Of a DNA stretch of 64,000 bases, positions 1 through 64,000 are shown in pieces. Position 1 is the stretch's first letter. Each line of letters begins with the position of its first letter. The position numbers and the translations under genes were made by a program. The notes below the pieces were generated by a model. That model did no database searches and was not told the origin of the DNA. It was given only the letters and a program-made list of their open reading frames with translations. The stretch is from assembly GCF_900094575.1 (NCBI RefSeq), contig NZ_FMAE01000005.1:674092-738091 (forward strand). Direction: 5' to 3'. Source of the DNA: Bradyrhizobium yuanmingense (GTDB lineage Bacteria; Pseudomonadota; Alphaproteobacteria; Rhizobiales; Xanthobacteraceae).

Positions 1-491
1 TGGGCCTCGCCCCGGGAATGCAGGGCGCCAACCGCACGGGGCGGCCGTTCACGGGCGATTATGCCGGCGACCTGCTCTATGCCACGCTGATCGAATACGG
101 CTTTGCGAGGGGCACCTATCAGGCGCGTCCCGACGACGGCCTGAAACTCGTCGACTGCCGGATCGCCAATGCCGTGCATTGCGTGCCGCCGCAGAACAAG
201 CCGCTGCCGATCGAGATCAACACCTGCCGCCAGTTTCTCGTGGCCAATCTGGCGACGATGCCGAAGCTGCGCGCGATCGTCGCGCTCGGGCGAATTGCGC
301 ACGACAGCGTGCTCAAGCCGCTGAATTTGAAGGCCTCGCAAGCCCCCTTCGGCCACGGCGCGGTGCATCAGGCCGGCGCGTTCAGGCTCTACGACAGCTA
401 TCACTGCTCCCGCTACAACACGAACACCGGCGTGCTGACGCCAGACATGTTCAGATCCGTGTTCGCGAAGGTGAAGGCGGATCTCGATTAG
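1..491 (+). CDS. Uracil-DNA glycosylase, UdgB-like (family 5), 5'-truncated by the window
   Basis: This enzyme removes uracil, and in this family also other deaminated bases, from DNA to start base-excision repair. The reading frame is open from base 3, so the true start and the N-terminal part, including the expected iron-sulfur cysteines, lie outside the window. The visible part begins with GLAPG and then GANRTGRPFTGD, a glycosylase motif typical of the UdgB group. The central NAVHCVPPQNKP and the C-terminal HCSRYNTNTG (the histidine motif that contacts the base) follow. The stop codon lies four bases before a palindromic repeat. Family 4 is less likely because the first motif has the longer RTGRPFTGD form. 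Confidence 0.85.
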   Translation, partial: GLAPGMQGANRTGRPFTGDYAGDLLYATLIEYGFARGTYQARPDDGLKLVDCRIANAVHCVPPQNKPLPIEINTCRQFLVANLATMPKLRAIVALGRIAHDSVLKPLNLKASQAPFGHGAVHQAGAFRLYDSYHCSRYNTNTGVLTPDMFRSVFAKVKADLD

Positions 492-494
492 CTA

Positions 495-591
495 GAGCAT
501 GATCCGGAAAAGTGCGTAGCGGTTTTCCGAAAAGATCATGCTCAAACAATAAGCTAAAGCGCGATGACGATTCATCCTAATCGCATCGCGC
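495..591. repeat. Intergenic palindromic repeat, family A, copy 1
   Basis: The first hairpin has arms GAGCATGATC (495-504) and GATCATGCTC (534-543) with an inner CGGAAAA/TTTTCCG pair. A second hairpin pairs GCGCGATG (559-566) with CATCGCGC (584-591). A nearly identical element lies at 30909-31010. The second hairpin runs into the peroxiredoxin gene and supplies its last codons and stop. Confidence 0.9.
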
Positions 592-1170
592 CTTATTGAC
601 GGGATTTGCCTTGAGCCAGGCCAGCACGTCGCCGGCGTTCCGGTCGGGCGGAAACACCGGATAGAACACGTGCGTGATCCTGGCGTCGTCGATAACAAGC
701 GCGAGGCGCTTGATCAGCGTCAGGCCCGCGACCTCCATGGTCGGCAAGTTCAAGGCGCGCGTCAGCGCCAGCTTCTCGTCCGAGAGCACCGGGAACGGCA
801 GATGCAGGCGCGAGGCCATCTCGATCTGATAGTCGTTACTCTGGGTCGAGAGGCCGAACACGTGCGCGGCGCCGGCGGCCTTCAGCTCGGCGTAGAGATC
901 GCGAAAGGCGCAGGTCTGGGGCGTGCAGCCGCGCGCTCCGGGGATCATGTCCCAATCGTCGACCAGCGCGATCTTGCCGGGCTCGCCGGTGCGGGGATAG
1001 GCGAACACCACGGTGCGGCCGCGCAGCGCCGACAGCGTGACCGATGTATCGTCGGTCGCGAGCAGGCCGATCGGCGGCAACGTCATGCCCTCAAGATGCG
1101 CGGCGGCGCCATCGTCGGAAGGCGCGGGAATCTGGCTCCAGTCGACCTCGAGCAGGTTCCGTTGATTCAT
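577..1170 (-). CDS. Peroxiredoxin, AhpC/TSA superfamily (PrxQ/BCP-like)
   Basis: Predicted thiol peroxidase of 197 residues that reduces hydroperoxides using a low-molecular or thioredoxin-type thiol. The motif GCTPQTCAFRD places the peroxidatic cysteine at C82 and a resolving cysteine at C87, the close spacing seen in PrxQ/BCP enzymes. About 20 residues separate the FAYPR strand from the active site, longer than in classical BCP; this form occurs in a known subfamily. The ATG at 1170 follows GGGATGACGAG and lies four bases after the smpB stop, so it is probably cotranscribed with smpB. The last residues (ARCD) and the stop are encoded by repeat family A, so the original C-terminus may have been replaced. 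Confidence 0.85.
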   Translation of the reverse strand: MNQRNLLEVDWSQIPAPSDDGAAAHLEGMTLPPIGLLATDDTSVTLSALRGRTVVFAYPRTGEPGKIALVDDWDMIPGARGCTPQTCAFRDLYAELKAAGAAHVFGLSTQSNDYQIEMASRLHLPFPVLSDEKLALTRALNLPTMEVAGLTLIKRLALVIDDARITHVFYPVFPPDRNAGDVLAWLKANPVNKARCD

Positions 1171-1174
1171 CTCG

Positions 1175-1648
1175 TCATCCCCTCGCCCGCAGCAGCCGGC
1201 CCTTCTCCCGGCTCCAGTCGCGCTTCTTCTCGGACTCGCGCTTGTCGTGCAGCTTCTTGCCCTTCGCAACCGCCAGCTGCAGCTTGGCCCGGCCGCGCTC
1301 GTTGAAGTAAAGCTTGAGCGGGATCAGCGTCATGCCCTCGCGGTCGACCGCGCCGATCAGCTTGTTGATCTGCCGGCGGTGGAGCAGCAGCTTTCGCGGC
1401 CGCTTGGGCTCGTGGTTGAAGCGGTTGCCCTGCAGGTATTCGGGAATGGTGGCGTTGATCAGCCAGATCTCGCCGTTCTTGGAATCGGCATAGGATTCCG
1501 CGATCGTGCTCTTGCCGTTGCGGATCGACTTGACCTCAGTGCCGGTCAGCGCAATGCCCGCCTCGATCGTGTCCTCGATGGCGTAGTTGAAACGCGCCTT
1601 GCGATTTTCCGCCATCACCTTGATCGGACGTTCGTTCTTATCGGCCAT
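1175..1648 (-). CDS. smpB: SsrA-binding protein SmpB
   Basis: SmpB binds tmRNA and delivers it to stalled ribosomes in trans-translation. The 157-residue protein shows the family pattern: [19 protein letters not shown], then [28 protein letters not shown], and a basic C-terminal tail ([14 protein letters not shown]) that enters the decoding centre. The ATG at 1648 is preferred because it matches the usual [11 protein letters not shown] start; an in-frame ATG three codons upstream (1657) is possible. It is followed at once by the peroxiredoxin gene on the same strand. RNase R, which works with trans-translation in other bacteria, is encoded elsewhere in this window. Confidence 0.97.
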
Positions 1649-1707
1649 GACGGGCAAACCTGATCGAGATGCGCTCGGATTCTAACAGTTCGGATGAAGT
1701 GGGCGCG

Positions 1708-2148
1708 TCACTTCTTGAGGAGATCGCGGATCTCGGTCAGCAGCTCGACCTCGGCCGACGGCTTTGGCGGAGCAGCGGGTGCCGCCTCCTCCTTGCGCTT
1801 CAGCGTATTCATGGCGCGGATTACCAGGAACAGCACGAAGGCGACGATGATGAAGTTGATCGTCAGTGTCAGGAAGCTGCCGTAAGCAAGGACGGCGCCT
1901 TGCTTTTTCGCATCCGCCAAGTTGGTGGCGGTGACCGCCTTCGACAAGGGAATGAAGTAGTTCGAGAAGTCGAGGCCACCGGTGACCGCGCCGACGATCG
2001 GCATGATGACGTCACCGACCAGCGAGGTGACGATCCCGCCGAAGGCCGCGCCGATGATGACGCCGACCGCGAGATCGACGACGTTGCCCTTCATGGCGAA
2101 CTCGCGGAACTCCTTGAGCATCCGCGCGCCCTTTTCCTCCACGCTCAT
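1708..2148 (-). CDS. mscL: Large-conductance mechanosensitive channel MscL
   Basis: MscL opens a wide pore in the inner membrane under hypo-osmotic shock. The 146-residue protein has the N-terminal amphipathic stretch ([13 protein letters not shown]), the pore-lining TM1 ([15 protein letters not shown]), a periplasmic loop, TM2 ([20 protein letters not shown]) and a charged C-terminal helix ([13 protein letters not shown]). The ATG at 2148 has a GGGAG ribosome binding site; many family members start at the internal ATG at 2121. It lies between dapA and smpB on the same strand, with short gaps. Confidence 0.97.
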
Positions 2149-2174
2149 GAAAGGCTCCCCCGAACGGTAATGCG

Positions 2175-3065
2175 TCAGTTGACCAGGCCGGCGTGAACCA
2201 TCGCGCTGCGCACCGCAACCCGCGTCGGCTCGGACACCGGAACCATCGGCAGCCGCAGCGTCTCATCCAGCTTGCCGAGCAGCGACATCGCGTACTTGAT
2301 CGGCGCCGGATTGCTCTCGATGAAGAGGTTGTTGTGCAGCGGCATCAGCTTGTCGTGGATCGCGAGCGCCGCCTTGGTGTCGCCCTTCTGCCAGGCGGCG
2401 TGGAACTCCGAGCACAGGCGCGGCGCGACGTTCGAGGTCACCGAGATGCAGCCATGGCCGCCATGGGCCATGTAGCCGATGATGGTGGCGTCCTCGCCCG
2501 AGAGCTGGTTGAAGTCCTCGCCCATCGCCGCGCGCTGCTGCGACACGCGGACCATGCTGGCGGTGGCGTCCTTGACCCCGGCGATGTTCTTCAGCTCCCA
2601 CAGCCGCTTCATGGTGTCGACCGACATGTCGATCACCGAGCGCGGTGGGATGTTGTAGATGATGATCGGAATGCCGATCGCATCGTTGATCGCCTTGAAG
2701 TGCTGGTACATGCCTTCTTGCGTCGGCTTGTTGTAATAGGGCGTGACGATCAGCACGGCGTCCGCGCCCGCCTTTTCGGCGTGCTGGGAGAGCTCGATCG
2801 CCTCCTTGGTCGAGTTGGAGCCGGCGCCGGCGATGACGGGCACGCGGCCCTTGGCTTCAGCGATGCACCATTCCACGACCTTCTTGTGCTCGTCATGGCT
2901 GAGCGTCGGGCTCTCGCCGGTGGTGCCGACCGGAACGAGGCCATTGGTGCCCTCGGAGATCTGCCAATTGACCAGGGAGCGGAATGCCGCCTCGTCGAGC
3001 GAGCCGTTCTTGAACGGGGTGACCAAGGCGGTGAACGACCCTCGGAATTTCGTCTTGGCTGCCAT
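2175..3065 (-). CDS. dapA: 4-hydroxy-tetrahydrodipicolinate synthase DapA
   Basis: DapA condenses pyruvate with aspartate semialdehyde, the first step of the diaminopimelate/lysine branch, which feeds peptidoglycan. The protein is 296 residues, normal for the family. The Schiff-base lysine is K165 in AGVKDAT, the catalytic tyrosine Y137 is in IYNIPPR, and the carboxylate-binding GTTGESPTL and YYNKPTQEG motifs are present. The frame is open upstream, but the ATG at 3065 is chosen because GGAGGAAG lies just before it and [18 protein letters not shown] matches the usual start. It is divergent from the lytic transglycosylase gene, with about 190 bases between the two starts. Confidence 0.97.
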
Positions 3066-3256
3066 GGACTTCCTCCGTACGCGGCGATCTCTTGAGCAAG
3101 CCCCCTTCATATCGGGTCTATCCGGCCGGTAAAAGACCCGGGGTCGGTGCCAGGCTGGGTTTAGGCCGCGATTTTGCCGCGGTGCTGGTGCAAATCGGCC
3201 CGAGGTAAGCGGCTGTTGGTATTTTCTCCGCATATTCAAGCAAATTCAGCTAGGTC

Positions 3257-5767
3257 TTGAGCCACTTCACTGATTCGGGGCGACGAAACGCCGTGACCTC
3301 CTTTGCATCTGCCGCGTGGCGATCCCTGAGTATGGCATTGTGCCTGATGGCCGGGCTGTCGATGGACTGCGCCGCGTTCGCCAAGTCCAACGAGACGGCC
3401 GCGGAGACCAAGGATCCCGCCAAGCCAGCAGCCAAGGACGCCTCGAATGGCCCGGCCAAAGGATCAACCAAGGAAACGGCGAAGGATACAGCCAAGGGAA
3501 CCGGCAAGGACGCCGCGAAGGCCGCAAAGGGTACGCTCGGCACCCCCGCCAAGGACGCCGCGAAGAAGCCGGATGCCGGCAAGAACGCCAGCAAGGAACC
3601 GGCGAAGGACAAGCCCAAAGACAAATCCAAGCCTGCGGCCACCGCTCCTGCTGCCACGACCCCTGCAGCTGCACCTAAGGCAGCGCCGACTGCGAGCGGC
3701 TCGCCGCCCAAGGCAGCCCCCGCCCCGGCCGTGACTGCCACCGTCAAACCGACTGCGCCGGCCCCGGCCAGACCGGCCGCAGCTCCCATACTGGCGCCTG
3801 CAACGCGCCAGCATGCAGCGCCGCGCAAGCCGGTCATCCCGGCCGCCGTGGCTGCGACGTCGTCGACGTCGCAGGCTGACAAGGACACCCTGGAGAGCGT
3901 CATCGAGCTCGTGCGCAAGCGCAAGGCCGGCGACGCCACCAATGCCGCGGCCGGCATCTCCGATCCGGTCGCGCGAAAGCTCGCCGAATGGATCATCCTG
4001 CGCAGCGAGGACAACGGCGCGACCGTGGAACGCTATCGCGCCTTCCTCTCAGCCAATCCGAGTTGGCCATCGCAGACCTTCCTGCGCCGGCGCCTCGAGG
4101 CCGCGATGTGGGACGACAGGCGCGACGAGTCGGTCGCGTGGTCGTGGTTCGAGAACGAGTCGCCGATCTCCGCCAAGGGCCGCTTCACGCTCGCCAGGGC
4201 GATGCTGGCGCGCGGCGACCGCGCCAATGCCGAGCGGCTGGTGCGGGACGCCTGGCGCGCCGATCCGATGTCGGAAGACACCGAGAACAACGCACTCGAC
4301 CAGTTCGGCGCCCTGCTCACGCCGGGCGACCAGAAAGCGCGGATGGACAACCTGCTCTACGGCAGCGAGAACGAGGCGGCGCTACGCGCCGCCAAGCGTC
4401 TCGGCGCCGGCTATGTCGCGCTCGCCAAGGCCCGCATCGCCGCGGTCAAGAAAGCGCCGAACGCGCGGGCGCTGCTCGATGCCGTGCCGCGCGAGCTGCA
4501 CGGCGATCCAGGCTTCATCTTCAGCAAGATCCAGCTGCTGCGCCGCGAGGAGAAGTTCACTGAAGCCGCCCAGCTGATGCTGTCGGCGCCGAAGGATCCG
4601 GGTCGCCTCCACAATCTCGACGAATGGTGGATCGAGCGGCGCCTCCTGGCGCGCAAGATGATCGACACCGAGGAATTCCGCAGCGCCTATCTGATCGCGC
4701 GCGACGCCGCCCTGCCCTCGCGCGACATCTACAAGACCGAGCAGGAGTTCACCGCCGGCTGGATCGCGCTGCGCTTCCTCAACGATCCCGCGACCGCCGC
4801 CCAGCATTTTGCTCGCATCGGCGTCGGCAGCGTCAATCCCACCGCGCTGGCGCGTGCCGGCTATTGGCAGGGCCGCGCTGCCGAGGCGATGGGCCGCCAG
4901 CAGGAGGCACGCAATGCCTATGCGCGGGCGGCCGAGCAATCGACCAGCTATTACGGCCAGCTCGCGCGCGCAAAGCTCGGCCTGCCGCAGATCGAGCTCA
5001 ACAGCCAGCCGCGCGGTCGCGGCGCCGAGCGGCTCGAGATCGTGCGCGCCGCGCAACTGCTCTACGAGCTGGACGAGCGCGAGTTCGCGATACCGCTGCT
5101 CGCCGACATGGGCGAGAACGGCGATCCCGAGGCGCTCGCGGGCCTCGGCGAGCTCACCCAGCGCTACAGCGACGCGCGCGGCATGCTGCTGCTCGGCAAG
5201 GCCGCGCTCAACCGCGGCCTCCCGTTCGACTTCTACGCCTACCCCGTCAACGGCATCCCTCAGTTCACGCCGATCGGCCCCGAGGTCGAACGCAGCATCA
5301 TCTATGCGATTGCGCGGCAGGAGAGCGCGTTCAACCCGTCGGTGGTCTCGCCGGCGCAGGCCTACGGGCTGATGCAGGTGACGCCGGATGCCGCCCGCTA
5401 CGTCTGCAAACGCCACGGCGCAACCTACGACCTCGCGCGGCTGAAGAACGACTCCGTCTACAACGCCACGCTCGGCTCGGCCGAGCTCGGCGGACTGCTC
5501 GAGGATTATCGCGGCTCCTACATCATGACGTTCGCCGCCTACAATGCCGGCCGCGGCAGCGTGAAGAAGTGGGTCGAGCGTTACGGCGATCCGCGCGACC
5601 CCAAGGTCGACGCGGTCGACTGGGTCGAGCTGATTCCGTTCTCCGAGACGCGCAACTATGTGCAGCGGATCATGGAAAACCTTCAAGTCTACCGCGCCCG
5701 TTTCGGCGGCGGCACCCGCTTGCAGATCGAAGCCGACCTGCGCCGCGGCGCGGTCAGCGTGCAGTAG
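3257..5767 (+). CDS. Soluble lytic murein transglycosylase (Slt70-like)
   Basis: Predicted periplasmic enzyme that cleaves the glycan strand of peptidoglycan and forms 1,6-anhydromuropeptides. Up to 836 residues. After a hydrophobic signal segment comes a roughly 150-residue low-complexity linker of Lys/Ala/Asp/Pro units, then a long alpha-helical superhelix, then the SLT domain. In that domain the catalytic glutamate is about E689 in ARQESAFNPS, followed by GLMQVTPDAA and FAAYNAGRGS. The start is uncertain: 3257 is a TTG, while GTG at 3293 or ATG at 3332 would put the signal peptide nearer the N-terminus. The linker may let the catalytic part span the cell wall; this is inference. Confidence 0.92.
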   Translation: MSHFTDSGRRNAVTSFASAAWRSLSMALCLMAGLSMDCAAFAKSNETAAETKDPAKPAAKDASNGPAKGSTKETAKDTAKGTGKDAAKAAKGTLGTPAKDAAKKPDAGKNASKEPAKDKPKDKSKPAATAPAATTPAAAPKAAPTASGSPPKAAPAPAVTATVKPTAPAPARPAAAPILAPATRQHAAPRKPVIPAAVAATSSTSQADKDTLESVIELVRKRKAGDATNAAAGISDPVARKLAEWIILRSEDNGATVERYRAFLSANPSWPSQTFLRRRLEAAMWDDRRDESVAWSWFENESPISAKGRFTLARAMLARGDRANAERLVRDAWRADPMSEDTENNALDQFGALLTPGDQKARMDNLLYGSENEAALRAAKRLGAGYVALAKARIAAVKKAPNARALLDAVPRELHGDPGFIFSKIQLLRREEKFTEAAQLMLSAPKDPGRLHNLDEWWIERRLLARKMIDTEEFRSAYLIARDAALPSRDIYKTEQEFTAGWIALRFLNDPATAAQHFARIGVGSVNPTALARAGYWQGRAAEAMGRQQEARNAYARAAEQSTSYYGQLARAKLGLPQIELNSQPRGRGAERLEIVRAAQLLYELDEREFAIPLLADMGENGDPEALAGLGELTQRYSDARGMLLLGKAALNRGLPFDFYAYPVNGIPQFTPIGPEVERSIIYAIARQESAFNPSVVSPAQAYGLMQVTPDAARYVCKRHGATYDLARLKNDSVYNATLGSAELGGLLEDYRGSYIMTFAAYNAGRGSVKKWVERYGDPRDPKVDAVDWVELIPFSETRNYVQRIMENLQVYRARFGGGTRLQIEADLRRGAVSVQ

Positions 5768-5926
5768 CGGCGCGTCGATGGGCCGATAGAATCAGAGCCT
5801 GGTTGCTGGGCAGGGCTCGGCAGGATTCGTCGACGGCACCAGCGACCTGACGATAGAATTGGACCAAGCGTTCCCACGCACGGGTTAGCTTATGCCTCAC
5901 AAAGCTGGGAACGTGTCACGCTGCGC

Positions 5927-6200
5927 GTGGTCGGTGCGTTCCTGTTCGCAGCCGTGATCTCGTCGGGCCTCGCGACCGGCCGCTCCCCCCTTTGGCAAGA
6001 ACCGCCATCCTGCCCAGCCACAGGTAACCGGCATCCAGGATCGCTATTGCCTGCAAGAACGGCGTTGGGGGAATCCTGGCAACTGCCAGTTGTCCAACTA
6101 CAGCCAGTGCATGGCGACCGCGTCGGGCACGATCGATGCCTGCGGTCTCAACCCGACCTATACCTTCAAGGAGTGGAAGGGCCCTGAGATGGTAGTTTGA
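5927..6200 (+). pseudogene. DUF3551-type small secreted protein, disrupted by a one-base frameshift
   Basis: The first part (GTG at 5927 or slightly upstream) encodes a hydrophobic signal-like segment VVGAFLFAAVISSGLATG. The reading frame then changes by one base at a run of six C (5985-5990). With five C the frame would continue as RSPFGKNRHPAQPQ into DRYCLQERRWGNPGNC, then YSQCMATASG and ACGLNPTY, ending with TGA at 6198. The spacing of the four cysteines and the YxQCMATASG motif are those of the DUF3551 family, of which two intact members lie at 46679-47169. Either this is a recent pseudogene, a phase-variable gene at the C tract, or a sequencing error. Function of the family is unknown. 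Confidence 0.7.
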
Positions 6201-6272
6201 TAGCACTTAGCCGACATTCCTGCTTGCGAGCCAACAAGGTCCGCACGTTAGGCGAAGCGCTACGCTCCAAAG

Positions 6273-6301
6273 AAAAACCCCGGCAGTTTCCTGCCGGGGT
6301 T
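6273..6301 (-). terminator. Rho-independent terminator of the porin gene
   Basis: A perfect nine-base-pair stem, CCCCGGCAG (6278-6286) with CTGCCGGGG (6291-6299), has a four-base loop and is followed on the minus strand by a run of five T. It begins 24 bases beyond the porin stop codon. Confidence 0.9.
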
Positions 6302-6324
6302 CGTGGATCAACCTAGGGTCGACC

Positions 6325-7854
6325 TTAGAAATTGCGCTGAGCGCGCAGGAGCATCTGCAGGTTGCCCTGATCCTTCAGCTCGTAGGTCGCTGCGGGCTTG
6401 GCAACAGCCAGGTTGGCCGTGTTGGCGCCCGTGACAACGCCAGAGTGCTTCTGGTCGAGCCAGACGTAGCTCACGTCAGCCGTGAAGGCGAGACCCTTGA
6501 CCGGAGTCCAGACCAAGTTGCCGCCGATAACCGCAAGGTTGAAGTCGGGGTTACAGGTCGAGCCAGCGGCGGGGGCCAGAGCAGCAGCGAAGTTGGCGCA
6601 GATCAGAGCCTTGCTTTGATCGCCGTAGCGGAGCGAAGCATAAGCACCGTAGATGCCCGACGCCCAGTTCGGGGACCAGTTGTGGGTATAACCACCGCGG
6701 AAGCCCCAGGTCTTGACGGTCTCGATACCGAGACCGGAACCGAACACGCCATCAGCGATACCGGCGAAGCCGATGCTCTGATACGCGATGCCGCTGCCGC
6801 CGTAGATGAAGATGGTCTGCGGGAACAGGCTCTGGAAGTTGTACCGCGAAGCACCGTCGGTGTAGACCGCCTGCAAGTTGATCGAGTCACCCGCGCCGGT
6901 CGGGATGTTCTTGATCGACAAGGCACCCTGCACCGCCCAGCCCCACTTGTCCGACGGATGACCCGTGAGCTCCGTCGTACCGTAATAAGCCGAGTGGAGT
7001 TCGTGCGCCGCCGCCGAGATCTGGAACAGACCCCAAGCCTGATCGACACGAACCTGACCGACGATGTCGGGCATGCGCGTGCCACCCCAATCGTTGACAC
7101 CGTAGATGCCCTGGATGAAGGCAGCGCCCGCAGCCGCAGTCGAGGCGAAGCCACCCACTGCACCGGCAACGCCCGTCACGCTCGCGTTCCAGAGGTTGGA
7201 CTGGCCGCCAGCGGCGGTCGTCATATCCTGCAACGCGACCGAACCCGTGATGCCCTGGCCGAAATCAGCCGTGTAGGCGACCTGGTTCACACCGGTGACG
7301 TTGTTGCTGCCGCCCGGAAGGAAGTCGGGACCGCCAGCCGGATAGCTCTGCCACGGTGCGTCGAAGATCGAGACGGTGCGGCCGAAGGTGAAACCAGCGA
7401 ACTGGATGAACGCATGGTAGAGGCCGAGCGAAGCCGAACCCGTCGAGAAGGCAGACGGGGCGCTGCCGGTCACCGACGTGGCATCCCAGCTGAAAACCGT
7501 ATCGGCGTAGGTGCGGACCACGCCGTACTCGGTTGCCGTGCGGGTATCGATGGTGAAGTCCAAACGAGCGCGGGTCTGGTAGTAGTTGTCCAGACGGTTG
7601 TTGGCGCCGCCGGGAGCACCCTGGCCAATGCCGTAGTCGCTGTTCGTGTTAAACAGCATGTCGGCACGCAGATAGCCGCCGAACTTGATGCAGGTGTCGG
7701 TGCCCGGGATGTAGTAGAATCCAGCACCGTACAGGGAGCAGATCTTCACGTACTCGACCGCCTTGGCCTTCACGGGGAGATCGGCTGCCTGAGCTCCGCC
7801 CACGGCGATCAGACCCGCCGCTGAGCCGAGCAAAAGGCTCTTAACCAACTTCAT
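6325..7854 (-). CDS. Outer-membrane porin (Bradyrhizobium/Brucella Omp2b type)
   Basis: General diffusion porin predicted to form a 16-stranded beta-barrel trimer in the outer membrane. The 509-residue precursor has a signal peptide ending GGAQA-ADL, the conserved mature start (VEYVKICSLYGAGFYYIPG) and the strand IKFGGYLRADM. The later barrel repeats include TRARLDFTIDTRTATEYG and FIQFAGFTFGRTVSIFDAP, and the protein ends with a C-terminal phenylalanine (RAQRNF), the outer-membrane insertion signal. A TTGGAGGT ribosome binding site precedes the ATG, and a strong terminator follows the gene. The long leader and terminator fit a highly expressed monocistronic gene. Confidence 0.95.
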   Translation of the reverse strand: MKLVKSLLLGSAAGLIAVGGAQAADLPVKAKAVEYVKICSLYGAGFYYIPGTDTCIKFGGYLRADMLFNTNSDYGIGQGAPGGANNRLDNYYQTRARLDFTIDTRTATEYGVVRTYADTVFSWDATSVTGSAPSAFSTGSASLGLYHAFIQFAGFTFGRTVSIFDAPWQSYPAGGPDFLPGGSNNVTGVNQVAYTADFGQGITGSVALQDMTTAAGGQSNLWNASVTGVAGAVGGFASTAAAGAAFIQGIYGVNDWGGTRMPDIVGQVRVDQAWGLFQISAAAHELHSAYYGTTELTGHPSDKWGWAVQGALSIKNIPTGAGDSINLQAVYTDGASRYNFQSLFPQTIFIYGGSGIAYQSIGFAGIADGVFGSGLGIETVKTWGFRGGYTHNWSPNWASGIYGAYASLRYGDQSKALICANFAAALAPAAGSTCNPDFNLAVIGGNLVWTPVKGLAFTADVSYVWLDQKHSGVVTGANTANLAVAKPAATYELKDQGNLQMLLRAQRNF

Positions 7855-8603
7855 GTTAAACCTCCAAGTTGCTCTTCAGGGAAGGTCACTGACCGGACGG
7901 CCAATTCCCCAACCCCCTCTAAATCACCGCTTTCGGCCCCTTCGCGTCTTCGGACACACCCGCATGAACGCGAGGGACTTAAGCGAATGACCTAAACGGG
8001 ACGACCTCGGGATGCCCCCCTCCGTCGCTCAGTCACAATTACCGAACGTCCTTGCACACACAACAAGAGAACGCTCCGAAACGGGCCGGTGCAGCGTGTT
8101 TTCCAACGGGTGTTGCACAAATAACACGCAGATGTGATCAAACTGCTCTCGTAACGCGTTGTTTACATTGAAGTTTTCGGATCGGTTCCAAATGCCATCA
8201 AAGTTCCGCACATGAGGCGCCGCGCGCGAGAGCTCGGCTTGAGCCAGCTTTTGAGGCGCTCGAATCGTGGAATCAGAAGGAGACTCAACGGGCAGGCATC
8301 GACCCGCCTCCCCGTCGCGCAATCTGACGCAGGCAGCCTGCAAATACCTCCGCCGTCCGGGGCTCGCCATCACTCTCTATATGGAAGTCACGCTGGCGGG
8401 ATAATCGGGCCGGACAGCTCGGCGAGCGAGGACGCAGAGGTGCTAGTCCTTCTTTGCACCTTTGAATTTCCTCGAAAATTCAGCGCCACGCCCTGATCCG
8501 AGCGCAAACCCGTCTCGTTTCGCAAATCGCTGGGAATATTCGAGCGAAAACACGCGCTTCCAAATTGACCAGCCCGAGCAAATAGATGCATAAGGCTCGC
8601 ACC
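7855..8603. promoter_or_regulatory. Long non-coding region upstream of the porin gene
   Basis: About 750 bases separate the porin start from the tRNA gene. Short open frames here have no ribosome binding site or recognisable product. The segment at about 8040-8200 is distinctly richer in A and T than the coding DNA and probably carries the porin promoter, but I could not fix -35 and -10 boxes with confidence. No other element recognised. Confidence 0.4.
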
Positions 8604-8696
8604 GGAGAGGTGGCCGAGTGGCTGAAGGCAACGCTTTGCTAAAGCGTCATACGGTCTCAAGCTGTATCGAGGGTTCGAATCCCTCCCTCTCCGCCA
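8604..8696 (+). tRNA. tRNA-Ser (anticodon GCU)
   Basis: The acceptor arms GGAGAGG (8604-8610) and CCTCTCC (8686-8692) pair fully, with discriminator G8693 and an encoded CCA (8694-8696). The D arm is GGCCGAGTGGCTGAAGGC, the anticodon stem-loop is CGCTTTGCTAAAGCG with GCT at 8638-8640, and the long variable arm (TACGGTCTCAAGCTGTA) is typical of a class II serine tRNA. The T loop is GGTTCGAATCC. It decodes AGC and AGU. Confidence 0.97.
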
Positions 8697-8846
8697 CCCG
8701 GCAGCAGAATCCCCGGAAGCAGAATCAAGGTCCCTGCGCGCGTCCAGCGGAAGGCGATGGGCGACGCCGGTACGAAAGTTCCGCACAAGGATGAGGGCGG
8801 CGAGCCCGCGCGATTCGCGCGCTCCTTATATATGTGAGCCCCCAAC

Positions 8847-9056
8847 CTAAATGCCGGATCGCCAGACCCGCCAATGCGAGGGCGCTATCAGCACGGCCTC
8901 ATCGGCCCAAACATTGAACCAGATGCCGCCCTTACGCCGGCATGGAAAGGACCATGGCACAATACCTGTTTTGTGCAGACGCCCGAGTTCCAGGTCGCAC
9001 TCGTCGGGAGCGATCTGAATCGGCAGCCATCGTCCATTCGTAGCCTGGTTGCTCAT
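8847..9056 (-). CDS. Small conserved-type protein of unknown function (69 aa)
   Basis: Not assigned to a named family. The product opens with a WLPIQIAP segment, has a central FPCRRKGGIWFN and ends HWRVWRSG. This layout, with a 'W-P-I-x-I-A-P' opening and a C-terminal 'HWR-W', resembles small rhizobial hypothetical proteins that I recall as common in Bradyrhizobium, so I regard it as probably real. There is no signal peptide or membrane segment. The ribosome binding site is weak, which lowers confidence. It stands alone between tRNA-Ser and the divergent glycosyltransferase gene. Confidence 0.5.
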   Translation of the reverse strand: MSNQATNGRWLPIQIAPDECDLELGRLHKTGIVPWSFPCRRKGGIWFNVWADEAVLIAPSHWRVWRSGI

Positions 9057-9231
9057 GCCGTCGGATTCTAGGCGACGCCATGAAGAAGAAACTTGCTCCA
9101 GCGCAAGCGCGTCCGCCCGTGCGAATGAGCGCAGGCGGCGCGGCCGTTGTTCTCGCCGGCAAAGGTGACTAGAGTTTTTGCACCATTTCGCCCGAGCACA
9201 GACCCCCTACGTCGGGTCGAGAACCCATTGC

Positions 9232-11253
9232 ATGTCGCAACAAGGCCGCAACAAGGGAGCCTCGGCCCCCTCCTCACTCCATCCGTCAGCTATTCTGGAC
9301 CAGGCAATTGCGGCGCACCGTTCGGGCAATCTGTCGGAAGCGGAACGGGCCTACACGACCATTCTGAAGGGAAGCAGAACGCATGCCGTCGCGCTCCATA
9401 TGCTGGGGCTGTTGCACGCCCAGCGCGGCCATTTTGCGGATGCCGAGCCTTTGCTGAAGAAGGCTGCACGCGTCGACCCCGGCAATCCCGACGTTCTTTT
9501 CAACTATGCCAACGTGCTGCGCGCGCTGGACAAGCCGGACGATGCGCTCGTCTGGCTTGCGAAAGTAATCGCCCTGGCTCCGAACTTCGCGGACGCGCAT
9601 CTCAATCGCGGAGCGATCCTCATTGCACGGCAGCAGCTTCGCGAAGCCATAGCCGAGTTTGATCGCTCCATTGCGATCGCACCGTCGAGCGTCGCGTTCG
9701 CCAACCGAGGCAGCGCGTTGCAGCAGCTTGGTCGACTCGTGGAAGCGCGTGACAGCTACGCCCGCGCCATCGAGCTTGCACCGGCCGACCCACAGAACCA
9801 TTTCGCGTTGTCTGAGGTTCTTGGCCAGCTGGGGCGAGACGACGAAGCGATCGTGGCTCTGGAACGAACGGTCGCACTTGATAAGACGTTCCCGTTTGCG
9901 CTGAGCAACCTCGTTGCTTGCAAGCGGAAGCGCGCCGACTGGAGCAGCTTCGAACGTGAACAGGCCACTATGGAAGACGCTGCCGAGGCAGGCGTGCCGG
10001 TCGACCCCTTCACCTTCTTTCATGTCTCCTCATCGCCTGCACGCCAATTGACCTGCGCGAAGGCCTATGTCGCCAAGGTGACCCCCGACGGGGGTGCCGC
10101 CAGGCCCGGAACGCCGAGACCGGCGTCCCGGCTCCGGATCGCGTACATGTCGGCCGATTTTCGCAGTCATGCCACCGCGTATTTGATGGCCGGAATCTTC
10201 GAGGCGCACGACCGCGAGCGCTTCGACGTCACCGCCATCTCCTACGGGCCCGACGACGACAGCCAGATGCGCAACCGCCTGAGGGCCGCATTCGAACGTT
10301 TTGAAGATGTCAGCGACCTTGCCGACGAGGACGTCGTCAAGCTGATCGGCCAGCTCGAGATCGAGGTTCTCGTCGATCTCGGCGGCTTCACCGCCGGTGC
10401 ACGGCCGAAAATCATTGCGCGCCGGCCGGCTCCTATCCAGGTCAGCTATCTCGGCTTTCCCGGCACGATGGGCGCCCCCTATGTCGACTATCTCATGGCC
10501 GACCGGATCGTCATCCCCGAAGCAGAGCAGACTTATTACGCCGAGAAGGTGATCTATCTTCCCAATAGCTACCAGGCGACCGACGCGAAGCGACCGCTCC
10601 CGTCAAAGCCACCGAGCCGGAGCCAGCTCGGACTGGCGGACGATGCGTTCGTCTACTGCGCGTTCAACAGAAGCCCCAAGATCACGCCCCCGTTGTTCGG
10701 CGTCTGGATGCGGCTGCTCGACAAGACCCCCGGAAGCGTCCTTTGGCTGCTAGATGGTGACCCGGTCGCCACCGAGAATCTGAAGCGCGAAGCCGTTGCG
10801 CGGGGGATTGTCGCTGAGAGAATCGTGTTCGCTCCGCGCGTCCCTGCTGAGGAGCATTTGGCGCGCCACCAGGTCGCCGATCTGTTCCTGGACACATTGC
10901 CCTACAACGCCCACACCGGGGCCAGCGACGCCCTCTGGGCTGGCTTGCCGGTCCTGACGTGCCTTGGGACCACTTTTGCCGGACGCGTTGCAGCCAGTCT
11001 CCTGAACGCCGTAGGCCTTCCCGAGCTGGTGACGCGATCGCTGGAGGAATATGAGGCTTTGGCACTTCGAATCGCGCACGATTCCGAACTTCGCGTCGCG
11101 CTCCGGAGCAAGCTGGCGGCGCGCCGGACCACTTGGCCGCTTTTCGATACTGTCCGCATGACGCGGGATATCGAAAAGGCATTCGACGAAATCTGGCGCA
11201 GGCATTGCGCGGGCGAAGCGCCGGCCTCGTTTGCCGTGCAAACCTCGACCTGA
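9232..11253 (+). CDS. TPR-domain glycosyltransferase, GT41 (O-GlcNAc transferase/SPINDLY-like)
   Basis: Predicted cytosolic glycosyltransferase that moves a sugar from a nucleotide-sugar onto protein. About 673 residues. Roughly residues 15-240 are TPR repeats (such as AVALHMLGLLHAQRGHFADA and FADAHLNRGAILIARQQ). The C-terminal half is the GT41 catalytic region: RIAYMSADFRSHATAYLMAG, then DLGGFTAGARPKIIARRPAPIQV, YLGFPGTMGAPYVDY, FCAFN-like YCAFNRSPKITP, and DTLPYNAHTGASDALWAGLP. An ATG at 9232 gives MSQQGRN and is preferred to an upstream start at 9178. Substrates of bacterial members are mostly unknown; surface or motility proteins are candidates. Confidence 0.88.
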   Translation: MSQQGRNKGASAPSSLHPSAILDQAIAAHRSGNLSEAERAYTTILKGSRTHAVALHMLGLLHAQRGHFADAEPLLKKAARVDPGNPDVLFNYANVLRALDKPDDALVWLAKVIALAPNFADAHLNRGAILIARQQLREAIAEFDRSIAIAPSSVAFANRGSALQQLGRLVEARDSYARAIELAPADPQNHFALSEVLGQLGRDDEAIVALERTVALDKTFPFALSNLVACKRKRADWSSFEREQATMEDAAEAGVPVDPFTFFHVSSSPARQLTCAKAYVAKVTPDGGAARPGTPRPASRLRIAYMSADFRSHATAYLMAGIFEAHDRERFDVTAISYGPDDDSQMRNRLRAAFERFEDVSDLADEDVVKLIGQLEIEVLVDLGGFTAGARPKIIARRPAPIQVSYLGFPGTMGAPYVDYLMADRIVIPEAEQTYYAEKVIYLPNSYQATDAKRPLPSKPPSRSQLGLADDAFVYCAFNRSPKITPPLFGVWMRLLDKTPGSVLWLLDGDPVATENLKREAVARGIVAERIVFAPRVPAEEHLARHQVADLFLDTLPYNAHTGASDALWAGLPVLTCLGTTFAGRVAASLLNAVGLPELVTRSLEEYEALALRIAHDSELRVALRSKLAARRTTWPLFDTVRMTRDIEKAFDEIWRRHCAGEAPASFAVQTST

Positions 11254-11312
11254 AGCCGCCTCGGCGCGGTGGCGCCGCCCGGTCAAGGTCCGGTTCCCAA
11301 GCGAAGTGACGC

Positions 11313-11579
11313 TCAGTGCGCGCAGACCCAGGCTCTCGCCTCACGCTGCGCGACGGAGATCTCGGCCTCCGACATCTGCCCGGCGATTTCCTGGCGCAGC
11401 GCCACGGCGTCCTTGCGGCCCTTCAGCGCGGCGAGATTGAACCATTTGTGCGCGGCGACGAGATCGACGATGCCGGAGCGGCCGCTCGCCCAATAGATCC
11501 CGCGCTCGAACAGCACGTCCGACAGCGCGCTCGCATCGACCGGCGTCGCCGTCTCCAGATCGAAAGTACCCTGAAACAT
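11313..11579 (-). CDS. Sel1-like repeat protein, small (88 aa)
   Basis: The centre reads LFERGIYWASGRSGIVDLVAAHKWFNLAA, then LKGRKDAVALRQEIAGQMS. This is the Sel1 pattern (small residue-Y-x-x-G, then A-x-x-W-x-x-x-A-A), here about one and a half repeats. Such short proteins usually act in protein-protein contacts. The ATG at 11579 with an AGGGGAT ribosome binding site is preferred to a GTG one codon upstream. The gene is convergent with the GT41 gene, leaving about 60 bases between the stops. No partner can be inferred. Confidence 0.75.
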   Translation of the reverse strand: MFQGTFDLETATPVDASALSDVLFERGIYWASGRSGIVDLVAAHKWFNLAALKGRKDAVALRQEIAGQMSEAEISVAQREARAWVCAH

Positions 11580-12489
11580 CACGCATCCCCTTTGTTCTTA
11601 TGCCGCCTCGTCCCCCGAGCGCGGCTCCCGTCCAACCTCTGATGTGCATGACCCGTCACGGGATCGTGCACTGTTCAACTCTTCCCCGTCGCCGTTTGCC
11701 GGCTTGTTGGAGGCGATGATGGCGGGCAAATTTGAATGGCAGTTTAAGCATCGCGATGAAGCAGACGTAAACGCGGGCGCGCGCCTCCTGCGCCGAGAAT
11801 TCAAGAAGTCCATGATTCGCAGGGACTTCTGTCATTCGTCAGATTCGGTTTACCTTGGGATTTCAGGACATCGATAACCATCGCGCGCGGTGGCGCAGGT
11901 CATGTGGTTGCTTTTCTTCAACTGGCGTCACCCGCGCCCTCGCTACGCCAAGGCTTCCACGGTATGCGGTCTCGGGCCGCCGAAGCGGCGAAGGTGGCAG
12001 GCGGGTGACCGAGTATTCCAGCGGCCGCAATCGTTCCACGACAAGCCGCGCGTGCTGGATCGGCCCGTCGGAGCCGGGCGGCGACACCGCCGGGCGAAAC
12101 GGCGCGCGATCACGCCACGGGCCGCCTTGCCTCTCCAAGCCAAGCGATCAAGCCGGCATGACAGAAGCGCGCTCGGACGCGACGCGGTCAAATCAACGAT
12201 GTGAGGGAGAGGAATGCCGGCAATGCCCCGGCTTCAAGGGAACGAGGGCGTCGGCGAACACGTCAGGACCAGATTCCACTTTGGCCCGAAGGCCTGTCGT
12301 GAAATTGCGGAGCCCGTTTGAGGAGAACCGCACCGAACGAAGAAAACTCGTTTCTTCTGCCGGACCGCGAAAGAGAACGGTCCGACCGTTGACCTGATGT
12401 CTCGCCGACACCCTCTATCGTCGACCAGAACCTCTAGGAGGCGCTGATGACGTGCCGGCTATCTGGAGCCGGCAACTTCAGAAGCGAAG
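11580..12489. other. Gene-poor block of about 0.9 kb
   Basis: Open frames exist on both strands (for example plus 11855-12397, minus 11863-12138), but they are rich in Arg, Pro and Ser, lack ribosome binding sites and show no family motif. A perfect seven-base-pair hairpin (GCCGGCT/AGCCGGC, 12453-12472) lies just downstream of the small lysine-rich gene and may end its transcript, though it has no T run. Otherwise nothing recognised; the block may be decayed coding DNA. Confidence 0.4.
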
Positions 12490-12582
12490 TTACTTCTTCT
12501 TCTTCGCGACCTTGCGGGTCTTCTTCGCAGTCTTCTTCACTGCGCTCTTCGCCTTCTTCGCCTTCTTCGCTTTCTTGGCCAT
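12490..12582 (-). CDS. Thirty-residue lysine-rich basic protein
   Basis: The protein is built almost only of Lys and Ala (MAKKAKKAKKAKSAVKK, continuing with KKTRKVAKKKK). The composition resembles the tails of histone H1-like and other nucleoid-binding proteins, so binding to DNA or RNA is a reasonable guess, not a demonstrated role. The start is supported by GGAGGGCAAC directly upstream of the ATG. A longer in-frame opening upstream (to 12906) lacks such support and looks non-coding. A small hairpin lies about 20 bases beyond the stop. It falls between two gene-poor stretches, so its regulation may be independent. Confidence 0.65.
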   Translation of the reverse strand: MAKKAKKAKKAKSAVKKTAKKTRKVAKKKK

Positions 12583-13101
12583 GTTGCCCTCCGATGTGTG
12601 AGATGGCTTTAATCGCTGCGTGCACTCGGGGATCGAATGCACTTCATCCCGAATACACCAACACGAAGAAAAAAACAGCTTCTCGCTTAAAGAAGTGTTG
12701 ACGCAGCAAGGCGCCTGCGCTTGGCGGGCGCGACGCAGGCGCTTCGTACGACGTGCACTTGCGATCATGCAGAGCGCTCGCATCGCCGACGTTCGCGAAC
12801 GATGCGATTGCACGAAAACACTATGCAGCAAGTATTTTTTCGCACGCGCGTATCGCGCGCGACCAACGCAGCGATGCGCATCGACAATCGTGCGGTCGCC
12901 TCGCAAAGGCGTTTCGCGGACTCTGAGTCGCGATTTTTGGCAACGAAAATATTTTCATGCTTAACGGCGCGGGCGCTCGCCGGAGCGCGTTCAAGCCGCC
13001 GTTTCGGGCGAATCGCGCGGCGGCGATTCGCCCCGCCGCATCGCCGTCGATCAGGATGAAGTTTGCCGTCGAGGATGCGCGCGAGCGTCGCAGCGAGAAC
13101 C
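12583..13101. other. Non-coding block upstream of the lysine-rich gene
   Basis: About 520 bases without a convincing gene. The stretch 12770-12960 holds many near-palindromic GATGCG/CGCATC words (such as CGATGCGCATCG near 12872-12883) and A/T-rich patches (TATTTTTT, AAAATATTTTCATG). It probably contains the promoter of the small basic protein gene. No RNA gene recognised. Confidence 0.35.
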
Positions 13102-13135
13102 AAAAGCGAGGTGACGAAACGCGTCCGTCACCTCG
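13102..13135 (-). terminator. Terminator of the gatCAB operon
   Basis: A perfect ten-base-pair stem, CGAGGTGACG (13107-13116) with CGTCACCTCG (13126-13135), has a nine-base loop and is followed on the minus strand by CTTTTGG. It lies 17 bases beyond the gatB stop. Confidence 0.8.
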
Positions 13136-13151
13136 TTCGAATGCGTCAGGC

Positions 13152-14630
13152 TTAGACGCCGAGCTTGGACTTGAGCAGGTCGTTGACGCTCTGCGGGTTG
13201 GCCTTGCCGCCGGATGCCTTCATGACCTGGCCGACGAACCAGCCGAGCGATTGCGGCTTGTCCTTCACCTGCGCCGCCTTGTCGGGATTGGCCGCGATGA
13301 TGTCGTCGACCACCTTTTCGATCGCTGAGAGATCCGTGACCTGCTTCATGCCACGGCTTTCGACCAGCGCGCGGGGATCGCCACCCTCCTGCCAGACGAT
13401 TTCGAACAGATCCTTGGCGATCTTGCCCGAGATCGTACCCTCGCCGATCAGGTCGATGATCGCAGCCAGTTGCCCGGCATTGACGGGCGAGGCCGTAATA
13501 TCCCGGCCTTCTTTGTTGAGACGGCCGAACAGCTCGTTGATCACCCAGTTCGCCGCCATCTTGCCGTCGCGGGCGCGGTTGGCGAGCTTGTCGAGCACCG
13601 TCTCGTAGAACAGCGCGCTCTCGCGCTCGGCGACCAGCACGCTCGCATCATAGGCCGAGAGGCCGAAATCGGCGACGAAGCGCGCCTTCTTCTGGTCCGG
13701 CAGCTCCGGCAGCTTCGCCTTCAGCGCGTCGACGAAGTCCTGGCTGAACTCCAGCGGCAACAGGTCGGGGTCGGGGAAGTAGCGATAGTCGTGCGCCTCC
13801 TCCTTCGACCGCATCGAGCGCGTCTCACCCTTGTTGGGATCGAACCGGCGCGTCTCCTGCTCGATCTCGCCCCCGTCCTCCAGGATCTCAATCTGGCGCC
13901 GCGCTTCATACTCGATCGCCTGGCCGATGAAGGCGATCGAGTTCATGTTCTTGATCTCGCAGCGGGTGCCGAGCGGCGCGCCGGGCTTGCGCACGGACAC
14001 GTTGACGTCGGCGCGCAGGGATCCCTTCTCCATGTCACCGTCGCAAGTGCCGAGGTAGCGCATGATCGAGCGCAGCTTGGTCACATAGGCCTTGGCCTGC
14101 TCGGCGTCGCGGATATCAGGCTTCGAGACGATCTCCATCAGCGCCACGCCAGAGCGGTTGAAATCGATGTAGGACAGTGACGGCGACCGGTCGTGCAGCA
14201 TCTTGCCGGGATCCTGCTCCAGATGCAGCCGCTCGATACCGATGGTGGCCGTCTTGCCGCCGTCGAGATCGATGATCACCTCACCCTCGCCCACGATGGG
14301 CGATTTGTACTGGCTGATCTGGTAGCCCTGCGGCAGGTCAGGATAGAAATAGTTCTTGCGGTCGAACACCGAGCGCAGGTTGATCTGCGCGTTGAGGCCG
14401 AGCCCGGTCCGGACAGCCTGTCTGACGCATTCCTCGTTGATGACCGGCAGCATGCCTGGCATCGCGACGTCGACCAGCGAGACGTGGCTGTTCGGCTCGC
14501 CGCCGAAAGCGGTAGACGCGCCCGAGAACAGTTTGGCGTTCGAGGTCACCTGGGCATGGATCTCCATGCCGATGACCATCTCCCAGTCACCAGTTGAGCC
14601 CTTGAGAAGCTTGTGCGTGGCCGTGCTCAT
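13152..14630 (-). CDS. gatB: Aspartyl/glutamyl-tRNA amidotransferase subunit B
   Basis: GatB binds misacylated Glu-tRNA(Gln) or Asp-tRNA(Asn), phosphorylates the side chain and receives ammonia from GatA. 492 residues, normal length. Visible motifs are [20 protein letters not shown], the kinase-domain [32 protein letters not shown] and the [12 protein letters not shown] segment; the C-terminal YqeY-like tail contains [11 protein letters not shown] and [14 protein letters not shown]. The ATG at 14630, with AGCAGGAC before it, overlaps the stop of the upstream small gene as ATGA, so its translation is probably coupled. It is the last gene of the operon. Confidence 0.98.
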
Positions 14631-14929
14631 GTCCTGCTCCCGAGCAGCGTGGCAGCGATCCGCTCCCACTCCGCTTCCAATGAATCCTTTGCCGCCGGCT
14701 GGCCGGCCTGGCGGTACCAATAGCCGGCATTGCCGAGATCGCCTTCGACGCGGTGCAAATAGGCATGCACCCAGGCGGCCTCGCGGCTGCTCTCGTCCTG
14801 AACGATCGTGTGCGCGCGGTCCCAGTCGCCCTTCGCCGCCCACCACAGGCCGGCGAGCGGCGCATTCAGGTCCGACGCGGGCGCCGCGCCACCGATGCTC
14901 GCGATGAAATCGGCGACATTCACCACCAC
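14627..14929 (-). CDS. Uncharacterised 100-residue protein inside the gatCAB operon
   Basis: No named family recognised. The protein is rich in Trp, Ala and acidic residues; segments such as [19 protein letters not shown] and [22 protein letters not shown] suggest a helical repeat fold like a short TPR. No signal peptide or membrane helix. It overlaps the end of gatA by ten bases and its stop overlaps the gatB ATG (ATGA), so it is translated as part of the gatA-gatB chain. Tight coupling on both sides argues for a real gene, perhaps with a role near the amidotransferase, but position alone does not show function. Confidence 0.8.
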
Positions 14930-16395
14930 CTCGCGGGCGTGAAGCGGCCGGCGGCCTGCTCGATCACCTCGCCGAGCGAGAACAGCGTCTCCTCATCGAA
15001 CGGACGGCCGATCAATTGCAGCCCGAGCGGCAGGCCCTGCACGTCCTTGCCGGCGGGCACCGCGATGCCGGGCAGGCCCGCCATGTTCACGGTCACCGTG
15101 AAGATGTCGTTGAGATACATCTCGACCGGGTCGGCGCCGCCCTTCTCGCCGATGCCGAAGGCCGCCGACGGCGTCGCCGGGGTGAGGATGGCGTCGACGC
15201 CTTTGGCGAAGCAGTCCTCAAAATCCTTCTTGATCAGCGTGCGCACCTTCTGCGCGCGCAGGTAATAGGCATCGTAATAGCCGGCCGAGAGCACGTAAGT
15301 GCCGATCATGACGCGGCGGCGCACCTCGGCGCCAAATCCCTCCGCACGGGTGTTCTCGTAGAGCTCGATGATGTTCTTACCCTGCTCGCGCAGGCCGTAG
15401 CGCACGCCGTCATAGCGCGCCAGGTTGGACGAGGCCTCTGCCGGCGCCACGATGTAATAGGCCGGCAGCGCGTATTTGGTGTGCGGCAGCGACACCTCGA
15501 CCAGCTCGGCACCGGCCGCCTTCAGCCACGCCGCGCCCTCACTCCACAGTTTCTCGATCTCGGCCGGCATGCCGTCGAGGCGATACTCCCGGGGGATGCC
15601 GATCTTCATGCCCTTCACGGACTTGCCGATCGCCGCCTCGTAGTCCGGCACGGGGATATCGACCGACGTCGTGTCCTTGGGATCGTGGCCGGCCATCGAG
15701 CGCAGCAGCATCGCGGCATCGCGTACGCTGCGCGCGATAGGGCCCGCCTGGTCGAGCGAGGAGGCAAAGGCGACGATGCCCCAACGCGAGCAGCGGCCAT
15801 AGGTCGGCTTGATGCCGACGGTCGCGGTGAACGCGGCCGGCTGGCGGATCGAGCCGCCGGTATCAGTCGCGGTCGCGCCCATGCAGAGCAGCGCCGCCAC
15901 GGCCGAGGCCGAGCCGCCGGACGAGCCGCCCGGCACCAGCGTGGTGTTGCTGCCCTCGCGCCGCCAGGGATTGCCGACGGGGCCGAAGCACGAGGTCTCG
16001 TTCGCCGAGCCCATCGCGAACTCGTCATTGTTGAGCTTGCCGAGCATCACCGCGCCGTCGCGCCAGAGCTGCGAGGTGACGGTGGACTCGTAGGTCGGCA
16101 CGAAATTGCCGAGGATCTTCGAGCACGCCGTGGTGCGCACGCCCCTGGTCGCGAACAGGTCCTTGATGCCGAGCGGGATGCCGGCGAGCGGGCCCGCATC
16201 GCCCTTGGCGATCTTGCTGTCCGCCTCGCGCGCCATGGCGCGCGCCTGGTCCGGCGTCTCTATCACGAAGGCGTTGAGCACGCGCGCTTTCTCGATCGCG
16301 GAAAGATGCGCGTCGGTCAGCTCGAGCGACGTGAAATTTTTTGCCGCGAGGCCCTTGCGGGCCTCGGCGAGCGTCAGCGATGTCAAATCGGTCAT
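14920..16395 (-). CDS. gatA: Aspartyl/glutamyl-tRNA amidotransferase subunit A
   Basis: GatA is the glutaminase of GatCAB and supplies ammonia for the transamidation. 491 residues. The amidase-signature Ser-cisSer-Lys triad is complete: K78 in IPLGIKD, S158 in [10 protein letters not shown] and S182 in [11 protein letters not shown]. The conserved [18 protein letters not shown] and [11 protein letters not shown] motifs are present. The ATG at 16395 overlaps the stop of the preceding small gene as ATGA, and the 3' end overlaps the next small gene by ten bases. Confidence 0.98.
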
Positions 16396-16604
16396 TTATT
16401 GATCGGGCTGCAGAAGAACGGAGACAGGGTCTTGTCGTTGGCCGGGTCGTCCTTTTTGGCGGCGGCTTTCGCGGCCGCCTCGATCTCGTCGAGCACGGCA
16501 TTGACGGCGACGTTGGGATCGGCAGCCTTGCCCTGCCGTTCCATCTTGTCGAGATAATTCATGTAGGCCTGATAGGCCTTCTCATCGTCGCAAAGCAGGC
16601 ACAT
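16392..16604 (-). CDS. Uncharacterised 70-residue protein between gatC and gatA
   Basis: No named family recognised. It begins [20 protein letters not shown], with a CxxC pair at residues 2-5 and a third cysteine near the C-terminus ([10 protein letters not shown]). The middle is a long Ala/Lys/Glu helix ([13 protein letters not shown]). The cysteines could bind a metal, which is inference. The start is 14 bases after the gatC stop and its own stop overlaps the gatA ATG, so it lies in the amidotransferase operon and its translation is probably coupled to gatA. Confidence 0.8.
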
Positions 16605-16618
16605 CGGATCTAACCTGT

Positions 16619-16906
16619 TTATTCAACGACCTTCGGCACCAGGAAGAAGTGACCTTCGGTCGCGGGCGCGTTGGCAACGATATCGTCGGCGATCCCGCCG
16701 TCGTCGACCACGTCCTGCCGCTTCTTCATCTGCATCGGGGTGACCGAGGTCATCGGCTCCACGCCCTCGACATTGACCTCCGAGAGCTGCTCGACGAAAG
16801 CGAGCATGGCGTTGAGCTCGCCCTGCAGATGCGGAACCTCGCCCTCGGAAACCGCAATGCGCGCCAGATGCGCGATGCGGCGGACGGTAGCGGCGTCGAC
16901 GGACAT
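16619..16906 (-). CDS. gatC: Aspartyl/glutamyl-tRNA amidotransferase subunit C
   Basis: GatC is the small subunit that wraps between GatA and GatB and stabilises them. 95 residues, normal. It shows the family pattern: [17 protein letters not shown], then [22 protein letters not shown] and the C-terminal FFLVPKVVE. The ATG at 16906 gives the canonical MSVDAATV start; the frame is open further upstream but without family residues. It is the first gene of the operon, with an A/T-rich segment (TTATATAA) just before the start. Confidence 0.97.
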
Positions 16907-16982
16907 TATATAAGGCCTCTTACGGCAAAACCTATGTGCCGTATAGCAGAGGCCGGTTTTGCGCCGCAACCGGCGCTTCCCC

Positions 16983-18059
16983 CTATCCGGCGAGGGCCTT
17001 CATGCGCCCCAGCGCCGATTTGGCGAGATCCCGGGTCAATTCGGCGGCGGGAAGCTCGCGGCCCAGCGCAACGGCCTGCCCTGCCCAGAGATTGGTGAAA
17101 TCCACCCTGCCCTGCTTTTCGGCAGCCGCCTTCAGCGGCCCCAGCGCCGTCGCGGCGTGGGGAAACGGCGGCGCATCCGGCGAGATCGGACCGGCCTCGC
17201 GCATCAGCCGGTTCTGCACCCCGCGCGCAGGCCGGCCGGTCATGACATTGGTGATGACGGTGGAATCGTCCCGCGCCTCGGCGAGCGCCTTGCGGCCGCC
17301 CGCGCTGAGCTTGGATTCCGGGCAGCGCAGATAGGCGCTGCCGATCTGCACGCCGGCGGCACCGAGCGCGAAGGCCGCGGCAATGCCGCGTCCGTCGGCG
17401 ATGCCGCCCGCCGCGATCACCGGCACCTTCACGGCATCGACGACCTGCGGCACCAGCGCGAAGGTGCCGGGCTGCTCGGCGATCTTGTCGGTCAGGAACA
17501 TGCCGCGATGGCCGCCCGCCTCGGCACCTTGCGCAATCACGGCATCGACGCCGTGTTCTTCCAGCCAGACCGCCTCCTTCACCGTCGTCGCGGACGAGAT
17601 GACGAGGCAACCCGCCGCCTTGACGCGCCGCAGCAGCGCTTGCTCCGGCAGGCCGAAATGGAAGCTGACGACCTCCGGCTTCAGCTCCTCGACCACTTCG
17701 CAGAACGCTGCATCGAACGGCGCGCGGTTCGCAGCCGCGATCGGCGCGGAGGGATCGAGACTGTGCTCGGAATAGTACCCCGCGAGCCGCTGCTTCCACC
17801 GCGCCTCGGCTTCGCGCGTCAACTCGACCGGCGTGTGGCAGAAGAAGTTCATGTTGACCGGCGCCTTGACGCGCTGGCGGATGAGACCAACCTGCTCGCG
17901 CGCCTTCTCCGGCGAGATCATCGCACACGGCAGCGACCCCAGCGCCCCGCCCTGCGCAGCCGCAATCACCAGCTCCGCATCCATCACGCCAGCCATCGGC
18001 GCCAGCACGATCGGGAATTCGGTCTTGAACAGATCGATCAGTCGACGGTCAGGCCACAT
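16983..18059 (-). CDS. Nitronate monooxygenase-like flavoprotein (2-nitropropane dioxygenase family)
   Basis: TIM-barrel FMN enzyme predicted to oxidise alkyl nitronates such as propionate 3-nitronate; many homologues have unproved substrates. 358 residues. Motifs are [12 protein letters not shown] at the start (FMN contact), [14 protein letters not shown], the nucleotide-phosphate loops [13 protein letters not shown] and [14 protein letters not shown], and [12 protein letters not shown]. The active-site histidine is probably in EAGGHRG. A second family member lies just upstream on the same strand, separated by a palindromic repeat; the two are only distantly similar, so this is not a recent duplication. 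Confidence 0.88.
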
Positions 18060-18077
18060 GATGCTTGCCTCGCATTC

Positions 18078-18247
18078 GCTCTTCCCTCTCCCCTTGTGGG
18101 AGAGGGTGGATCGCCGCGATAGCGGCGAGACGGGTGAGGGGTTTGCATCCGCGGAAGCAGACCTCTCAGATTTGACTTCACTCTCCGCGGAAAGAACCCC
18201 TCATCCGGCGCTGCGCGCCACCTTCTCCCACAAGGGGAGAAGGAAGA
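18078..18247. repeat. Composite palindromic repeat, family B (two inverted halves)
   Basis: The left part (CCCTCTCCCCTTGTGGGAGA, then GCCGCGATAGCGGC and GACGGGTGAGGGGTT) is mirrored on the right by AACCCCTCATCCGGC, GCGCTGCGCGCC and CCTTCTCCCACAAGGGGAGA. Each half also contains its own hairpin. The right half, from 18178 on, is read as the C-terminus of the adjacent nitronate monooxygenase-like gene. Confidence 0.85.
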
Positions 18248-19221
18248 ACGCCTCTCGCTGAATTCCGGCGTCCTGCCAGCAACTGCTCCGCCTCCGCCGC
18301 AATCCGCTCGACGATCTCCGCCGCCGGTGGGATATCATGAATCAACCCAACCGCCTCGCCGGCGATCACGGCCGCGACATCGAAATTGCCCGCCGCCCTT
18401 GCTGCCGCATACTCGGAAGCGACTGCGGCAACATTCTGCATCAGCTCGACCTCGCGGCCGATCCAGCGCTTGGCATGATCGTTGACCAGGCACCGCCCGG
18501 TAAACGGCGCCGGCCAGACATTGTTGCGGGAGAGATCGAAGAGGATGCCGCGCACGGTCGAACCGGAGTTCGCCGCGCAGATGCGGCGCTTGGCCTCCTC
18601 CGCACCGTCGGCCTCCTGGCTGGCATAGAAGCGCGTGCCGAGCAGCACGCCGCTCGCGCCCAGCATCATCATGGCCGCGAGGCCGCGCCCATCCGCGATG
18701 CCGCCAGCCGCCACCACTGGAACGTGCCCCGCGACGAGATCGACGATGGCGGGCACGAGATCGACAGTGGTGCGCGAAGCGCCATGACCGCCCGCCTCCG
18801 TGCCTTGCGCAATCAGGATGTCAGCACCGGCATCGAGCGCCTGCCGCGCCATCGCTTCGTCCTGCACCTGGCAAATCAGGCGCGCGCCGGCGGACTTGAT
18901 CTTGGGCGCGAACGGCGCGGGATCGCCGAACGACAACATGATCGCAACTGGTTTTGCAGCGAGCGCGACATCGAGAAGCTCGGGCTGCTTGGCGAGGCTC
19001 CAGGTGATGAAGCCGATCCCAAACGGTGCACTGAGGTCGGCGAGCTTCGCCGTCTCCTGCTCCAGCCAGACCCGCTCGCCATAGCCGCCGCCAAGAATGC
19101 CGCACCCGCCAGCGCGGCTCACCGCCGCGACCAGACGGCTGCCGGCAATGACATCCATCGGCGCCAGCAGGATCGGGTGCTCGATCCCCAGCAGCGTGGT
19201 CAGCGACGTCGTCATCGGCAT
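18178..19221 (-). CDS. Second nitronate monooxygenase-like flavoprotein, C-terminus extended by a repeat
   Basis: FMN-dependent TIM-barrel enzyme of the 2-nitropropane dioxygenase family, 347 residues as read. It has HPILLAPMDVIAG at the start, ILIAQGTEAGGHGASRTT with the probable catalytic histidine, [16 protein letters not shown] and GASGVLLGTRFYAS. The final residues, about 26 from SARGVLPSPL onward, are translated from repeat family B, so the ancestral stop has probably been lost or displaced. Start at 19221, or at the ATG two codons downstream (19215). It is divergent from a LysR gene, which is a likely regulator. Confidence 0.87.
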   Translation of the reverse strand: MPMTTSLTTLLGIEHPILLAPMDVIAGSRLVAAVSRAGGCGILGGGYGERVWLEQETAKLADLSAPFGIGFITWSLAKQPELLDVALAAKPVAIMLSFGDPAPFAPKIKSAGARLICQVQDEAMARQALDAGADILIAQGTEAGGHGASRTTVDLVPAIVDLVAGHVPVVAAGGIADGRGLAAMMMLGASGVLLGTRFYASQEADGAEEAKRRICAANSGSTVRGILFDLSRNNVWPAPFTGRCLVNDHAKRWIGREVELMQNVAAVASEYAAARAAGNFDVAAVIAGEAVGLIHDIPPAAEIVERIAAEAEQLLAGRRNSARGVLPSPLVGEGGAQRRMRGSFRGE

Positions 19222-19265
19222 ACGGCTCCTCCCCGATCTGGACAGCGAGATTAGGCGCGACTAGC

Positions 19266-19282
19266 ATTCTCGAAAATTGAAT
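19266..19282. promoter_or_regulatory. Candidate LysR-type binding site
   Basis: ATTC (19266-19269) and GAAT (19279-19282) form an interrupted inverted repeat containing a T-N11-A core, in the A/T-rich intergenic segment between the flavoprotein gene and the LysR start. Position and form fit autoregulation plus control of the divergent gene; not proved. Confidence 0.35.
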
Positions 19283-19320
19283 TGTTGCGAACGCTGCCAT
19301 CTCAAAAGCGAAACGACACC

Positions 19321-20211
19321 ATGGAACTCAGCGATATCAAGACCTTCGCCGCCGTCGCCCGCACCGGCGGCATCACCCGCGCCGCCGAAGAGCTCAACAC
19401 CGTGCAGTCGAACGTCACCCAGCGCGTGAAGGCGCTGGAGGCGGAGATCGGCACGCCGCTGTTCGAGCGGCACTCGCGCGGCATGACGCTGACCGGCGCC
19501 GGCAAGCGCCTCCTCCCCTATGCGCAAAAGATGGCAGCGCTGTCGCGCGAAGCCTTGCTCGCCGCGCGCGACGATGGCGAGCCGAAAGGACCGCTCGCGA
19601 TCGGCTCGATGGAGACCACGGCAGCCGTGCGATTGCCGCCGCTGCTCGCCGATTTCCACCGCCGCTTCCCGGCCGTGCGCCTTTCGTTGCGCACCGCGCC
19701 GACCGCCGACCTCGTCGCCCTCGTGCTCGACGGCACGCTCGACGGCGCCTTCGTCGCTGGACCCATCACGCATGACGACCTCACCGCGACGAGCGCGTTC
19801 CGCGAAGAGCTGGTGCTGGTCAGCGCGCGCCGCTGGGCCTCGCTCGCCGAGCTGCGCGCCGGCACGCCCGAGTCGGGTCCGACCGCGCTGGTGTTCCGCA
19901 CCGGCTGCACCTATCGCCAGCGGCTCGAACAGATCTTCGTCGAATTCGGCTGGCCATCGGCGGCGCGCTTCGAGCTCGGCACGCTCGACGGCATGATCGG
20001 CTGCGTCGCCGCCGACATGGGCGTGACCCTGCTGCCGCGCGCCGTCGTGGAACGCAGCGCGATGAACGGCGCCGTCGCCGTCCACACGCTGAGCCCGTCA
20101 CATGCACGTGTCGAAACACTCTTCATCCAGCGCCGCGCCGGACATCAATACAGCGCGCTGAGCGGTTTTGCCGATTGCCTGAAGAAGGACGAGGACGTCA
20201 TCGCGGCATGA
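19321..20211 (+). CDS. LysR-family transcriptional regulator
   Basis: 296 residues with the standard layout: N-terminal winged helix-turn-helix (AVARTGGITRAAEELNTVQS, then NVTQRVKALEAEIGTPLFERHSRGM at residues 26-50) and a C-terminal periplasmic-binding-like effector domain (GPLAIGSMETTAAVRLPPLL). The ATG at 19321 is preferred; a longer frame from 19282 would add residues from the intergenic region. It is transcribed away from the nitronate monooxygenase-like gene and most likely controls it, by the usual divergent arrangement. The inducer is unknown. Confidence 0.93.
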   Translation: MELSDIKTFAAVARTGGITRAAEELNTVQSNVTQRVKALEAEIGTPLFERHSRGMTLTGAGKRLLPYAQKMAALSREALLAARDDGEPKGPLAIGSMETTAAVRLPPLLADFHRRFPAVRLSLRTAPTADLVALVLDGTLDGAFVAGPITHDDLTATSAFREELVLVSARRWASLAELRAGTPESGPTALVFRTGCTYRQRLEQIFVEFGWPSAARFELGTLDGMIGCVAADMGVTLLPRAVVERSAMNGAVAVHTLSPSHARVETLFIQRRAGHQYSALSGFADCLKKDEDVIAA

Positions 20212-20411
20212 CGGAGCGCCAACGTTCCACGCCACGAAATTCATCACAAATCCATCGCGTTTGAATCGATCCGCGCTGCGTGCTGCCATCGCAGCGCAGC
20301 ACTTCGAAAAGCTTTGAAGCCCGCGCTTCTTCTACGTTAGGATAAGTGACTGGCCAGCGCGAAACCATAAACGAAGCCAAACACCGGCAGAAAACATCGG
20401 GAGGACTATTG

Positions 20412-21347
20412 ATGCGCAATACGCTCGTGTTGTGCTGCGTCGCTGCGTTGTCGGCGATTTCAGGAACTGCAAGCGCACAGGACTGGACCAAATCGAAATG
20501 GGGGCCGAACGACGAGATCGGCGCCGCCAACTACATGACGCCCGAGCTCGTTGTGAAGGCGGCATCGCTGGTGAAGACCGGCAAGACCTACGCCCTCGGC
20601 ATCCCCGTCACGCCGCAGACGCCCGCCTACCCGCCGCGCACCTTCAAGCTCACCATCGTGCAGCCCGGACAGGCCGGCACCCCGGGTCTCGGTCCGAACA
20701 AGGCCACTTACAACGATGACATCCTCGACAGCTGGGTCGGCATCGGCAGTCAGCTCGACGGGCTCGGCCATCTCGGCGTCGAGCACGTCTACTACAACGG
20801 CAACAAGCTGGCCGATTTCGCCGATCCCAATGGCTTGAAGAAGCTCGGCATCGAGAAGGTGCCGCCGATGGTCGCCCGCGGCGTGCTGCTCGACATGGCC
20901 GCCTATTTCAAGACCGACGTGGTGAAGGAAGGCACCGCCTTCAACGTCAAGGAGATCGAGGAAGCCGCCAAGCAGCAGAACGTCGAGATCCGCCAGGGCG
21001 ATGTCGTCATCTTCCACACCGGCTGGCTCAGCCTGATCGGCAAGGACGACAAGCGCTACTCGGCCGGCGAGCCCGGCCTCGGCGTCGAAGGCGCGAAGTA
21101 CCTCGCCGGCAAGGGCGTCGTCGCGGTCGGCGCCGACACCTGGGGGCTCGAGGTGTTGCCGTTCGAAGGCAAGACCGTGTTCGAGGTCCACCAGATTCTG
21201 CTCGCGATGAACGGGACCTATATCCTCGAGAACATGGACACCGCCGCGCTCGCCCGGGACAAGGGCTACGAATTCCTGTTCGTGCTGGGCCAGCCGCGCT
21301 GGACCGGCGCCGTGCAGGCCATGATCAACCCGATCGCGATCCGCTGA
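20412..21347 (+). CDS. Secreted cyclase-family (kynurenine formamidase-like) hydrolase
   Basis: 311 residues with a cleavable signal peptide (cut near ISGTASA-QDW), so probably periplasmic. The rest resembles the metal-dependent cyclase/formamidase fold: WGPNDEIGAANYMTPE at the start, GIGSQLDGLGHLGVEH in place of the metal-binding HxGTHxDxPxH motif, then IRQGDVVIFHTGW and VVAVGADTWGLE. The binding motif keeps D and H residues but not the canonical spacing, so substrate and activity are uncertain. The ATG at 20412 follows GGGAGGAC. No clear operon partner; it points away from the LysR gene, across 200 bases. Confidence 0.82.
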   Translation: MRNTLVLCCVAALSAISGTASAQDWTKSKWGPNDEIGAANYMTPELVVKAASLVKTGKTYALGIPVTPQTPAYPPRTFKLTIVQPGQAGTPGLGPNKATYNDDILDSWVGIGSQLDGLGHLGVEHVYYNGNKLADFADPNGLKKLGIEKVPPMVARGVLLDMAAYFKTDVVKEGTAFNVKEIEEAAKQQNVEIRQGDVVIFHTGWLSLIGKDDKRYSAGEPGLGVEGAKYLAGKGVVAVGADTWGLEVLPFEGKTVFEVHQILLAMNGTYILENMDTAALARDKGYEFLFVLGQPRWTGAVQAMINPIAIR

Positions 21348-21357
21348 GCTGAAAACC

Positions 21358-21396
21358 GGGCGAGGAGCCGCTTGCCGCGCGGCAGGCCCCTCGCCC
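21358..21396. terminator. Terminator-like hairpin between convergent genes
   Basis: GGGCGAGG (21358-21365) pairs with CCTCGCCC (21389-21396), with further GC pairing inside. It lies between the stop of the cyclase-family gene and that of the small membrane protein gene, so it may serve both strands. No strong T run. Confidence 0.5.
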
Positions 21397-21405
21397 ACCC
21401 CTCCG

Positions 21406-21621
21406 TCACCGCGGCCTCACCTGCCACCGCCGCAATGCCACGATGGCCCAGATCGCCTCGACCAGGCCGAACGGCCAGGCGCCTTGCAGGAAGCCATAGG
21501 CCGACCCCAGCGCGCAGGACGCCGCGAACAGCAGCACGAACAAGTGGCTGCGATCCTCCAGGGCATAGCAGACCAGCATCGCCGTCACGGCAAACAGGCC
21601 GAATAGTGTCAGTGCATCCAT
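21406..21621 (-). CDS. Small membrane protein (71 aa), unknown function
   Basis: No named family assigned. The protein is hydrophobic, with two to three predicted membrane segments ([55 protein letters not shown]) and a short basic C-terminus (RRWQVRPR), a layout common in small inner-membrane proteins. It is convergent with the cyclase-family gene and divergent from ruvX, with about 50 bases between the two start codons. Confidence 0.7.
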
Positions 21622-21668
21622 GGTTACCAGTTCACCCCGCGGCGCGACGCATGATATGCGCTAAAGCC

Positions 21669-22160
21669 ATGCCGGCTCCTATCCTGCCTCTCATCGATGC
21701 TGCAACCCACTGGCCCGCGCGTGGCGCGCTGGTCGGCCTCGATTTGGGCACGAAGACCATCGGCGTTGCGGTATCCGACCCGGACCGGCGGCTGGCGACC
21801 GGAGTCGAGACGATCCAGCGCAAGCAGTTCAAGCAGGATGCCGCCAGGCTGCTGGCCATCGCCACCGAGCGCAAGGTGGTCGGCTTCGTGCTCGGCCTGC
21901 CCATCAACATGGACGGCAGCGAAGGCCCGCGCGCGCAATCGACCCGCGCCTTCGCGCGCAATCTGGCCGGATTGACCGCGCTGCCCATCGGTCTCTGGGA
22001 CGAACGTCTTTCGACCGCGGCGGTCGAGCGCGAGCTGATCGGCATGGACGTCAGCCGCGCCAAGCGGGCCGAGGTGATCGACGAGCACGCCGCGATCTTC
22101 ATCCTGCAAGGCGCACTCGATCGCCTTGCCAATCTTCGCACGAGCCCGGGACCGGACTGA
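21669..22160 (+). CDS. ruvX: Putative pre-16S rRNA nuclease / Holliday junction resolvase RuvX (YqgF)
   Basis: RNase H-fold nuclease needed for 16S rRNA 5'-end maturation in E. coli and long annotated as a Holliday junction resolvase. 163 residues. The catalytic aspartate is in [15 protein letters not shown] (about D25), followed by [18 protein letters not shown] and [12 protein letters not shown]. The last acidic motif is [12 protein letters not shown]. The ATG at 21669 is chosen by alignment to the family start; a longer upstream frame reads through the adjacent small gene in antisense. The next gene, an AEC permease, begins three bases after its stop. Confidence 0.95.
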
Positions 22161-22163
22161 TCC

Positions 22164-23087
22164 ATGGCCGTCGTCATCGCGGCGCTGCTGCCGGTCTTCA
22201 TCCTGATCGTGCTCGGCATCGTGCTGAAGCGCAGCCTGATGCGGCTCGACACGCAATGGCACGGGTTGGAGCAGCTGACCTATTTCGTGTTGTTTCCGAT
22301 GCTGCTGATCCAGACCCTGGTAAAAGCCGACCTCTCCAGGGTGCCGGTCGCCGGCGTCGGCGGCGCGCTGCTGCTGTCGGCGCTGGCGATGTCGCTGCTC
22401 TGCCTCGCATTGCGCCCGGCCCTGTCCCGGCTCGGCATCGACGGCCCCGCCTTCACCTCGATCTTTCAGGGGGCGACGCGCTGGCAGACCTTCGTTGCGC
22501 TGTCGATCGCCGCCAATCTGTTCGGCGATGTCGGGCTGGCGCTCGCCTCCGTTGCGATGGTGGCGATCATCCCGCTCGTCAACGTGTTCAGCGTCTCGGT
22601 GCTCGCTCGTTACGCATCGCCGGAAAAGCAATCCGGCCGCGCCATCGTCATGACATTGGTGCGCAATCCCTTGATCTGGGCCTGCATTATCGGCCTTACT
22701 GTCAATGTCACCCACCTGCCGCTGCCAAGGCTTTGGCATGAGGTTGCAGACGCGCTCGGCAGTTCCTCCCTCGCCATCGGCCTGCTCGTCACAGGCGCGG
22801 GATTGCATCTCGAAGGGCTCTTCCGTCCAAGCCTCGGCGCAGCCGTCGGCGTCGTTTTCAAGCTCTTGCTGATGCCCGCGCTCGCGATGGGGCTCGGTCT
22901 CTGGTTCGGGCTTTCCGGCAACAGCCTGGCGATCGTGGCGATCTGCTCGGCGGTGCCGACCTCGTCCAGCGCCTATGTCCTCGCCCGCCAGATGGGCGGC
23001 GACGCCCCGCTGCTGGCGCAGATCATCACGCTGCAGACGATCTTTGCAGCCATTACAATGCCGATCGCGATCGCGCTGGCGGCCTAG
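22164..23087 (+). CDS. AEC-family permease (auxin efflux carrier-like)
   Basis: Inner-membrane transporter of 307 residues with about ten predicted membrane segments in two halves separated by a short cytoplasmic loop (ARYASPEKQSGRA). Family hallmarks are the early hydrophobic helix VFILIVLGIVLKRSLM, the NPLIWACIIGLTVN helix that opens the second half, and AICSAVPTSSSAYVLARQMGGD. Bacterial members include malonate and dicarboxylate carriers, so the substrate cannot be named. It starts three bases after ruvX, so the two are likely cotranscribed; a functional link is not obvious. Confidence 0.9.
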   Translation: MAVVIAALLPVFILIVLGIVLKRSLMRLDTQWHGLEQLTYFVLFPMLLIQTLVKADLSRVPVAGVGGALLLSALAMSLLCLALRPALSRLGIDGPAFTSIFQGATRWQTFVALSIAANLFGDVGLALASVAMVAIIPLVNVFSVSVLARYASPEKQSGRAIVMTLVRNPLIWACIIGLTVNVTHLPLPRLWHEVADALGSSSLAIGLLVTGAGLHLEGLFRPSLGAAVGVVFKLLLMPALAMGLGLWFGLSGNSLAIVAICSAVPTSSSAYVLARQMGGDAPLLAQIITLQTIFAAITMPIAIALAA

Positions 23088-23119
23088 CACTCGTCAATTC
23101 GAGCGCACCTCTCTGACCT

Positions 23120-23206
23120 CGTCATTGCGAGGAGCTCTTGCGACGAAGCAATCCAGGCTGCCGCGGCGGAGAGATTATGGATTGCTTCGCTGCGCTCGCA
23201 ATGACG
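23120..23206. repeat. Intergenic palindromic repeat, family C, copy 1
   Basis: Outer arms CGTCATTGCGAG and CTCGCAATGACG, inner arms GAAGCAATCCA and TGGATTGCTTC. It lies between the convergent AEC permease and CPBP protease genes. A second full copy is at 37603-37689 and a single arm at 61564-61590. Confidence 0.92.
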
Positions 23207-23216
23207 AAGTTGCGGC

Positions 23217-23981
23217 CTAGCTCCCCAGCCACATCGTCAGCACCACCGCGGTGAGATTGTTCAGCGCATGCAGCACGATCGTGAGCCACAGCGAGCCGGA
23301 GCGGTAGCGCATGTAGCCGAACCACAGGCCGATGGCAAAAACTTCGGCGAGGAAGTACATGTCGTACTGCAGATGGACGATTGTCCACACCAGCGACGAC
23401 ATCAGGATCGCGCCGGGTGCGCGCAGGAAGCTCGCCGACCAGCCACGATAGAGGAAGCCTCGCGCCAGAACCTCTTCCGACATCGGCGCCGCCACCGCGA
23501 ATGCGGCCAGCAGCAGCAGCGCGGCGCCCTTGTCGCGGCCCGTTTTCAACAGATCGGTCATGAAGCCCGGCGTCGCCTCGCGGCCGAGGGCGCGCGACAT
23601 CGTCTCCCAGAGCAGCACGATCAGGATGAGGCCGACGGCGCCGAACAGCAGCTGCTTCCAGGACGGCCAATGCAGCGCGAGATAATCGATGAACGAAGCT
23701 TTCTTGATGCGAATGGCGAGCCAGACCGCGGCCAGTGTCGCCGGCAAGCCCATGATGACCGAGAGCGCTAGCGTCTGGGGCTCGCGGCCGACGACCTGCA
23801 GCGAAGCGAGGTCCATGGGTAGACCACGCTGCGCCGCCAGCAGAAGGACGGCGCCGATCTGCCCGACGAACATCGCAACGAAGATGAAGAGGCCCCACAG
23901 CGCCGTGCCCCAGAACTTCCAGACACGCGGCGCCGCCGGCGTCGCGGTCAGCGGCGGATGATCGGGATTGAGGGAGTCCAT
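23217..23981 (-). CDS. CPBP-family intramembrane metalloprotease (Abi/CAAX-type)
   Basis: Predicted inner-membrane glutamic-type protease, 254 residues, with about six to eight membrane segments. The catalytic motif EExxxR is visible in PMSEEVLARGFLYRGW (about residues 167-181), with two later histidine motifs, SSLVWTIVHLQYD and IVLHALNNLTAV. Bacterial members have been linked to bacteriocin immunity, signal-peptide degradation and protein sorting, but this one's substrate is unknown. The ATG at 23981 gives MDSLNPDH. It follows the aidB-like gene on the same strand after about 20 bases. Confidence 0.88.
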   Translation of the reverse strand: MDSLNPDHPPLTATPAAPRVWKFWGTALWGLFIFVAMFVGQIGAVLLLAAQRGLPMDLASLQVVGREPQTLALSVIMGLPATLAAVWLAIRIKKASFIDYLALHWPSWKQLLFGAVGLILIVLLWETMSRALGREATPGFMTDLLKTGRDKGAALLLLAAFAVAAPMSEEVLARGFLYRGWSASFLRAPGAILMSSLVWTIVHLQYDMYFLAEVFAIGLWFGYMRYRSGSLWLTIVLHALNNLTAVVLTMWLGS

Positions 23982-24004
23982 CAGCAGGCTTTCGTTTTGG
24001 AGAT

Positions 24005-25648
24005 TCACGGCAGCGCCCGATCCAGCAGCGCGCGCACGTCGGCGCTGTCGAGCTCGACCGCGCCGTACATGCTGGCATGGTTCGTCGCAAGGCGGGTCGC
24101 GGCAAACAATTCGGCCTGGCGCGGCGACACGCCATTGAGCGCGGCCGTCGCGGCCAGCAATGCCAGCTTCTCGACCGCAAGCCGCGCGACGCGCTCGCCG
24201 TCGGCGCGCCGAAACGTCTTGCCGATGAAGCTGGCCGCCTCGCCCGCCCCCGGCAGCCCCTTGGTCTCGGCCGCCAGCGCTTGCAGCACCGCCGTCGCCG
24301 CCTCGCCCTCGCGCGAGAGCGCGCGGATCACGTCGAGGCACATCACGTTGCCCGAGCCCTCCCAGATCGCGTTGACCGGCGACTCCCGATAATGGCGCGC
24401 CAGAATGCCGTCCTCGACATAACCGTTGCCGCCGAGGCACTCCATCGCCTCAAACAGGAACGGCGGCGCGCTCTTGCAGGTCCAGTATTTGATCGCGGGC
24501 GTGAGCAGCCGCATATAGGCCGCCTCCGCCGCATCGTGCGGCGTGCGGTCGAAGGCGCGGCAGAGCCGCATCACCAGCGCCGTGCTCGCCTCCACATGCA
24601 GCGCCATGTCCGACAGCACGGCCTGCATCAGGGGCTGATCGGCCAGATGCTTCTGGAACACGCTGCGATGCCGGGCATGGTGCAGCGCATGCGCAAGCCC
24701 CGAGCGCATCAGGCCGACGGAGGCGATCGCGCAATCCTGCCGCGTCAGCTGTACCATCTGGATGATGGTGCGGATGCCCTTGCCCTCCTCGCCGACCCTT
24801 TCGGCATAGGCGCCTGTGAATTCGACCTCGGACGAGGCATTGGAGCGGTTGCCGAGCTTGTCCTTCAGCCGCTGGAACTGGACGGCGTTGACCGATCCAT
24901 CCGGCGCGAAGCGCGGCATGAAGAAACAGGTCAGCCCGCCGTCGGCCTGTGCCAGCACCAGGAACGCATCGCACATCGGCGCCGACATGAACCATTTGTG
25001 GCCGGTGATGCGATAGCCGTCCCCGTCGCGCACCGCACGCGTCATGTTGGCGCGCACGTCGGTGCCGCCCTGCTTCTCGGTCATGCCCATGCCGAGCGTC
25101 ATGCCGCGTTTCTGCCACCACGGCGCAAAGCTCGGATCGTAGCTCTTGGTCGACAACACCGGCATCACGCGCGCGAGCAAGTCAGGCTGCATCGCCAGCG
25201 CACCGACGGAGGCGCGCGTCATCGTGATCGGGCAAAGGTGGCCGGTCTCGACTTGCGCAGCCATGTAGAACTTTGCGGCACGAATGACCTCAGTGGCATC
25301 GCCCGCAGGTTTTCCGTCCGCCATCCACGTCGAATTGTGCACGCCGGCATGCGCACTGTGCGCCATCAGCTCGTGATAGGCGGGATGAAACTCGACCTGG
25401 TCGCGGCGATTGCCTTTGGCATCGAAGCTGCGCAGCTTCGGCGTGTTCTCGTTCGCAAGGCGCCCGCGATCGGCCATTGCTGCCGAGCCCCAATGCCGGC
25501 CGAACTCCGACAGTTCCCGCTCCGCCGCTGCGCCGCCATTGGACCTGACCGCCTCGACCAGCGGCCGGTCCACGGCGAAAAGATCGACGTCCTCGAACGG
25601 CGGCGACTGGTTGAAGACCTCGTGGGTCGCAAATGTGGGCTGGGTCAT
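24005..25648 (-). CDS. aidB: Acyl-CoA dehydrogenase family protein, AidB-like
   Basis: FAD flavoprotein of 547 residues, in the length range of AidB, a DNA-binding acyl-CoA-dehydrogenase homologue of the alkylation response. AidB-type features include the N-terminal HEVFNQSPPFEDVDLFAVD, the flavin region GMTEKQGGTDVRANMT, HKWFMSAPMCDAFLVLAQ, LGNRSNASSEVEF, the ECLGGNGYVEDG motif and WEGSGNVMCLDVIRAL near the catalytic glutamate. No promoter box is recognised upstream. It is followed on the same strand by the CPBP protease gene. The dipeptidase gene upstream ends 20 bases before its start, so all may share a transcript. Confidence 0.92.
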   Translation of the reverse strand: MTQPTFATHEVFNQSPPFEDVDLFAVDRPLVEAVRSNGGAAAERELSEFGRHWGSAAMADRGRLANENTPKLRSFDAKGNRRDQVEFHPAYHELMAHSAHAGVHNSTWMADGKPAGDATEVIRAAKFYMAAQVETGHLCPITMTRASVGALAMQPDLLARVMPVLSTKSYDPSFAPWWQKRGMTLGMGMTEKQGGTDVRANMTRAVRDGDGYRITGHKWFMSAPMCDAFLVLAQADGGLTCFFMPRFAPDGSVNAVQFQRLKDKLGNRSNASSEVEFTGAYAERVGEEGKGIRTIIQMVQLTRQDCAIASVGLMRSGLAHALHHARHRSVFQKHLADQPLMQAVLSDMALHVEASTALVMRLCRAFDRTPHDAAEAAYMRLLTPAIKYWTCKSAPPFLFEAMECLGGNGYVEDGILARHYRESPVNAIWEGSGNVMCLDVIRALSREGEAATAVLQALAAETKGLPGAGEAASFIGKTFRRADGERVARLAVEKLALLAATAALNGVSPRQAELFAATRLATNHASMYGAVELDSADVRALLDRALP

Positions 25649-25668
25649 TTTGCGTCCTCGGCGCGGAA

Positions 25669-26442
25669 TCAGTTCCGTCGCGGCTGGATCGGGAAATCAT
25701 AGGCCGCCCCGCCTGCCCCCGGCAGCGAAAAATGCCACCACTCCTTCGAATAGTTCACAAAGCCTTGCCTGGCCATCACAGCCACCAGCCGCTTGCGCCA
25801 GGCGCGCTGCTCCGGAGTGATCGATGGTGCCGCAGTGTGCCCCTTCGGGTCGGTACAGTCGTAGCCTGTGCCCATGTCGACGCTGCCCTCGGGCGCCCGC
25901 GCCTCGACCGGCGCCGTGCAATCCGCATAGGTCTTGGCTGGATCATATTTGGCAGAATTGTCCGCCCTGAGATCGACCAGCGTGAGATCGAGTGCCGCAC
26001 CGGTCGAATGCTGCGAGCGGCTCGCAATGTAGCCGAGGCGGAACAGCTCGGTCTTCGGGATCTTCGGATTGTAGCGCCGCTCCGACGCCGTCTCGCGGCC
26101 GTTCTGCGACCACTTGACCATGTCGAGCGAGGCCCGCGCCGGCCGGTAGCAGTCGAACATCTTGAGCGAGAGATTTTGCGCCGCCAGCTCCTGCTGCACC
26201 GCTTTCAGCCGCAGCCCCACCTCGCGCTTCACCACGCATTCGCCTGCTTGGTAGCCGGCGAGCGGACGGCCGACGAAATTGTTCGACGTGGCGTAACGGA
26301 TATCCTGGATGATGCTGGGATCGATATCGCGCAGATAGACGAAGTCACCGGGCAAGCTCTGCGCCCGCACGGGAACGAGAAACGATAGTGCGAGCAGCAC
26401 GACAAGCGCGACGCGCGCCGCGGTTCCGGTCCTTGCGGTCAT
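25669..26442 (-). CDS. D-alanyl-D-alanine dipeptidase (peptidase M15D, VanX/DdpX-like)
   Basis: Zinc dipeptidase of 257 residues with an N-terminal signal segment (cut near VPVRA-QSL), so exported. The zinc ligands are visible: H145 and D152 in SQHSTGAALDLTL and H237 in KEWWHF, with the catalytic base E234. It is predicted to hydrolyse D-Ala-D-Ala released during wall turnover; in vancomycin-resistant Gram-positives the homologue removes the drug target, but in Gram-negatives the role is more likely recycling of D-alanine. Its ATG overlaps the stop of the caspase-like gene as ATGA, so it is translated with it. Confidence 0.92.
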   Translation of the reverse strand: MTARTGTAARVALVVLLALSFLVPVRAQSLPGDFVYLRDIDPSIIQDIRYATSNNFVGRPLAGYQAGECVVKREVGLRLKAVQQELAAQNLSLKMFDCYRPARASLDMVKWSQNGRETASERRYNPKIPKTELFRLGYIASRSQHSTGAALDLTLVDLRADNSAKYDPAKTYADCTAPVEARAPEGSVDMGTGYDCTDPKGHTAAPSITPEQRAWRKRLVAVMARQGFVNYSKEWWHFSLPGAGGAAYDFPIQPRRN

Positions 26443-27848
26443 TGCACCGGATCCGAGTTGACCAGAAGTTTCGTGATCGCGGTGTCCGTATATTTGTTGC
26501 CGGCCCAGACATCGTCGATGATGAACTGCATCCAATGGGCCGACACCGGTGGCCGCAACATCAGCAATTGCGCCGACAGCTTGTCGTCGAGAACGAAGGT
26601 CTGCGACTCGCCGCCCGAGAACAGCACGCGGATCTGGCGGACCCTGTTGTTCTTGGCGAAGATGTCGCGGCTTTTTTGGTAGCCGTTCTGCACGTGGATC
26701 GACTTGACCCGCCGCACGGTTTCGAACTCGATGGTGATCCACTCGCCAACGCCGTTGCCGGATGCGCCCTCGACCCAGGCCGTCCCCGTCGAGGCGTCGA
26801 ACAAATTCGCTGCGCCGTATGAATTGCCGAATTGCGGCTTCAGCATCGAGCTGACGCAATAGGTCTCGAAGCCGCTGCGGGCGCAGCTTTCGCCTGCCGC
26901 GGAGGGACGCGGCGGACGCATGGTGGCGCGCTCCGCGACCGCAGGCCTTGCCAGCGGCTTCACCAGCATGCCCGCCACTTTCGGCGCCCCGTTCGACGAT
27001 TCCGCATTCCAGAGAAAGATGCGCCCGCCGAGCGTCTGGTCGTAATAGGCGGGCGTCTGCTCGTGCGGTGCTGCTTGTCCTCCGGCATCCGTCGCCGTCA
27101 GCGCCAGCGCCGCCACGCGCTCGCGCACCTCGACCGCGAGGTCGCCGAGATGCAGCTCGGGCCGCTTGAGCTGCTCGACAAATATCCGCGTGAACACCGA
27201 ATTGTGCGCCGTATCGTTGCTGCCAAGCTGGTCGAGCGCGGTCTGGCCGATGCCTGCGGAATAGAGCGTGAAGATCCCGCGCGCGGGCCGGGCGTCAGCA
27301 AGCCCCCGCGTGTTCCCGATCGAACGTCCCGCGGCGCGAGGAAACGGATTGTCACGGCAGGCATCGATGACGACGAAGGCGACCCGCACTGCCTTGGCCT
27401 GAAGCTCCGCGATCACGTCGGGCTCGGCGATCGAGGCCCCGCGCACCCGCGCCTCGGCGCCCTCGTTCACAGTGGGAACGTCGCTCGGCACGAGGTAGTT
27501 CACGCCTGCGATCGCAACGCCGTGTCCGGCATAGAACACGGCGGCGGTATCGCCCGGCACGAGCCGCGACGTGAAATCCGCAAGCCGGTCGATCATGCCC
27601 TGGCGGCCAAGATTGGTCCCGAGCACGATGTCGAACCCGAGCGACCTCAGCGCGTCGGCGACGGTCGTTGCGTCATTGGCGGCCTTCTTCAATTGCCGGT
27701 CGGCCGGCAGGTTCGGATAGAGATCGTTGCCGATCACGAGTGCGACGCGTTTTTCGGCCCAAGCCGGTGTCGCAAGGCCAGCCATGCACGCGGTCGCGAG
27801 CGCAGCAACATTGCGCGCCAGTCGATTAAAATACCGCGTGCCCGTCAT
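26439..27848 (-). CDS. Exported caspase-like protein (peptidase C14) with C-terminal discoidin-like domain
   Basis: Predicted cysteine peptidase of 469 residues. A signal peptide (cut near TPAWA-EKR) is followed by the caspase p20-like fold, KRVALVIGNDLYPN, with the catalytic histidine H109 in AVFYAGHG and cysteine C164 in VVIDACRDNPF. The C-terminal 130 residues (CARSGFETYCVSSMLKPQFG, then YGAANLFDASTGTAWVEG and GEWITIEFE) have the look of a galactose-binding/discoidin-like module, common at the end of secreted bacterial caspases. This suggests anchoring to glycans. It is cotranscribed with the dipeptidase. Whether it is active, and on what, cannot be read from sequence. Confidence 0.88.
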   Translation of the reverse strand: MTGTRYFNRLARNVAALATACMAGLATPAWAEKRVALVIGNDLYPNLPADRQLKKAANDATTVADALRSLGFDIVLGTNLGRQGMIDRLADFTSRLVPGDTAAVFYAGHGVAIAGVNYLVPSDVPTVNEGAEARVRGASIAEPDVIAELQAKAVRVAFVVIDACRDNPFPRAAGRSIGNTRGLADARPARGIFTLYSAGIGQTALDQLGSNDTAHNSVFTRIFVEQLKRPELHLGDLAVEVRERVAALALTATDAGGQAAPHEQTPAYYDQTLGGRIFLWNAESSNGAPKVAGMLVKPLARPAVAERATMRPPRPSAAGESCARSGFETYCVSSMLKPQFGNSYGAANLFDASTGTAWVEGASGNGVGEWITIEFETVRRVKSIHVQNGYQKSRDIFAKNNRVRQIRVLFSGGESQTFVLDDKLSAQLLMLRPPVSAHWMQFIIDDVWAGNKYTDTAITKLLVNSDPVQ

Positions 27849-28010
27849 GATCCAGCCCGTGACGCAACCAATGTTGCGAGTCTAGCGCAAAGCGGCTGCC
27901 CCGAACACCGGCTGGCGGCGCCGCCTCCGCCGCAAAGCGCCGTGGATAAGTCCGGCGGCGGGATTTGAAGCTTGCTCCCCCCGCCGTCCGCCCCTATAGC
28001 TCTGCTTTTA

Positions 28011-28958
28011 ATGACATCGAAATCGACCTTCGTCCTCGGCCACCGGCATTTGCTGGGCATCGAGGGCCTTTCCGCGGCCGACATCAGCGGCCTTCTCGAC
28101 CTGTCCGAAGAATATGTCGAGCTCAACCGCCAGGTTGACAAGAAGCGCACCGTCCTGCGCGGACGGACGCAGGTGAACCTGTTCTTCGAGGCCTCCACCC
28201 GGACCCAATCCTCGTTCGAGCTTGCGGGAAAGCGGCTGGGCGCCGACGTCATGAACATGTCGGTCGCCTCCTCGTCCATCAAGAAGGGCGAGACACTGAT
28301 CGACACCGCGATGACGCTCAATGCGATGCACCCGGACATCCTGGTGATGCGCCATCACGCCTCCGGCGCCGTGGAACTGCTGGCCCGCAAGGTCGACGGT
28401 TCCGTGATCAATGCCGGCGACGGCGCGCACGAGCATCCGACCCAGGCGCTGCTCGACGCGCTCACCATCCGCCGCAACAAGGGTCGGATCGAGGGGCTCG
28501 TGGTCGCGATCTGCGGCGACGTGATGCATTCGCGCGTCGCCCGCTCCAACATCATCCTGCTCAACACCATGGGCGCCCGCGTCCGCGTCGTCGGGCCCTC
28601 CACGCTGCTGCCGCCGGGCATCGAGCGGATGGGCGTCGAGGTCGCGCGCGACATGCGCGAGGGTCTCAACGGCGCCGACATCGTCATGATGCTGCGGCTG
28701 CAGCGCGAGCGCATGAACGGCTCCTTCGTGCCCTCGTCGAGCGAATACTTCCACTATTTCGGGCTCGACCAGAAGAAGCTCGCTTATGCCAAGCCGGACG
28801 CGCTCGTGATGCATCCCGGCCCCATGAACCGCGGCGTCGAAATCGACACCGCGGTCGCCGACGGTGCGCAATCCCTGATCCGCGAGCAGGTGGAGATGGG
28901 CGTCGCCGTGCGCATGGCGGTGCTGGAAGCGCTCGCCCGTAACCTGCCGAACGCGTGA
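28011..28958 (+). CDS. pyrB: Aspartate carbamoyltransferase catalytic subunit PyrB
   Basis: Transfers carbamoyl phosphate to aspartate, the first committed step of pyrimidine synthesis. 315 residues from the ATG at 28011 ([17 protein letters not shown]); the frame is open for 13 more codons upstream. Substrate motifs are present: [13 protein letters not shown] (carbamoyl phosphate), the 80s-loop region [35 protein letters not shown], and [13 protein letters not shown]. The stop overlaps the next start (TGATG), so pyrB and the pyrC homologue are translated together, as in class A transcarbamoylase complexes. Confidence 0.97.
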
Positions 28959-30265
28959 TGCCGATGCTGACCGATCGCCGCCCCATCCTGCTGGCCAATG
29001 CCCGCGTCGTCGATCCCTCCAGGGATTTCGACGGGGTAGGCGACGTCCTGATCGCCGACGGCAGCATTCGCGAGACCCGCCGCGGCATCGGCGCTGCCGG
29101 CGTCCCCGAGGGCACCGACATCGTCAATTGCTCCGGCAAGATCGTCGCACCCGGCCTGATCGACATGCGCGCCTTCGTCGGCGAACCCGGCTTCAGCCAC
29201 CGCGAGACCTTTGCCACCGCGAGCCAGGCGGCCGCGACCGGCGGCATCACCACCATCATCTGCCAGCCCGACACCTCGCCGGTGATCGACAATTCGGCAA
29301 CGGTCGACTTCGTGATGCGCCGCGCCCGCGACACCGCGATCGTCAACATCCAGCCGATGGCCGCCCTCACCAAGGGCATGCACGGCCAGGAGATGACCGA
29401 GTTCGGCCTGCTCAAAGCCGCTGGCGCCGTCGCCTTCAGCGATGGCGCCAGAAGCGTGACCAATGCGCAGGTGATGCGCCGCGCGCTGACCTATGCGCGC
29501 GATTTCGACGCGCTGATCGTGCATTACACCGAAGACCCCGATCTTGTCGGCGAAGGCGTGATGAATGAGGGCGAGTTTGCCTCGCGGCTCGGCCTGATGG
29601 GCATCCCGAATGCCGCCGAAGCCGTGATGCTGGAGCGCGATCTGCGCCTCGTCGCCCTCACCGGCGGCCGCTACCACGCGGCGTCGCTGACCTGCATCGA
29701 TTCCCTCGACATCCTTCAGCGCGCGCGCGATGCCGGGCTCGCCGTCAGCGCCTCGGTCTCGATCAATCATCTGGCGCTGAACGAGAACGACATCGGTCCT
29801 TACCGTTCGTTCCTGAAGCTGTCGCCGCCGCTGCGCACCGAGGACGACCGCCGCGCCCTGGTGGCGGCGATCGGCTCCGGTCTGCTCGATGTCATCATGT
29901 CCGACCACAATCCGCAGGACGTCGAGGGCAAGCGCCTGCCGTTCGCGGAAGCCGCGCCCGGCGCCGTCGGGCTCGAGACCATGCTGCCGGCCGGCCTGCG
30001 GCTGGTCCACAACGGCGAGATCGAGCTGAAGACGCTGATCCGCGCGATGTCGACCCGCCCGGCCGAGCTGCTCGGCCTGTCGGGCGGAACCCTGCGCGCC
30101 GGCAGCCCCGCGGATGTCATCGTGATCGACCCCGACGTGCCCTGGGTGGTCGATCCCGCCGACCTCAAGTCGCCCTGCAAGAACACCCCGTTCGACGAGG
30201 CCCGCTTTACAGGCCGGGTGGTGCGCACCATTGTCGGCGGACGAACGGTATATGAGCATGTCTGA
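28958..30265 (+). CDS. pyrC: Dihydroorotase-like protein (PyrC/PyrC'), metal ligands missing
   Basis: Amidohydrolase of about 435 residues that aligns with type I dihydroorotases: [11 protein letters not shown], then [20 protein letters not shown], the VHYTEDPDL histidine and [15 protein letters not shown] before a GLET motif. Two expected metal-binding elements are changed: the HxH after GLIDM is RAF (residues 71-73), and the second histidine of the HxxHxST region is serine (YHAASLTC). This is the pattern of the inactive PyrC' subunit that supports aspartate transcarbamoylase in pseudomonads. It is therefore likely structural, with the true dihydroorotase encoded elsewhere. Start at the ATG overlapping the pyrB stop; 28955 (GTG) and 28964 (ATG) are alternatives. 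Confidence 0.9.
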
Positions 30266-30312
30266 CGTGCGGCTTCGTTCGACGTGGAGAATGGGCCTTT
30301 GGAGATGCCGCC

Positions 30313-30909
30313 ATGGCGCTTGAACCGTTTCTGCCGGTGGCTTTCGTCATCGGCTATCTCCTCGGCTCGATTCCGTTCGGGCTGATCCTGACCAGGCTCG
30401 CGGGCACCCAGGATATCCGCTCGATCGGCTCCGGCAGCATCGGCGCCACCAACGTGCTGCGCACCGGACGCAAGAGCCTCGCCGCGGGAACCCTGCTGTT
30501 CGACGCGCTCAAGGGCACCGTGGCGGTGGTGATCGCCGGCTACATCGCAGGCCCCTACGCCGCAATGGTAGCCGGGCTCGGCGCTTTCCTCGGCCACCTC
30601 TTCCCGGTCTGGCTGAAGTTCAAAGGCGGCAAGGGCGTCGCGGTGTATATCGGCATCCTGCTGGGGCTGTTCTGGCCGGGCGCCGTCGTGTTCTGCCTGC
30701 TCTGGCTGGCGACCGCCTTCACCACCCGCTATTCCTCGCTCTCGGCGCTGGTGGCGGCGTTCATCACACCGATGTTCCTCTGGTGGTTCGGTCATCTCGC
30801 ATTGTCGGCGCTCGCCGCCGTGCTGACCCTGCTGTTGTTCTACGCGCATCGCGAGAACATCAAGCGCCTGCAAGCGGGCAAGGAAAGCCGGATCGGCGAG
30901 AAGGCCTAG
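30313..30909 (+). CDS. plsY: Glycerol-3-phosphate acyltransferase PlsY
   Basis: Inner-membrane enzyme that acylates glycerol-3-phosphate with acyl-phosphate, the first step of phospholipid synthesis. 198 residues with about five membrane helices. The three PlsY motifs are visible: [13 protein letters not shown] followed by [17 protein letters not shown], then [13 protein letters not shown], and the third around [14 protein letters not shown]. It begins 47 bases after the pyrC homologue. Its stop codon TAG is the first part of repeat family A. Confidence 0.97.
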
Positions 30910-31010
30910 AGCATGATCCGGAAAAGTGCGTAGCGGTTTTCCGAAAAGATCATGCTCAAACAATAACCTAAAGCGTGATGACGATTCCTAATCGCATCGC
31001 GCTTTAGAGC
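30909..31010. repeat. Intergenic palindromic repeat, family A, copy 2
   Basis: Almost base-for-base the element at 495-591: GAGCATGATC and GATCATGCTC arms around CGGAAAA/TTTTCCG, then a second hairpin (AAGCGTGATG with CATCGCGCTTT). The sequence that follows, to about 31030, resembles a further half element (TTTAGAGCGTTTTCGAGCG). A 13-base fragment of the family also occurs near 47172-47184. The rest of the gap up to 31219 shows nothing else. Confidence 0.92.
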
Positions 31011-31219
31011 GTTTTCGAGCGAATTGGATTCCGGTTCGCGTCGCGACAACGCCTCAAACAAGAATTTGAAGTCGGAAAAAGTACGGATACCGCCGCACCC
31101 CTTCCGCATTATATGCCAAATCCTGTTCGCAATTCTCCTGCGAGTCACGGCAGGCTGTAGCGAACTGGTTCCATGCCTGTCATCCTGATACGGGAAACGG
31201 CGTTAGGCGGTTGCTCAGA

Positions 31220-32410
31220 ATGAGCGAGAAGATTGTCGGCGTGAATGACGGGATCGGCTCGCTCGGTGCTTCCGGCACTGCAGCAAGCCGGCTGCTCTCG
31301 GCGACCAATATCTGGTCCGACGCGCCGCTGCCCGCGCCCGCTGCACGGCCAGCGCCGCAGCCGGAGCCTGCAGTCAAGCCTGACGCTCCGCTCGATGTCG
31401 CCGTCGCCAAGGCTGCACCGGTCGCGCCCGCGCGGGCGCGTTCCGAGCAATGGCCGCCGCGAAAGCTTTCGCTGGCGCTGCAGGGCGGCGGCACCTTTGC
31501 GGCCTTCACCTGGGGCGTGCTGGAGCGCCTGCTCGAAGAGACCTCCATCGAGATCGACACCGTCAGCGGCGCCAGCGCCGGCGCCATCAATGCGCTGCTC
31601 CTCGCTTGCGGCCTGGCCGAAGGCGGCCGTGAAGGCGCACGCTCCCGGCTGAACCGGTTCTGGGTCCGGCTGATGCACGAGGCCTCGTTCCGCTCACTGA
31701 TGCTGATCGGCGGCTTTTCGCCGGCGGGAAGCTCGGTCGCGTTCGGCCCGACCCTGCGCTCCGGGCAGTTCGATCCGTTCGATCTCGATCCGCTGCGGCA
31801 GGCGGTCTCCCGCGACATCAATTTTTCCGTCCTGCGCCATGCGCGGTGCCCAAAACTGCTGATCGCGGCGACGCGGATCCGCGACGGGCAGCAGCAGATT
31901 TTCGGCAACGAGGCCATCACCGCCGAGGTCGCGCTGGCCTCGACCTGCCCTCCGCTGGTCCATTGTGCGGTCGAGATCGATGGCGAGGCCTATTGGGACG
32001 GCGGCTTCGGCGGCAATCCGCCGCTGCTGCGCCTGGTGCAGGACACCGCGGCAACGGATCTGCTGCTGGTCCAGGTCACGCCGACGCGCGACAGCTATGT
32101 GCCGATCACGCTCGCCGCGATCGACCGCCGGCTCGACCAGATCGCGGCGAACGCCGCGCTCAATGCCGAGATCTCCGCGATCGAATGGGCGCAGTCGCAC
32201 ATGGCCTCTCCGCTGCGGCTCACCAGGATCGCGGCGGAAGACTCCGTTGACGGCCTGGCGCAGCGCTCATCCACCGATCTCGGCCGCGGCTTCATTCGCC
32301 TGCTGCACCGGAGCGGTCGCGAGGCCGCGGAACGTTGGCTTGGACAACGTGCAAGAGCCGGCTCAGCGCCCGCTCAGGCCCGTGCTCCCTCCGAACCTGC
32401 GCTAGCGTGA
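31220..32410 (+). CDS. Patatin-like phospholipase family protein
   Basis: Serine hydrolase with a Ser-Asp dyad, 396 residues. An 80-residue Pro/Ala-rich N-terminus precedes the patatin domain: LALQGGGTFAAFTWGVLERL (oxyanion loop), the nucleophile elbow SGASAGAINALL with the catalytic serine, and the aspartate motif YWDGGFGGNPPL. The oxyanion loop reads GGGTFAAF where relatives usually have GGGAHGAF or GGGxRG, so activity may be altered. Function is probably membrane lipid hydrolysis or storage-granule association; not fixed by context. The 3' end overlaps the convergent amidase gene by nine bases. Confidence 0.88.
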   Translation: MSEKIVGVNDGIGSLGASGTAASRLLSATNIWSDAPLPAPAARPAPQPEPAVKPDAPLDVAVAKAAPVAPARARSEQWPPRKLSLALQGGGTFAAFTWGVLERLLEETSIEIDTVSGASAGAINALLLACGLAEGGREGARSRLNRFWVRLMHEASFRSLMLIGGFSPAGSSVAFGPTLRSGQFDPFDLDPLRQAVSRDINFSVLRHARCPKLLIAATRIRDGQQQIFGNEAITAEVALASTCPPLVHCAVEIDGEAYWDGGFGGNPPLLRLVQDTAATDLLLVQVTPTRDSYVPITLAAIDRRLDQIAANAALNAEISAIEWAQSHMASPLRLTRIAAEDSVDGLAQRSSTDLGRGFIRLLHRSGREAAERWLGQRARAGSAPAQARAPSEPALA

Positions 32411-33646
32411 TTTCGCCAGCGCGTCCTCCAGGAACCAGGCAGAGGTCAGCGCGACAGGATCATTGCCGAAGCGCGCGATCACCTGCACGCCAACAGGCAG
32501 GCCGCCAACCTTCAGCACCGGCACATTGACGCAAGGATTGCCCATCAGCGTCCACAGCCGGTTGTAACGGGGCGAGCCGGTCGAGGCGAGCTCCTTGGCT
32601 GGCGCTATCCCCGGCGCCGAATAGGTCAGCAACACGTCGAACCCTTCGAACAGCTCGCCGAGCTCGCGGCGGCCGCGGCGGGCGATGCGGCGCGCATCGT
32701 CGTATTCCTTCGATGTCAGTCCGACCGTCTCATCGAGGCTGGCGCGCAGCAGCGGCGCGATCTCGTCGTGACGCTCGGAAAACTCCCAGGCCAGCGCGCG
32801 ATGCGCCTCGAAGTTCTGGATGATGGGATGGATGCGCCAGGCTTCCTTGACCGCCTCGGGCAGATCGATGATCTGCACGCGGGCGCCGGCCTTCTCGGCC
32901 GCCTTGATCGCAGCCAGCAAACCCTCCTCTGCCGCCGGCTCCACGGCTTCGGCAAATTCCTGCCTGACCACGCCGATGCGCGGCGCCTTGGCTGGACCGA
33001 TGCCGTCGAATTCAGTGCGGCCGGTAATCGCCAGCAATCCGCGCGCGAGATCTTCCGCGCGGCTACCGAACAGGCCGACCGTGTCGAGGGCCCACGAATA
33101 GCACTTCACGCCGATGGTCGGCAGCATCCGGAACGATGGTTTTATCGCGGCAGCGCCGCAATAGGCCGCCGGCCGGATCACCGAGCCTCCGGTCTGGGTG
33201 CCCAGCGCCAGCGGGATCATGCCGGCGCCGACGGCCGCCGCCGAACCCGCGGACGAGCCGCCGGGCGAATGCGCCGTATTGTGCGGATTGAGCGTCGGCG
33301 TCGGATCGCTCGAGGCGAACGCGGTCGTGGTGGTCTTGCCGATGATGGTGGCCCCGGCTCGCTTCAGCATCATCACGACCGGCGCATCGGCGCGCGGCTG
33401 CCAGCCGCGATAGATCTCCGAGCCCATCTCGGTCGGCATGTCAGCGGTGTCGATGATGTCCTTGATGCCGACGGCAATGCCGCGCAGCGGGCCCGAGGCT
33501 TGCGCTCTCGCGGATTTGTCGTGCCGGACGAAAGCCTGAACGTCCTTCTCCTTGGCTTCGATCGCCGCATGCGACTGAGCGATGGCGGCGTCGGGCGAAA
33601 GCTCCCCCGCTTCAATGCGGCGCTGGAGGTCGGCGAGTGAGATCAT
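32402..33646 (-). CDS. Amidase-signature family hydrolase
   Basis: 414 residues, a paralogue of GatA in fold but not part of the amidotransferase. The Ser-cisSer-Lys triad is visible: lysine in [13 protein letters not shown], serines in [14 protein letters not shown] and [14 protein letters not shown]. It probably hydrolyses a small amide; the substrate cannot be inferred. The ATG at 33646 ([10 protein letters not shown]) is preferred over a long upstream opening that runs antisense to dprA. It is divergent from dprA, with about 115 bases between the starts. Confidence 0.9.
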
Positions 33647-33761
33647 GACAACATCCTTCTTATTGGCATCGCTTTTAGCATCGCAGCGAGGTCGTGCAAG
33701 CGCACGTCCCTGTTGCGCAACGCCCTCTGGTTGTTCCATGCTGCCCCTGCAAGGAGACGCC

Positions 33762-34880
33762 GTGGACGCCATCAATTCAAGCGTGGAGCTGACCGAGGCT
33801 GAGCGGATCGACCGGCTGCGGCTGATCCGTTCCGACAATGTCGGGCCGCGCACCTTCCGCTCGCTGGTCGATCATTTCGGCAGCCCGCGCGCCGCGCTGG
33901 AGCGGCTGCCCGATCTCGCCCGCCGCGGCGGCGCGGCGCGATCGGCGCGCATCTGCAGCGCGGATGAAGCAAAGGCCGAGCTCGCCGCGAGCCGCAAGTT
34001 CGGCATCGCCTGGCGCGCGCCCGGCGAGGACGGCTATCCGAAGCGGCTGGCGATGATCGACGATGCGCCGCCGCTGCTCGCGGTGCGCGGCGACACCAAA
34101 TCCCTGATGCGGCCGATGATCGCGATCGTCGGCTCACGCAACGCCTCCGGCGCCGGCCTCAAATTTGCCGGCCAGCTCGCGCGCGAGCTCGGCGAAGCCG
34201 GCTTCGTGGTCATCTCTGGGCTCGCCCGCGGCGTCGACCAGGCCGCGCATCGCACCAGCGTCGAGAGCGGCACGATCGCGGTGCTCGCCGGCGGCCACGA
34301 CTGCATCTATCCGCCCGAGCATGGCGACCTGCTCGCCGCGATCCTCGACCACGCCGGCGCTGCGATCTCCGAAATGCCGCTCGGCCATGAGCCGCGCGCC
34401 CGCGACTTTCCCCGGCGCAACCGATTGATCTCGGGCGCTTCGCTCGGCGTCGTCGTGGTCGAGGCGGCGCACCGCTCGGGCTCGCTGATCACGGCACGCA
34501 TGGCGGCCGAACAGGGCCGCGAAGTGTTCGCCGTCCCGGGCTCGCCGCTCGATCCGCGCGCCGCCGGCACCAACGACCTGATCAAGCAGGGCGCAACGCT
34601 CGTCACGGAAGCTGCCGACATCGTCAACGCGGTTCAGCCGATCATGGAGCGGCCGCTGATGCATCCCGCGGGCGAGCCCGACAGCGAGCCGTTCGAGAGC
34701 GATCCGCAAAGCCATGATCGCGACCAGATCACCGCCCTGCTCGGCCCGGCCCCTGTTACAATCGACGACCTCGTCCGGATGTCTGGCGCCTCGCCTGCGA
34801 TCGTGCGCACCGTGCTGCTGGAGCTCGAGCTCGCCGGCAAGCTCGAACGCCACGGCGGCGGGATGGTGTCGCTGGTTTAG
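33762..34880 (+). CDS. dprA: DNA-processing protein DprA
   Basis: DprA binds single-stranded DNA entering by natural transformation and loads RecA. About 372 residues from a GTG at 33762 with AAGGAGA just upstream; an ATG eight codons earlier (33738) is possible. The Rossmann-like core is clear: [20 protein letters not shown], then [44 protein letters not shown] and [24 protein letters not shown]-terminal winged helix ([18 protein letters not shown]) follows, and an N-terminal SAM-like region ([18 protein letters not shown]) precedes. plsY-dprA-topA order is common in alphaproteobacteria. Confidence 0.96.
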
Positions 34881-34891
34881 CCTCCCCAGGT

Positions 34892-34998
34892 GTCATTCCG
34901 GGGCGCGACGAAGTCGCGAGCCCGGAATCCATTCATCCACTTGATCTGTCGCCAAATGGATTCCGGGCTCCCTCGCTTCGCTCAGGCCCCGGAATGAC
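34892..34998. repeat. Intergenic palindromic repeat, family D, copy 1
   Basis: Arms GTCATTCCGGGG (34892-34903) and CCCCGGAATGAC (34987-34998), with inner arms AGCCCGGAATCCATT and its partner AATGGATTCCGGGCT. It lies downstream of dprA. Second copy at 44574-44672. Confidence 0.92.
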
Positions 34999-35022
34999 GG
35001 GATGAACTATCGAGGCGCAACG

Positions 35023-35463
35023 CTAGCCGTCGTTACGCTGGTCGAACTTCGTGCGCGCGGCCTCGATCTGATCCAGATGGTCCTTCGCCCATTTGCCGAG
35101 CGCCTCGACGGGGCGCGACAGGCCGCGGCCGAGATCGGTCAGCTCATAGTCCACCCGCGGCGGGATGGTCGGAAAGATCGTGCGCGTAACGAGGCCGTCG
35201 CGCTCGAGGCCGCGCAGCGTCAGGGTCAACATCCGCTGCGAGATGCCGTTGATCATGCGCTTGAGCTCGTTGAAGCGCTTTGGCCCGTCGCTCAGCATCA
35301 TGATGACGAACACGCTCCATTTGTCGCCGACGCGGGACAGCACGGAGGCGACCCCACGGCAATCCGCATGGTTGGGATCCGGCATGGGCCTGGTATCCAG
35401 TCTCGGATTTGGCCGCAGCATTGCGGGCAATTCGGTGTGCGCAGGTTTCAATGATGTGCCCAT
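35023..35463 (-). CDS. HxlR-family transcriptional regulator (next to azoreductase)
   Basis: 146 residues as read, with a winged-helix domain: CRGVASVLSRVGDKWSVFVI, then RFNELKRMINGISQRMLT and the LRGLERDGLVTRTIFPT wing. A cysteine at the start of the domain (HADC) is at the position used for redox or quinone sensing in YodB/HypR-type members. It is divergent from a predicted azoreductase across about 80 bases, paralleling the YodB-AzoR1 pair of Bacillus subtilis. It is probably a repressor released by electrophiles; this is inference. A start at 35385 (MPDPNHADC) is also possible. Confidence 0.88.
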   Translation of the reverse strand: MGTSLKPAHTELPAMLRPNPRLDTRPMPDPNHADCRGVASVLSRVGDKWSVFVIMMLSDGPKRFNELKRMINGISQRMLTLTLRGLERDGLVTRTIFPTIPPRVDYELTDLGRGLSRPVEALGKWAKDHLDQIEAARTKFDQRNDG

Positions 35464-35546
35464 GGCTCAAAAAAGTGCGTTCTTGCGGGGATTTCGATAG
35501 TCACACATGTAGCGCTGGTTACAAACTTATACCAGGGTGACCCCAC

Positions 35547-36155
35547 ATGAAGCTCCTCCATGTCGACTCCAGCGTGCTCGGCCCCCACTCCGTCAGCCGG
35601 CAGGTTTCCGCCGCCATCGTCGACCGGCTCCGGCAGGCGGCGCCCTCGCTCCAAGTCGTCTACCGCGACCTGACCCAGACTCCGCTCGCCCACCTCTCCG
35701 CCTCGCATCTGGCGGCCGCGCAAGGCGCCCCCGCGCCGGCGGAACTCGGGCCCGACCTTGCCGCAAGCGCGGCGGCGCTGGAGGAGTTCCTGGCCGCCGA
35801 CATCGTCGTGATCGGCGCGCCCATGTACAATTTCACCATTCCGAGCCAGCTCAAGGCCTGGATCGACCGTATCCTGGTGGCGGGGAAGACTTTTAGGTAC
35901 GGCGCGGCCGGGCCGGAGGGACTCGCCGGCAGCAAACGCGTGATCGTGGCCATCTCGCGCGGCGGCCACTACGGCGCAGAGACGCCTTACGCAGCCGGCG
36001 AGCATCTCGAAACCTACCTGCGCTGGGTGTTCGGCTTCATGGGTATCACCAGCGTCGAATTCATCCCGGCCGACGGTATCCAACTGGGGCCGGAGCACCG
36101 CGAGAAGGCGATCGCTGGTGCGCTCCAATCGGCAACAAGCCTGAGCGCAGCCTAG
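35547..36155 (+). CDS. azoR: FMN-dependent NADH-azoreductase
   Basis: Flavodoxin-fold enzyme of 202 residues that reduces quinones and azo compounds with NADH. It starts [20 protein letters not shown] (FMN-phosphate loop), has [19 protein letters not shown] (FMN-binding), and [19 protein letters not shown]. The length and order match AzoR. The start at 35547 follows the divergent HxlR gene, so induction by its substrate through that regulator is likely. It is followed by a strong bidirectional terminator. Confidence 0.92.
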
Positions 36156-36169
36156 CCGTGGCTAACACT

Positions 36170-36197
36170 TCGGGCGCAACGCGAATGTTGCGCCCGA
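36170..36197. terminator. Bidirectional terminator between azoR and the SDR gene
   Basis: A perfect eleven-base-pair stem, TCGGGCGCAAC (36170-36180) with GTTGCGCCCGA (36187-36197), has a six-base loop and lies between two convergent genes. No long T run on either side. Confidence 0.65.
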
Positions 36198-36216
36198 GCA
36201 GGTTCGCTTGATTTGA

Positions 36217-36990
36217 TCAGCCGCGATAGATCGGCGCGCCGCTCGGCGAGGCCACCGCGCCGCCGTCGACGAAGATTTCCTGGCCCTGCACATGCGCGGA
36301 ATCGTCGGAGGCGAGGAACAGCACCGTCTTCGCCACGTGATCGGTTTCACCGAGGCGGCCGAGCGGCGTCGACAGCGCGATCCGCTTCTCGAACGCCTTC
36401 TCGGCTTCCGGCGTCGCGGTCGCGGGCCCCCAGATCGGGGTGCGGATCGCACCGGGCGCGACGACGTTGACGCGGATGCCGCGCGGCGACAGTTCTGAAG
36501 CCATGATCCGCGCCATTGCCCGCACGCCGGCCTTCGCCGCGCCATAGGCCGAGTAGCCGGGAATGCCGAGCACTGAGATCACCGAGCCGTTGAGGATGAT
36601 CGAGGCGTTGTCGTTGAGATGGGGCAGCGCGGATTGAACGGTGAAGAACACGCCGGTGAGGTTCGTGCTGATCACCTTCTCGAACACCTCTGGTGTCGCC
36701 GATCCCAGCGGAGTGCCGCCGGCGATGCCGGCATTGGCGAACACGATGTCGAACCTGCCGAACTTCTCCGCGCCCTGCTTGATTGCAGCTTCCGTCGCCG
36801 CGATGTCCGTCGCGTCGGCTGGCACCGCGAGCGCGTTCGGCCCGAGCTCCTTGGCGGCCGCCGCCAGCGTCTCCTTGTTGCGCCCGGTGATCACCACCTT
36901 GGCGCCTTCGGCCACGAACAGTTTTGCCGTTGCCAGCCCGATGCCGCTATTGCCGCCGGTGATCAGCGCCGTCTTGTCCTTCAGTCTCAC
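36217..36990 (-). CDS. Short-chain dehydrogenase/reductase (classical SDR)
   Basis: NAD(P)-dependent oxidoreductase of 257 residues. It has the cofactor motif ALITGGNSGIGLATA, NAG in IVFANAGIAG, the catalytic serine in LNGSVIS, and YxxxK in YSAYGAAKAGV; the C-terminus is the usual IFVDGG end. R in VITGRNKET suggests NADPH preference. A GTG at 36990 with GGAGGCGA upstream is the best start; ATG at 37011 is an alternative. It is divergent from a second HxlR regulator, which probably controls it. Confidence 0.9.
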   Translation of the reverse strand: MRLKDKTALITGGNSGIGLATAKLFVAEGAKVVITGRNKETLAAAAKELGPNALAVPADATDIAATEAAIKQGAEKFGRFDIVFANAGIAGGTPLGSATPEVFEKVISTNLTGVFFTVQSALPHLNDNASIILNGSVISVLGIPGYSAYGAAKAGVRAMARIMASELSPRGIRVNVVAPGAIRTPIWGPATATPEAEKAFEKRIALSTPLGRLGETDHVAKTVLFLASDDSAHVQGQEIFVDGGAVASPSGAPIYRG

Positions 36991-37112
36991 GCTCGCCTCC
37001 AGTAGTTGCATGATGAAACTTGATTGCCATCTAGGCCAGCCGGTTTTATAATGCAACCACACAAGCGCGTGATCGGCGCTGGAGCCGTGCGAACGCGATA
37101 GGACGAGCGAGA

Positions 37113-37580
37113 ATGGTGAAACGGACGAGCTTTGCCGGCGATGCCTGCCCGATCGCGCGGTCGCTGGAGGCGCTCGGCGACTGGTGGTCGCTCTTGATCA
37201 TCCGCGAGGCGCTGTTCGGCGTCCGCCGCTTCGGCGAGTTTCAGAACAAGCTCGGCATGGCCAAGAACATCCTGGCGGCGCGGCTACGATCGCTGGTCGA
37301 CCATGGCATTTTGGAAACCGCCCCCGCCTCCGACGGCAGTGCCTATCAGGAATATGTGCTGACGCCGAAGGGCCGCGGCACTTTCCCGATCCTGGTCGCG
37401 CTGCGGCAGTGGAGCGAGGAGTTCGACGACCGTCCCGAGGAGATTGCGACGATGCTGGTCGATCGCGAGAAGGGCCGTCCGGTGAAGAAGCTGGAAATGC
37501 GCGCCGAGGATGGCCGCCTGCTCACGCCGGCGGAGACCACGCTGAAGCCACGACCGTCGTCGCGACGTCGGTCGGGGTGA
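37113..37580 (+). CDS. HxlR-family transcriptional regulator (next to SDR)
   Basis: 155 residues. Winged-helix core: ACPIARSLEALGDWWSLLII, then RRFGEFQNKLGMAKNILAARLRS and the LVDHGILETAPASDG wing. The family cysteine is in GDACPIA. It is divergent from the SDR gene and is the second HxlR/reductase pair within 2.6 kb; the two regulators are clearly different in sequence, so this is not a simple duplication. The C-terminal tail (KPRPSSRRRSG) is basic and unusually long. Confidence 0.9.
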   Translation: MVKRTSFAGDACPIARSLEALGDWWSLLIIREALFGVRRFGEFQNKLGMAKNILAARLRSLVDHGILETAPASDGSAYQEYVLTPKGRGTFPILVALRQWSEEFDDRPEEIATMLVDREKGRPVKKLEMRAEDGRLLTPAETTLKPRPSSRRRSG

Positions 37581-37602
37581 TTGTGGCGCACCGCCCCCAC
37601 GA

Positions 37603-37689
37603 CGTCATTGCGAGGAGCCCTTGCGACGAAGCAATCCAGAATCCCACCGCGGCAAGACTCTGGATTGCTTCGCTTCGCTCGCAATGACG
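37603..37689. repeat. Intergenic palindromic repeat, family C, copy 2
   Basis: Same structure as the element at 23120-23206: CGTCATTGCGAGGAGC and GCTCGCAATGACG arms around GAAGCAATCCAGA and TCTGGATTGCTTC. It lies downstream of the HxlR gene. Confidence 0.92.
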
Positions 37690-37736
37690 GGGAGAGAGCG
37701 GCGCTCAAGTCTCTCACGATCACCGGGGAGCCACTC

Positions 37737-38021
37737 TCACGACAGCTTGCGCTTGGTCCGTAGCCGCAGGTGCTCGTCGGCCTCGAGCTTGGTCATGCCT
37801 AAGAGATAATGCAGCACGTCCAGCTTGTGGCGCTCGGCCAGCTTGCGTAAGGCCCCGGTCTGCTCGGCGATGAAGGCCACGGCCTCGTCGGCACCGCCCT
37901 CCCCCGGTTCCTCGTGACGCGTGCCCCCCGGCGCGCCGGATCCGGCGCGCGCCCGTTTTTTTCCTGGCTTGGTCACCAGTACCCCACCCGAATCCATGCC
38001 CCGACAGGACATTACGCCCAC
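37737..38021 (-). CDS. Small protein of unknown function (up to 94 aa)
   Basis: Not assigned to a family. The N-terminal half is low-complexity and basic (TKPGKKRARAGSGAPGG). The C-terminal half looks like a folded helical segment (VAFIAEQTGALRKLAERHKL followed by DVLHYLLGMTKLEADEHLR) and is probably the conserved part. The start is uncertain: GTG 38021, ATG 38012 or ATG 37997. It is divergent from topA across about 180 bases. No signal peptide. The helical part could be a protein-interaction segment, but no role can be assigned. Confidence 0.65.
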   Translation of the reverse strand: MGVMSCRGMDSGGVLVTKPGKKRARAGSGAPGGTRHEEPGEGGADEAVAFIAEQTGALRKLAERHKLDVLHYLLGMTKLEADEHLRLRTKRKLS

Positions 38022-38204
38022 ATCAACCGCAACTCCAAGGTGGTATTCTGCAACTTTTTCGATATGAAACTTTTCCCATTGCGGCGCCTTTCAACACCCC
38101 ACGATTTGACAGGGGGCCGCTCACCACCCATGTTCGGGTCGAAACGGCCGACCCGAGTCCTTTCGTTTTCGGCCCAAGATTTTCCCGTAAGCCACTGGAA
38201 CTAA

Positions 38205-40949
38205 ATGAATATCGTCATTGTGGAGTCGCCGGCGAAAGCCAAGACGATCAACAAATATCTGGGCTCGTCCTATGAGGTTCTGGCCTCGTTCGGCCATGTC
38301 CGCGATCTCCCGGCGAAGAACGGTTCCGTCGATCCCGACGCCAATTTCAAGATGATCTGGGAGGTCGACCCCAAGGCGGCCGGCCGGCTCAACGATATCG
38401 CGAAGTCGCTGAAGGGCGCCGACCGCCTGATTCTCGCCACCGACCCCGATCGCGAGGGCGAAGCCATCTCCTGGCACGTGCTCGAGGTAATGAAGGAGAA
38501 GCGCGCGCTGAAGGATCAGAAGATCGAGCGCGTGGTGTTCAACGCCATCACCAAGCAGGCCGTCTCGGAGGCGATGAAGCATCCGCGCGAGATCGACGGC
38601 GCTCTGGTCGACGCCTACATGGCGCGCCGCGCACTCGACTATCTGGTCGGCTTCACCCTCTCCCCCGTGCTGTGGCGCAAGCTGCCGGGCGCCCGCTCGG
38701 CCGGCCGCGTGCAGTCGGTGGCGCTGCGCCTCGTCTGCGACCGCGAGCTCGAGATCGAGAAGTTCGTAGCCCGCGAATATTGGTCGCTGATCGCGACCCT
38801 GCTCACCCCGCGGGGCGATGCCTTCGAGGCCCGCCTCGTCGGCGCCGACGGCAAGAAGATCCAGCGCCTCGACATCGGCACCGGTGCGGAAGCCGAAGAC
38901 TTCAAGAAGGCGCTGGAACTGGCGACTTACGCGGTCACCGCGGTCGACGCCAAGCCGGCCCGTCGCAATCCGCAGGCGCCCTTCACCACCTCGACGCTGC
39001 AGCAGGAAGCCAGCCGCAAATACGGCTTTGCGCCGGCGCATACGATGCGCATCGCCCAGCGTCTTTATGAGGGCATCGACATCGGTGGCGAGACCACCGG
39101 ACTCATTACTTATATGCGTACCGACGGCGTACAGATCGCCCCCGAGGCGATCACCCAGGCGCGCAAGGTGATCGGCGAGGATTACGGCAACGCCTACGTG
39201 CCGGATAGCCCGCGCCAGTACCAGGCCAAGGCCAAGAACGCCCAGGAAGCGCACGAAGCGATCCGCCCGACCGACCTCTCGCGCCGCCCCGACAGCATGA
39301 GCCGCAAGCTCGATGCCGATCAGGCCAAGCTGTATGAGCTGATCTGGAAGCGCACCATCGCGAGCCAGATGGAATCCGCCGAGCTCGAGCGGACCACCGT
39401 CGACATCACGGCGAAGGCAGGCTCCCGCACATTGGAGCTGCGCGCCACCGGCCAGGTCGTCAAGTTCGACGGCTTCCTCGCGCTCTACCAGGAAGGCCGC
39501 GACGACGAGGAGGACGAGGATTCCCGCCGCCTGCCCGCGATGAGCCAGGGCGAGGCCGTGAAGCGACAGAGCCTGTCCGTCACCCAGCATTTCACCGAGC
39601 CGCCGCCGCGCTTCTCGGAAGCATCGCTCGTCAAGCGCATGGAAGAGCTCGGCATCGGCCGGCCCTCGACCTATGCCTCGATCCTCCAGGTCCTGAAGGA
39701 CCGCGGCTACGTCAAGCTGGAGAAGAAGCGTTTGCACGGCGAGGACAAGGGCCGCGTCGTGGTCGCCTTCCTCGAAAGCTTTTTTGCCCGCTATGTCGAG
39801 TACGACTTTACGGCGAGCCTCGAAGAGCAACTCGACCGTATCTCCAACAACGAGATCTCCTGGCAGCAGGTTCTGAAGGACTTTTGGACCGGCTTCATCG
39901 GCGCCGTCGACGACATCAAGGAGCTGCGCGTCGCCCAGGTGCTCGACGTGCTCGATGACATGCTGGGCCAGCACATCTATCCGCCCCGCGCCGATGGCGG
40001 CGATATCAGGCAGTGCCCGAACTGCGGCACCGGCCGGCTGAACCTCAAGGCCGGCAAGTTCGGCGCCTTCGTCGGCTGCTCGAACTATCCGGAATGCCGC
40101 TACACCCGTCAGCTCGCCGCCGATGGCGAGGCGACTGCTGACCGTTCGCTCGGCCAGGATCCCGACACGGGTCGCGATGTCTGGGTCAAGGCCGGCCGCT
40201 TTGGCCCCTATATCCAGCTCGGCGAGCAGAAGGATTATGAGGAAGGCGAGAAGCCCAAGCGCGCCGGCATTCCGAAGGGCACCTCGCCCAGCGACGTCGA
40301 TCTCGAGCTTGCGCTGAAGCTGCTGTCGCTGCCGCGCGAGATCGGCAAGCATCCGGAGACCGGCCAGCCGATCACCGCGGGCCTCGGCCGCTTCGGACCG
40401 TTCGTGAAGCACGAGAAGACCTATGCGAGCTTAGAGGCCGGCGACGAGGTGTTCGACATCGGCCTCAATCGTGCGGTGACGCTGATCGCGGAGAAGGTTG
40501 CCAAGGGTCCGAGCCGCCGCTTCGGCGCCGATCCCGGGAAGGCGCTCGGCGATCATCCGACGCTTGGCACCGTCACCGTGAAGAGCGGCCGTTACGGCGC
40601 CTATGTCACCGCGGGCGGCGTCAACGCGACGATCCCGGCCGAGTTCGAGAAGGACACCATCACGCTGCCGCAGGCGATCGCGCTGATCGACGAGCGCGCC
40701 GGCAAGGGCGGCGGCAAGGCCAAGAAGGCGGCGAAGCCGGCCAAGGCCAAGAAAGCGTCAGAGAAGGCTGCGGACGGCGAGGACGCCGCACCGAAGCCGA
40801 AGAAGCCGGCTGCGAAGAAAGCCGCGGCCAAATCCAAATCCGAATCCACCAGCAAGGCGCGCGCCGCCGTGCCGTCGACCGCAAAGACGTCGCCGACCAA
40901 GGCAGCCGCCACCAAGGCTCCGGCCAAGAAGAGTGCCGGCAAGACCTGA
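38205..40949 (+). CDS. topA: DNA topoisomerase I
   Basis: Type IA topoisomerase that relaxes negative supercoils. 914 residues. The Toprim domain starts MNIVIVESPAKAKTINKYLG (E7) and continues with ATDPDREGEAISWH. The catalytic tyrosine is Y303 in GLITYMRTDGV. The zinc-ribbon CPNCGTGRLNLKAGKFGAF with GCSNYPEC is present, followed by four-cysteine-less ribbon repeats (GRFGPYIQLGEQ, GRFGPFVKHEKTY, GRYGAYVTAGG). The tail of about 80 residues is Lys/Ala-rich and probably binds DNA nonspecifically, as in other alphaproteobacteria. rnr begins 20 bases downstream. Confidence 0.98.
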   Translation: MNIVIVESPAKAKTINKYLGSSYEVLASFGHVRDLPAKNGSVDPDANFKMIWEVDPKAAGRLNDIAKSLKGADRLILATDPDREGEAISWHVLEVMKEKRALKDQKIERVVFNAITKQAVSEAMKHPREIDGALVDAYMARRALDYLVGFTLSPVLWRKLPGARSAGRVQSVALRLVCDRELEIEKFVAREYWSLIATLLTPRGDAFEARLVGADGKKIQRLDIGTGAEAEDFKKALELATYAVTAVDAKPARRNPQAPFTTSTLQQEASRKYGFAPAHTMRIAQRLYEGIDIGGETTGLITYMRTDGVQIAPEAITQARKVIGEDYGNAYVPDSPRQYQAKAKNAQEAHEAIRPTDLSRRPDSMSRKLDADQAKLYELIWKRTIASQMESAELERTTVDITAKAGSRTLELRATGQVVKFDGFLALYQEGRDDEEDEDSRRLPAMSQGEAVKRQSLSVTQHFTEPPPRFSEASLVKRMEELGIGRPSTYASILQVLKDRGYVKLEKKRLHGEDKGRVVVAFLESFFARYVEYDFTASLEEQLDRISNNEISWQQVLKDFWTGFIGAVDDIKELRVAQVLDVLDDMLGQHIYPPRADGGDIRQCPNCGTGRLNLKAGKFGAFVGCSNYPECRYTRQLAADGEATADRSLGQDPDTGRDVWVKAGRFGPYIQLGEQKDYEEGEKPKRAGIPKGTSPSDVDLELALKLLSLPREIGKHPETGQPITAGLGRFGPFVKHEKTYASLEAGDEVFDIGLNRAVTLIAEKVAKGPSRRFGADPGKALGDHPTLGTVTVKSGRYGAYVTAGGVNATIPAEFEKDTITLPQAIALIDERAGKGGGKAKKAAKPAKAKKASEKAADGEDAAPKPKKPAAKKAAAKSKSESTSKARAAVPSTAKTSPTKAAATKAPAKKSAGKT

Positions 40950-40969
40950 GATCAAGAATTAGAGGTTAA

Positions 40970-43318
40970 GTGAAACCAAAGAAAGACCGTGGCTTTCCCG
41001 ACAGGCAAGCCATCGTCGCCTTCATCAAGGCAAATCCAGGAAAGGTCGGGACTCGCGACATCGCACGCGAGTTCGGCCTGAAGAACGCCGATCGCGCCGA
41101 GCTCAGGCGCATGCTGCGCGAGCTCGCCGACGACGGCATCATCAAGAAAAAGCGCCACAAGGTCTCCGAGCCGGACGCGCTGCCGCCGACGCTGCTCGCC
41201 GACATCACCGGCCGCGACTCCGATGGCGAATTGATCGCCTCCCCCGCCGAATGGGACGAGGTCGAGAACGGCGAGCCGCCAAAGATCCTCATCGAGATGC
41301 CGCGCCGGCCGAGGCCCGGCACCGCCGCCGGCGTCGGCGACCGCGCGCTGCTGCGCGTCGAACGCAGCGATGACGATGAAGGTCCCGCCTATCGCGGCCG
41401 CATCATCAAGGTCATCGACAAGGCCAAGAGCCGCATCCTCGGCGTCTTCCGCAGCCTGCCGGAGGGCGGCGGACGGCTCGTCCCCGTCGACAAGAAGTTC
41501 GCCGACCGCGAGCTGAACATCGCGAGGACCGATACGGGCGGCGCTGAGGATGGCGACCTCGTCAGCGTCGACATCGTCCGCACCCGCGGCTTTGGCCTCG
41601 CCTCCGGCCGGGTGAAAGAGAAGCTCGGCTCGGTCAAGTCGGAAAAGGCGATCAGCCTGATCGCGATCTACGCCCACGACATCCCCTTGCAATTCTCCTC
41701 CGCCGCCGAGCGCGAGGCGGAAGCGGCAGAGCCCGCCAATCTGAAAGGCCGCGAGGACTGGCGCGACGTCCCGCTCGTCACCATCGATCCGCCCGACGCC
41801 AAGGATCACGACGACGCGGTGCATGCCGAGCCCGATCCGGATCCCAACAACAAGGGCGGCTTCATCGTCAACGTCGCCATCGCCGATGTCAGCTTCTACG
41901 TGCGGCCGGGCACGGCGCTCGACCGCGACGCGCTCGACCGCGGCAACTCGGTCTATTTCCCGGACCGCGTCGTGCCGATGCTGCCCGAGCGCATCTCCAA
42001 CAATCTCTGCTCGCTGGTGCCCGGCGAGCCGCGCGGCGCGCTGGCGGTGCGCATGGTGCTCGGCCCCGACGGCCGCAAGCGCTCGCACAGTTTTCATCGC
42101 ATCCTGATGCGGTCGGCCGCCAAGCTCGCTTACGCGCAGGCGCAGGCCGCGATCGACGGCCGGCCTGATGACACCACCGGCCCCCTGCTCGATCCGATCC
42201 TGAGGCCGCTCCATGCCGCCTATGCCTGCGCCAAGCGCGCGCGTGACGAGCGTGATCCGCTCAATCTCGATCTGCCCGAGCGCAAGATCCTCCTGAAGAG
42301 CGACGGCACCGTGGATCGCGTCGTGGTCCCCGAGCGTCTCGATGCGCACAAGCTGATCGAGGAGTTCATGATCCTCGCCAACGTCGCCGCAGCGGAGACA
42401 TTGGAGAAGAAATCGCTGCCGCTGATCTACCGCGTGCACGACGAGCCGACCTTGGAGAAGGTTCACGCGCTCGCGGAATTCCTGGAGACACTGGACGTTC
42501 CCTTCGCCAAGTCCGGCGCGCTGCGCCCCACCACGTTCAACCGCGTGCTGGCCCAGCTCGAAGGCCACGACTATTACCCGCTGGTGAGCGAGGTCGTGCT
42601 GCGCGCGCAGGCGCAGGCCGAATATTCCTCAGAGAATTACGGTCACTTCGGCCTGAACCTGCGCCGCTATGCGCATTTCACCTCGCCGATCCGCCGCTAT
42701 GCCGACCTCGTCGTGCACCGCGCGCTGGTGCGTGCGCTTGGCCTTGGCGAAGGCGCCCTGCCCGACAGCGAGACGCCGGAAAGCTTGAGCGAAGTCGCCG
42801 CGCATATCTCGCTGACCGAGCGGCGCGCCATGAAGGCGGAGCGCGAGACCGTCGACCGCCTGATCGCCCATCACCTCGCCGACCGCATCGGCGCCAGCTT
42901 CCAGGGCCGCGTCTCCGGCGTCACCCGCGCCGGCCTGTTCGTGAAGCTCAGCGAGACCGGCGCTGACGGGCTGATCCCGATCCGATCCCTCGGCACGGAA
43001 TATTTCAACTATGACGAAAGCCGCCATGCCCTCGTCGGCACGCGCAGCGGCACCATGTACCAGCTCGGCGACGTCGTCGACGTCCGTCTGATCGAGGCCG
43101 CTCCCATCGCGGGCGCGCTGCGTTTCGAGCTGCTGTCGTTCGAGACCGACAGCGGCCCGCGCCAGCGCAGGCCGCTCCGTCCGCAGCGCAAATCGTCCAA
43201 GCCGCAGCCCGGACGCAGCCCGGAGCGAAAACGCAAGCCGGAGAAGAAAAAGTCCGGCAAGGGAAGGAAGGCCAAAGGAAAGAACAAGGGTAAGGGCAAG
43301 AAGGGCAAGGCATGGTGA
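40970..43318 (+). CDS. rnr: Ribonuclease R
   Basis: 3'-5' exoribonuclease that degrades structured RNA and, with SmpB-tmRNA, faulty messages. 782 residues from a GTG at 40970. Domain order is N-terminal winged helix (RQAIVAFIKANPGKVGTRDI), cold-shock-like OB folds, the RNB catalytic domain with TIDPPDAKDHDDAVH (metal-binding Asp cluster), NYGHFGLNLRRYAHFTSPIRRYAD, and the S1 domain (SFQGRVSGVTRAGLFVKL). The C-terminal 60 residues are strongly basic. It sits in a topA-rnr-DUF983-Nudix cluster. Confidence 0.97.
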   Translation: MKPKKDRGFPDRQAIVAFIKANPGKVGTRDIAREFGLKNADRAELRRMLRELADDGIIKKKRHKVSEPDALPPTLLADITGRDSDGELIASPAEWDEVENGEPPKILIEMPRRPRPGTAAGVGDRALLRVERSDDDEGPAYRGRIIKVIDKAKSRILGVFRSLPEGGGRLVPVDKKFADRELNIARTDTGGAEDGDLVSVDIVRTRGFGLASGRVKEKLGSVKSEKAISLIAIYAHDIPLQFSSAAEREAEAAEPANLKGREDWRDVPLVTIDPPDAKDHDDAVHAEPDPDPNNKGGFIVNVAIADVSFYVRPGTALDRDALDRGNSVYFPDRVVPMLPERISNNLCSLVPGEPRGALAVRMVLGPDGRKRSHSFHRILMRSAAKLAYAQAQAAIDGRPDDTTGPLLDPILRPLHAAYACAKRARDERDPLNLDLPERKILLKSDGTVDRVVVPERLDAHKLIEEFMILANVAAAETLEKKSLPLIYRVHDEPTLEKVHALAEFLETLDVPFAKSGALRPTTFNRVLAQLEGHDYYPLVSEVVLRAQAQAEYSSENYGHFGLNLRRYAHFTSPIRRYADLVVHRALVRALGLGEGALPDSETPESLSEVAAHISLTERRAMKAERETVDRLIAHHLADRIGASFQGRVSGVTRAGLFVKLSETGADGLIPIRSLGTEYFNYDESRHALVGTRSGTMYQLGDVVDVRLIEAAPIAGALRFELLSFETDSGPRQRRPLRPQRKSSKPQPGRSPERKRKPEKKKSGKGRKAKGKNKGKGKKGKAW

Positions 43319-43752
43319 CGATGAGCACGGCACCAAAGATCTGGACGCGCGAGAACGGTCTCGTCGAGAAGCGCGACGTCTGGTCGGCAATGAAGCGCGG
43401 CTTCCGCGGCCGCTGCCCGCGCTGCGGCGAAGGCAAGCTGTTCCGCGCCTTCCTGAAGACCGCCGACCATTGCGCCAAATGCGGCCTCGACTTCACCCCG
43501 CATCGCGCCGACGATCTGCCTGCCTATCTCGTCATCGTCATCGTCGGCCACATCGTGGTGCCGGCCATCCTCTGGATCGAGACCAATTATTCGACGCCGG
43601 TCTGGCTCAGCTTCGCGGCCTATCTGCCCTTCACCTTCGTCGCCTCGCTCGCGCTGCTGCAGCCCGTGAAGGGAGCTGTGGTCGGCTTGCAATGGGCTCT
43701 GCGCATGCACGGGTTTGACGACAACCCTCCCGATGGTATTCCGCCTGTGTAA
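43312..43752 (+). CDS. DUF983 family zinc-ribbon membrane protein
   Basis: 146 residues. A cytoplasmic N-terminus carries two CxxC knuckles, GRCPRCGEGKLF and DHCAKCGLDF, followed by two hydrophobic segments (LVIVIVGHIVVPAILWI; LSFAAYLPFTFVASLALLQP). The layout matches DUF983. Function is unknown; in related genomes it travels with rnr. Its ATG overlaps the end of rnr by seven bases, so it is translationally coupled. An internal ATG three codons later could serve as an alternative start. Confidence 0.92.
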   Translation: MVTMSTAPKIWTRENGLVEKRDVWSAMKRGFRGRCPRCGEGKLFRAFLKTADHCAKCGLDFTPHRADDLPAYLVIVIVGHIVVPAILWIETNYSTPVWLSFAAYLPFTFVASLALLQPVKGAVVGLQWALRMHGFDDNPPDGIPPV

Positions 43753-43781
43753 ACACGTAAAAGAACAGTTCGGGTGAGGAC

Positions 43782-44534
43782 ATGACCGATATTTCGCAGG
43801 CCGAGGAGAAGACCAGGGTTCACGAGGAGAAGGAAGCCGATCATCATCCTTACTTCCGCCCGAAGGATGCGGCGACGCTGATCCTGGTCGACCGCAGCGG
43901 CGCCATTCCGAAAGTGCTGGTCGGCAAGCGCCACGACAAGGTGGTGTTCATGCCGGGAAAATTCGTCTTCCCGGGCGGGCGCGTCGACAAGGCCGATTAT
44001 CGCGTGCCCTGCGCTGCGCCCATCACCGCCGAACTGGAAGCCAATCTCGCCAAAGGCAGCCCGAAGACGCCGGCCTCGCGCGCGAAATCGCTCGCCGTTG
44101 CCGCCATCCGCGAAGCCTGCGAGGAGACCGGCCTCTGCCTCGGCCGCAAGGCCGAAGGCAAAGTGCCGAAGCTCGAAGGTCCCTGGCAGCCGTTCGCGGA
44201 TGCGGGCCTGCTGCCTGATCCCTCCAGCCTGTTCCTGATCGCGCGCGCGATCACCCCGCCCGGCCGCGTCAAGCGCTTCGACACGCGTTTCTTCACCGCC
44301 GATGCCTCCGCGATCACCCACCGCGTCGAAGGCGTGATCCATGCCGATGCGGAGCTGGTCGAATTGGTCTGGGTCGAGCTCGGCTCAAAACCGCTCGCCG
44401 ATCTGCATCCGATGACGCGCAACGTGCTCAACGAGCTCGACACCCGCCTCGCCACCGGCCCGCTCCGTCACGACGCGCCGGTGCCGTTCTTCCACTTCTA
44501 CGGCGGAAAGATGCAGAAGGACGTTTTGAGCTAG
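43782..44534 (+). CDS. Nudix hydrolase
   Basis: 250 residues. The Nudix box is present as GGRVDKADYR, then AVAAIREACEETGLCLG (REUxEExGU complete), with a long insertion between the Gly and the Arg-Glu part. Such insertions are typical of the NUDT7/NUDT19-like group, so a CoA-type or other large substrate is possible. The N-terminus (VLVGKRHDKVVFMPGKFVFPG) forms the first strand. It begins about 30 bases after the DUF983 gene and is probably the last gene of the topA-rnr transcript. Confidence 0.9.
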   Translation: MTDISQAEEKTRVHEEKEADHHPYFRPKDAATLILVDRSGAIPKVLVGKRHDKVVFMPGKFVFPGGRVDKADYRVPCAAPITAELEANLAKGSPKTPASRAKSLAVAAIREACEETGLCLGRKAEGKVPKLEGPWQPFADAGLLPDPSSLFLIARAITPPGRVKRFDTRFFTADASAITHRVEGVIHADAELVELVWVELGSKPLADLHPMTRNVLNELDTRLATGPLRHDAPVPFFHFYGGKMQKDVLS

Positions 44535-44573
44535 TTGGCGCGCTGGGGCGTAGTTCGATCAAGTCTATCCTCC

Positions 44574-44672
44574 GTCATTCCGGGGTGCGCCTCTTGGCGC
44601 GAGCCCGGAATCCATACTCCGGATGGTGGTTATGGATTCCGGGCTCGCCGCTCCGCGTCGCCCCGGAATGAC
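44574..44672. repeat. Intergenic palindromic repeat, family D, copy 2
   Basis: Arms GTCATTCCGGGG (44574-44585) and CCCCGGAATGAC (44661-44672), inner AGCCCGGAATCCATA and TATGGATTCCGGGCT. It follows the Nudix gene. Matches the element at 34892-34998. Confidence 0.92.
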
Positions 44673-44781
44673 GTGCTGAGAGAGCTACGAAAAACAAAAA
44701 ATTCTTCCCGTCTCCCCCAATGGCGGAGTTCCCACTCATGCCTATGTCTTTGCGAGCGTCACCAAGAACGGACACCGGGCG

Positions 44782-46107
44782 ATGGCACAAAGGCAACTCA
44801 AGCTTGGCGCGTTCATGCGCCCGATCAGCATCCACACCGGCGCCTGGCGCTATCCCGGGGCCTGGCCCGACGCCAATTTCAACTTCTCGCACATCAAGAC
44901 GCTGATCCGAAAGCTCGAGGCCGGCAAGTTCGACGCCTTCTTCATGGCCGATCACCTCGCCGTCCTGAACATGCCGATCAACGCGCTGAAGCGCAGCCAC
45001 ACCGTAACCTCGTTCGAGCCGTTCACGCTGCTGTCGGCTTTGTCAGCCGTGACCGAGCGCATCGGCCTGATCGCGACCGGCTCGACCACGTTCGACGAGC
45101 CCTATCACGTCGCGCGCCGCTTCGCCTCGCTCGACCATCTCAGCGGCGGCCGCGCCGGCTGGAACATCGTCACCACCTCGAACCCGGACGCGGCGCTGAA
45201 TTTCGGCCTCGACGATCACATGGAGCACGCCGAGCGCTACAAGCGCGCCCGCGAGTTCTACGACGTCGTCACCGGCCTCTGGGACTCCTTCGCCGACGAT
45301 GCCTTCATGCGCCACGTCGAGAGCGGCCTGTTCTTCGATCCCGCCAGGATGCACACCCTCGACCACAAGGGCAAATACTTCAAAGTGCGCGGCCCCCTCA
45401 ACATCGCCCGCCCGGTGCAAGGCTGGCCCCTGATCGTGCAGGCCGGCGCCTCCGAAGACGGCAAGCAGCTCGCCGCCGAGACCGCGGAAGCGGTGTTCAC
45501 CGGCGGCGGCAGCCTCGCCGACGGCCAGAAACTCTATGCCGACATCAAGGGCCGCATGGAGAAGATCGGCCGCGACCCCGAGCACCTGAAGATCCTCCCC
45601 GGCGCCTTCGTCGTCGTGGGCGACAGCGTCGACGAGGCCAAGGAGAAGCGCGCTTTGCTCGACAGCCGCGTGCATTACGACAGCGCCATTGCCTCGCTCT
45701 CCGTCATCCTCGGCACCGATGCCTCCGGCTTCGATCCCGATGGGCCGCTTCCCGAGATTCCCGAGACCAATGCCAGCAAGAGCGGCCGGCAGCGCCTGGT
45801 CGATCTCGCCGCCCGCGAGAAGCTCACCGTGCGCCAGCTCGCCCAGCGCGTCGGCGGCTATGGCGGCCTGTCCTTCGTCGGCACCGCCAAGACCATCGCC
45901 GACCAGATGGAGGAATGGCTGGTCGGTCGCGGCTCCGACGGCTTCAACATCATGTTCCCGTTCCTGCCTGCCGGTCTCGACGATTTCGTCGACAAGGTGG
46001 TCCCGGAGCTGCAGAAGCGCGGGATTTTCCGCAAAGAGTACGAAGGACCCACTTTGAGGGAGAATCTGGGCCTGCCGCGGCCGAAAAACCGGTTCTTTGA
46101 GGCCTAA
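44782..46107 (+). CDS. LLM-class FMN-dependent monooxygenase (NtaA/SnaA/DszA type)
   Basis: 441 residues, TIM-barrel flavin monooxygenase that uses reduced FMN from a partner reductase. Hallmarks of this subgroup are GAWRYPGAWPDANFNFSHIK, then FDAFFMADHLAVLN, DHLSGGRAGWNIVTTSNPDAALNFG, YFKVRGPLNIARPVQGWPLIVQAG and the SDGFNIMFPFLP end. Known relatives attack nitrilotriacetate, dibenzothiophene sulfone or alkanesulfonates; no gene here fixes the substrate. It stands alone behind a repeat; rpmG follows after 125 bases and is unlikely to share a role. Confidence 0.92.
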   Translation: MAQRQLKLGAFMRPISIHTGAWRYPGAWPDANFNFSHIKTLIRKLEAGKFDAFFMADHLAVLNMPINALKRSHTVTSFEPFTLLSALSAVTERIGLIATGSTTFDEPYHVARRFASLDHLSGGRAGWNIVTTSNPDAALNFGLDDHMEHAERYKRAREFYDVVTGLWDSFADDAFMRHVESGLFFDPARMHTLDHKGKYFKVRGPLNIARPVQGWPLIVQAGASEDGKQLAAETAEAVFTGGGSLADGQKLYADIKGRMEKIGRDPEHLKILPGAFVVVGDSVDEAKEKRALLDSRVHYDSAIASLSVILGTDASGFDPDGPLPEIPETNASKSGRQRLVDLAAREKLTVRQLAQRVGGYGGLSFVGTAKTIADQMEEWLVGRGSDGFNIMFPFLPAGLDDFVDKVVPELQKRGIFRKEYEGPTLRENLGLPRPKNRFFEA

Positions 46108-46232
46108 TGGGCCCGATTTGAGCGGTTTCCGCCGCCTGAAACCTTGACTTCCCGTCGTTTCTGACTAGGTTGCCGGCCAACGCGGGCCGTTTGGCCGGCT
46201 CCAGATTCCCCTGATATTCTGAGGTTCAGAAC

Positions 46233-46400
46233 ATGGCCAAAGCGGTCACCATCAAGGTCAAGCTCGTGTCCTCGGCCGACACCGGCTTCTACTACGTTGC
46301 CAAGAAGAATTCGCGCACCATGACCGACAAGCTGGTCAAGAAGAAGTACGACCCGGTCGCGCGCAAGCACGTCGAATTCCGCGAAGCCAAGATCAAGTAA
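46233..46400 (+). CDS. rpmG: 50S ribosomal protein L33
   Basis: Small ribosomal protein of 55 residues ([18 protein letters not shown], then [20 protein letters not shown]). The form without CxxC pairs is the zinc-independent type usual in alphaproteobacteria. A clear terminator follows. rpmG next to topA/rnr/divK/pleD is a common alphaproteobacterial arrangement. Confidence 0.97.
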
Positions 46401-46430
46401 GATCGCGGCGTAGCGCGCTAAGGTTTTTTG

Positions 46431-46450
46431 CGGGGCCCTTGCGGGCCCCG
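46431..46450 (+). terminator. Terminator after rpmG
   Basis: A perfect eight-base-pair GC stem, CGGGGCCC (46431-46438) with GGGCCCCG (46443-46450), has a four-base loop and is followed by TTGTCGTTT. It lies 30 bases beyond the stop. Confidence 0.75.
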
Positions 46451-46678
46451 TTGTCGTTTCGGCTCGCATGTCCCTGCTCATGTACCCTGCTACCCAGCGC
46501 TGCGCTGCTTAGCGCAGCGAAGCAAATCCGGACCGGCTCTGCGAGATCACACTGGGACACTCCGGCGTGACGAGAGGAACTCGCTTGAGTCGTGGTTGTT
46601 GAGCCAGCATCGTCAAGCGGCTATCTTTCGGAGCGAACCTCTTGCGTTGCCGCTCAACTGACTTGATGGGAGAATCGC

Positions 46679-46909
46679 ATGCGCATCGCTCTGCTCATTG
46701 TCGTTATGGTCATCGGATTTTCTTCCGCAGCAAACGCTCAGTATGACTATCCCTGGTGCGTTTTTGGCGGAGGGCTCGGCGCTTCCGGAGACTGCATGTA
46801 TTCGACGCGGGAACAGTGCCTGGCCTCGGCATCCGGGCGATCGAACACCTATTGCGATGTGAACCCGCGCGTGAGGTTCAAGCAGCACGCTCCGCAGCGG
46901 CCGCGCTGA
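46679..46909 (+). CDS. DUF3551-type small secreted cysteine-rich protein, first of a pair
   Basis: 76 residues with a cleavable signal peptide (cut near SSAANA-QYD). The mature part has YPWCVFGGGLGASGDCMYST, then REQCLASASG and YCDVNP: four cysteines in the DUF3551 spacing, likely forming two disulfides in the periplasm. A GGGAGA ribosome binding site precedes the ATG. Function unknown; the family is numerous in Bradyrhizobium genomes. The second gene starts three bases after this stop. Confidence 0.85.
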   Translation: MRIALLIVVMVIGFSSAANAQYDYPWCVFGGGLGASGDCMYSTREQCLASASGRSNTYCDVNPRVRFKQHAPQRPR

Positions 46910-46911
46910 TC

Positions 46912-47169
46912 ATGATGCGCGCGCTTGCCTGTCTGCTCTTCGTCCTGATCACCATGTCCGCGCCCGGTCCAGCGGCAGCGCAGCGGTTCGGCGGCAATTT
47001 TCCGGTATGTCTGCAGGAGTGGGAATGGGGCGGCGGCACCTACATCTCTTGCCAGTATCGTTCATTTGACGAATGCAGAGCCAGCGCGGCGGGCCGTTCG
47101 GCGATGTGCCTGGAAAACCCATATGTGCAGCGGCCGTCCCCTCCAGGCCGCAGCGCGCGTCCCCGGTAG
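46912..47169 (+). CDS. DUF3551-type small secreted cysteine-rich protein, second of a pair
   Basis: 85 residues. The signal peptide is cut near PGPAAA-QRF; the mature part has FPVCLQEWEWGGGTYISCQY, then FDECRASAAGRSAMCLENPY, so it again has four cysteines in the family spacing. It begins two bases after the previous stop and has a weak ribosome binding site, so translation is probably coupled. The two proteins share the cysteine frame but little else, which points to an old duplication. No function known. Confidence 0.83.
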   Translation: MMRALACLLFVLITMSAPGPAAAQRFGGNFPVCLQEWEWGGGTYISCQYRSFDECRASAAGRSAMCLENPYVQRPSPPGRSARPR

Positions 47170-47265
47170 GGCTAGAGCATGATCGGCCCGTGACGAGCGC
47201 CGATCCAGCCATCATTCCGTGCCTTCCGGCCTGCCCCGCAACGTCGACCTTCTCGGTTGAATCCT

Positions 47266-48163
47266 CTACATGAAACCCGGATTGCGCGGGAAATAGCTAC
47301 CCCAATCTCCGAATGGTCGATTTGACATCAGCAGCATCGGGAACGTCAGCCGCATCCCGTGGTCGATTGCCGCCTTGAGCGCCGGCTCGCTCGCGCCCGG
47401 CACAAAAGCCGAAATGGCCGGACAATCGCTCTGGGCCGCGAACGACAACGCAGCGGCGAAAGCGGACTCAACCAGATCTGGCCTGTGGACTGCAAGCGGA
47501 CCAATGTGTCCACCCGAAATGTAGACGTACCCGACGCACTCATTGCCGGCGTGGATGGTGAATCCGCGCGTCGTGCTGTCGCCAAGGAGAAATCGATGAT
47601 GCTTCTCCCTGGAAACGCCGACTGCGCTGACATCGATCTGCGCCAGCCTGTCGTATGGGATCGCGTCGGCCGTGAGAGATTCAAGACGGAGCCGCGGCGC
47701 AGCCAACCGTGGCGCCAGGCGGTCACGAGGGACGCCGACCATGTAGATCGGAAAGCGCGGGAACAGTCCGTGGCGGATGTAGAGGCCTTGAGATACGTTG
47801 TTGAACGTGAAGGTGATCAGTGCCTTGATGGGTGCTCCGCGCATTTCTGCATGCGCGAATGCCTTGTTGATGAGTTGATTGCCGATGCCGTCGCTCTGAC
47901 GATCAGGCGCGACGAACAATTGGGCCAGGAACCAAAGCTCGCCACAGACCCAACTCCACGCGAAGCCGACTATTTCTCCGTCGTCATCGGCCACCCATAA
48001 GCCCGGGATCATCCGCGAGCGAGAAGGCCTGAAAATTCGGCGGACGAGAGGATGCCATCTTCCCGAACCCCCGCCGTTCGGTTAGCTCATTGATGCTGGC
48101 GACCACGATGTCATCGGCCTGCTTCAAGTCGTCGATGCGAGCGGGCCTGCACACGACCGCCAT
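47266..48163 (-). pseudogene. GNAT-family N-acetyltransferase with a one-base frameshift
   Basis: The gene starts at an ATG (48163) behind a strong GGGAGGGAC site and reads VVCRPARIDDLKQADD as the first GNAT strand and helix, up to LADDPGL. There an extra base near 47999 ends the frame early. The next frame continues WVADDDGEIVGFAWSW, then LWFLAQLFVAPDRQSDGIGN (the acetyl-CoA loop) and a second, degenerate GNAT-like half, ending at 47266. Without the extra base one continuous protein of about 298 residues results. As read, only a truncated product starting near 48012 or a 60-residue N-terminal piece could be made. Sequencing error is possible. Confidence 0.8.
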
Positions 48164-48268
48164 TCTCTAGTCCCTCCCGGGCGTCAGCTCGCCCCGCCCA
48201 CGATGCATCGGGTCGCGGCTTAGTTTCTACTCACATCTTGATGAGAGCGAGAAATCGTCAGCCGGCAA

Positions 48269-49642
48269 TCAGGCGAGCGGCCGGATGTTCTGGTTCATCC
48301 GGAAGAAGTTCGTAGGGTCGTATTTCGCTTTGATCTGCTGCAGGCGCCTGTAGTTCCGCCCATAAGCAGCGGCAACCGGATCGCCTGTCTCATCGTCGTC
48401 GAGATAATTGACATAGCGTCCTGAGGCAAAGAAGGGCCGCATCCTTTCATAGGTTGCGCGTGCCCACGAGATGCTGCGGCTGGTATCGCTGGCCTGCGTC
48501 CATTGCGCGAGGATCAGGAAATTGTAGCCCTCCTGCCGATGCACAAATGCCGTATCCCCGGCACCCACGCGGGCCGCGGCACCGTGGATGTGCTCGAGCA
48601 GCAGCTGCCCCATCTGAGTCGGGCAGCGGGCGAAGCATTCGATCATCGTCGCGATCGCACCATCGCTCAGCTCCGTGAGGAAGTTCGACTTCCAATAGTT
48701 GAACGCGCCTTTCGGATAGTTGGCGTCGAGCATGCGGTTGAGCTCGCAATAGGTCATCGGTCCGACCGCATCCAGAATGGGAGGCCCGAACTGTTTCAGC
48801 GGCTGCATCGCTCGTTCGGCCTCGGCGACTGGACCGCAGTGGCTGGTAACCAGGGCCGCGACCTCCCTGCCGGACCCGTCGGGCGCATGGGTCAGGGATG
48901 CGAACAGCATGTGCTCGTCCGTGAGCGATCGCGTGCTGGTCCGGAAAAATTCCAGCACGTCGCGGGAACGCTCGATAGGGTGAACGATCGGGCCGCCGGT
49001 GATGATGGGCCCTACCGTATGGAGGTCGTATTCAAGACTGGTGGCAATCCCGAAGTTTCCGCCGCCGCCGCGCACGGCCCAAAAAAGATCGGGCTGCTCT
49101 TGCTTGCTGGCCCGCACAACCTTGCCATCGGCGGTGACGAGTTCGACAGCCCGCAGATTATCCAACGCGAGGCCGTACTTGCCCATCAACCAGCCCAGTC
49201 CTCCGCCGAGCGTCAGGCCCGCGATGCCGGTGGTCGAGACCACGCCGCCGGTCACCGCAAGTCCGTGAAGCTGCGTTTCTCGATTGAGCTCGCCCCAGGT
49301 GACCCCGCCCTGCGCCCATACGGTCTTGCCGATCGCGTCGATCCGGACCCCCTTCATGGGTGAGAGGTCGATCATGATCCCGCCGTCGATGGTTGCGCGC
49401 CCGGCCACATTGTGGCCACCGCCGCGAACAGCGACCTCGAGGCCGAGCTTGGTCGCAAGTGCCACGGCATCCACGACATCAGCCGCACTGCGACATCTGG
49501 CAATCAATGCTGGCCGTTTGTCGACCAGCCCATTGTGAACCTTGCGCGCCTCGTCGTAGCCCTCGTCCGCTGGCTTGAGCAGTTCTCCTCCGAAGGAGGC
49601 GCTAAGTTCGGCGGCAGCGCTGGCAACAGATGCGATGGACAT
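48269..49642 (-). CDS. FAD-linked oxidase with BBE domain (berberine-bridge enzyme-like)
   Basis: 457 residues. The PP-loop motif VAVRGGGHNVAG contains H77, the probable covalent FAD attachment site; the second cysteine used in bicovalent members is absent (GGVVSTTGIAG). The FAD-binding PCMH fold is followed by the substrate domain and the C-terminal BBE signature RRLQQIKAKYDPTNFFRMNQ. It probably oxidises a sugar, an alcohol or a plant-type substrate using oxygen. It is divergent from a LysR regulator and likely controlled by it. The nearest gene downstream is the broken GNAT. Confidence 0.9.
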   Translation of the reverse strand: MSIASVASAAAELSASFGGELLKPADEGYDEARKVHNGLVDKRPALIARCRSAADVVDAVALATKLGLEVAVRGGGHNVAGRATIDGGIMIDLSPMKGVRIDAIGKTVWAQGGVTWGELNRETQLHGLAVTGGVVSTTGIAGLTLGGGLGWLMGKYGLALDNLRAVELVTADGKVVRASKQEQPDLFWAVRGGGGNFGIATSLEYDLHTVGPIITGGPIVHPIERSRDVLEFFRTSTRSLTDEHMLFASLTHAPDGSGREVAALVTSHCGPVAEAERAMQPLKQFGPPILDAVGPMTYCELNRMLDANYPKGAFNYWKSNFLTELSDGAIATMIECFARCPTQMGQLLLEHIHGAAARVGAGDTAFVHRQEGYNFLILAQWTQASDTSRSISWARATYERMRPFFASGRYVNYLDDDETGDPVAAAYGRNYRRLQQIKAKYDPTNFFRMNQNIRPLA

Positions 49643-49713
49643 GACACGAGCTCCCTAGCTTGGCCCGCCACATCCTCGATCGCGGGCTGTCTCAGAGCAA
49701 ATCCGAAGAATTC

Positions 49714-49738
49714 AGGTGACGATGAACTGATTTCACCT
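49714..49738. promoter_or_regulatory. Candidate operator between the FAD-oxidase and LysR genes
   Basis: AGGTGA (49714-49719) and TCACCT (49733-49738) form an interrupted inverted repeat 12 bases before the LysR ATG, in the divergent intergenic region. The position fits LysR autoregulation. Could be chance. Confidence 0.3.
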
Positions 49739-49749
49739 ACACTCGCCGC

Positions 49750-50658
49750 ATGCACAAGCTGCCGCCCCTGATCGAGTTCCGCGCTTTTGAGGCTGCCGCG
49801 CGTCATCTGAGCTTCAAGAAAGCCGCGGCAGAACTCGGCGTCACGCCGACCGCGATCAGCCACCAGATCGGATTGCTCGAGCAGTATTGCGGCCGCGCTC
49901 TATTCCGGCGCAGACCACGCCCTCTTTCGTTGACCGATGCCGGCGCGCGGCTGTTTCCCGCCATTCGCGGCGGACTCGAGGCGTTTGCCGCTGCCATTGC
50001 GTCCCTCAAGCAGGAAGGTGACGAGCAGCCGCTCCGGGTTACGACGACCAACGCCTTCGCTAGCCGCTGGCTCGTGCCCCGCCTGCCCCTGTGGCGGAAG
50101 TTGCATCCTGACGTGCCATTGGAAGTGATCGGCACTGACACGGTGCTCGATCTGCAGGCCGGAGACAGTGACGTTGCCATCCGTTATGCGACCAGCCGCG
50201 TACCGCCGACAGACGGAATCGTCGATGAACTCTTTAGCGATACGTTCTGGCCGATCTGCAATCCGGATTTGCTTTCAACCGGACGGCTGAAGAGACCAGT
50301 CGACCTCGCAAAGCACGTTCTGATCCACTCCTATTGGTCGCCGGCCGATCGTGAGCCACCGACGTGGCAGAGATGGCTCGGTTTGGCCCAGCGCCGGTGG
50401 CGCGAGGTGCCCCAATACAAGGACCTGCAGCACTTGAGTTTCCGGGAAGAACTGCACGCCATCGAGGCGGTGATCAGTGGGCAGGGCGTCGGGATCTTCA
50501 GTGATGTGCTCGTGGCACACGACCTCGCCGCCGGCACGCTCGTGAAGGCATTCTCGTTGAACCTACCCGGCTACAGCTTTTATGTGGTCAGCAGGCCAAG
50601 CCACCCGCGCGCGCGGACCATTCGGGTCTTTTCGCAGTGGTTGCGGTCGAGTACCTGA
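49750..50658 (+). CDS. LysR-family transcriptional regulator (GcvA-like)
   Basis: 302 residues. The N-terminal helix-turn-helix reads ARHLSFKKAAAELGVTPTAI and HQIGLLEQYCGRALFRRRPR, the form seen in GcvA/AmpR-type regulators. The effector domain (PLRVTTTNAFASRWLVPRLP; DSDVAIRYATSR; GQGVGIFSDVLV) follows. It is transcribed away from the FAD-linked oxidase gene. The 240 bases beyond it, to the next gene end, contain no recognised feature beyond a short GC-rich inverted repeat around its stop. Confidence 0.93.
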   Translation: MHKLPPLIEFRAFEAAARHLSFKKAAAELGVTPTAISHQIGLLEQYCGRALFRRRPRPLSLTDAGARLFPAIRGGLEAFAAAIASLKQEGDEQPLRVTTTNAFASRWLVPRLPLWRKLHPDVPLEVIGTDTVLDLQAGDSDVAIRYATSRVPPTDGIVDELFSDTFWPICNPDLLSTGRLKRPVDLAKHVLIHSYWSPADREPPTWQRWLGLAQRRWREVPQYKDLQHLSFREELHAIEAVISGQGVGIFSDVLVAHDLAAGTLVKAFSLNLPGYSFYVVSRPSHPRARTIRVFSQWLRSST

Positions 50659-50898
50659 TCCGGACCGGGTCAGCACAAAGTGCGAAGCCGGGAGAGGTCA
50701 TGCGAATAACCCGAAGCGCGACCAGCAGCGCGGACCAACTCCAGCTGCGAACCGGAGCGACGGGGCCGACCCGAGAATTGACGGCGCCGAGCAGGTCACC
50801 GTTGCCCTTACGTTTCTTTAGGGTGCAGCGGAGTCGCGAAACCCGAGAACGTTACGGAGCTCCAATGGAGCGCGCTTACGACAAGCTCCACGTTACAC

Positions 50899-53800
50899 TC
50901 AGAGTTCTTCCAGCAGCGCCTTGCTTTCCTTCAAGTCGCGAACGTCGAAGCCCTCGCTGAACCAACCGTAGACCGGCGCGAGAAGACCGCGTGCTTCATC
51001 ACCCCTGTCCTGATCACGCCAGAGCCGGGCGAGACTGACGGCGGAGCGAAGTTCCCAGAGTTTCGCCTCCTGCTGGTGAGCAATCGCAATGGCGTGGCGA
51101 AACTCGGCCTCCGCATCGGCCTCCGCGCCTGGCCGAGCCCTTAGCATCAACTCGCCTCGGCGCCGATGCAGCTCGGCCTCGAACCACCGCACCCCCGATT
51201 TCTGGGTTAGTGCCAAGGCGTCGGAGAGTTGGCCGAGCCCCGTTTCATATCGTGCTCTCTTTGCCTCGGCTGCTGCGAGCTGCGCAAGGTAGAACGGAAG
51301 AGTCCATGCTGCGCCGGACGCCTGGAATCCCTCGATGCCGCGCCGCAGTAAGTCCACCCCGGCCTCGGGGTCGCCGGCTTCGGCCAGCGTCCAGCCGCGA
51401 TATGCCGTCCCCATCGCGAGAAAGAAGGCAAAGCGCTGCTCGGTGGTGAGCGCAACCAGCTCGTCCGCCCGTTGCCCAACCATGCCCGCGTCTTCGAGCA
51501 CGAAATGCAACCGGCAGGCAACGCTCAGCGCGAATGCGAGGCTGATCGGGTGCGACGAATCGCGGGCCTCTGCCAGAGCGTCACTGCTCTGCACGCGCGC
51601 CTGATCGGCGAAGCCAAGAAGGCCACACGTAAGCGAAAGGAACGAAAGCATCGCCACGCGGGCGTTTTCTGCGAACAGGGCCGTCAGAGAGCGCTGCTGC
51701 GCCGGATCGTAAAGGGCGAGCCCCCGCTCGAGATGGGTGCGCGCCAAGGCCAATTGTCCGCGATGAAGCCAGCTATCGCCGACTGCCCGATGACCGGCGA
51801 CAAGAATGGCCGCATCGTTCTGTCGCCCGGCCAAATCGAGCAGATTCTCGGCGATGCGATGCGATCGGTCCGTTTCACCACGGACGTGATAATGCACGAA
51901 CTCGCCCCAGAGTGCCTTGAGCAGATTCGGCGTGTCGTTGAGTGCCTCGCAGAGGCAACGCGCCCGGGCGTAGGCCCTGCCGGTCTCTTCGGCCGCGTGG
52001 CCCTTCGCGGCGATCAGTGCACCGCCGAGCGCGAGTTGAAGTTCAGTTTCGGTGCGCTGGCGCCCGGGAGCATCCGGCAGTTGAGATAGCAAATCAAGCG
52101 CCTTTCGCATCTGCGCGATTGCTTCTGTCATTGCCGATCGAGCCTTTGAACGCTCACCAGCCTCCTGCCAATAGGAAATCGCCTTTTCGGCCAAGCCCGC
52201 ATGTCCGCAGTGGTGGGCGAGGATTTCCGGCTGCTCTTGGATGCCTCTAGCGAGCCTCTCCTCGAGTGCGCCAGCGATCCGAGCGTGCAGCTCGCGGCGT
52301 TGGCCGCGCAACATTGTGCCGTATGCCGCATCCTGGACCAGTGCATGTTTGAACAAGAAATTGGCGTCGGGCGGCTCGACACTCCCAAACACGAGGCCGG
52401 TGTTGACCAGCCGGTCAAGCGCCGCCCGCAACTCGTTGTCGCACCGCTGTGCGACCGAGGCCAGCAGATCATAGGAGAACTCGCGGCCAATAGCTGCGCC
52501 GATTTGTGCCACCTCCTTGGCGATCGGCCCAATCCGGTCGAGCCGCGCCATCAACGAAGCATGTAGCGTGGCCGGTACGGCAAGTCCGGGCAGCGGCGCG
52601 AAGGAGATCGCTCGCGCGATACTCTGGGGGCTTGTTTCGAGCACCGCTTTGGTCAACTCCTCAACGAACAGCGGCACACCATCCGTACGTTCAGCAATTT
52701 CATTGACGATTTCGGTCGGCAGCGTCTGGCCACCTGCCACGCTCCGGATGAGCGCAGCGCCCGCATTCTGGTCGAGCCGGTTCAGCACGAGCAAGCTGAC
52801 ATGCGGCTTTCCGGTCCATACTAACTGGAACTCGGGACGGTAGGTGATCAAGACCAAAACCGGCAGGCTTGCTACGCGATCGACGGTTCGGTCCAGCAGC
52901 TCGCGCGAGCTTGGATCGATCCATTGCATGTCCTCGAACACGATCATGATTGGACGTCTTTGCGCGAGAGCTTCAAGCTGGCGAACCAGAGCGGCGAAGC
53001 TTCTCTCCTTCTTTTGTTGCGGCGTACTCGTAACCGGTAAGTATAGATTATCGTTGGGGATCGACAGAAACTCGGCCAGGATCGCCGCGTCCTCGTTGGG
53101 CGACAATGCAGGCGACAGGAGCGCTCGAAGTTTGTCGAGCTTGGTCGTCGGTGTGTCCTCACGATCGAAGCCAGCCGCTCGCTGGAGTTGTGCGATGAAG
53201 GGGTAAAGCGCGCTTTCCTGATGATGAGGCGAGCAGAAGTAGCGCAAGCAGGTGTGCGGCTCTCGCTCGATACGCTCCTGAAGAGCCGCAACGAGGCGCG
53301 ACTTGCCGATCCCCGCCTCGCCGACAAGCAGCATGACTTGACCGGTACCCGCCCGCGCATGGCGCCAGCTCCGCTCCAACCGCGCGAGGTCTTCCTCACG
53401 CCCAACCAGCGGGGCGAGGACCGAAGGGTGCAACGCCTCGAACCGGCTCTCCGCTGTTCCCTCACGAAGCACCCGCCAGGCTTGCACCGGTGCGGCGAAG
53501 CCCTTCAGCGTCACGGCGCCGAGATTCTCGTAGTCAAAGAGCCCGCCGATGAGCCGCCGCGTGTCCTCAGGGATGACTACCCCATCCGGTTCGGCGAGCG
53601 CTTGCAGTCGAGCGGCAAGGTTCGGCGTCTCGCCAAGCACGGCCTGCGCCTCCGCCGCTTCGCTGCCGATAAGGTCACCTACGACGACGAGGCCAGTCGC
53701 GAGCCCAAGACGAACCCGCAGCTCGAACTCGGCTGGGGCTCCCGGCGCGTGCCTGGTCGCGGCGATCTCAAGCGCAGCGCGCACTGCGCGTTCGGCATCG

Positions 53801-54336
53801 TCCTCATGCGCTGAAGGATGACCGAATAGTATGAGCATGCCATCGCCGATGTAACGGCTGACGGTGCCACCGTATTTGCGGACGACCGCCGCTACGCTAT
53901 CGCGGTACTCAGCAATTATGTCCCGTAGATCTTCCGGATCGAGCTTTGTCGCAAGTGCAGTCGAGCCGACGAGATCGCAGAACATCACTGTGAGCTGACG
54001 ACGCTCGGCGGAAGAACTTGGTGCGGCCAACAAGCCTGCGCGCTCCGTGACCGGTGGCACGATGGACGTCGCTGCGCCGGCCCCTCTCGTCATTTGCGGC
54101 GGTACGGTCGGCGTGAGCGCGGCACCGCAGTCGCCACAGAAGTTCTTGCCTGTCGGATTGTCGCCCCCGCACGCAGGGCAGCGAAAGAACAGCGGCGCGC
54201 CGCAATCGCCGCAGACCTTCGTTCCCTCCGGGTTGACTCTGCCGCAATTCGCGCAATCCATGGCCGCACCCGATCGAATTCCGACCGACATGAGTTCGCG
54301 TCGGTCTATGGGCGAATCTTGAGCGCGCTCTTTCAA
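50899..54336 (-). CDS. Class III adenylate/guanylate cyclase fused to zinc ribbons, an ATPase and TPR repeats
   Basis: Multidomain signalling protein, up to 1145 residues. Residues 28-71 hold two zinc ribbons (CANCGRVNPEGTKVCGDCGA and CPACGGDNPTGKNFCGDCGA). The cyclase domain, about 112-290, has metal ligands D121 (VMFCDLVGST) and D165 (YIGDGMLILFG) and the transition-state pair N239/R243 (PNLAARLQ). An AAA/STAND-type ATPase follows (VGREEDLARLERSW, Walker A GEAGIGKS about 339-346, Walker B MIVFEDMQWIDP), then helical TPR-like repeats to the C-terminus. A TTG at 54336 with AGGGAAG upstream is the best start; ATG at 54261 is an alternative. Ligand and output are unknown. A 29-residue membrane peptide gene precedes it. 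Confidence 0.92.
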   Translation of the reverse strand: MKERAQDSPIDRRELMSVGIRSGAAMDCANCGRVNPEGTKVCGDCGAPLFFRCPACGGDNPTGKNFCGDCGAALTPTVPPQMTRGAGAATSIVPPVTERAGLLAAPSSSAERRQLTVMFCDLVGSTALATKLDPEDLRDIIAEYRDSVAAVVRKYGGTVSRYIGDGMLILFGHPSAHEDDAERAVRAALEIAATRHAPGAPAEFELRVRLGLATGLVVVGDLIGSEAAEAQAVLGETPNLAARLQALAEPDGVVIPEDTRRLIGGLFDYENLGAVTLKGFAAPVQAWRVLREGTAESRFEALHPSVLAPLVGREEDLARLERSWRHARAGTGQVMLLVGEAGIGKSRLVAALQERIEREPHTCLRYFCSPHHQESALYPFIAQLQRAAGFDREDTPTTKLDKLRALLSPALSPNEDAAILAEFLSIPNDNLYLPVTSTPQQKKERSFAALVRQLEALAQRRPIMIVFEDMQWIDPSSRELLDRTVDRVASLPVLVLITYRPEFQLVWTGKPHVSLLVLNRLDQNAGAALIRSVAGGQTLPTEIVNEIAERTDGVPLFVEELTKAVLETSPQSIARAISFAPLPGLAVPATLHASLMARLDRIGPIAKEVAQIGAAIGREFSYDLLASVAQRCDNELRAALDRLVNTGLVFGSVEPPDANFLFKHALVQDAAYGTMLRGQRRELHARIAGALEERLARGIQEQPEILAHHCGHAGLAEKAISYWQEAGERSKARSAMTEAIAQMRKALDLLSQLPDAPGRQRTETELQLALGGALIAAKGHAAEETGRAYARARCLCEALNDTPNLLKALWGEFVHYHVRGETDRSHRIAENLLDLAGRQNDAAILVAGHRAVGDSWLHRGQLALARTHLERGLALYDPAQQRSLTALFAENARVAMLSFLSLTCGLLGFADQARVQSSDALAEARDSSHPISLAFALSVACRLHFVLEDAGMVGQRADELVALTTEQRFAFFLAMGTAYRGWTLAEAGDPEAGVDLLRRGIEGFQASGAAWTLPFYLAQLAAAEAKRARYETGLGQLSDALALTQKSGVRWFEAELHRRRGELMLRARPGAEADAEAEFRHAIAIAHQQEAKLWELRSAVSLARLWRDQDRGDEARGLLAPVYGWFSEGFDVRDLKESKALLEEL

Positions 54337-54356
54337 GATTCTCTTCCCTCAGCCGC

Positions 54357-54446
54357 CTACCAAGCGCCAAGCATGATCAAACTCACAATGACCAGGAAGT
54401 AGACACAGGCGATAGTCGCAGGGAAAATGAGCCAGCCGGGCGTCAT
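54357..54446 (-). CDS. 29-residue single-pass membrane peptide upstream of the cyclase gene
   Basis: An ATG (54446) stands five bases after GGGAGG, an almost ideal ribosome binding site. The product is hydrophobic over about residues 5-28 (WLIFPATIACVYFLVIV and on to MLGAW), enough for one membrane helix, with no charged residue. Its stop TAG lies 20 bases before the TTG of the cyclase gene, whose own binding site falls in that gap. It may be a small membrane protein acting with the cyclase, or a leader peptide that tunes its translation. It has no named family that I recognise. Confidence 0.6.
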   Translation of the reverse strand: MTPGWLIFPATIACVYFLVIVSLIMLGAW

Positions 54447-54724
54447 CGTTGCCTCCCGAGCGGTTGTCTCGAAAGCTTAAGCTGGCCGGCGCGATTAGGA
54501 TTATGAACTGGCTAACACTCTGCAACTCAAGCCCATTTTCAATCTGAGAAGGCTGACCACAGCCTGACACGACCCAAACGCGAAATTGGCAAGCCCATGA
54601 ACGACCGCCTGCCGAGTCGACGAAAAGTTCTCTCGCACGTCAGCAACCGAGCGCTTTGAGGCAAATGCAAATTTGTGAGAACGGCAGCGGTGCAAGGCCA
54701 AGGAAAACGACCACCCGCCCCGCC

Positions 54725-55963
54725 CTACGCTGTCCGCAGCACTGGCGTGGGCGGCTGCGACGGCCTGACAAGCGCGAACGCGACCTGCACGATGCCGCCG
54801 GCAAGGCCGAGCGCGACACCGATGCGCCAGGCCATGGTGTAGGAGCCGAGCGCGTCGTAGAGCAGCCCGCCTCCGTAAGCGCCGAGGAAGCTGCCGATCT
54901 GGTGGCTCATGAAGGCGAGGCCCTGGATCATCGCCTGCCAGCGCAGGCCGAACATCTCGGCGACCGCGCCCGCGACGAGCGGGCCGACGCCCATCCACAG
55001 AAAGCCCATGATCGCGCCGAACAGCAGCGTCGAGAACGGGCTTGCCGGCAGCATGAAGTACCAGGCGAGTGCGAGCGAGCGCAGGATGTAGATCCCGCCC
55101 AAGAGCGCCAGCTTGTTCCAGCGTTGGCCGGCCCAGCCGAAGAACAGCGAGCCCAGCACGTTGAAGCCGCCGATCATGCCGAGCGTCTGTGCGCTCAACA
55201 TCGGATCGAGGCCGCAGATCGCGAGATATGACGGCAGGTGCGTGGTGAGGAACACGAGCTGCATGCCGCAGACGAGATAGGCGCAGGTCATCACCACGAA
55301 GGAGGCATTGCCGAACGCGGTCCTCGCCGCGGCTGCAGCCGTGGCATCATCGATCTCGTCGGCCGCCGGCTTCGGCAACGGAATCTTGTCGACGCGCCCG
55401 GCATACCAGGCCGCAGGGATCATCAGCACCGACATGATGACGAAGCCCGCGAGCCCGACGCGCCAGCCAAAGCCCTCGTTGAGCATCTGTCCGATCGGCG
55501 CCGAAAGTAGCGCGCCGAGCGAGCCCGCGCCGGAGACGATGCCGAGCACGGTCGAGCGCACCGTCTCCGGCACCGCACGTGCCGCCACCGACATCGCGAT
55601 CGCCGCCGCGGTGCAGGCGAGCGAGGTCCCGATCAGCACGCCGGCGCCGATCATGATGCTGAGAAGCCCATTCGCCGTTGCCATCAGCGCGAGGCCCGCG
55701 ATGTACATCAGCGCGCCCGCGATCATGATCGGTCGGAAGCCGTAGCGCACGGTGAGTGCACCGGCGGGCGGCTGTAGGAAGCCCCAGGCGAGGTTTTGCA
55801 CGGCCAGTGCAAGCGTGAAATCCGAGATCGAAATGTGGATGTCGCGCGTCAGCGGCTGCATGAAGATACCGAGCGACTGCCGCAGCCCCATGCTCAAGGT
55901 CAGCATGATCGAGGCGCCGATCAGGATCGGCAAGGTGGGACGCAGAACCTGCAGCAGGGGCAT
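54725..55963 (-). CDS. MFS transporter
   Basis: 412 residues from the ATG at 55963, which follows GGGAGAAG; nine more codons are open upstream. Twelve predicted membrane helices in two six-helix halves joined by a loop (PKPAADEIDDATAAAAAR). Motif A-like GALTVRYGFRPIM follows TM2, and the helix SGAGSLGALLSAPIG lies in the TM5 region of motif C. The pattern resembles the OFA/CynX-like group of anion or drug carriers. It is divergent from a TetR repressor, with a palindromic operator between them, so it is probably an inducible efflux or uptake system. Confidence 0.92.
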   Translation of the reverse strand: MPLLQVLRPTLPILIGASIMLTLSMGLRQSLGIFMQPLTRDIHISISDFTLALAVQNLAWGFLQPPAGALTVRYGFRPIMIAGALMYIAGLALMATANGLLSIMIGAGVLIGTSLACTAAAIAMSVAARAVPETVRSTVLGIVSGAGSLGALLSAPIGQMLNEGFGWRVGLAGFVIMSVLMIPAAWYAGRVDKIPLPKPAADEIDDATAAAAARTAFGNASFVVMTCAYLVCGMQLVFLTTHLPSYLAICGLDPMLSAQTLGMIGGFNVLGSLFFGWAGQRWNKLALLGGIYILRSLALAWYFMLPASPFSTLLFGAIMGFLWMGVGPLVAGAVAEMFGLRWQAMIQGLAFMSHQIGSFLGAYGGGLLYDALGSYTMAWRIGVALGLAGGIVQVAFALVRPSQPPTPVLRTA

Positions 55964-56024
55964 TTTTCTTCTCCCTTTTGGGCGCGGCACGCGTGCCGTC
56001 GTCTGCTTTTGCCGATGTTTTTGG

Positions 56025-56042
56025 GTACACAGACCTGTGCAC
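56025..56042. promoter_or_regulatory. Probable TetR operator between the MFS and TetR genes
   Basis: GTACACAG and CTGTGCAC are inverted with two bases between and one mismatch. The site lies about 62 bases before the MFS start and 52 bases before the TetR start, where it can block both promoters. A TTAGGC/TATAGA stretch just after it is a plausible -10 region for the TetR gene. Confidence 0.65.
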
Positions 56043-56093
56043 TTAGGCTATAGATGGAAGCGGCTGTCAAGCGAACAGGACGCTTAGCTCCGC

Positions 56094-56702
56094 ATGGCTC
56101 CCCCGCCTGCCCCACAGACGATGAAAGAGCGGATCCTTCAGACCGCCGACAAGCTGTTCTATCTGCAAGGCATTCGCGCCATCGGCGTCGACACCATCGC
56201 GGCCGAGGTCGGCATCAGTAAGCGCACGCTCTACAATCACTTCCCGTCCAAGGACGCGCTGATCGCGGCCTATCTCGAGCGCCGCTTCGTCAGCGCACGC
56301 CCCTCCGACAAGCCGCCCGCCGAGCAGATCCTCGCGACGTTCGATTCGCTGGAGCGGCGCTTCGCGGCGAAAGACTTTCGCGGCTGCCCATTCGTCAATG
56401 CGGTCGCCGAGCTCGGCCCCGGCGACCGCGCCGTGAAGAAGATCGCGATCGCCTTCAAGGAAAGCCGCCGCCTCTGGTTTCGCGACCGCCTGACCGAGCT
56501 CGGCGTTGCCGAAGCGGACGCGCTCGCGACGCAGCTCGTGCTGCTGGTCGACGGCTCCATCGCGCAGGACCTCGTGCGCGATGATCCGGCGATGGCCAGA
56601 GCCGCGAAGGAAGCGGCGAAGGTGCTGCTGCGGAATGCGGGGGTGGATGTGGGCGAGGATGCGAACCCGGCGGAGAAACGGAGCGAGTGCGCTCCAGACT
56701 AA
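56094..56702 (+). CDS. TetR-family transcriptional regulator
   Basis: 202 residues. The N-terminal helix-turn-helix is textbook: ILQTADKLFYLQGIRAIGVD, then TIAAEVGISKRTLYNHFPSK. The ligand-binding part contains FRGCPFVNAVAELG, typical of a TetR subgroup often located next to transporters. It is probably a repressor of the divergent MFS gene and of itself. The inducer is unknown. Confidence 0.95.
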   Translation: MAPPPAPQTMKERILQTADKLFYLQGIRAIGVDTIAAEVGISKRTLYNHFPSKDALIAAYLERRFVSARPSDKPPAEQILATFDSLERRFAAKDFRGCPFVNAVAELGPGDRAVKKIAIAFKESRRLWFRDRLTELGVAEADALATQLVLLVDGSIAQDLVRDDPAMARAAKEAAKVLLRNAGVDVGEDANPAEKRSECAPD

Positions 56703-56728
56703 CCGCTGTCGCCTGATCGCTCGCTGTC

Positions 56729-56845
56729 ATCACCCGCGAAAGCGGGTGATCCAGTATTCCAGAGATAGTGAGGCTAGACCCGAGAAGCTGCGGCGTACTG
56801 GATTCCCCGCTCCAGCGCGCGACTGCGCACAAGGCGGGGAATGAC
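56729..56845. repeat. Intergenic repeat, family E
   Basis: It begins with a perfect hairpin ATCACCCGC-GAAA-GCGGGTGAT (56729-56750), followed by CCAGTATTCCAGAGA and, inverted, TACTGGATTCCCCGC, and ends with a GGCGGGGAATGAC arm. Layout and word use resemble Bradyrhizobium repeats in which a 'GGATCACCCGC' hairpin pairs with a distant arm. Only one copy in this window. The remainder of the 345-base gap to the pleD end holds nothing recognised. Confidence 0.75.
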
Positions 56846-57048
56846 ACCGGAATTTGTGGAGAAAGCGCGGGCGCCTGACTACCCGTCAGGACCATTTCGC
56901 GACCCTACCAATATGCTCCTGTTTTGCCCGACGGGTCAAATGACGCTGCCGCCGGCGCAAGCCATCTCGCCACCCGCGTAACCCATTGATCCCGCTCGCA
57001 CCGGCTACTGTGCATGGGGTTGTTTTCGCAACTTTGCGCGGACGGCCC

Positions 57049-58422
57049 TCACGCCGCCTGCGAGACCACGCGATTGCGGCCGTCGTGCTTGGCGCGGTAG
57101 AGCGCGGTGTCGGCGCGCTTGAGGACGTCGGCCACCGCCTCGCCCTTTCGCTCGAGCGTGGTGAGGCCGATCGAGATCGTGACCTCGATGCGCTTGGCCC
57201 CCTTGTGGATCGCGAAGGGCTCACCCGCTATCGAGCGGCGCAGGCGCTCGGCGACCATGCCGGCAACATGGAGATCGGTCTCGGGCATCACGATGACGAA
57301 TTCCTCGCCGCCGTAGCGGCAGGCGAGATCAATGCCGCGGATCGATTTGCGCACGCGCACCGCGAACTCGCGCAGCACGTCGTCGCCGGCATCGTGGCCG
57401 TAATTGTCGTTGATCGACTTGAAATAGTCGATGTCCAGGATCATCAGCGCCAGCGGCTTGCCGCGGGTCGCAGCCTGTTCGGCGAGCGTTGCCAGATGGC
57501 TCTCCATGTAGCGGCGATTGTGCAGGCCGGTCAGCGCGTCGGTGATCGCCATCTCGATCGAGTTCTGCACATTGTCGCGCAAATGATCGGTGTAGCGGCG
57601 GCGGCGGATCTGGGTGCGGGCGCGCGCCAAGAGCTCGGTCTTGTCAATCGGGCGCAGCAGGTAGTCGTTGACGCCGATCTCGAGGCCGCGCAGCAGCCGT
57701 GTCGAGTTCTCGGGGTCGGCGATCGCCAGGATCGGCACATGGCGCGTGCGCTCCAACGAGCGCGCCTGGCTGCACAGGCGCAGGCCGTCGAAATTGTTGA
57801 GGTCGAGCGAGACGATCAGGAGGTCGTAATTGCCTTCGGCGGCGTGGAATAGCGCCTCCGTCGGGTTCGGCTCGACGTCGATGGTGTGCTCGGCAGCGAG
57901 GATCGTCGCCAGCCGCTCGTAGGAGGACTGGCGGTCGTCGACCAGGAGGATGCGGCCGCCCTTGCCGGTGTCGGCGATCGCACTGCGCTCGGGCGCCTGC
58001 ATGCCGATCTCGAGCGAGGTGATGGCGCGCATGCGCAGCTCATCCGTCATCATCTTCAGCCGCGTCAGCGAGCGCACCCGCGCGATCAGCACGACGTCGG
58101 AGACGGGTTTGGTCAGGAAGTCGTCGGCACCGGCCTCGAGCCCGCGATTGCGGTCGGCGGGGCTGTCGAGCGCGGTGACCATCACGACGGGAATGTGGTG
58201 CGTGGCCGGATCGGTCTTGAGGCGGCGGCAGACCTCGAAGCCGTCCATGTCGGGCATCATCACGTCGAGCAGGATGATGTCGCATTCGGCGCGCCTTGAG
58301 ATCGCGAGCGCCTCGGTGCCGTTCGCGGCGGTCATCACGTCGAAATATTCGGCGGAAAGGCGGGCCTCTAACAGCTTGACGTTGGCGGGGACGTCGTCGA
58401 CGACCAGGATACGCGCGGACAC
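57049..58422 (-). CDS. pleD: PleD-type response regulator with GGDEF diguanylate cyclase domain
   Basis: 457 residues: receiver 1 (1-120) with phosphoacceptor D53 in IILLDVMMPDMDG; receiver 2 (about 155-285), in which serine replaces that aspartate (LLIVSLDLNNFDG); and a C-terminal GGDEF domain with GGEEF at 371-375. The allosteric I-site RGID lies at 362-365. It synthesises cyclic di-GMP upon phosphorylation and dimerisation, controlling polar development and the motile-to-sessile switch in Caulobacter. Serine in receiver 2 fits its known role as a dimerisation adaptor. It begins 14 bases after divK on the same strand. Confidence 0.96.
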   Translation of the reverse strand: MSARILVVDDVPANVKLLEARLSAEYFDVMTAANGTEALAISRRAECDIILLDVMMPDMDGFEVCRRLKTDPATHHIPVVMVTALDSPADRNRGLEAGADDFLTKPVSDVVLIARVRSLTRLKMMTDELRMRAITSLEIGMQAPERSAIADTGKGGRILLVDDRQSSYERLATILAAEHTIDVEPNPTEALFHAAEGNYDLLIVSLDLNNFDGLRLCSQARSLERTRHVPILAIADPENSTRLLRGLEIGVNDYLLRPIDKTELLARARTQIRRRRYTDHLRDNVQNSIEMAITDALTGLHNRRYMESHLATLAEQAATRGKPLALMILDIDYFKSINDNYGHDAGDDVLREFAVRVRKSIRGIDLACRYGGEEFVIVMPETDLHVAGMVAERLRRSIAGEPFAIHKGAKRIEVTISIGLTTLERKGEAVADVLKRADTALYRAKHDGRNRVVSQAA

Positions 58423-58436
58423 TGTGAACTCACTTC

Positions 58437-58802
58437 CTATCCGATAAAACGCCGGACCGTCTCAATGAATTTGCCGACCGAGATCGGCTTGGACAAATAG
58501 GCTTCGCAGCCGCCCTCGCGGATGCGCTCTTCGTCGCCCTTCATCGCGAACGCCGTGACCGCGACGACTGGAATGGCGCGCAGCTCCGGATCGTCCTTGA
58601 TCCAGCGCGTCACCTCGAGGCCGGAGACCTGCGGCAGCTGGATGTCCATCAGCACGAGGTCGGGCCGCATCTTGCGCACGAGGTCGAGCGCCTCGTAGCC
58701 GTTGCTGGTGCCGGAGGTCTGGTACCCGTGCGCCTCCAACAGGTCGCGGAAGAGCTTCATGTTGAGCTCGTTGTCTTCCACGATCAGGACGGTCTTAGCC
58801 AT
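58437..58802 (-). CDS. divK: Single-domain response regulator DivK
   Basis: 121 residues, one receiver domain, no output domain. Phosphoacceptor D53 in [13 protein letters not shown], acidic pocket in LIVEDNELN, and T/K residues in AVTAFAMKG and [11 protein letters not shown]. In Caulobacter DivK is phosphorylated by DivJ, dephosphorylated by PleC, and acts on DivL/CckA to set cell fate and CtrA activity. divK-pleD adjacency is conserved in alphaproteobacteria. The 240-base upstream gap contains a probable promoter, which I could not place precisely. Confidence 0.96.
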
Positions 58803-59044
58803 CCCGCCCTCCTGATTGGTCCGAAGGACCGGTACATGTGACGCCTCAGACGCCGCTTCCCGGCGTTTCGAAAACTGGATTCAAACTAGCCTCAGATTCG
58901 CTTGAGTTTCGTTAAACCCGAGGGTCCACTTTCTGCGATGTGGTTTCCAGTTGCTTGTCCGGGGCCGGAAGACTTGAGCACGAGACTCGGGCATGATGAT
59001 TCCAAATTAGAGACCGAAAGTTAACGGAAAGGCAAACCGTCCCC

Positions 59045-59356
59045 GTGAAAAAGCCTGTTCACAACCCCCGCGAAGTCGCTGAAATCGTTGCGATTCAGGC
59101 CCTGTCCTTCGTCGCGGGCGAGCCTGAGCGGCTGGGCCTGTTCCTGGCCGAGACGGGGGTCGGTCCGGAGACCCTGCGCAACGCCGCCGCGGACCCGAAT
59201 TTCCTCCTCAGCGTGCTCGATTTCGTGATGCGGGACGATGCCACGGTGAAGGCCTTTGCCAAGGTGGCGGAACTGCACCCGACCAACGTTGCCGCGGCGC
59301 GGCAGGTCCTCGGCGATGCGCTCGGTGACCCCTCCTGGGAGCGCGACGTGCCGTGA
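59045..59356 (+). CDS. DUF3572 family protein
   Basis: 103 residues, small and mostly helical, starting with a GTG at 59045. Segments AEIVAIQALSFVAGEPERLG and FLLSVLDFVMRDDATVKAFA are those I associate with DUF3572, a family of unknown function restricted largely to alphaproteobacteria. The stop overlaps the dinB GTG start as GTGA, so the two are cotranslated. The family and this adjacency suggest a link with DNA repair or the cell cycle, but nothing in the sequence shows it. Confidence 0.88.
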   Translation: MKKPVHNPREVAEIVAIQALSFVAGEPERLGLFLAETGVGPETLRNAAADPNFLLSVLDFVMRDDATVKAFAKVAELHPTNVAAARQVLGDALGDPSWERDVP

Positions 59357-60657
59357 GCGTCCCAGAGCCGGCCGGGCCCCGCTGCTTCTGCCGGGATTGT
59401 CTGGCCGACCTCGACATGGGCGTACAGAACCTGGGCGTGCGGCGCTGCACGGCCTGCGGTTCCCCCCGCCTCGTCCGCCACCGCTCGCTCGCCGGCCTGA
59501 CGATTGCCCATATCGACTGCGACGCCTTCTACGCGACGGTCGAGAAGCGCGACAACCCTGACATCGCCGACAAGCCCGTCATCATCGGCGGGGGCAAGCG
59601 CGGCGTGGTGTCGGCGGCCTGCTACATCGCGCGCACCTATGGCGTTCGCTCGGCGATGCCGATGTTCAAGGCACTGGAAGCCTGCCCGCATGCGACCGTG
59701 ATCCGCCCGGACATGGCAAAGTACGTCCGGGTCGGCCGCGAGGTCCGCCAGGCCATGCAGGCGCTGACGCCGCTGGTCGAGCCGCTCTCGATCGACGAGG
59801 CCTTCCTCGATCTCTCCGGCACCGAGCGGGTGCACGGCATGATCCCCGCCAAGGTGCTGGCGCGCTTTGCCCGCGACGTCGAGCGCGACATCGGCATCAC
59901 CGTCTCGGTCGGCCTGTCCTGCAACAAGTTCCTGGCCAAGATCGCCTCCGACCTCGACAAGCCCAGAGGCTTTGCCGCGCTCGACCAGGAGGAAGCGCGG
60001 TTGATGCTGGCGGAAAAGCCGGTCGGCTTCATCTTCGGCGTCGGTCCCGCGACGCAGGAACGCCTGGTGCAGCGCGGCTTCCGCATCATCGCCGATCTGC
60101 AGAAGGCCGACGAGATCGAGATGATGCGGCAGTTTCCGAGCGAGGGCCGCAGGCTGTGGCGGCTCGCACGCGGCATCGACGACCGCCGCGTCGAGCCTGA
60201 CCGCGGCGCCAAGACCATTTCAAGCGAGACGACGTTCGAGACCGACATCCGCGATTTCGCGACGCTGGAGAAGATCCTGTGGCGACTCTGCGAGAAGACG
60301 TCGTCGCGCCTGAAGAGCAGCGAGCTCGCCGGCTCCACCGTGACGCTGAAGTTGAAGACCGCCGATTTCCGCCAGCGCACGCGCTCGCAATCGATCGCCG
60401 CCCCGACGCAGCTGGCCGCGAAGATCTTCTCGATCTGCCGCGAGATGCTGGCCAAGGAAATCGACGGCACCGCCTTCCGCCTGATGGGCGCCGGCGTCAG
60501 CGCGCTGCGCGAGGGCTCGGCGGTCGATGACACCGACATGCTCGACCGCCGCGCCGCCCACGCCGAACGCGCGGTCGACAGCCTGCGCAAGAAGTTCGGC
60601 AGCGCCGCGGTGATCCGCGGCATTGCCTATGAGGGCCCGGAGAAGGCGCAGGAGTGA
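59353..60657 (+). CDS. dinB: DNA polymerase IV (DinB) with N-terminal zinc-ribbon extension
   Basis: Translesion Y-family polymerase, 434 residues. The usual core begins only at about residue 51 with AHIDCDAFYATVE (metal-binding D55 and D57) and continues with IIGGGKRGVVSAACYIAR, PLSIDEAFLDLSGT and SVGLSCNKFLAKIASD. Residues 1-45 form an extension with cysteines at 11, 13, 16, 32 and 35 (CFCRDC; CTACG), a likely zinc ribbon not found in E. coli DinB. The C-terminus ends GIAYEGPEKAQE, without an obvious clamp-binding motif. It starts as GTG overlapping the DUF3572 stop. Confidence 0.95.
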   Translation: MSVPEPAGPRCFCRDCLADLDMGVQNLGVRRCTACGSPRLVRHRSLAGLTIAHIDCDAFYATVEKRDNPDIADKPVIIGGGKRGVVSAACYIARTYGVRSAMPMFKALEACPHATVIRPDMAKYVRVGREVRQAMQALTPLVEPLSIDEAFLDLSGTERVHGMIPAKVLARFARDVERDIGITVSVGLSCNKFLAKIASDLDKPRGFAALDQEEARLMLAEKPVGFIFGVGPATQERLVQRGFRIIADLQKADEIEMMRQFPSEGRRLWRLARGIDDRRVEPDRGAKTISSETTFETDIRDFATLEKILWRLCEKTSSRLKSSELAGSTVTLKLKTADFRQRTRSQSIAAPTQLAAKIFSICREMLAKEIDGTAFRLMGAGVSALREGSAVDDTDMLDRRAAHAERAVDSLRKKFGSAAVIRGIAYEGPEKAQE

Positions 60658-61058
60658 TGACGGGTGAACGCGATCTCAATGCGCTGCTGAGACTGATGAA
60701 GCCGGAGCTGCGACCGGGCACCTTCGTATTTTGCACGATCGCGGCAGACGAGACTATTCCCGCAGCAGTCGATCCGCTCCTGATCTTCCGCGAGCCGGAG
60801 GGCACAACGGTCGTAGCACCGCTGGAGGATGCCGAACGCGCAGGACTGCGCTACGAATTCGCCTCACGCCTGATCACGCTCACTGTTCACTCCGCGCTCG
60901 ATGCGGTCGGCTTCCTGGCGGCAATCACGGCGCGCCTCGCCGACGCCGGCATCAGCGTGAATGCCGTGTCGGCGTTCCACCACGACCATCTCTTCGTACC
61001 CGTTGACCGTGCGGATGAGGCGATAGCCGTTCTGCGCGAGATATCCGCAGCCAAGTAG
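60657..61058 (+). CDS. ACT-domain protein
   Basis: 133 residues, read as two ACT-like modules: residues 1-60 (LLRLMKPELRPGTFVFCTIA) and 65-133 (LITLTVHSALDAVGFLAAIT, then ADAGISVNAVSAFHHDHLFV). ACT domains bind amino acids or nucleotides and regulate metabolic enzymes; this free-standing form probably senses a small ligand. Its ATG overlaps the dinB stop (TGATG), so it is cotranslated. The stop TAG (61056-61058) lies inside repeat family F. A link to translesion synthesis is not evident. Confidence 0.88.
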   Translation: MTGERDLNALLRLMKPELRPGTFVFCTIAADETIPAAVDPLLIFREPEGTTVVAPLEDAERAGLRYEFASRLITLTVHSALDAVGFLAAITARLADAGISVNAVSAFHHDHLFVPVDRADEAIAVLREISAAK

Positions 61059-61089
61059 GATGGGTAGAGCGCAGCGAAACCCATCCTAC
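61055..61089. repeat. Short hairpin repeat, family F
   Basis: Perfect ten-base arms GTAGGATGGG (61055-61064) and CCCATCCTAC (61080-61089) around a 15-base loop. It includes the stop codon of the ACT-domain gene and ends eight bases before the convergent RidA stop, so it may also act as a terminator. Confidence 0.8.
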
Positions 61090-61096
61090 GGTCACG

Positions 61097-61498
61097 TCAA
61101 TCGGCGACTGCGACCGCCTCGATCTCGATCAGCCATTCCGGCGCAGCGAGCGCGGAGACGCCGACGAGCGTCGAGGCTGGCGGCTCCATGCCTTCGAAGA
61201 AGGCCGAGCGGGCCTTGCCGATGATGGGCCGCAGCTCCGGCTTGTAGTTCACCACGAAGGTCGTGATCTTGACGATGTTGGAATAGCTCGCCCCCGCGGC
61301 CTTCAGCGCGAGGCCGAGATTCTGCATCACCTGCGTCGTCTGCGCGGCGATATCGCCCTCGCCGACAATCCGCCCCTCCTCGTCGGTCGAGACCTGGCCG
61401 GAAATGTAGATCGTGCGCGCACCCGTCGCGGTGACGACGTGGGAATAGGCTGGATTGTGATGTAGGCCGCTGGGGCGGAGATGGTCGAGCTTCGGCAT
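61097..61498 (-). CDS. RidA/YjgF-family protein (first of two)
   Basis: 133 residues. RidA enzymes hydrolyse reactive enamines and imines made by PLP enzymes. Family features are IYISGQVSTDEEGRIVGEGD, AAQTTQVMQNLGLALKAAGA, and the C-terminal PPASTLVGVSALAAPEWLIE. The catalytic arginine seen in true RidA (RxxxG... R105) is replaced by a STLVGV pattern with Thr/Ser, so this may belong to one of the Rid1-7 subgroups without deaminase activity. The ATG at 61498 with GGGGAGCC upstream is preferred over a longer frame that reads through repeat DNA. Confidence 0.87.
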   Translation of the reverse strand: MPKLDHLRPSGLHHNPAYSHVVTATGARTIYISGQVSTDEEGRIVGEGDIAAQTTQVMQNLGLALKAAGASYSNIVKITTFVVNYKPELRPIIGKARSAFFEGMEPPASTLVGVSALAAPEWLIEIEAVAVAD

Positions 61499-61563
61499 GG
61501 GCTGGCTCCCCGAATTTGTGGTTGCGAGGGAGCGTAGCGGGAGAGTGTGACGAGAGCTAGCCC

Positions 61564-61590
61564 CGTCATTGCGAGGAGCGAAGCGACCAA
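61564..61590. repeat. Partial family C repeat (single arm)
   Basis: CGTCATTGCGAGGAGCGAAG matches one arm of the family C elements at 23120-23206 and 37603-37689; the partner arm is absent. Confidence 0.7.
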
Positions 61591-61600
61591 GAGAGATCTC

Positions 61601-61693
61601 GTAGGGTGGGCAAAGGCGCACTTGCGCCGTGCCCACCATCTATCAACGATTATCGAGAGAAAGCGTGGGCACGATCCGCTTTGCCCACCCTAC
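61601..61693. repeat. Intergenic palindromic repeat, family G
   Basis: Perfect fifteen-base arms GTAGGGTGGGCAAAG (61601-61615) and CTTTGCCCACCCTAC (61679-61693), with inner pairing of CGTGCCCAC and GTGGGCACG. It lies upstream of the RidA gene and downstream of eipB. Confidence 0.9.
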
Positions 61694-61722
61694 GACGCTG
61701 CTCGCGACGAGAGACCTAGCCC

Positions 61723-62568
61723 TCAATTACAGGGCTTGCTGTCCTTCACGTCGAACTTGCCCATGGCGCCGGAGATGACGAAATCGTTGTAGTCGAGCAT
61801 GAGCTGGCGCGAGACGCCGTTCTCGTAGAGCTCGAACGCCATCGCATAGACCGGCGTCTGCTCGCCCTCCTTCTGCTGGGCGTCGCGGTCGAAATAGCTG
61901 ACGGTGACTGGCCAGCGCTTGAGCGACTTCATGTGCTCGTCCGCAGTCGACGGATCGGACGAGGTGGCGCGGTCGGCGGGGATCGGCTGACCGATCACGG
62001 TCAGCGTGTTGTAGACCTTCTGGCCGTCATCGGAGCCGTCATAGACGGAGAGCTCCAGCAGCGATTTGCCTTCCTTCGCGGCGGCGATGATGCGCTGGAT
62101 CTGCTCGGTCGGGAACACGATCTTGCCGTCGAGCGTGAACGTCTTCGGCGCCGGCAGCCTGAGCTTGACGTTGATGTGGTCGCCGTCGCGCTCGGCCGAG
62201 CCGTCGACGCGGCCGGCATCCGCCTCGTTCATGCGCGTCTCGATCTTGAAACGGTAGCTCTTGCCGGCGGCATCCTCCCAGGAATTGGAGCGGAGGTCGC
62301 TGAGCGTGACCTTGCCCTCGCCGCTGTCGAGCTCGGAGACCTGGCGGAATTCCGAGGTATAGCCCTCGCAGGCGTTCCCCGTGAAATTGTAGAGGATCCG
62401 GCCGCGGGCGCTATTGACCGAATTGGTGCGCGATTTGACGAGGCGGAGATCATACAGCGCCTGGTGCGCGAGAAACGGACCGTTGGCGGCCTCGGCTACG
62501 CCGCCAAGGCCGACACCGGCCGCGGCAAGCGCCATCACACCGAGCGAAGTCCGGAAAAGATGCACCAT
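61723..62568 (-). CDS. eipB: Cell envelope integrity protein EipB (DUF1849)
   Basis: Periplasmic beta-spiral protein needed for envelope integrity and stress resistance in Brucella. 281 residues with a signal peptide (cut near GGVAEA-ANG). The mature chain has the conserved pair of cysteines, one in FTGNACEGYTSEFRQ and one at the C-terminus (DSKPCN), which form a disulfide in the characterised protein. Repeated beta-strand segments (YRFKIETRMNEADAG; ELSVYDGSDDGQKVYNTLTV) fit the fold. The ATG at 62568 with AGGGAACAG upstream is chosen by signal-peptide position. Confidence 0.92.
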   Translation of the reverse strand: MVHLFRTSLGVMALAAAGVGLGGVAEAANGPFLAHQALYDLRLVKSRTNSVNSARGRILYNFTGNACEGYTSEFRQVSELDSGEGKVTLSDLRSNSWEDAAGKSYRFKIETRMNEADAGRVDGSAERDGDHINVKLRLPAPKTFTLDGKIVFPTEQIQRIIAAAKEGKSLLELSVYDGSDDGQKVYNTLTVIGQPIPADRATSSDPSTADEHMKSLKRWPVTVSYFDRDAQQKEGEQTPVYAMAFELYENGVSRQLMLDYNDFVISGAMGKFDVKDSKPCN

Positions 62569-62798
62569 GTCTGTTCCCTGAGGAAAGCGCAGATTCGACA
62601 TTTTAATGACCGTTCCATTGCGCCGCAACTGAGGCCGTCCACGTAAATTGCCCCTCCACGTTGAACCTGCTGGCCTGCCTCAACAAAATGCAGCCCCTCC
62701 GGTTGCTTGCATGTGGCGGCACGATGGGCGAAACAGGGCGCGCCCGGCCATCCAGGGGACGCGCCGGAGCGAAGGATTTTTGCACAACGAGGTCGGAC

Positions 62799-63266
62799 AT
62801 GGCGGGCACGGTCGAGCAGAAACTGGCGGAGCAAGGCATCAAGCTGCACGAGGCCCCCTCCCCCGTCGCCAACTACGTGCCCTTTGTGCGCACGGGCAAC
62901 CTCCTCTTCGTCTCCGGCCAGGTCTGCTTCGACCCCGCCGGCAAGCTGATCGCCAAGGGCAAGCTGGGCGCCGGCGTCTCGATCGAGGACGGCGCCGCAG
63001 CCGCGCGCGGCTGCGCCGTCAACCTGTTGGCCCAGGTCAAGGCGGCGCTCGGCGATCTCGATAAGGTCGTACGCGTGGTGCGCCTCGGCGGCTTCATCAA
63101 CTCGGCCCCGGATTTCCTGGATGGGCCGAAGGTGCTCAACGGCGCCTCCGACCTGATGGTTGCCGCCTTCGGGGACAAGGGCCGCCACGCCCGCACCACC
63201 GTCGGCGTCGCCTCGCTGCCCGCGGATGCGGCGGTCGAGGTCGAAGGCGTGTTCGAGGTCGCCTGA
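62799..63266 (+). CDS. RidA/YjgF-family protein (second of two)
   Basis: 155 residues, longer than the first paralogue and clearly different in sequence: AEQGIKLHEAPSPVANYVPF, GNLLFVSGQVCFDPAGKLIA, LAQVKAALGDLDKVVRVVRL and the C-terminal RHARTTVGVASLPADAAVEV. The arginine in GRHARTTVGV is at the position of the RidA catalytic arginine, so this copy may be the active enamine deaminase. The ATG at 62799 (MAGTVEQK) is preferred over a longer frame through the divergent eipB promoter region. The phosphodiesterase gene follows after six bases. Confidence 0.88.
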   Translation: MAGTVEQKLAEQGIKLHEAPSPVANYVPFVRTGNLLFVSGQVCFDPAGKLIAKGKLGAGVSIEDGAAAARGCAVNLLAQVKAALGDLDKVVRVVRLGGFINSAPDFLDGPKVLNGASDLMVAAFGDKGRHARTTVGVASLPADAAVEVEGVFEVA

Positions 63267-63272
63267 CGCCAA

Positions 63273-64000
63273 ATGCGCGCTCCGGATTGGCTGACAGCGC
63301 GGCCGGTCGCCCATCGCGGCCTGCATGACATTTCGCGCGGCATCGTCGAGAACATGCCGGGCGCGGTGCAGGCTGCGATTGCTGGTAGTTTTGCGATCGA
63401 GGTCGATATCCAGCTCTCGGCCGACGGCGAGGCCATGGTCCATCACGACCATGCCCTGGGCCGACTCACCGAGGCCACCGGCGAGGTGATCGCAAAGACC
63501 GCGACCGAGCTGAAGGCCGTCAGGTTCAAGGACACCGACGAGCGGATGATGTCGCTCGCCGACCTCTGCGCCATGGTCGCCGGACGTGTGCCCCTGGTAA
63601 TCGAGGTGAAGAGCCATTTCGGCGGCGATCGCAAGCTGGTGAAGCGGATGGCCGAGGTGTTGGCCTCGTATGACGGCCCCGCCGTCGGCATGTCCTTCGA
63701 TCCCGACCAGGTGCTGGCGCTACGTGACCTGTTGCCCAATCGTCCGCGCGGCATCGTCGCCCAGCGCAGCTATGAGGACGAGTACTGGGCCAACCTCACC
63801 CAAGAGCAGCGTGACAGCATGCTGTACTTGCGCCACGGCTTGCAAACCCGGCCGCATTTCGTCGCCTTCAAGGTCGACCACCTCCCGGCCCCCGCCCCCT
63901 GGATTGCCCGCAACCTGTTCGGCTGCGCCCTGCTCGGCTGGACCGTCCGCACCCCGGAGCAGCGGAGCCGGGTCGGGCGGTATGCGGACCAGATGATCTT
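63273..64000 (+). CDS. Glycerophosphodiester phosphodiesterase, 3'-truncated by the window
   Basis: TIM-barrel enzyme that releases glycerol-3-phosphate from glycerophosphodiesters. The visible 242 residues start at the ATG at 63273 and contain the family metal and catalytic residues: AHRGLHD, VENMPGAV, FAIEVDIQLSADGEAMVHHD and VPLVIEVKSHFGGD. The C-terminal catalytic region (LFGCALLGWTVRTPEQ) is partly present and the stop lies outside the window. It begins six bases after the RidA stop, so the two probably share a transcript. The route supplies glycerol-3-phosphate for phospholipid synthesis (plsY is elsewhere in this window). Confidence 0.93.
   Translation, partial: MRAPDWLTARPVAHRGLHDISRGIVENMPGAVQAAIAGSFAIEVDIQLSADGEAMVHHDHALGRLTEATGEVIAKTATELKAVRFKDTDERMMSLADLCAMVAGRVPLVIEVKSHFGGDRKLVKRMAEVLASYDGPAVGMSFDPDQVLALRDLLPNRPRGIVAQRSYEDEYWANLTQEQRDSMLYLRHGLQTRPHFVAFKVDHLPAPAPWIARNLFGCALLGWTVRTPEQRSRVGRYADQMI

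Follow-up and report, generated by a model that had tools for sequence, protein, structure and literature searches.

Introduction

KdpF and CydX/YbgT are small accessory subunits with a single transmembrane segment, and Ibs, Ldr and TisB are type I toxins. The accessible parts of two reports describe the TorE/NapE 'crutches' as small membrane proteins (PMC6134056), and the BjsR small RNAs and small ORFs of Bradyrhizobium japonicum USDA 110 as genus-restricted, multi-copy short transcripts and ORFs (PMC5082802).

Here we analysed a 64,000-nt stretch of the Bradyrhizobium yuanmingense genome (the window), in which a 29-residue hydrophobic peptide is encoded 5' of a cyclase-ATPase gene. The initial annotation had taken this peptide for a dedicated partner or leader of the cyclase. 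Comparison across the genus places it in a dispersed family, the GAW peptides, and suggests that its position beside the cyclase is incidental. The features under discussion are:

54357..54446, minus strand: gene of a 29-aa single-transmembrane-type peptide, stop codon included; A subfamily, cyclase-linked branch
54452..54457, minus strand: Shine-Dalgarno (SD) sequence GGGAGG, 5 nt 5' of the peptide ATG
54500..54525, minus strand: predicted RpoD-like promoter, TTG (54525-54523), 17 nt, CATAAT (54505-54500)
54535..54544, minus strand: conserved box GATTGAAAAT, 5' of the predicted promoter
50899..54261, minus strand: zinc ribbon - class III cyclase - AAA ATPase - TPR protein, a neighbour that we do not judge to be a functional partner

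Results

The window peptide is an uncharged, membrane-type small protein

The minus-strand ORF from ATG 54446 to TAG 54357 encodes MTPGWLIFPATIACVYFLVIVSLIMLGAW (29 residues), which contains no K, R, D or E and reaches a peak 19-residue hydropathy of 2.59. Both the uncharged hydrophobic character of the peptide and its ideal GGGAGG site (54457-54452, 5 nt from the ATG) are as initially annotated. Hydropathy, length and zero charge indicate that it probably forms one helix, which would be inserted into the membrane. Start-to-stop frames of 20-45 aa number 1,095 in the window when both strands are read and each nested start is counted separately; 25 of them carried a strong SD, and the peptide was the sole case combining a strong SD with zero charge and a membrane-type segment. 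Rfam at gathering threshold revealed only a tRNA in the whole window and nothing at the peptide locus. Searches of Pfam and NCBIfam with the window peptide returned no family at E up to 1, and another A peptide gave three Pfam matches at E 0.48-0.98, all below the cut-off. On the plus strand, antisense inside the window peptide, lies a promoter-like match (TAGACA-17-GAAAAT, 54400-54428; 9 of 12), with 0.2 such matches expected by chance in the 561-nt region scanned.

GAW peptides are dispersed over Bradyrhizobium chromosomes

When 265 Bradyrhizobium genomes were searched with a single sequence, 57 gave a match at E up to 1, in many cases a weak one. With a 26-row profile, at least 109 of the 265 were matched at E up to 0.1 (1-4 per genome among the matches listed; genome counts from profile searches are lower bounds). 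Matches in this many congeneric genomes make a chance ORF very unlikely, and on this comparative evidence the window ORF is a real gene. The suggestion that it represents a genuine and perhaps undescribed small gene is borne out in so far as the family is widespread in the genus and is fitted by no Pfam or NCBIfam model. One of the matched genomes, G027, which we take to be B. japonicum USDA 110, has family copies at 3,875,254 and 8,247,310. In 198 genomes of the bacterial family and 199 of the order, some Bradyrhizobium among them, matches beyond the genus were weak or partial (E 0.0035-0.09). Most of these lay inside long open frames and were taken as chance rather than as true members; the short-frame exceptions were a 31-aa frame in G404 (E 0.08) and a 22-aa frame in G559, the latter matched over 12 residues (E 0.005). 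A plasmid search gave two weak matches, with E of 8 and 9.

Our census, drawn from the window and 140 fetched regions, comprises 144 members at 140 loci; 60 regions had long flanks of about 4 kb, accounting for 64 members, and the other 80 had flanks of about 0.5 kb. Listed places outside the census are the frameshifted G003:C46, G201, G259:C106 and G245:C12, as well as G039 and G252. Member length is nearly constant (28 residues in 102, 29 in 19, 30 in 20, other lengths in 3), 142 of the 144 have at most two charged residues, 136 end in a C-terminal GAW and 139 are preceded by an SD-like stretch. Frequent features besides GAW are a P-D/E-W motif near the N-terminus and a mid-helix Cys.

Members were labelled A, B or C from simple patterns, and the census contains a few truncated or stop-bearing copies. 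Seven were labelled 'other', most of them B- or C-like by eye (L176 is A-like, L296 truncated and L297 outlying), and L273, despite its A label, resembles the C peptides. A profile built from A peptides only scored all 28 B (at least 17.7 bits) and all 14 C sequences (at least 23.7 bits) higher than any of 1,985 scored shuffles (best 11.4 bits), indicating that the three subfamilies are homologous. One branch within B (for example LNTPEFYAASIACLSCLTIVVMMAVGAW; L233, L247, L255-L260 and others) uses a TTG start in most members. Tandem copies occur in four loci (L127, L129, L130, L150), in each of which an A peptide is followed 125-133 nt further on by a B-like peptide with its own SD, degraded in L129. 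No description of the family was found in the accessible literature searched; GAW peptides apparently represent undescribed tiny membrane-type proteins dispersed over Bradyrhizobium chromosomes.

Purifying selection acts on all three subfamilies

We compared pN/pS among copies of each group's modal length, other copies being left out. Ratios were 0.24 (0.13-0.37, n=31) for B, 0.21 (0.10-0.35, n=14) for C and 0.30 (0.17-0.47, n=9) for A copies away from the cyclase, and a larger B set of 93 distinct sequences gave 0.33 (0.20-0.51). Differences by codon position were 1122/1432/4124 in B and 252/276/825 in C. This third-position excess in B and C, together with the low pN/pS in all three subfamilies, indicates purifying selection on each of them and, on evolutionary evidence, translation. 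The cyclase-linked branch, to which the window copy belongs, departs from this pattern: its seven intact copies gave a pN/pS of 0.64 (0.37-1.11), with differences spread almost evenly over codon positions (97/94/111), whereas 452 N-terminal cyclase codons from the same seven genomes gave about 0.23. The bootstrap interval of this branch overlaps those of the other A copies and, at its edge, of B, so constraint appears relaxed rather than absent. Constraint at the protein level is evident in A copies away from the cyclase, B and C (0.21-0.30), and weakest in the cyclase-linked branch (0.64).

A conserved upstream element marks A-type genes

In 16 of 18 aligned A copies the box GATTGAAAAT is shared, and TGTTAGC within the promoter spacer is also conserved; two A-like copies, L157 and L176, lack the upstream motif. 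We searched the 265 Bradyrhizobium genomes for GATTGAAAAT, 17 nt and TGTTAGC, allowing one mismatch. Of 21 matches, 20 precede an A-type peptide or remnant: 19 lie before an A peptide (frameshifted copies included), one before the remnant in L300 and one elsewhere (G061). L300, the one fetched region that gave no family match, retains the motif, the SD and the opening two codons, after which a different short frame follows. A reversed-pattern control gave no match in the same 265 genomes. The two motifs at their fixed distance are, in these genomes, a mark of most A-type peptide genes.

The window sequence TTG-N17-CATAAT resembles the B. japonicum promoter consensus TTG-N(16-18)-TATA as quoted in the accessible part of PMC4842269, and is predicted to act as a promoter. 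A stricter promoter scan flagged no minus-strand promoter upstream of the window peptide.

The probable cyclase start lies 95 nt from the peptide

The window peptide had been described as followed by a 20-base gap and a TTG start of the multidomain protein. In the window the reading frame from TTG 54336 is indeed open. Of the ten other cyclase loci bearing the peptide or its remnant, however, not one has a TTG at this place in the cyclase frame: the stretch contains stop codons in seven and is out of frame in three (L004, L007, L008). An ATG at 54291 heads an open frame in the window and, among these loci, in L004, L007 and L008 alone. The conserved start is ATG 54261 (MDCANCG...), which we regard as the probable start of the cyclase and which sets the gap to the peptide at 95 nt. 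Within this gap, an imperfect hairpin (GAATCTT...AAGATTC, 54314-54341) without a T tract is present in the window. We considered it as a conserved element and dismissed it, since by eye it is clear in the window and some relatives and disrupted in others.

The TPR part of the cyclase protein is taken from the initial annotation, Pfam giving no TPR match here. Against NCBIfam TIGR03903 (TOMM kinase/cyclase fusion) the protein scored 600 bits, below the 706-bit cut-off, and a Pfam search gave no kinase match. Its best 19-residue hydropathy segment, at 1.63, is borderline.

The peptide was repeatedly lost beside a retained cyclase

Among the 64 members with flanks of about 4 kb, the cyclase lies downstream of six, and it was found within 1.5 kb in 11 of 31 loci from the peptide search (two or three of the 31 being chance matches). 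Viewed from the cyclase, 10 of 21 orthologues of at least 75% identity have no peptide and four have a frameshifted one; the set mixes peptide-driven and cyclase-driven searches, so these proportions do not describe a random sample. For this count, L033, L034, L035, L036 and L041 were treated as the same genomes as L007, L009, L005, L021 and L010, having the same upstream sequence, and L082, in which no match lies upstream and the cyclase start was not located, was counted as lacking the peptide. L083/L088 (78% identity, partial) and the distant paralogues L044-L047 and L049 were left out, of which L045, L046 and L049 do appear in the cyclase tree.

Of the 14 cyclase loci below one 100/99 branch of this tree, seven have an intact peptide, four a frameshifted one and three none. 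One-base frameshifts affect L007 and L008 (a common event), L009 and L021, and within the same clade the peptide is missing beside a retained cyclase in L050 and in L032 and L043. For 24 cyclases, the tree is consistent with a single gain of the peptide followed by about five losses in which the cyclase was retained.

Over 11 cyclase loci (frameshifted copies included), diversity was 0.100 in the promoter, 0.138 in the peptide codons and 0.17-0.22 in the spacer, and the 15 nt 5' of the ATG, containing the SD, were the least diverse stretch measured (0.036). With promoter and SD varying less than the peptide codons, a role of the upstream region for the cyclase may persist; loci that lost the peptide region nonetheless retain the cyclase. 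Conservation of the peptide frame among cyclase-keeping relatives, the check proposed initially, largely fails for the link to the cyclase and leaves the peptide family standing. The window copy, as judged from these comparisons, is part of a decaying branch under relaxed constraint.

A small charged protein, X, is the recurrent neighbour of B peptides

A tblastn search placed a gene for a charged protein of about 61 residues, X (MPAIFDLLYREYCRARLAEMRKQLL...), upstream of 93 of 99 B copies in the same orientation, and likewise of four other members. The B copies without it are the second copies of the four tandem pairs, L258 and L298. In 80 resolved cases the gap between X and peptide was 51-75 nt in 72, 80-90 nt in six and 24-31 nt in two. 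X gave no match above cut-off in Pfam or NCBIfam, and its first 32 codons have a pN/pS of 0.27 (0.17-0.42). X matches occur in 189 of the 265 genus genomes (E up to 0.001), compared with at least 109 for the peptide, indicating that X can exist without it; among the 198 genomes of the bacterial family, one match falls in another genus (G425, E 7e-8). X is divergent to three A copies (L127, L128, L130) at 470-510 nt and adjoins neither most A copies nor any of the 19 C-labelled copies, so it cannot be required in cis everywhere. The window does not contain X; on another contig of the same genome, X and a B-type peptide (MNTPECYTVVVACMSCLTIIGLMAAGAW) are encoded at G000:C34:172956-173297 (L126, L301), and a second, weaker X match lies at G000:C55:5382-5531 (L310), on a contig with no peptide among the matches listed.

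In 21 of 22 C-like copies (L139-L172, L234, L241, L246, L273, L289, L290, L299), a second hydrophobic ORF of 32 residues (MREEFTSLAFLAVTVAGVALLGSGLLALVLVG) lies directly 3' of the C peptide; it is cut short in L141. At G208:C101:73511-73711 (L209, L314), a short X-like N-terminus (E 2e-5) lies just 5' of a copy of this 32-residue ORF, an arrangement that may mean that X pairs with peptides of more than one kind. A gene that is presumably TPP-enzyme-like recurs downstream of C-like peptides in eight loci. Many B copies occupy a common site, recognised by the same downstream gene cluster at 19 loci and adjoined by genes that are presumably lpxK- and kdtA-like; other B copies lie elsewhere. The next long downstream ORF was convergent in all six B loci inspected. 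By eye, no recurrent membrane-complex gene was recognised beside family copies.

Discussion

Selection in A, B and C, together with the lack of a common downstream gene, is most simply read as the signature of small accessory peptides acting in trans, and X, as the only recurrent neighbour, is the only recurrent candidate partner. We therefore favour, with modest confidence, a reading in which GAW peptides of 28-30 residues would be single-pass membrane proteins serving in trans as accessory or regulatory subunits. X, encoded just 5' of most B-type members, would be their most likely immediate partner. The A-type members would mostly be stand-alone units with a common RpoD-like promoter at several chromosomal sites. 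One such copy would have settled 5' of the cyclase-ATPase gene in an ancestor of the 14 sampled loci, where it now appears to be under relaxed constraint and has repeatedly been frameshifted or lost.

That the peptide is instead a cis-acting leader, its translation or its promoter controlling the downstream cyclase, seems quite improbable. It is true that both genes lie on the same strand only 95 nt apart, and the low diversity of promoter and SD relative to peptide codons and spacer is what such a leader would lead one to expect; however, three frameshift events and two absences left the cyclase in place, 58 of the 64 long-flank members have no cyclase downstream, and the downstream ORF is convergent at all six B loci inspected. 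A dedicated protein partner, anchoring the cyclase to the membrane, is disfavoured more strongly and appears highly improbable. Adjacency to 11 of the 21 orthologues, broken copies included, and the borderline hydropathy of the cyclase, to which an anchor could be of help, speak for it, but the peptide is missing or broken in seven of the 14 loci below the gain branch, and its pN/pS exceeds that of the cyclase codons in the same seven genomes. The proposal of a dedicated partner or leader is not supported by these counts, and the link to the cyclase is probably incidental.

A hydrophobic peptide akin to type I toxins, controlled by an unseen antisense RNA or by X, would account for several properties of the family, and we still consider it improbable. 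GAW peptides are very hydrophobic, multi-copy, dispersed and sporadic, with tandem copies in four loci and repeated frameshifts; their SD is predicted to be mostly paired (mean unpaired probability 0.20-0.35), and the window peptide contains the antisense promoter-like match. The same rule, however, finds such a match over the peptide in just four of 144 members, the window being the only A copy among them, a second simple scan found no recurrent antisense promoter, and one B group recurs at the same chromosomal site, with its downstream cluster in 19 loci. A chance ORF or conserved non-coding element would fit the near-even codon-position differences of the cyclase-linked branch; for the family as a whole it is very unlikely indeed, given the concentration of B and C differences at third positions, the near-constant length and the SD-like stretch in 139 of 144 members.

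Within the favoured reading of accessory peptides acting in trans, we tentatively raise one further possibility, to which we give a low probability: X and the GAW peptides might form a genus-specific two-piece system, in which soluble X is held or released by the membrane peptide and spreading cassettes lend their promoter to neighbouring genes, as at the cyclase.

The GAW peptides and X are two small-protein families, apparently without a name so far, in a genus of central importance for legume nitrogen fixation, and the X-peptide gene pair and the conserved upstream element provide testable material. These results also illustrate how adjacency alone can mislead: the most operon-like copy sits in the branch that is losing the gene.

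In its distribution, the GAW family resembles the BjsR RNAs and small ORFs as described in the accessible part of PMC5082802, being genus-restricted and multi-copy in Bradyrhizobium; the two family copies in G027 match none of BjsR1-BjsR10 in Table 1 of that report, provided that the numbering origin is the same. With the type I toxins Ibs, Ldr and TisB it shares short hydrophobic products, several paralogues per genome, tandem copies and repeated decay, but it differs from them in that simple scans revealed no recurrent antisense promoter and many copies follow a conserved upstream gene. Unlike KdpF and CydX, the window peptide has no Pfam or NCBIfam match at E up to 1 and no membrane-complex operon was recognised, the paralogues being dispersed, beside X or alone. 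Like KdpF, CydX/YbgT and, from what is accessible on them, TorE/NapE, the GAW peptide is tiny, has one predicted hydrophobic helix and is easily missed by annotation; those proteins are proposed to pack against a larger membrane complex, and we propose that GAW peptides may act in a similar mode.
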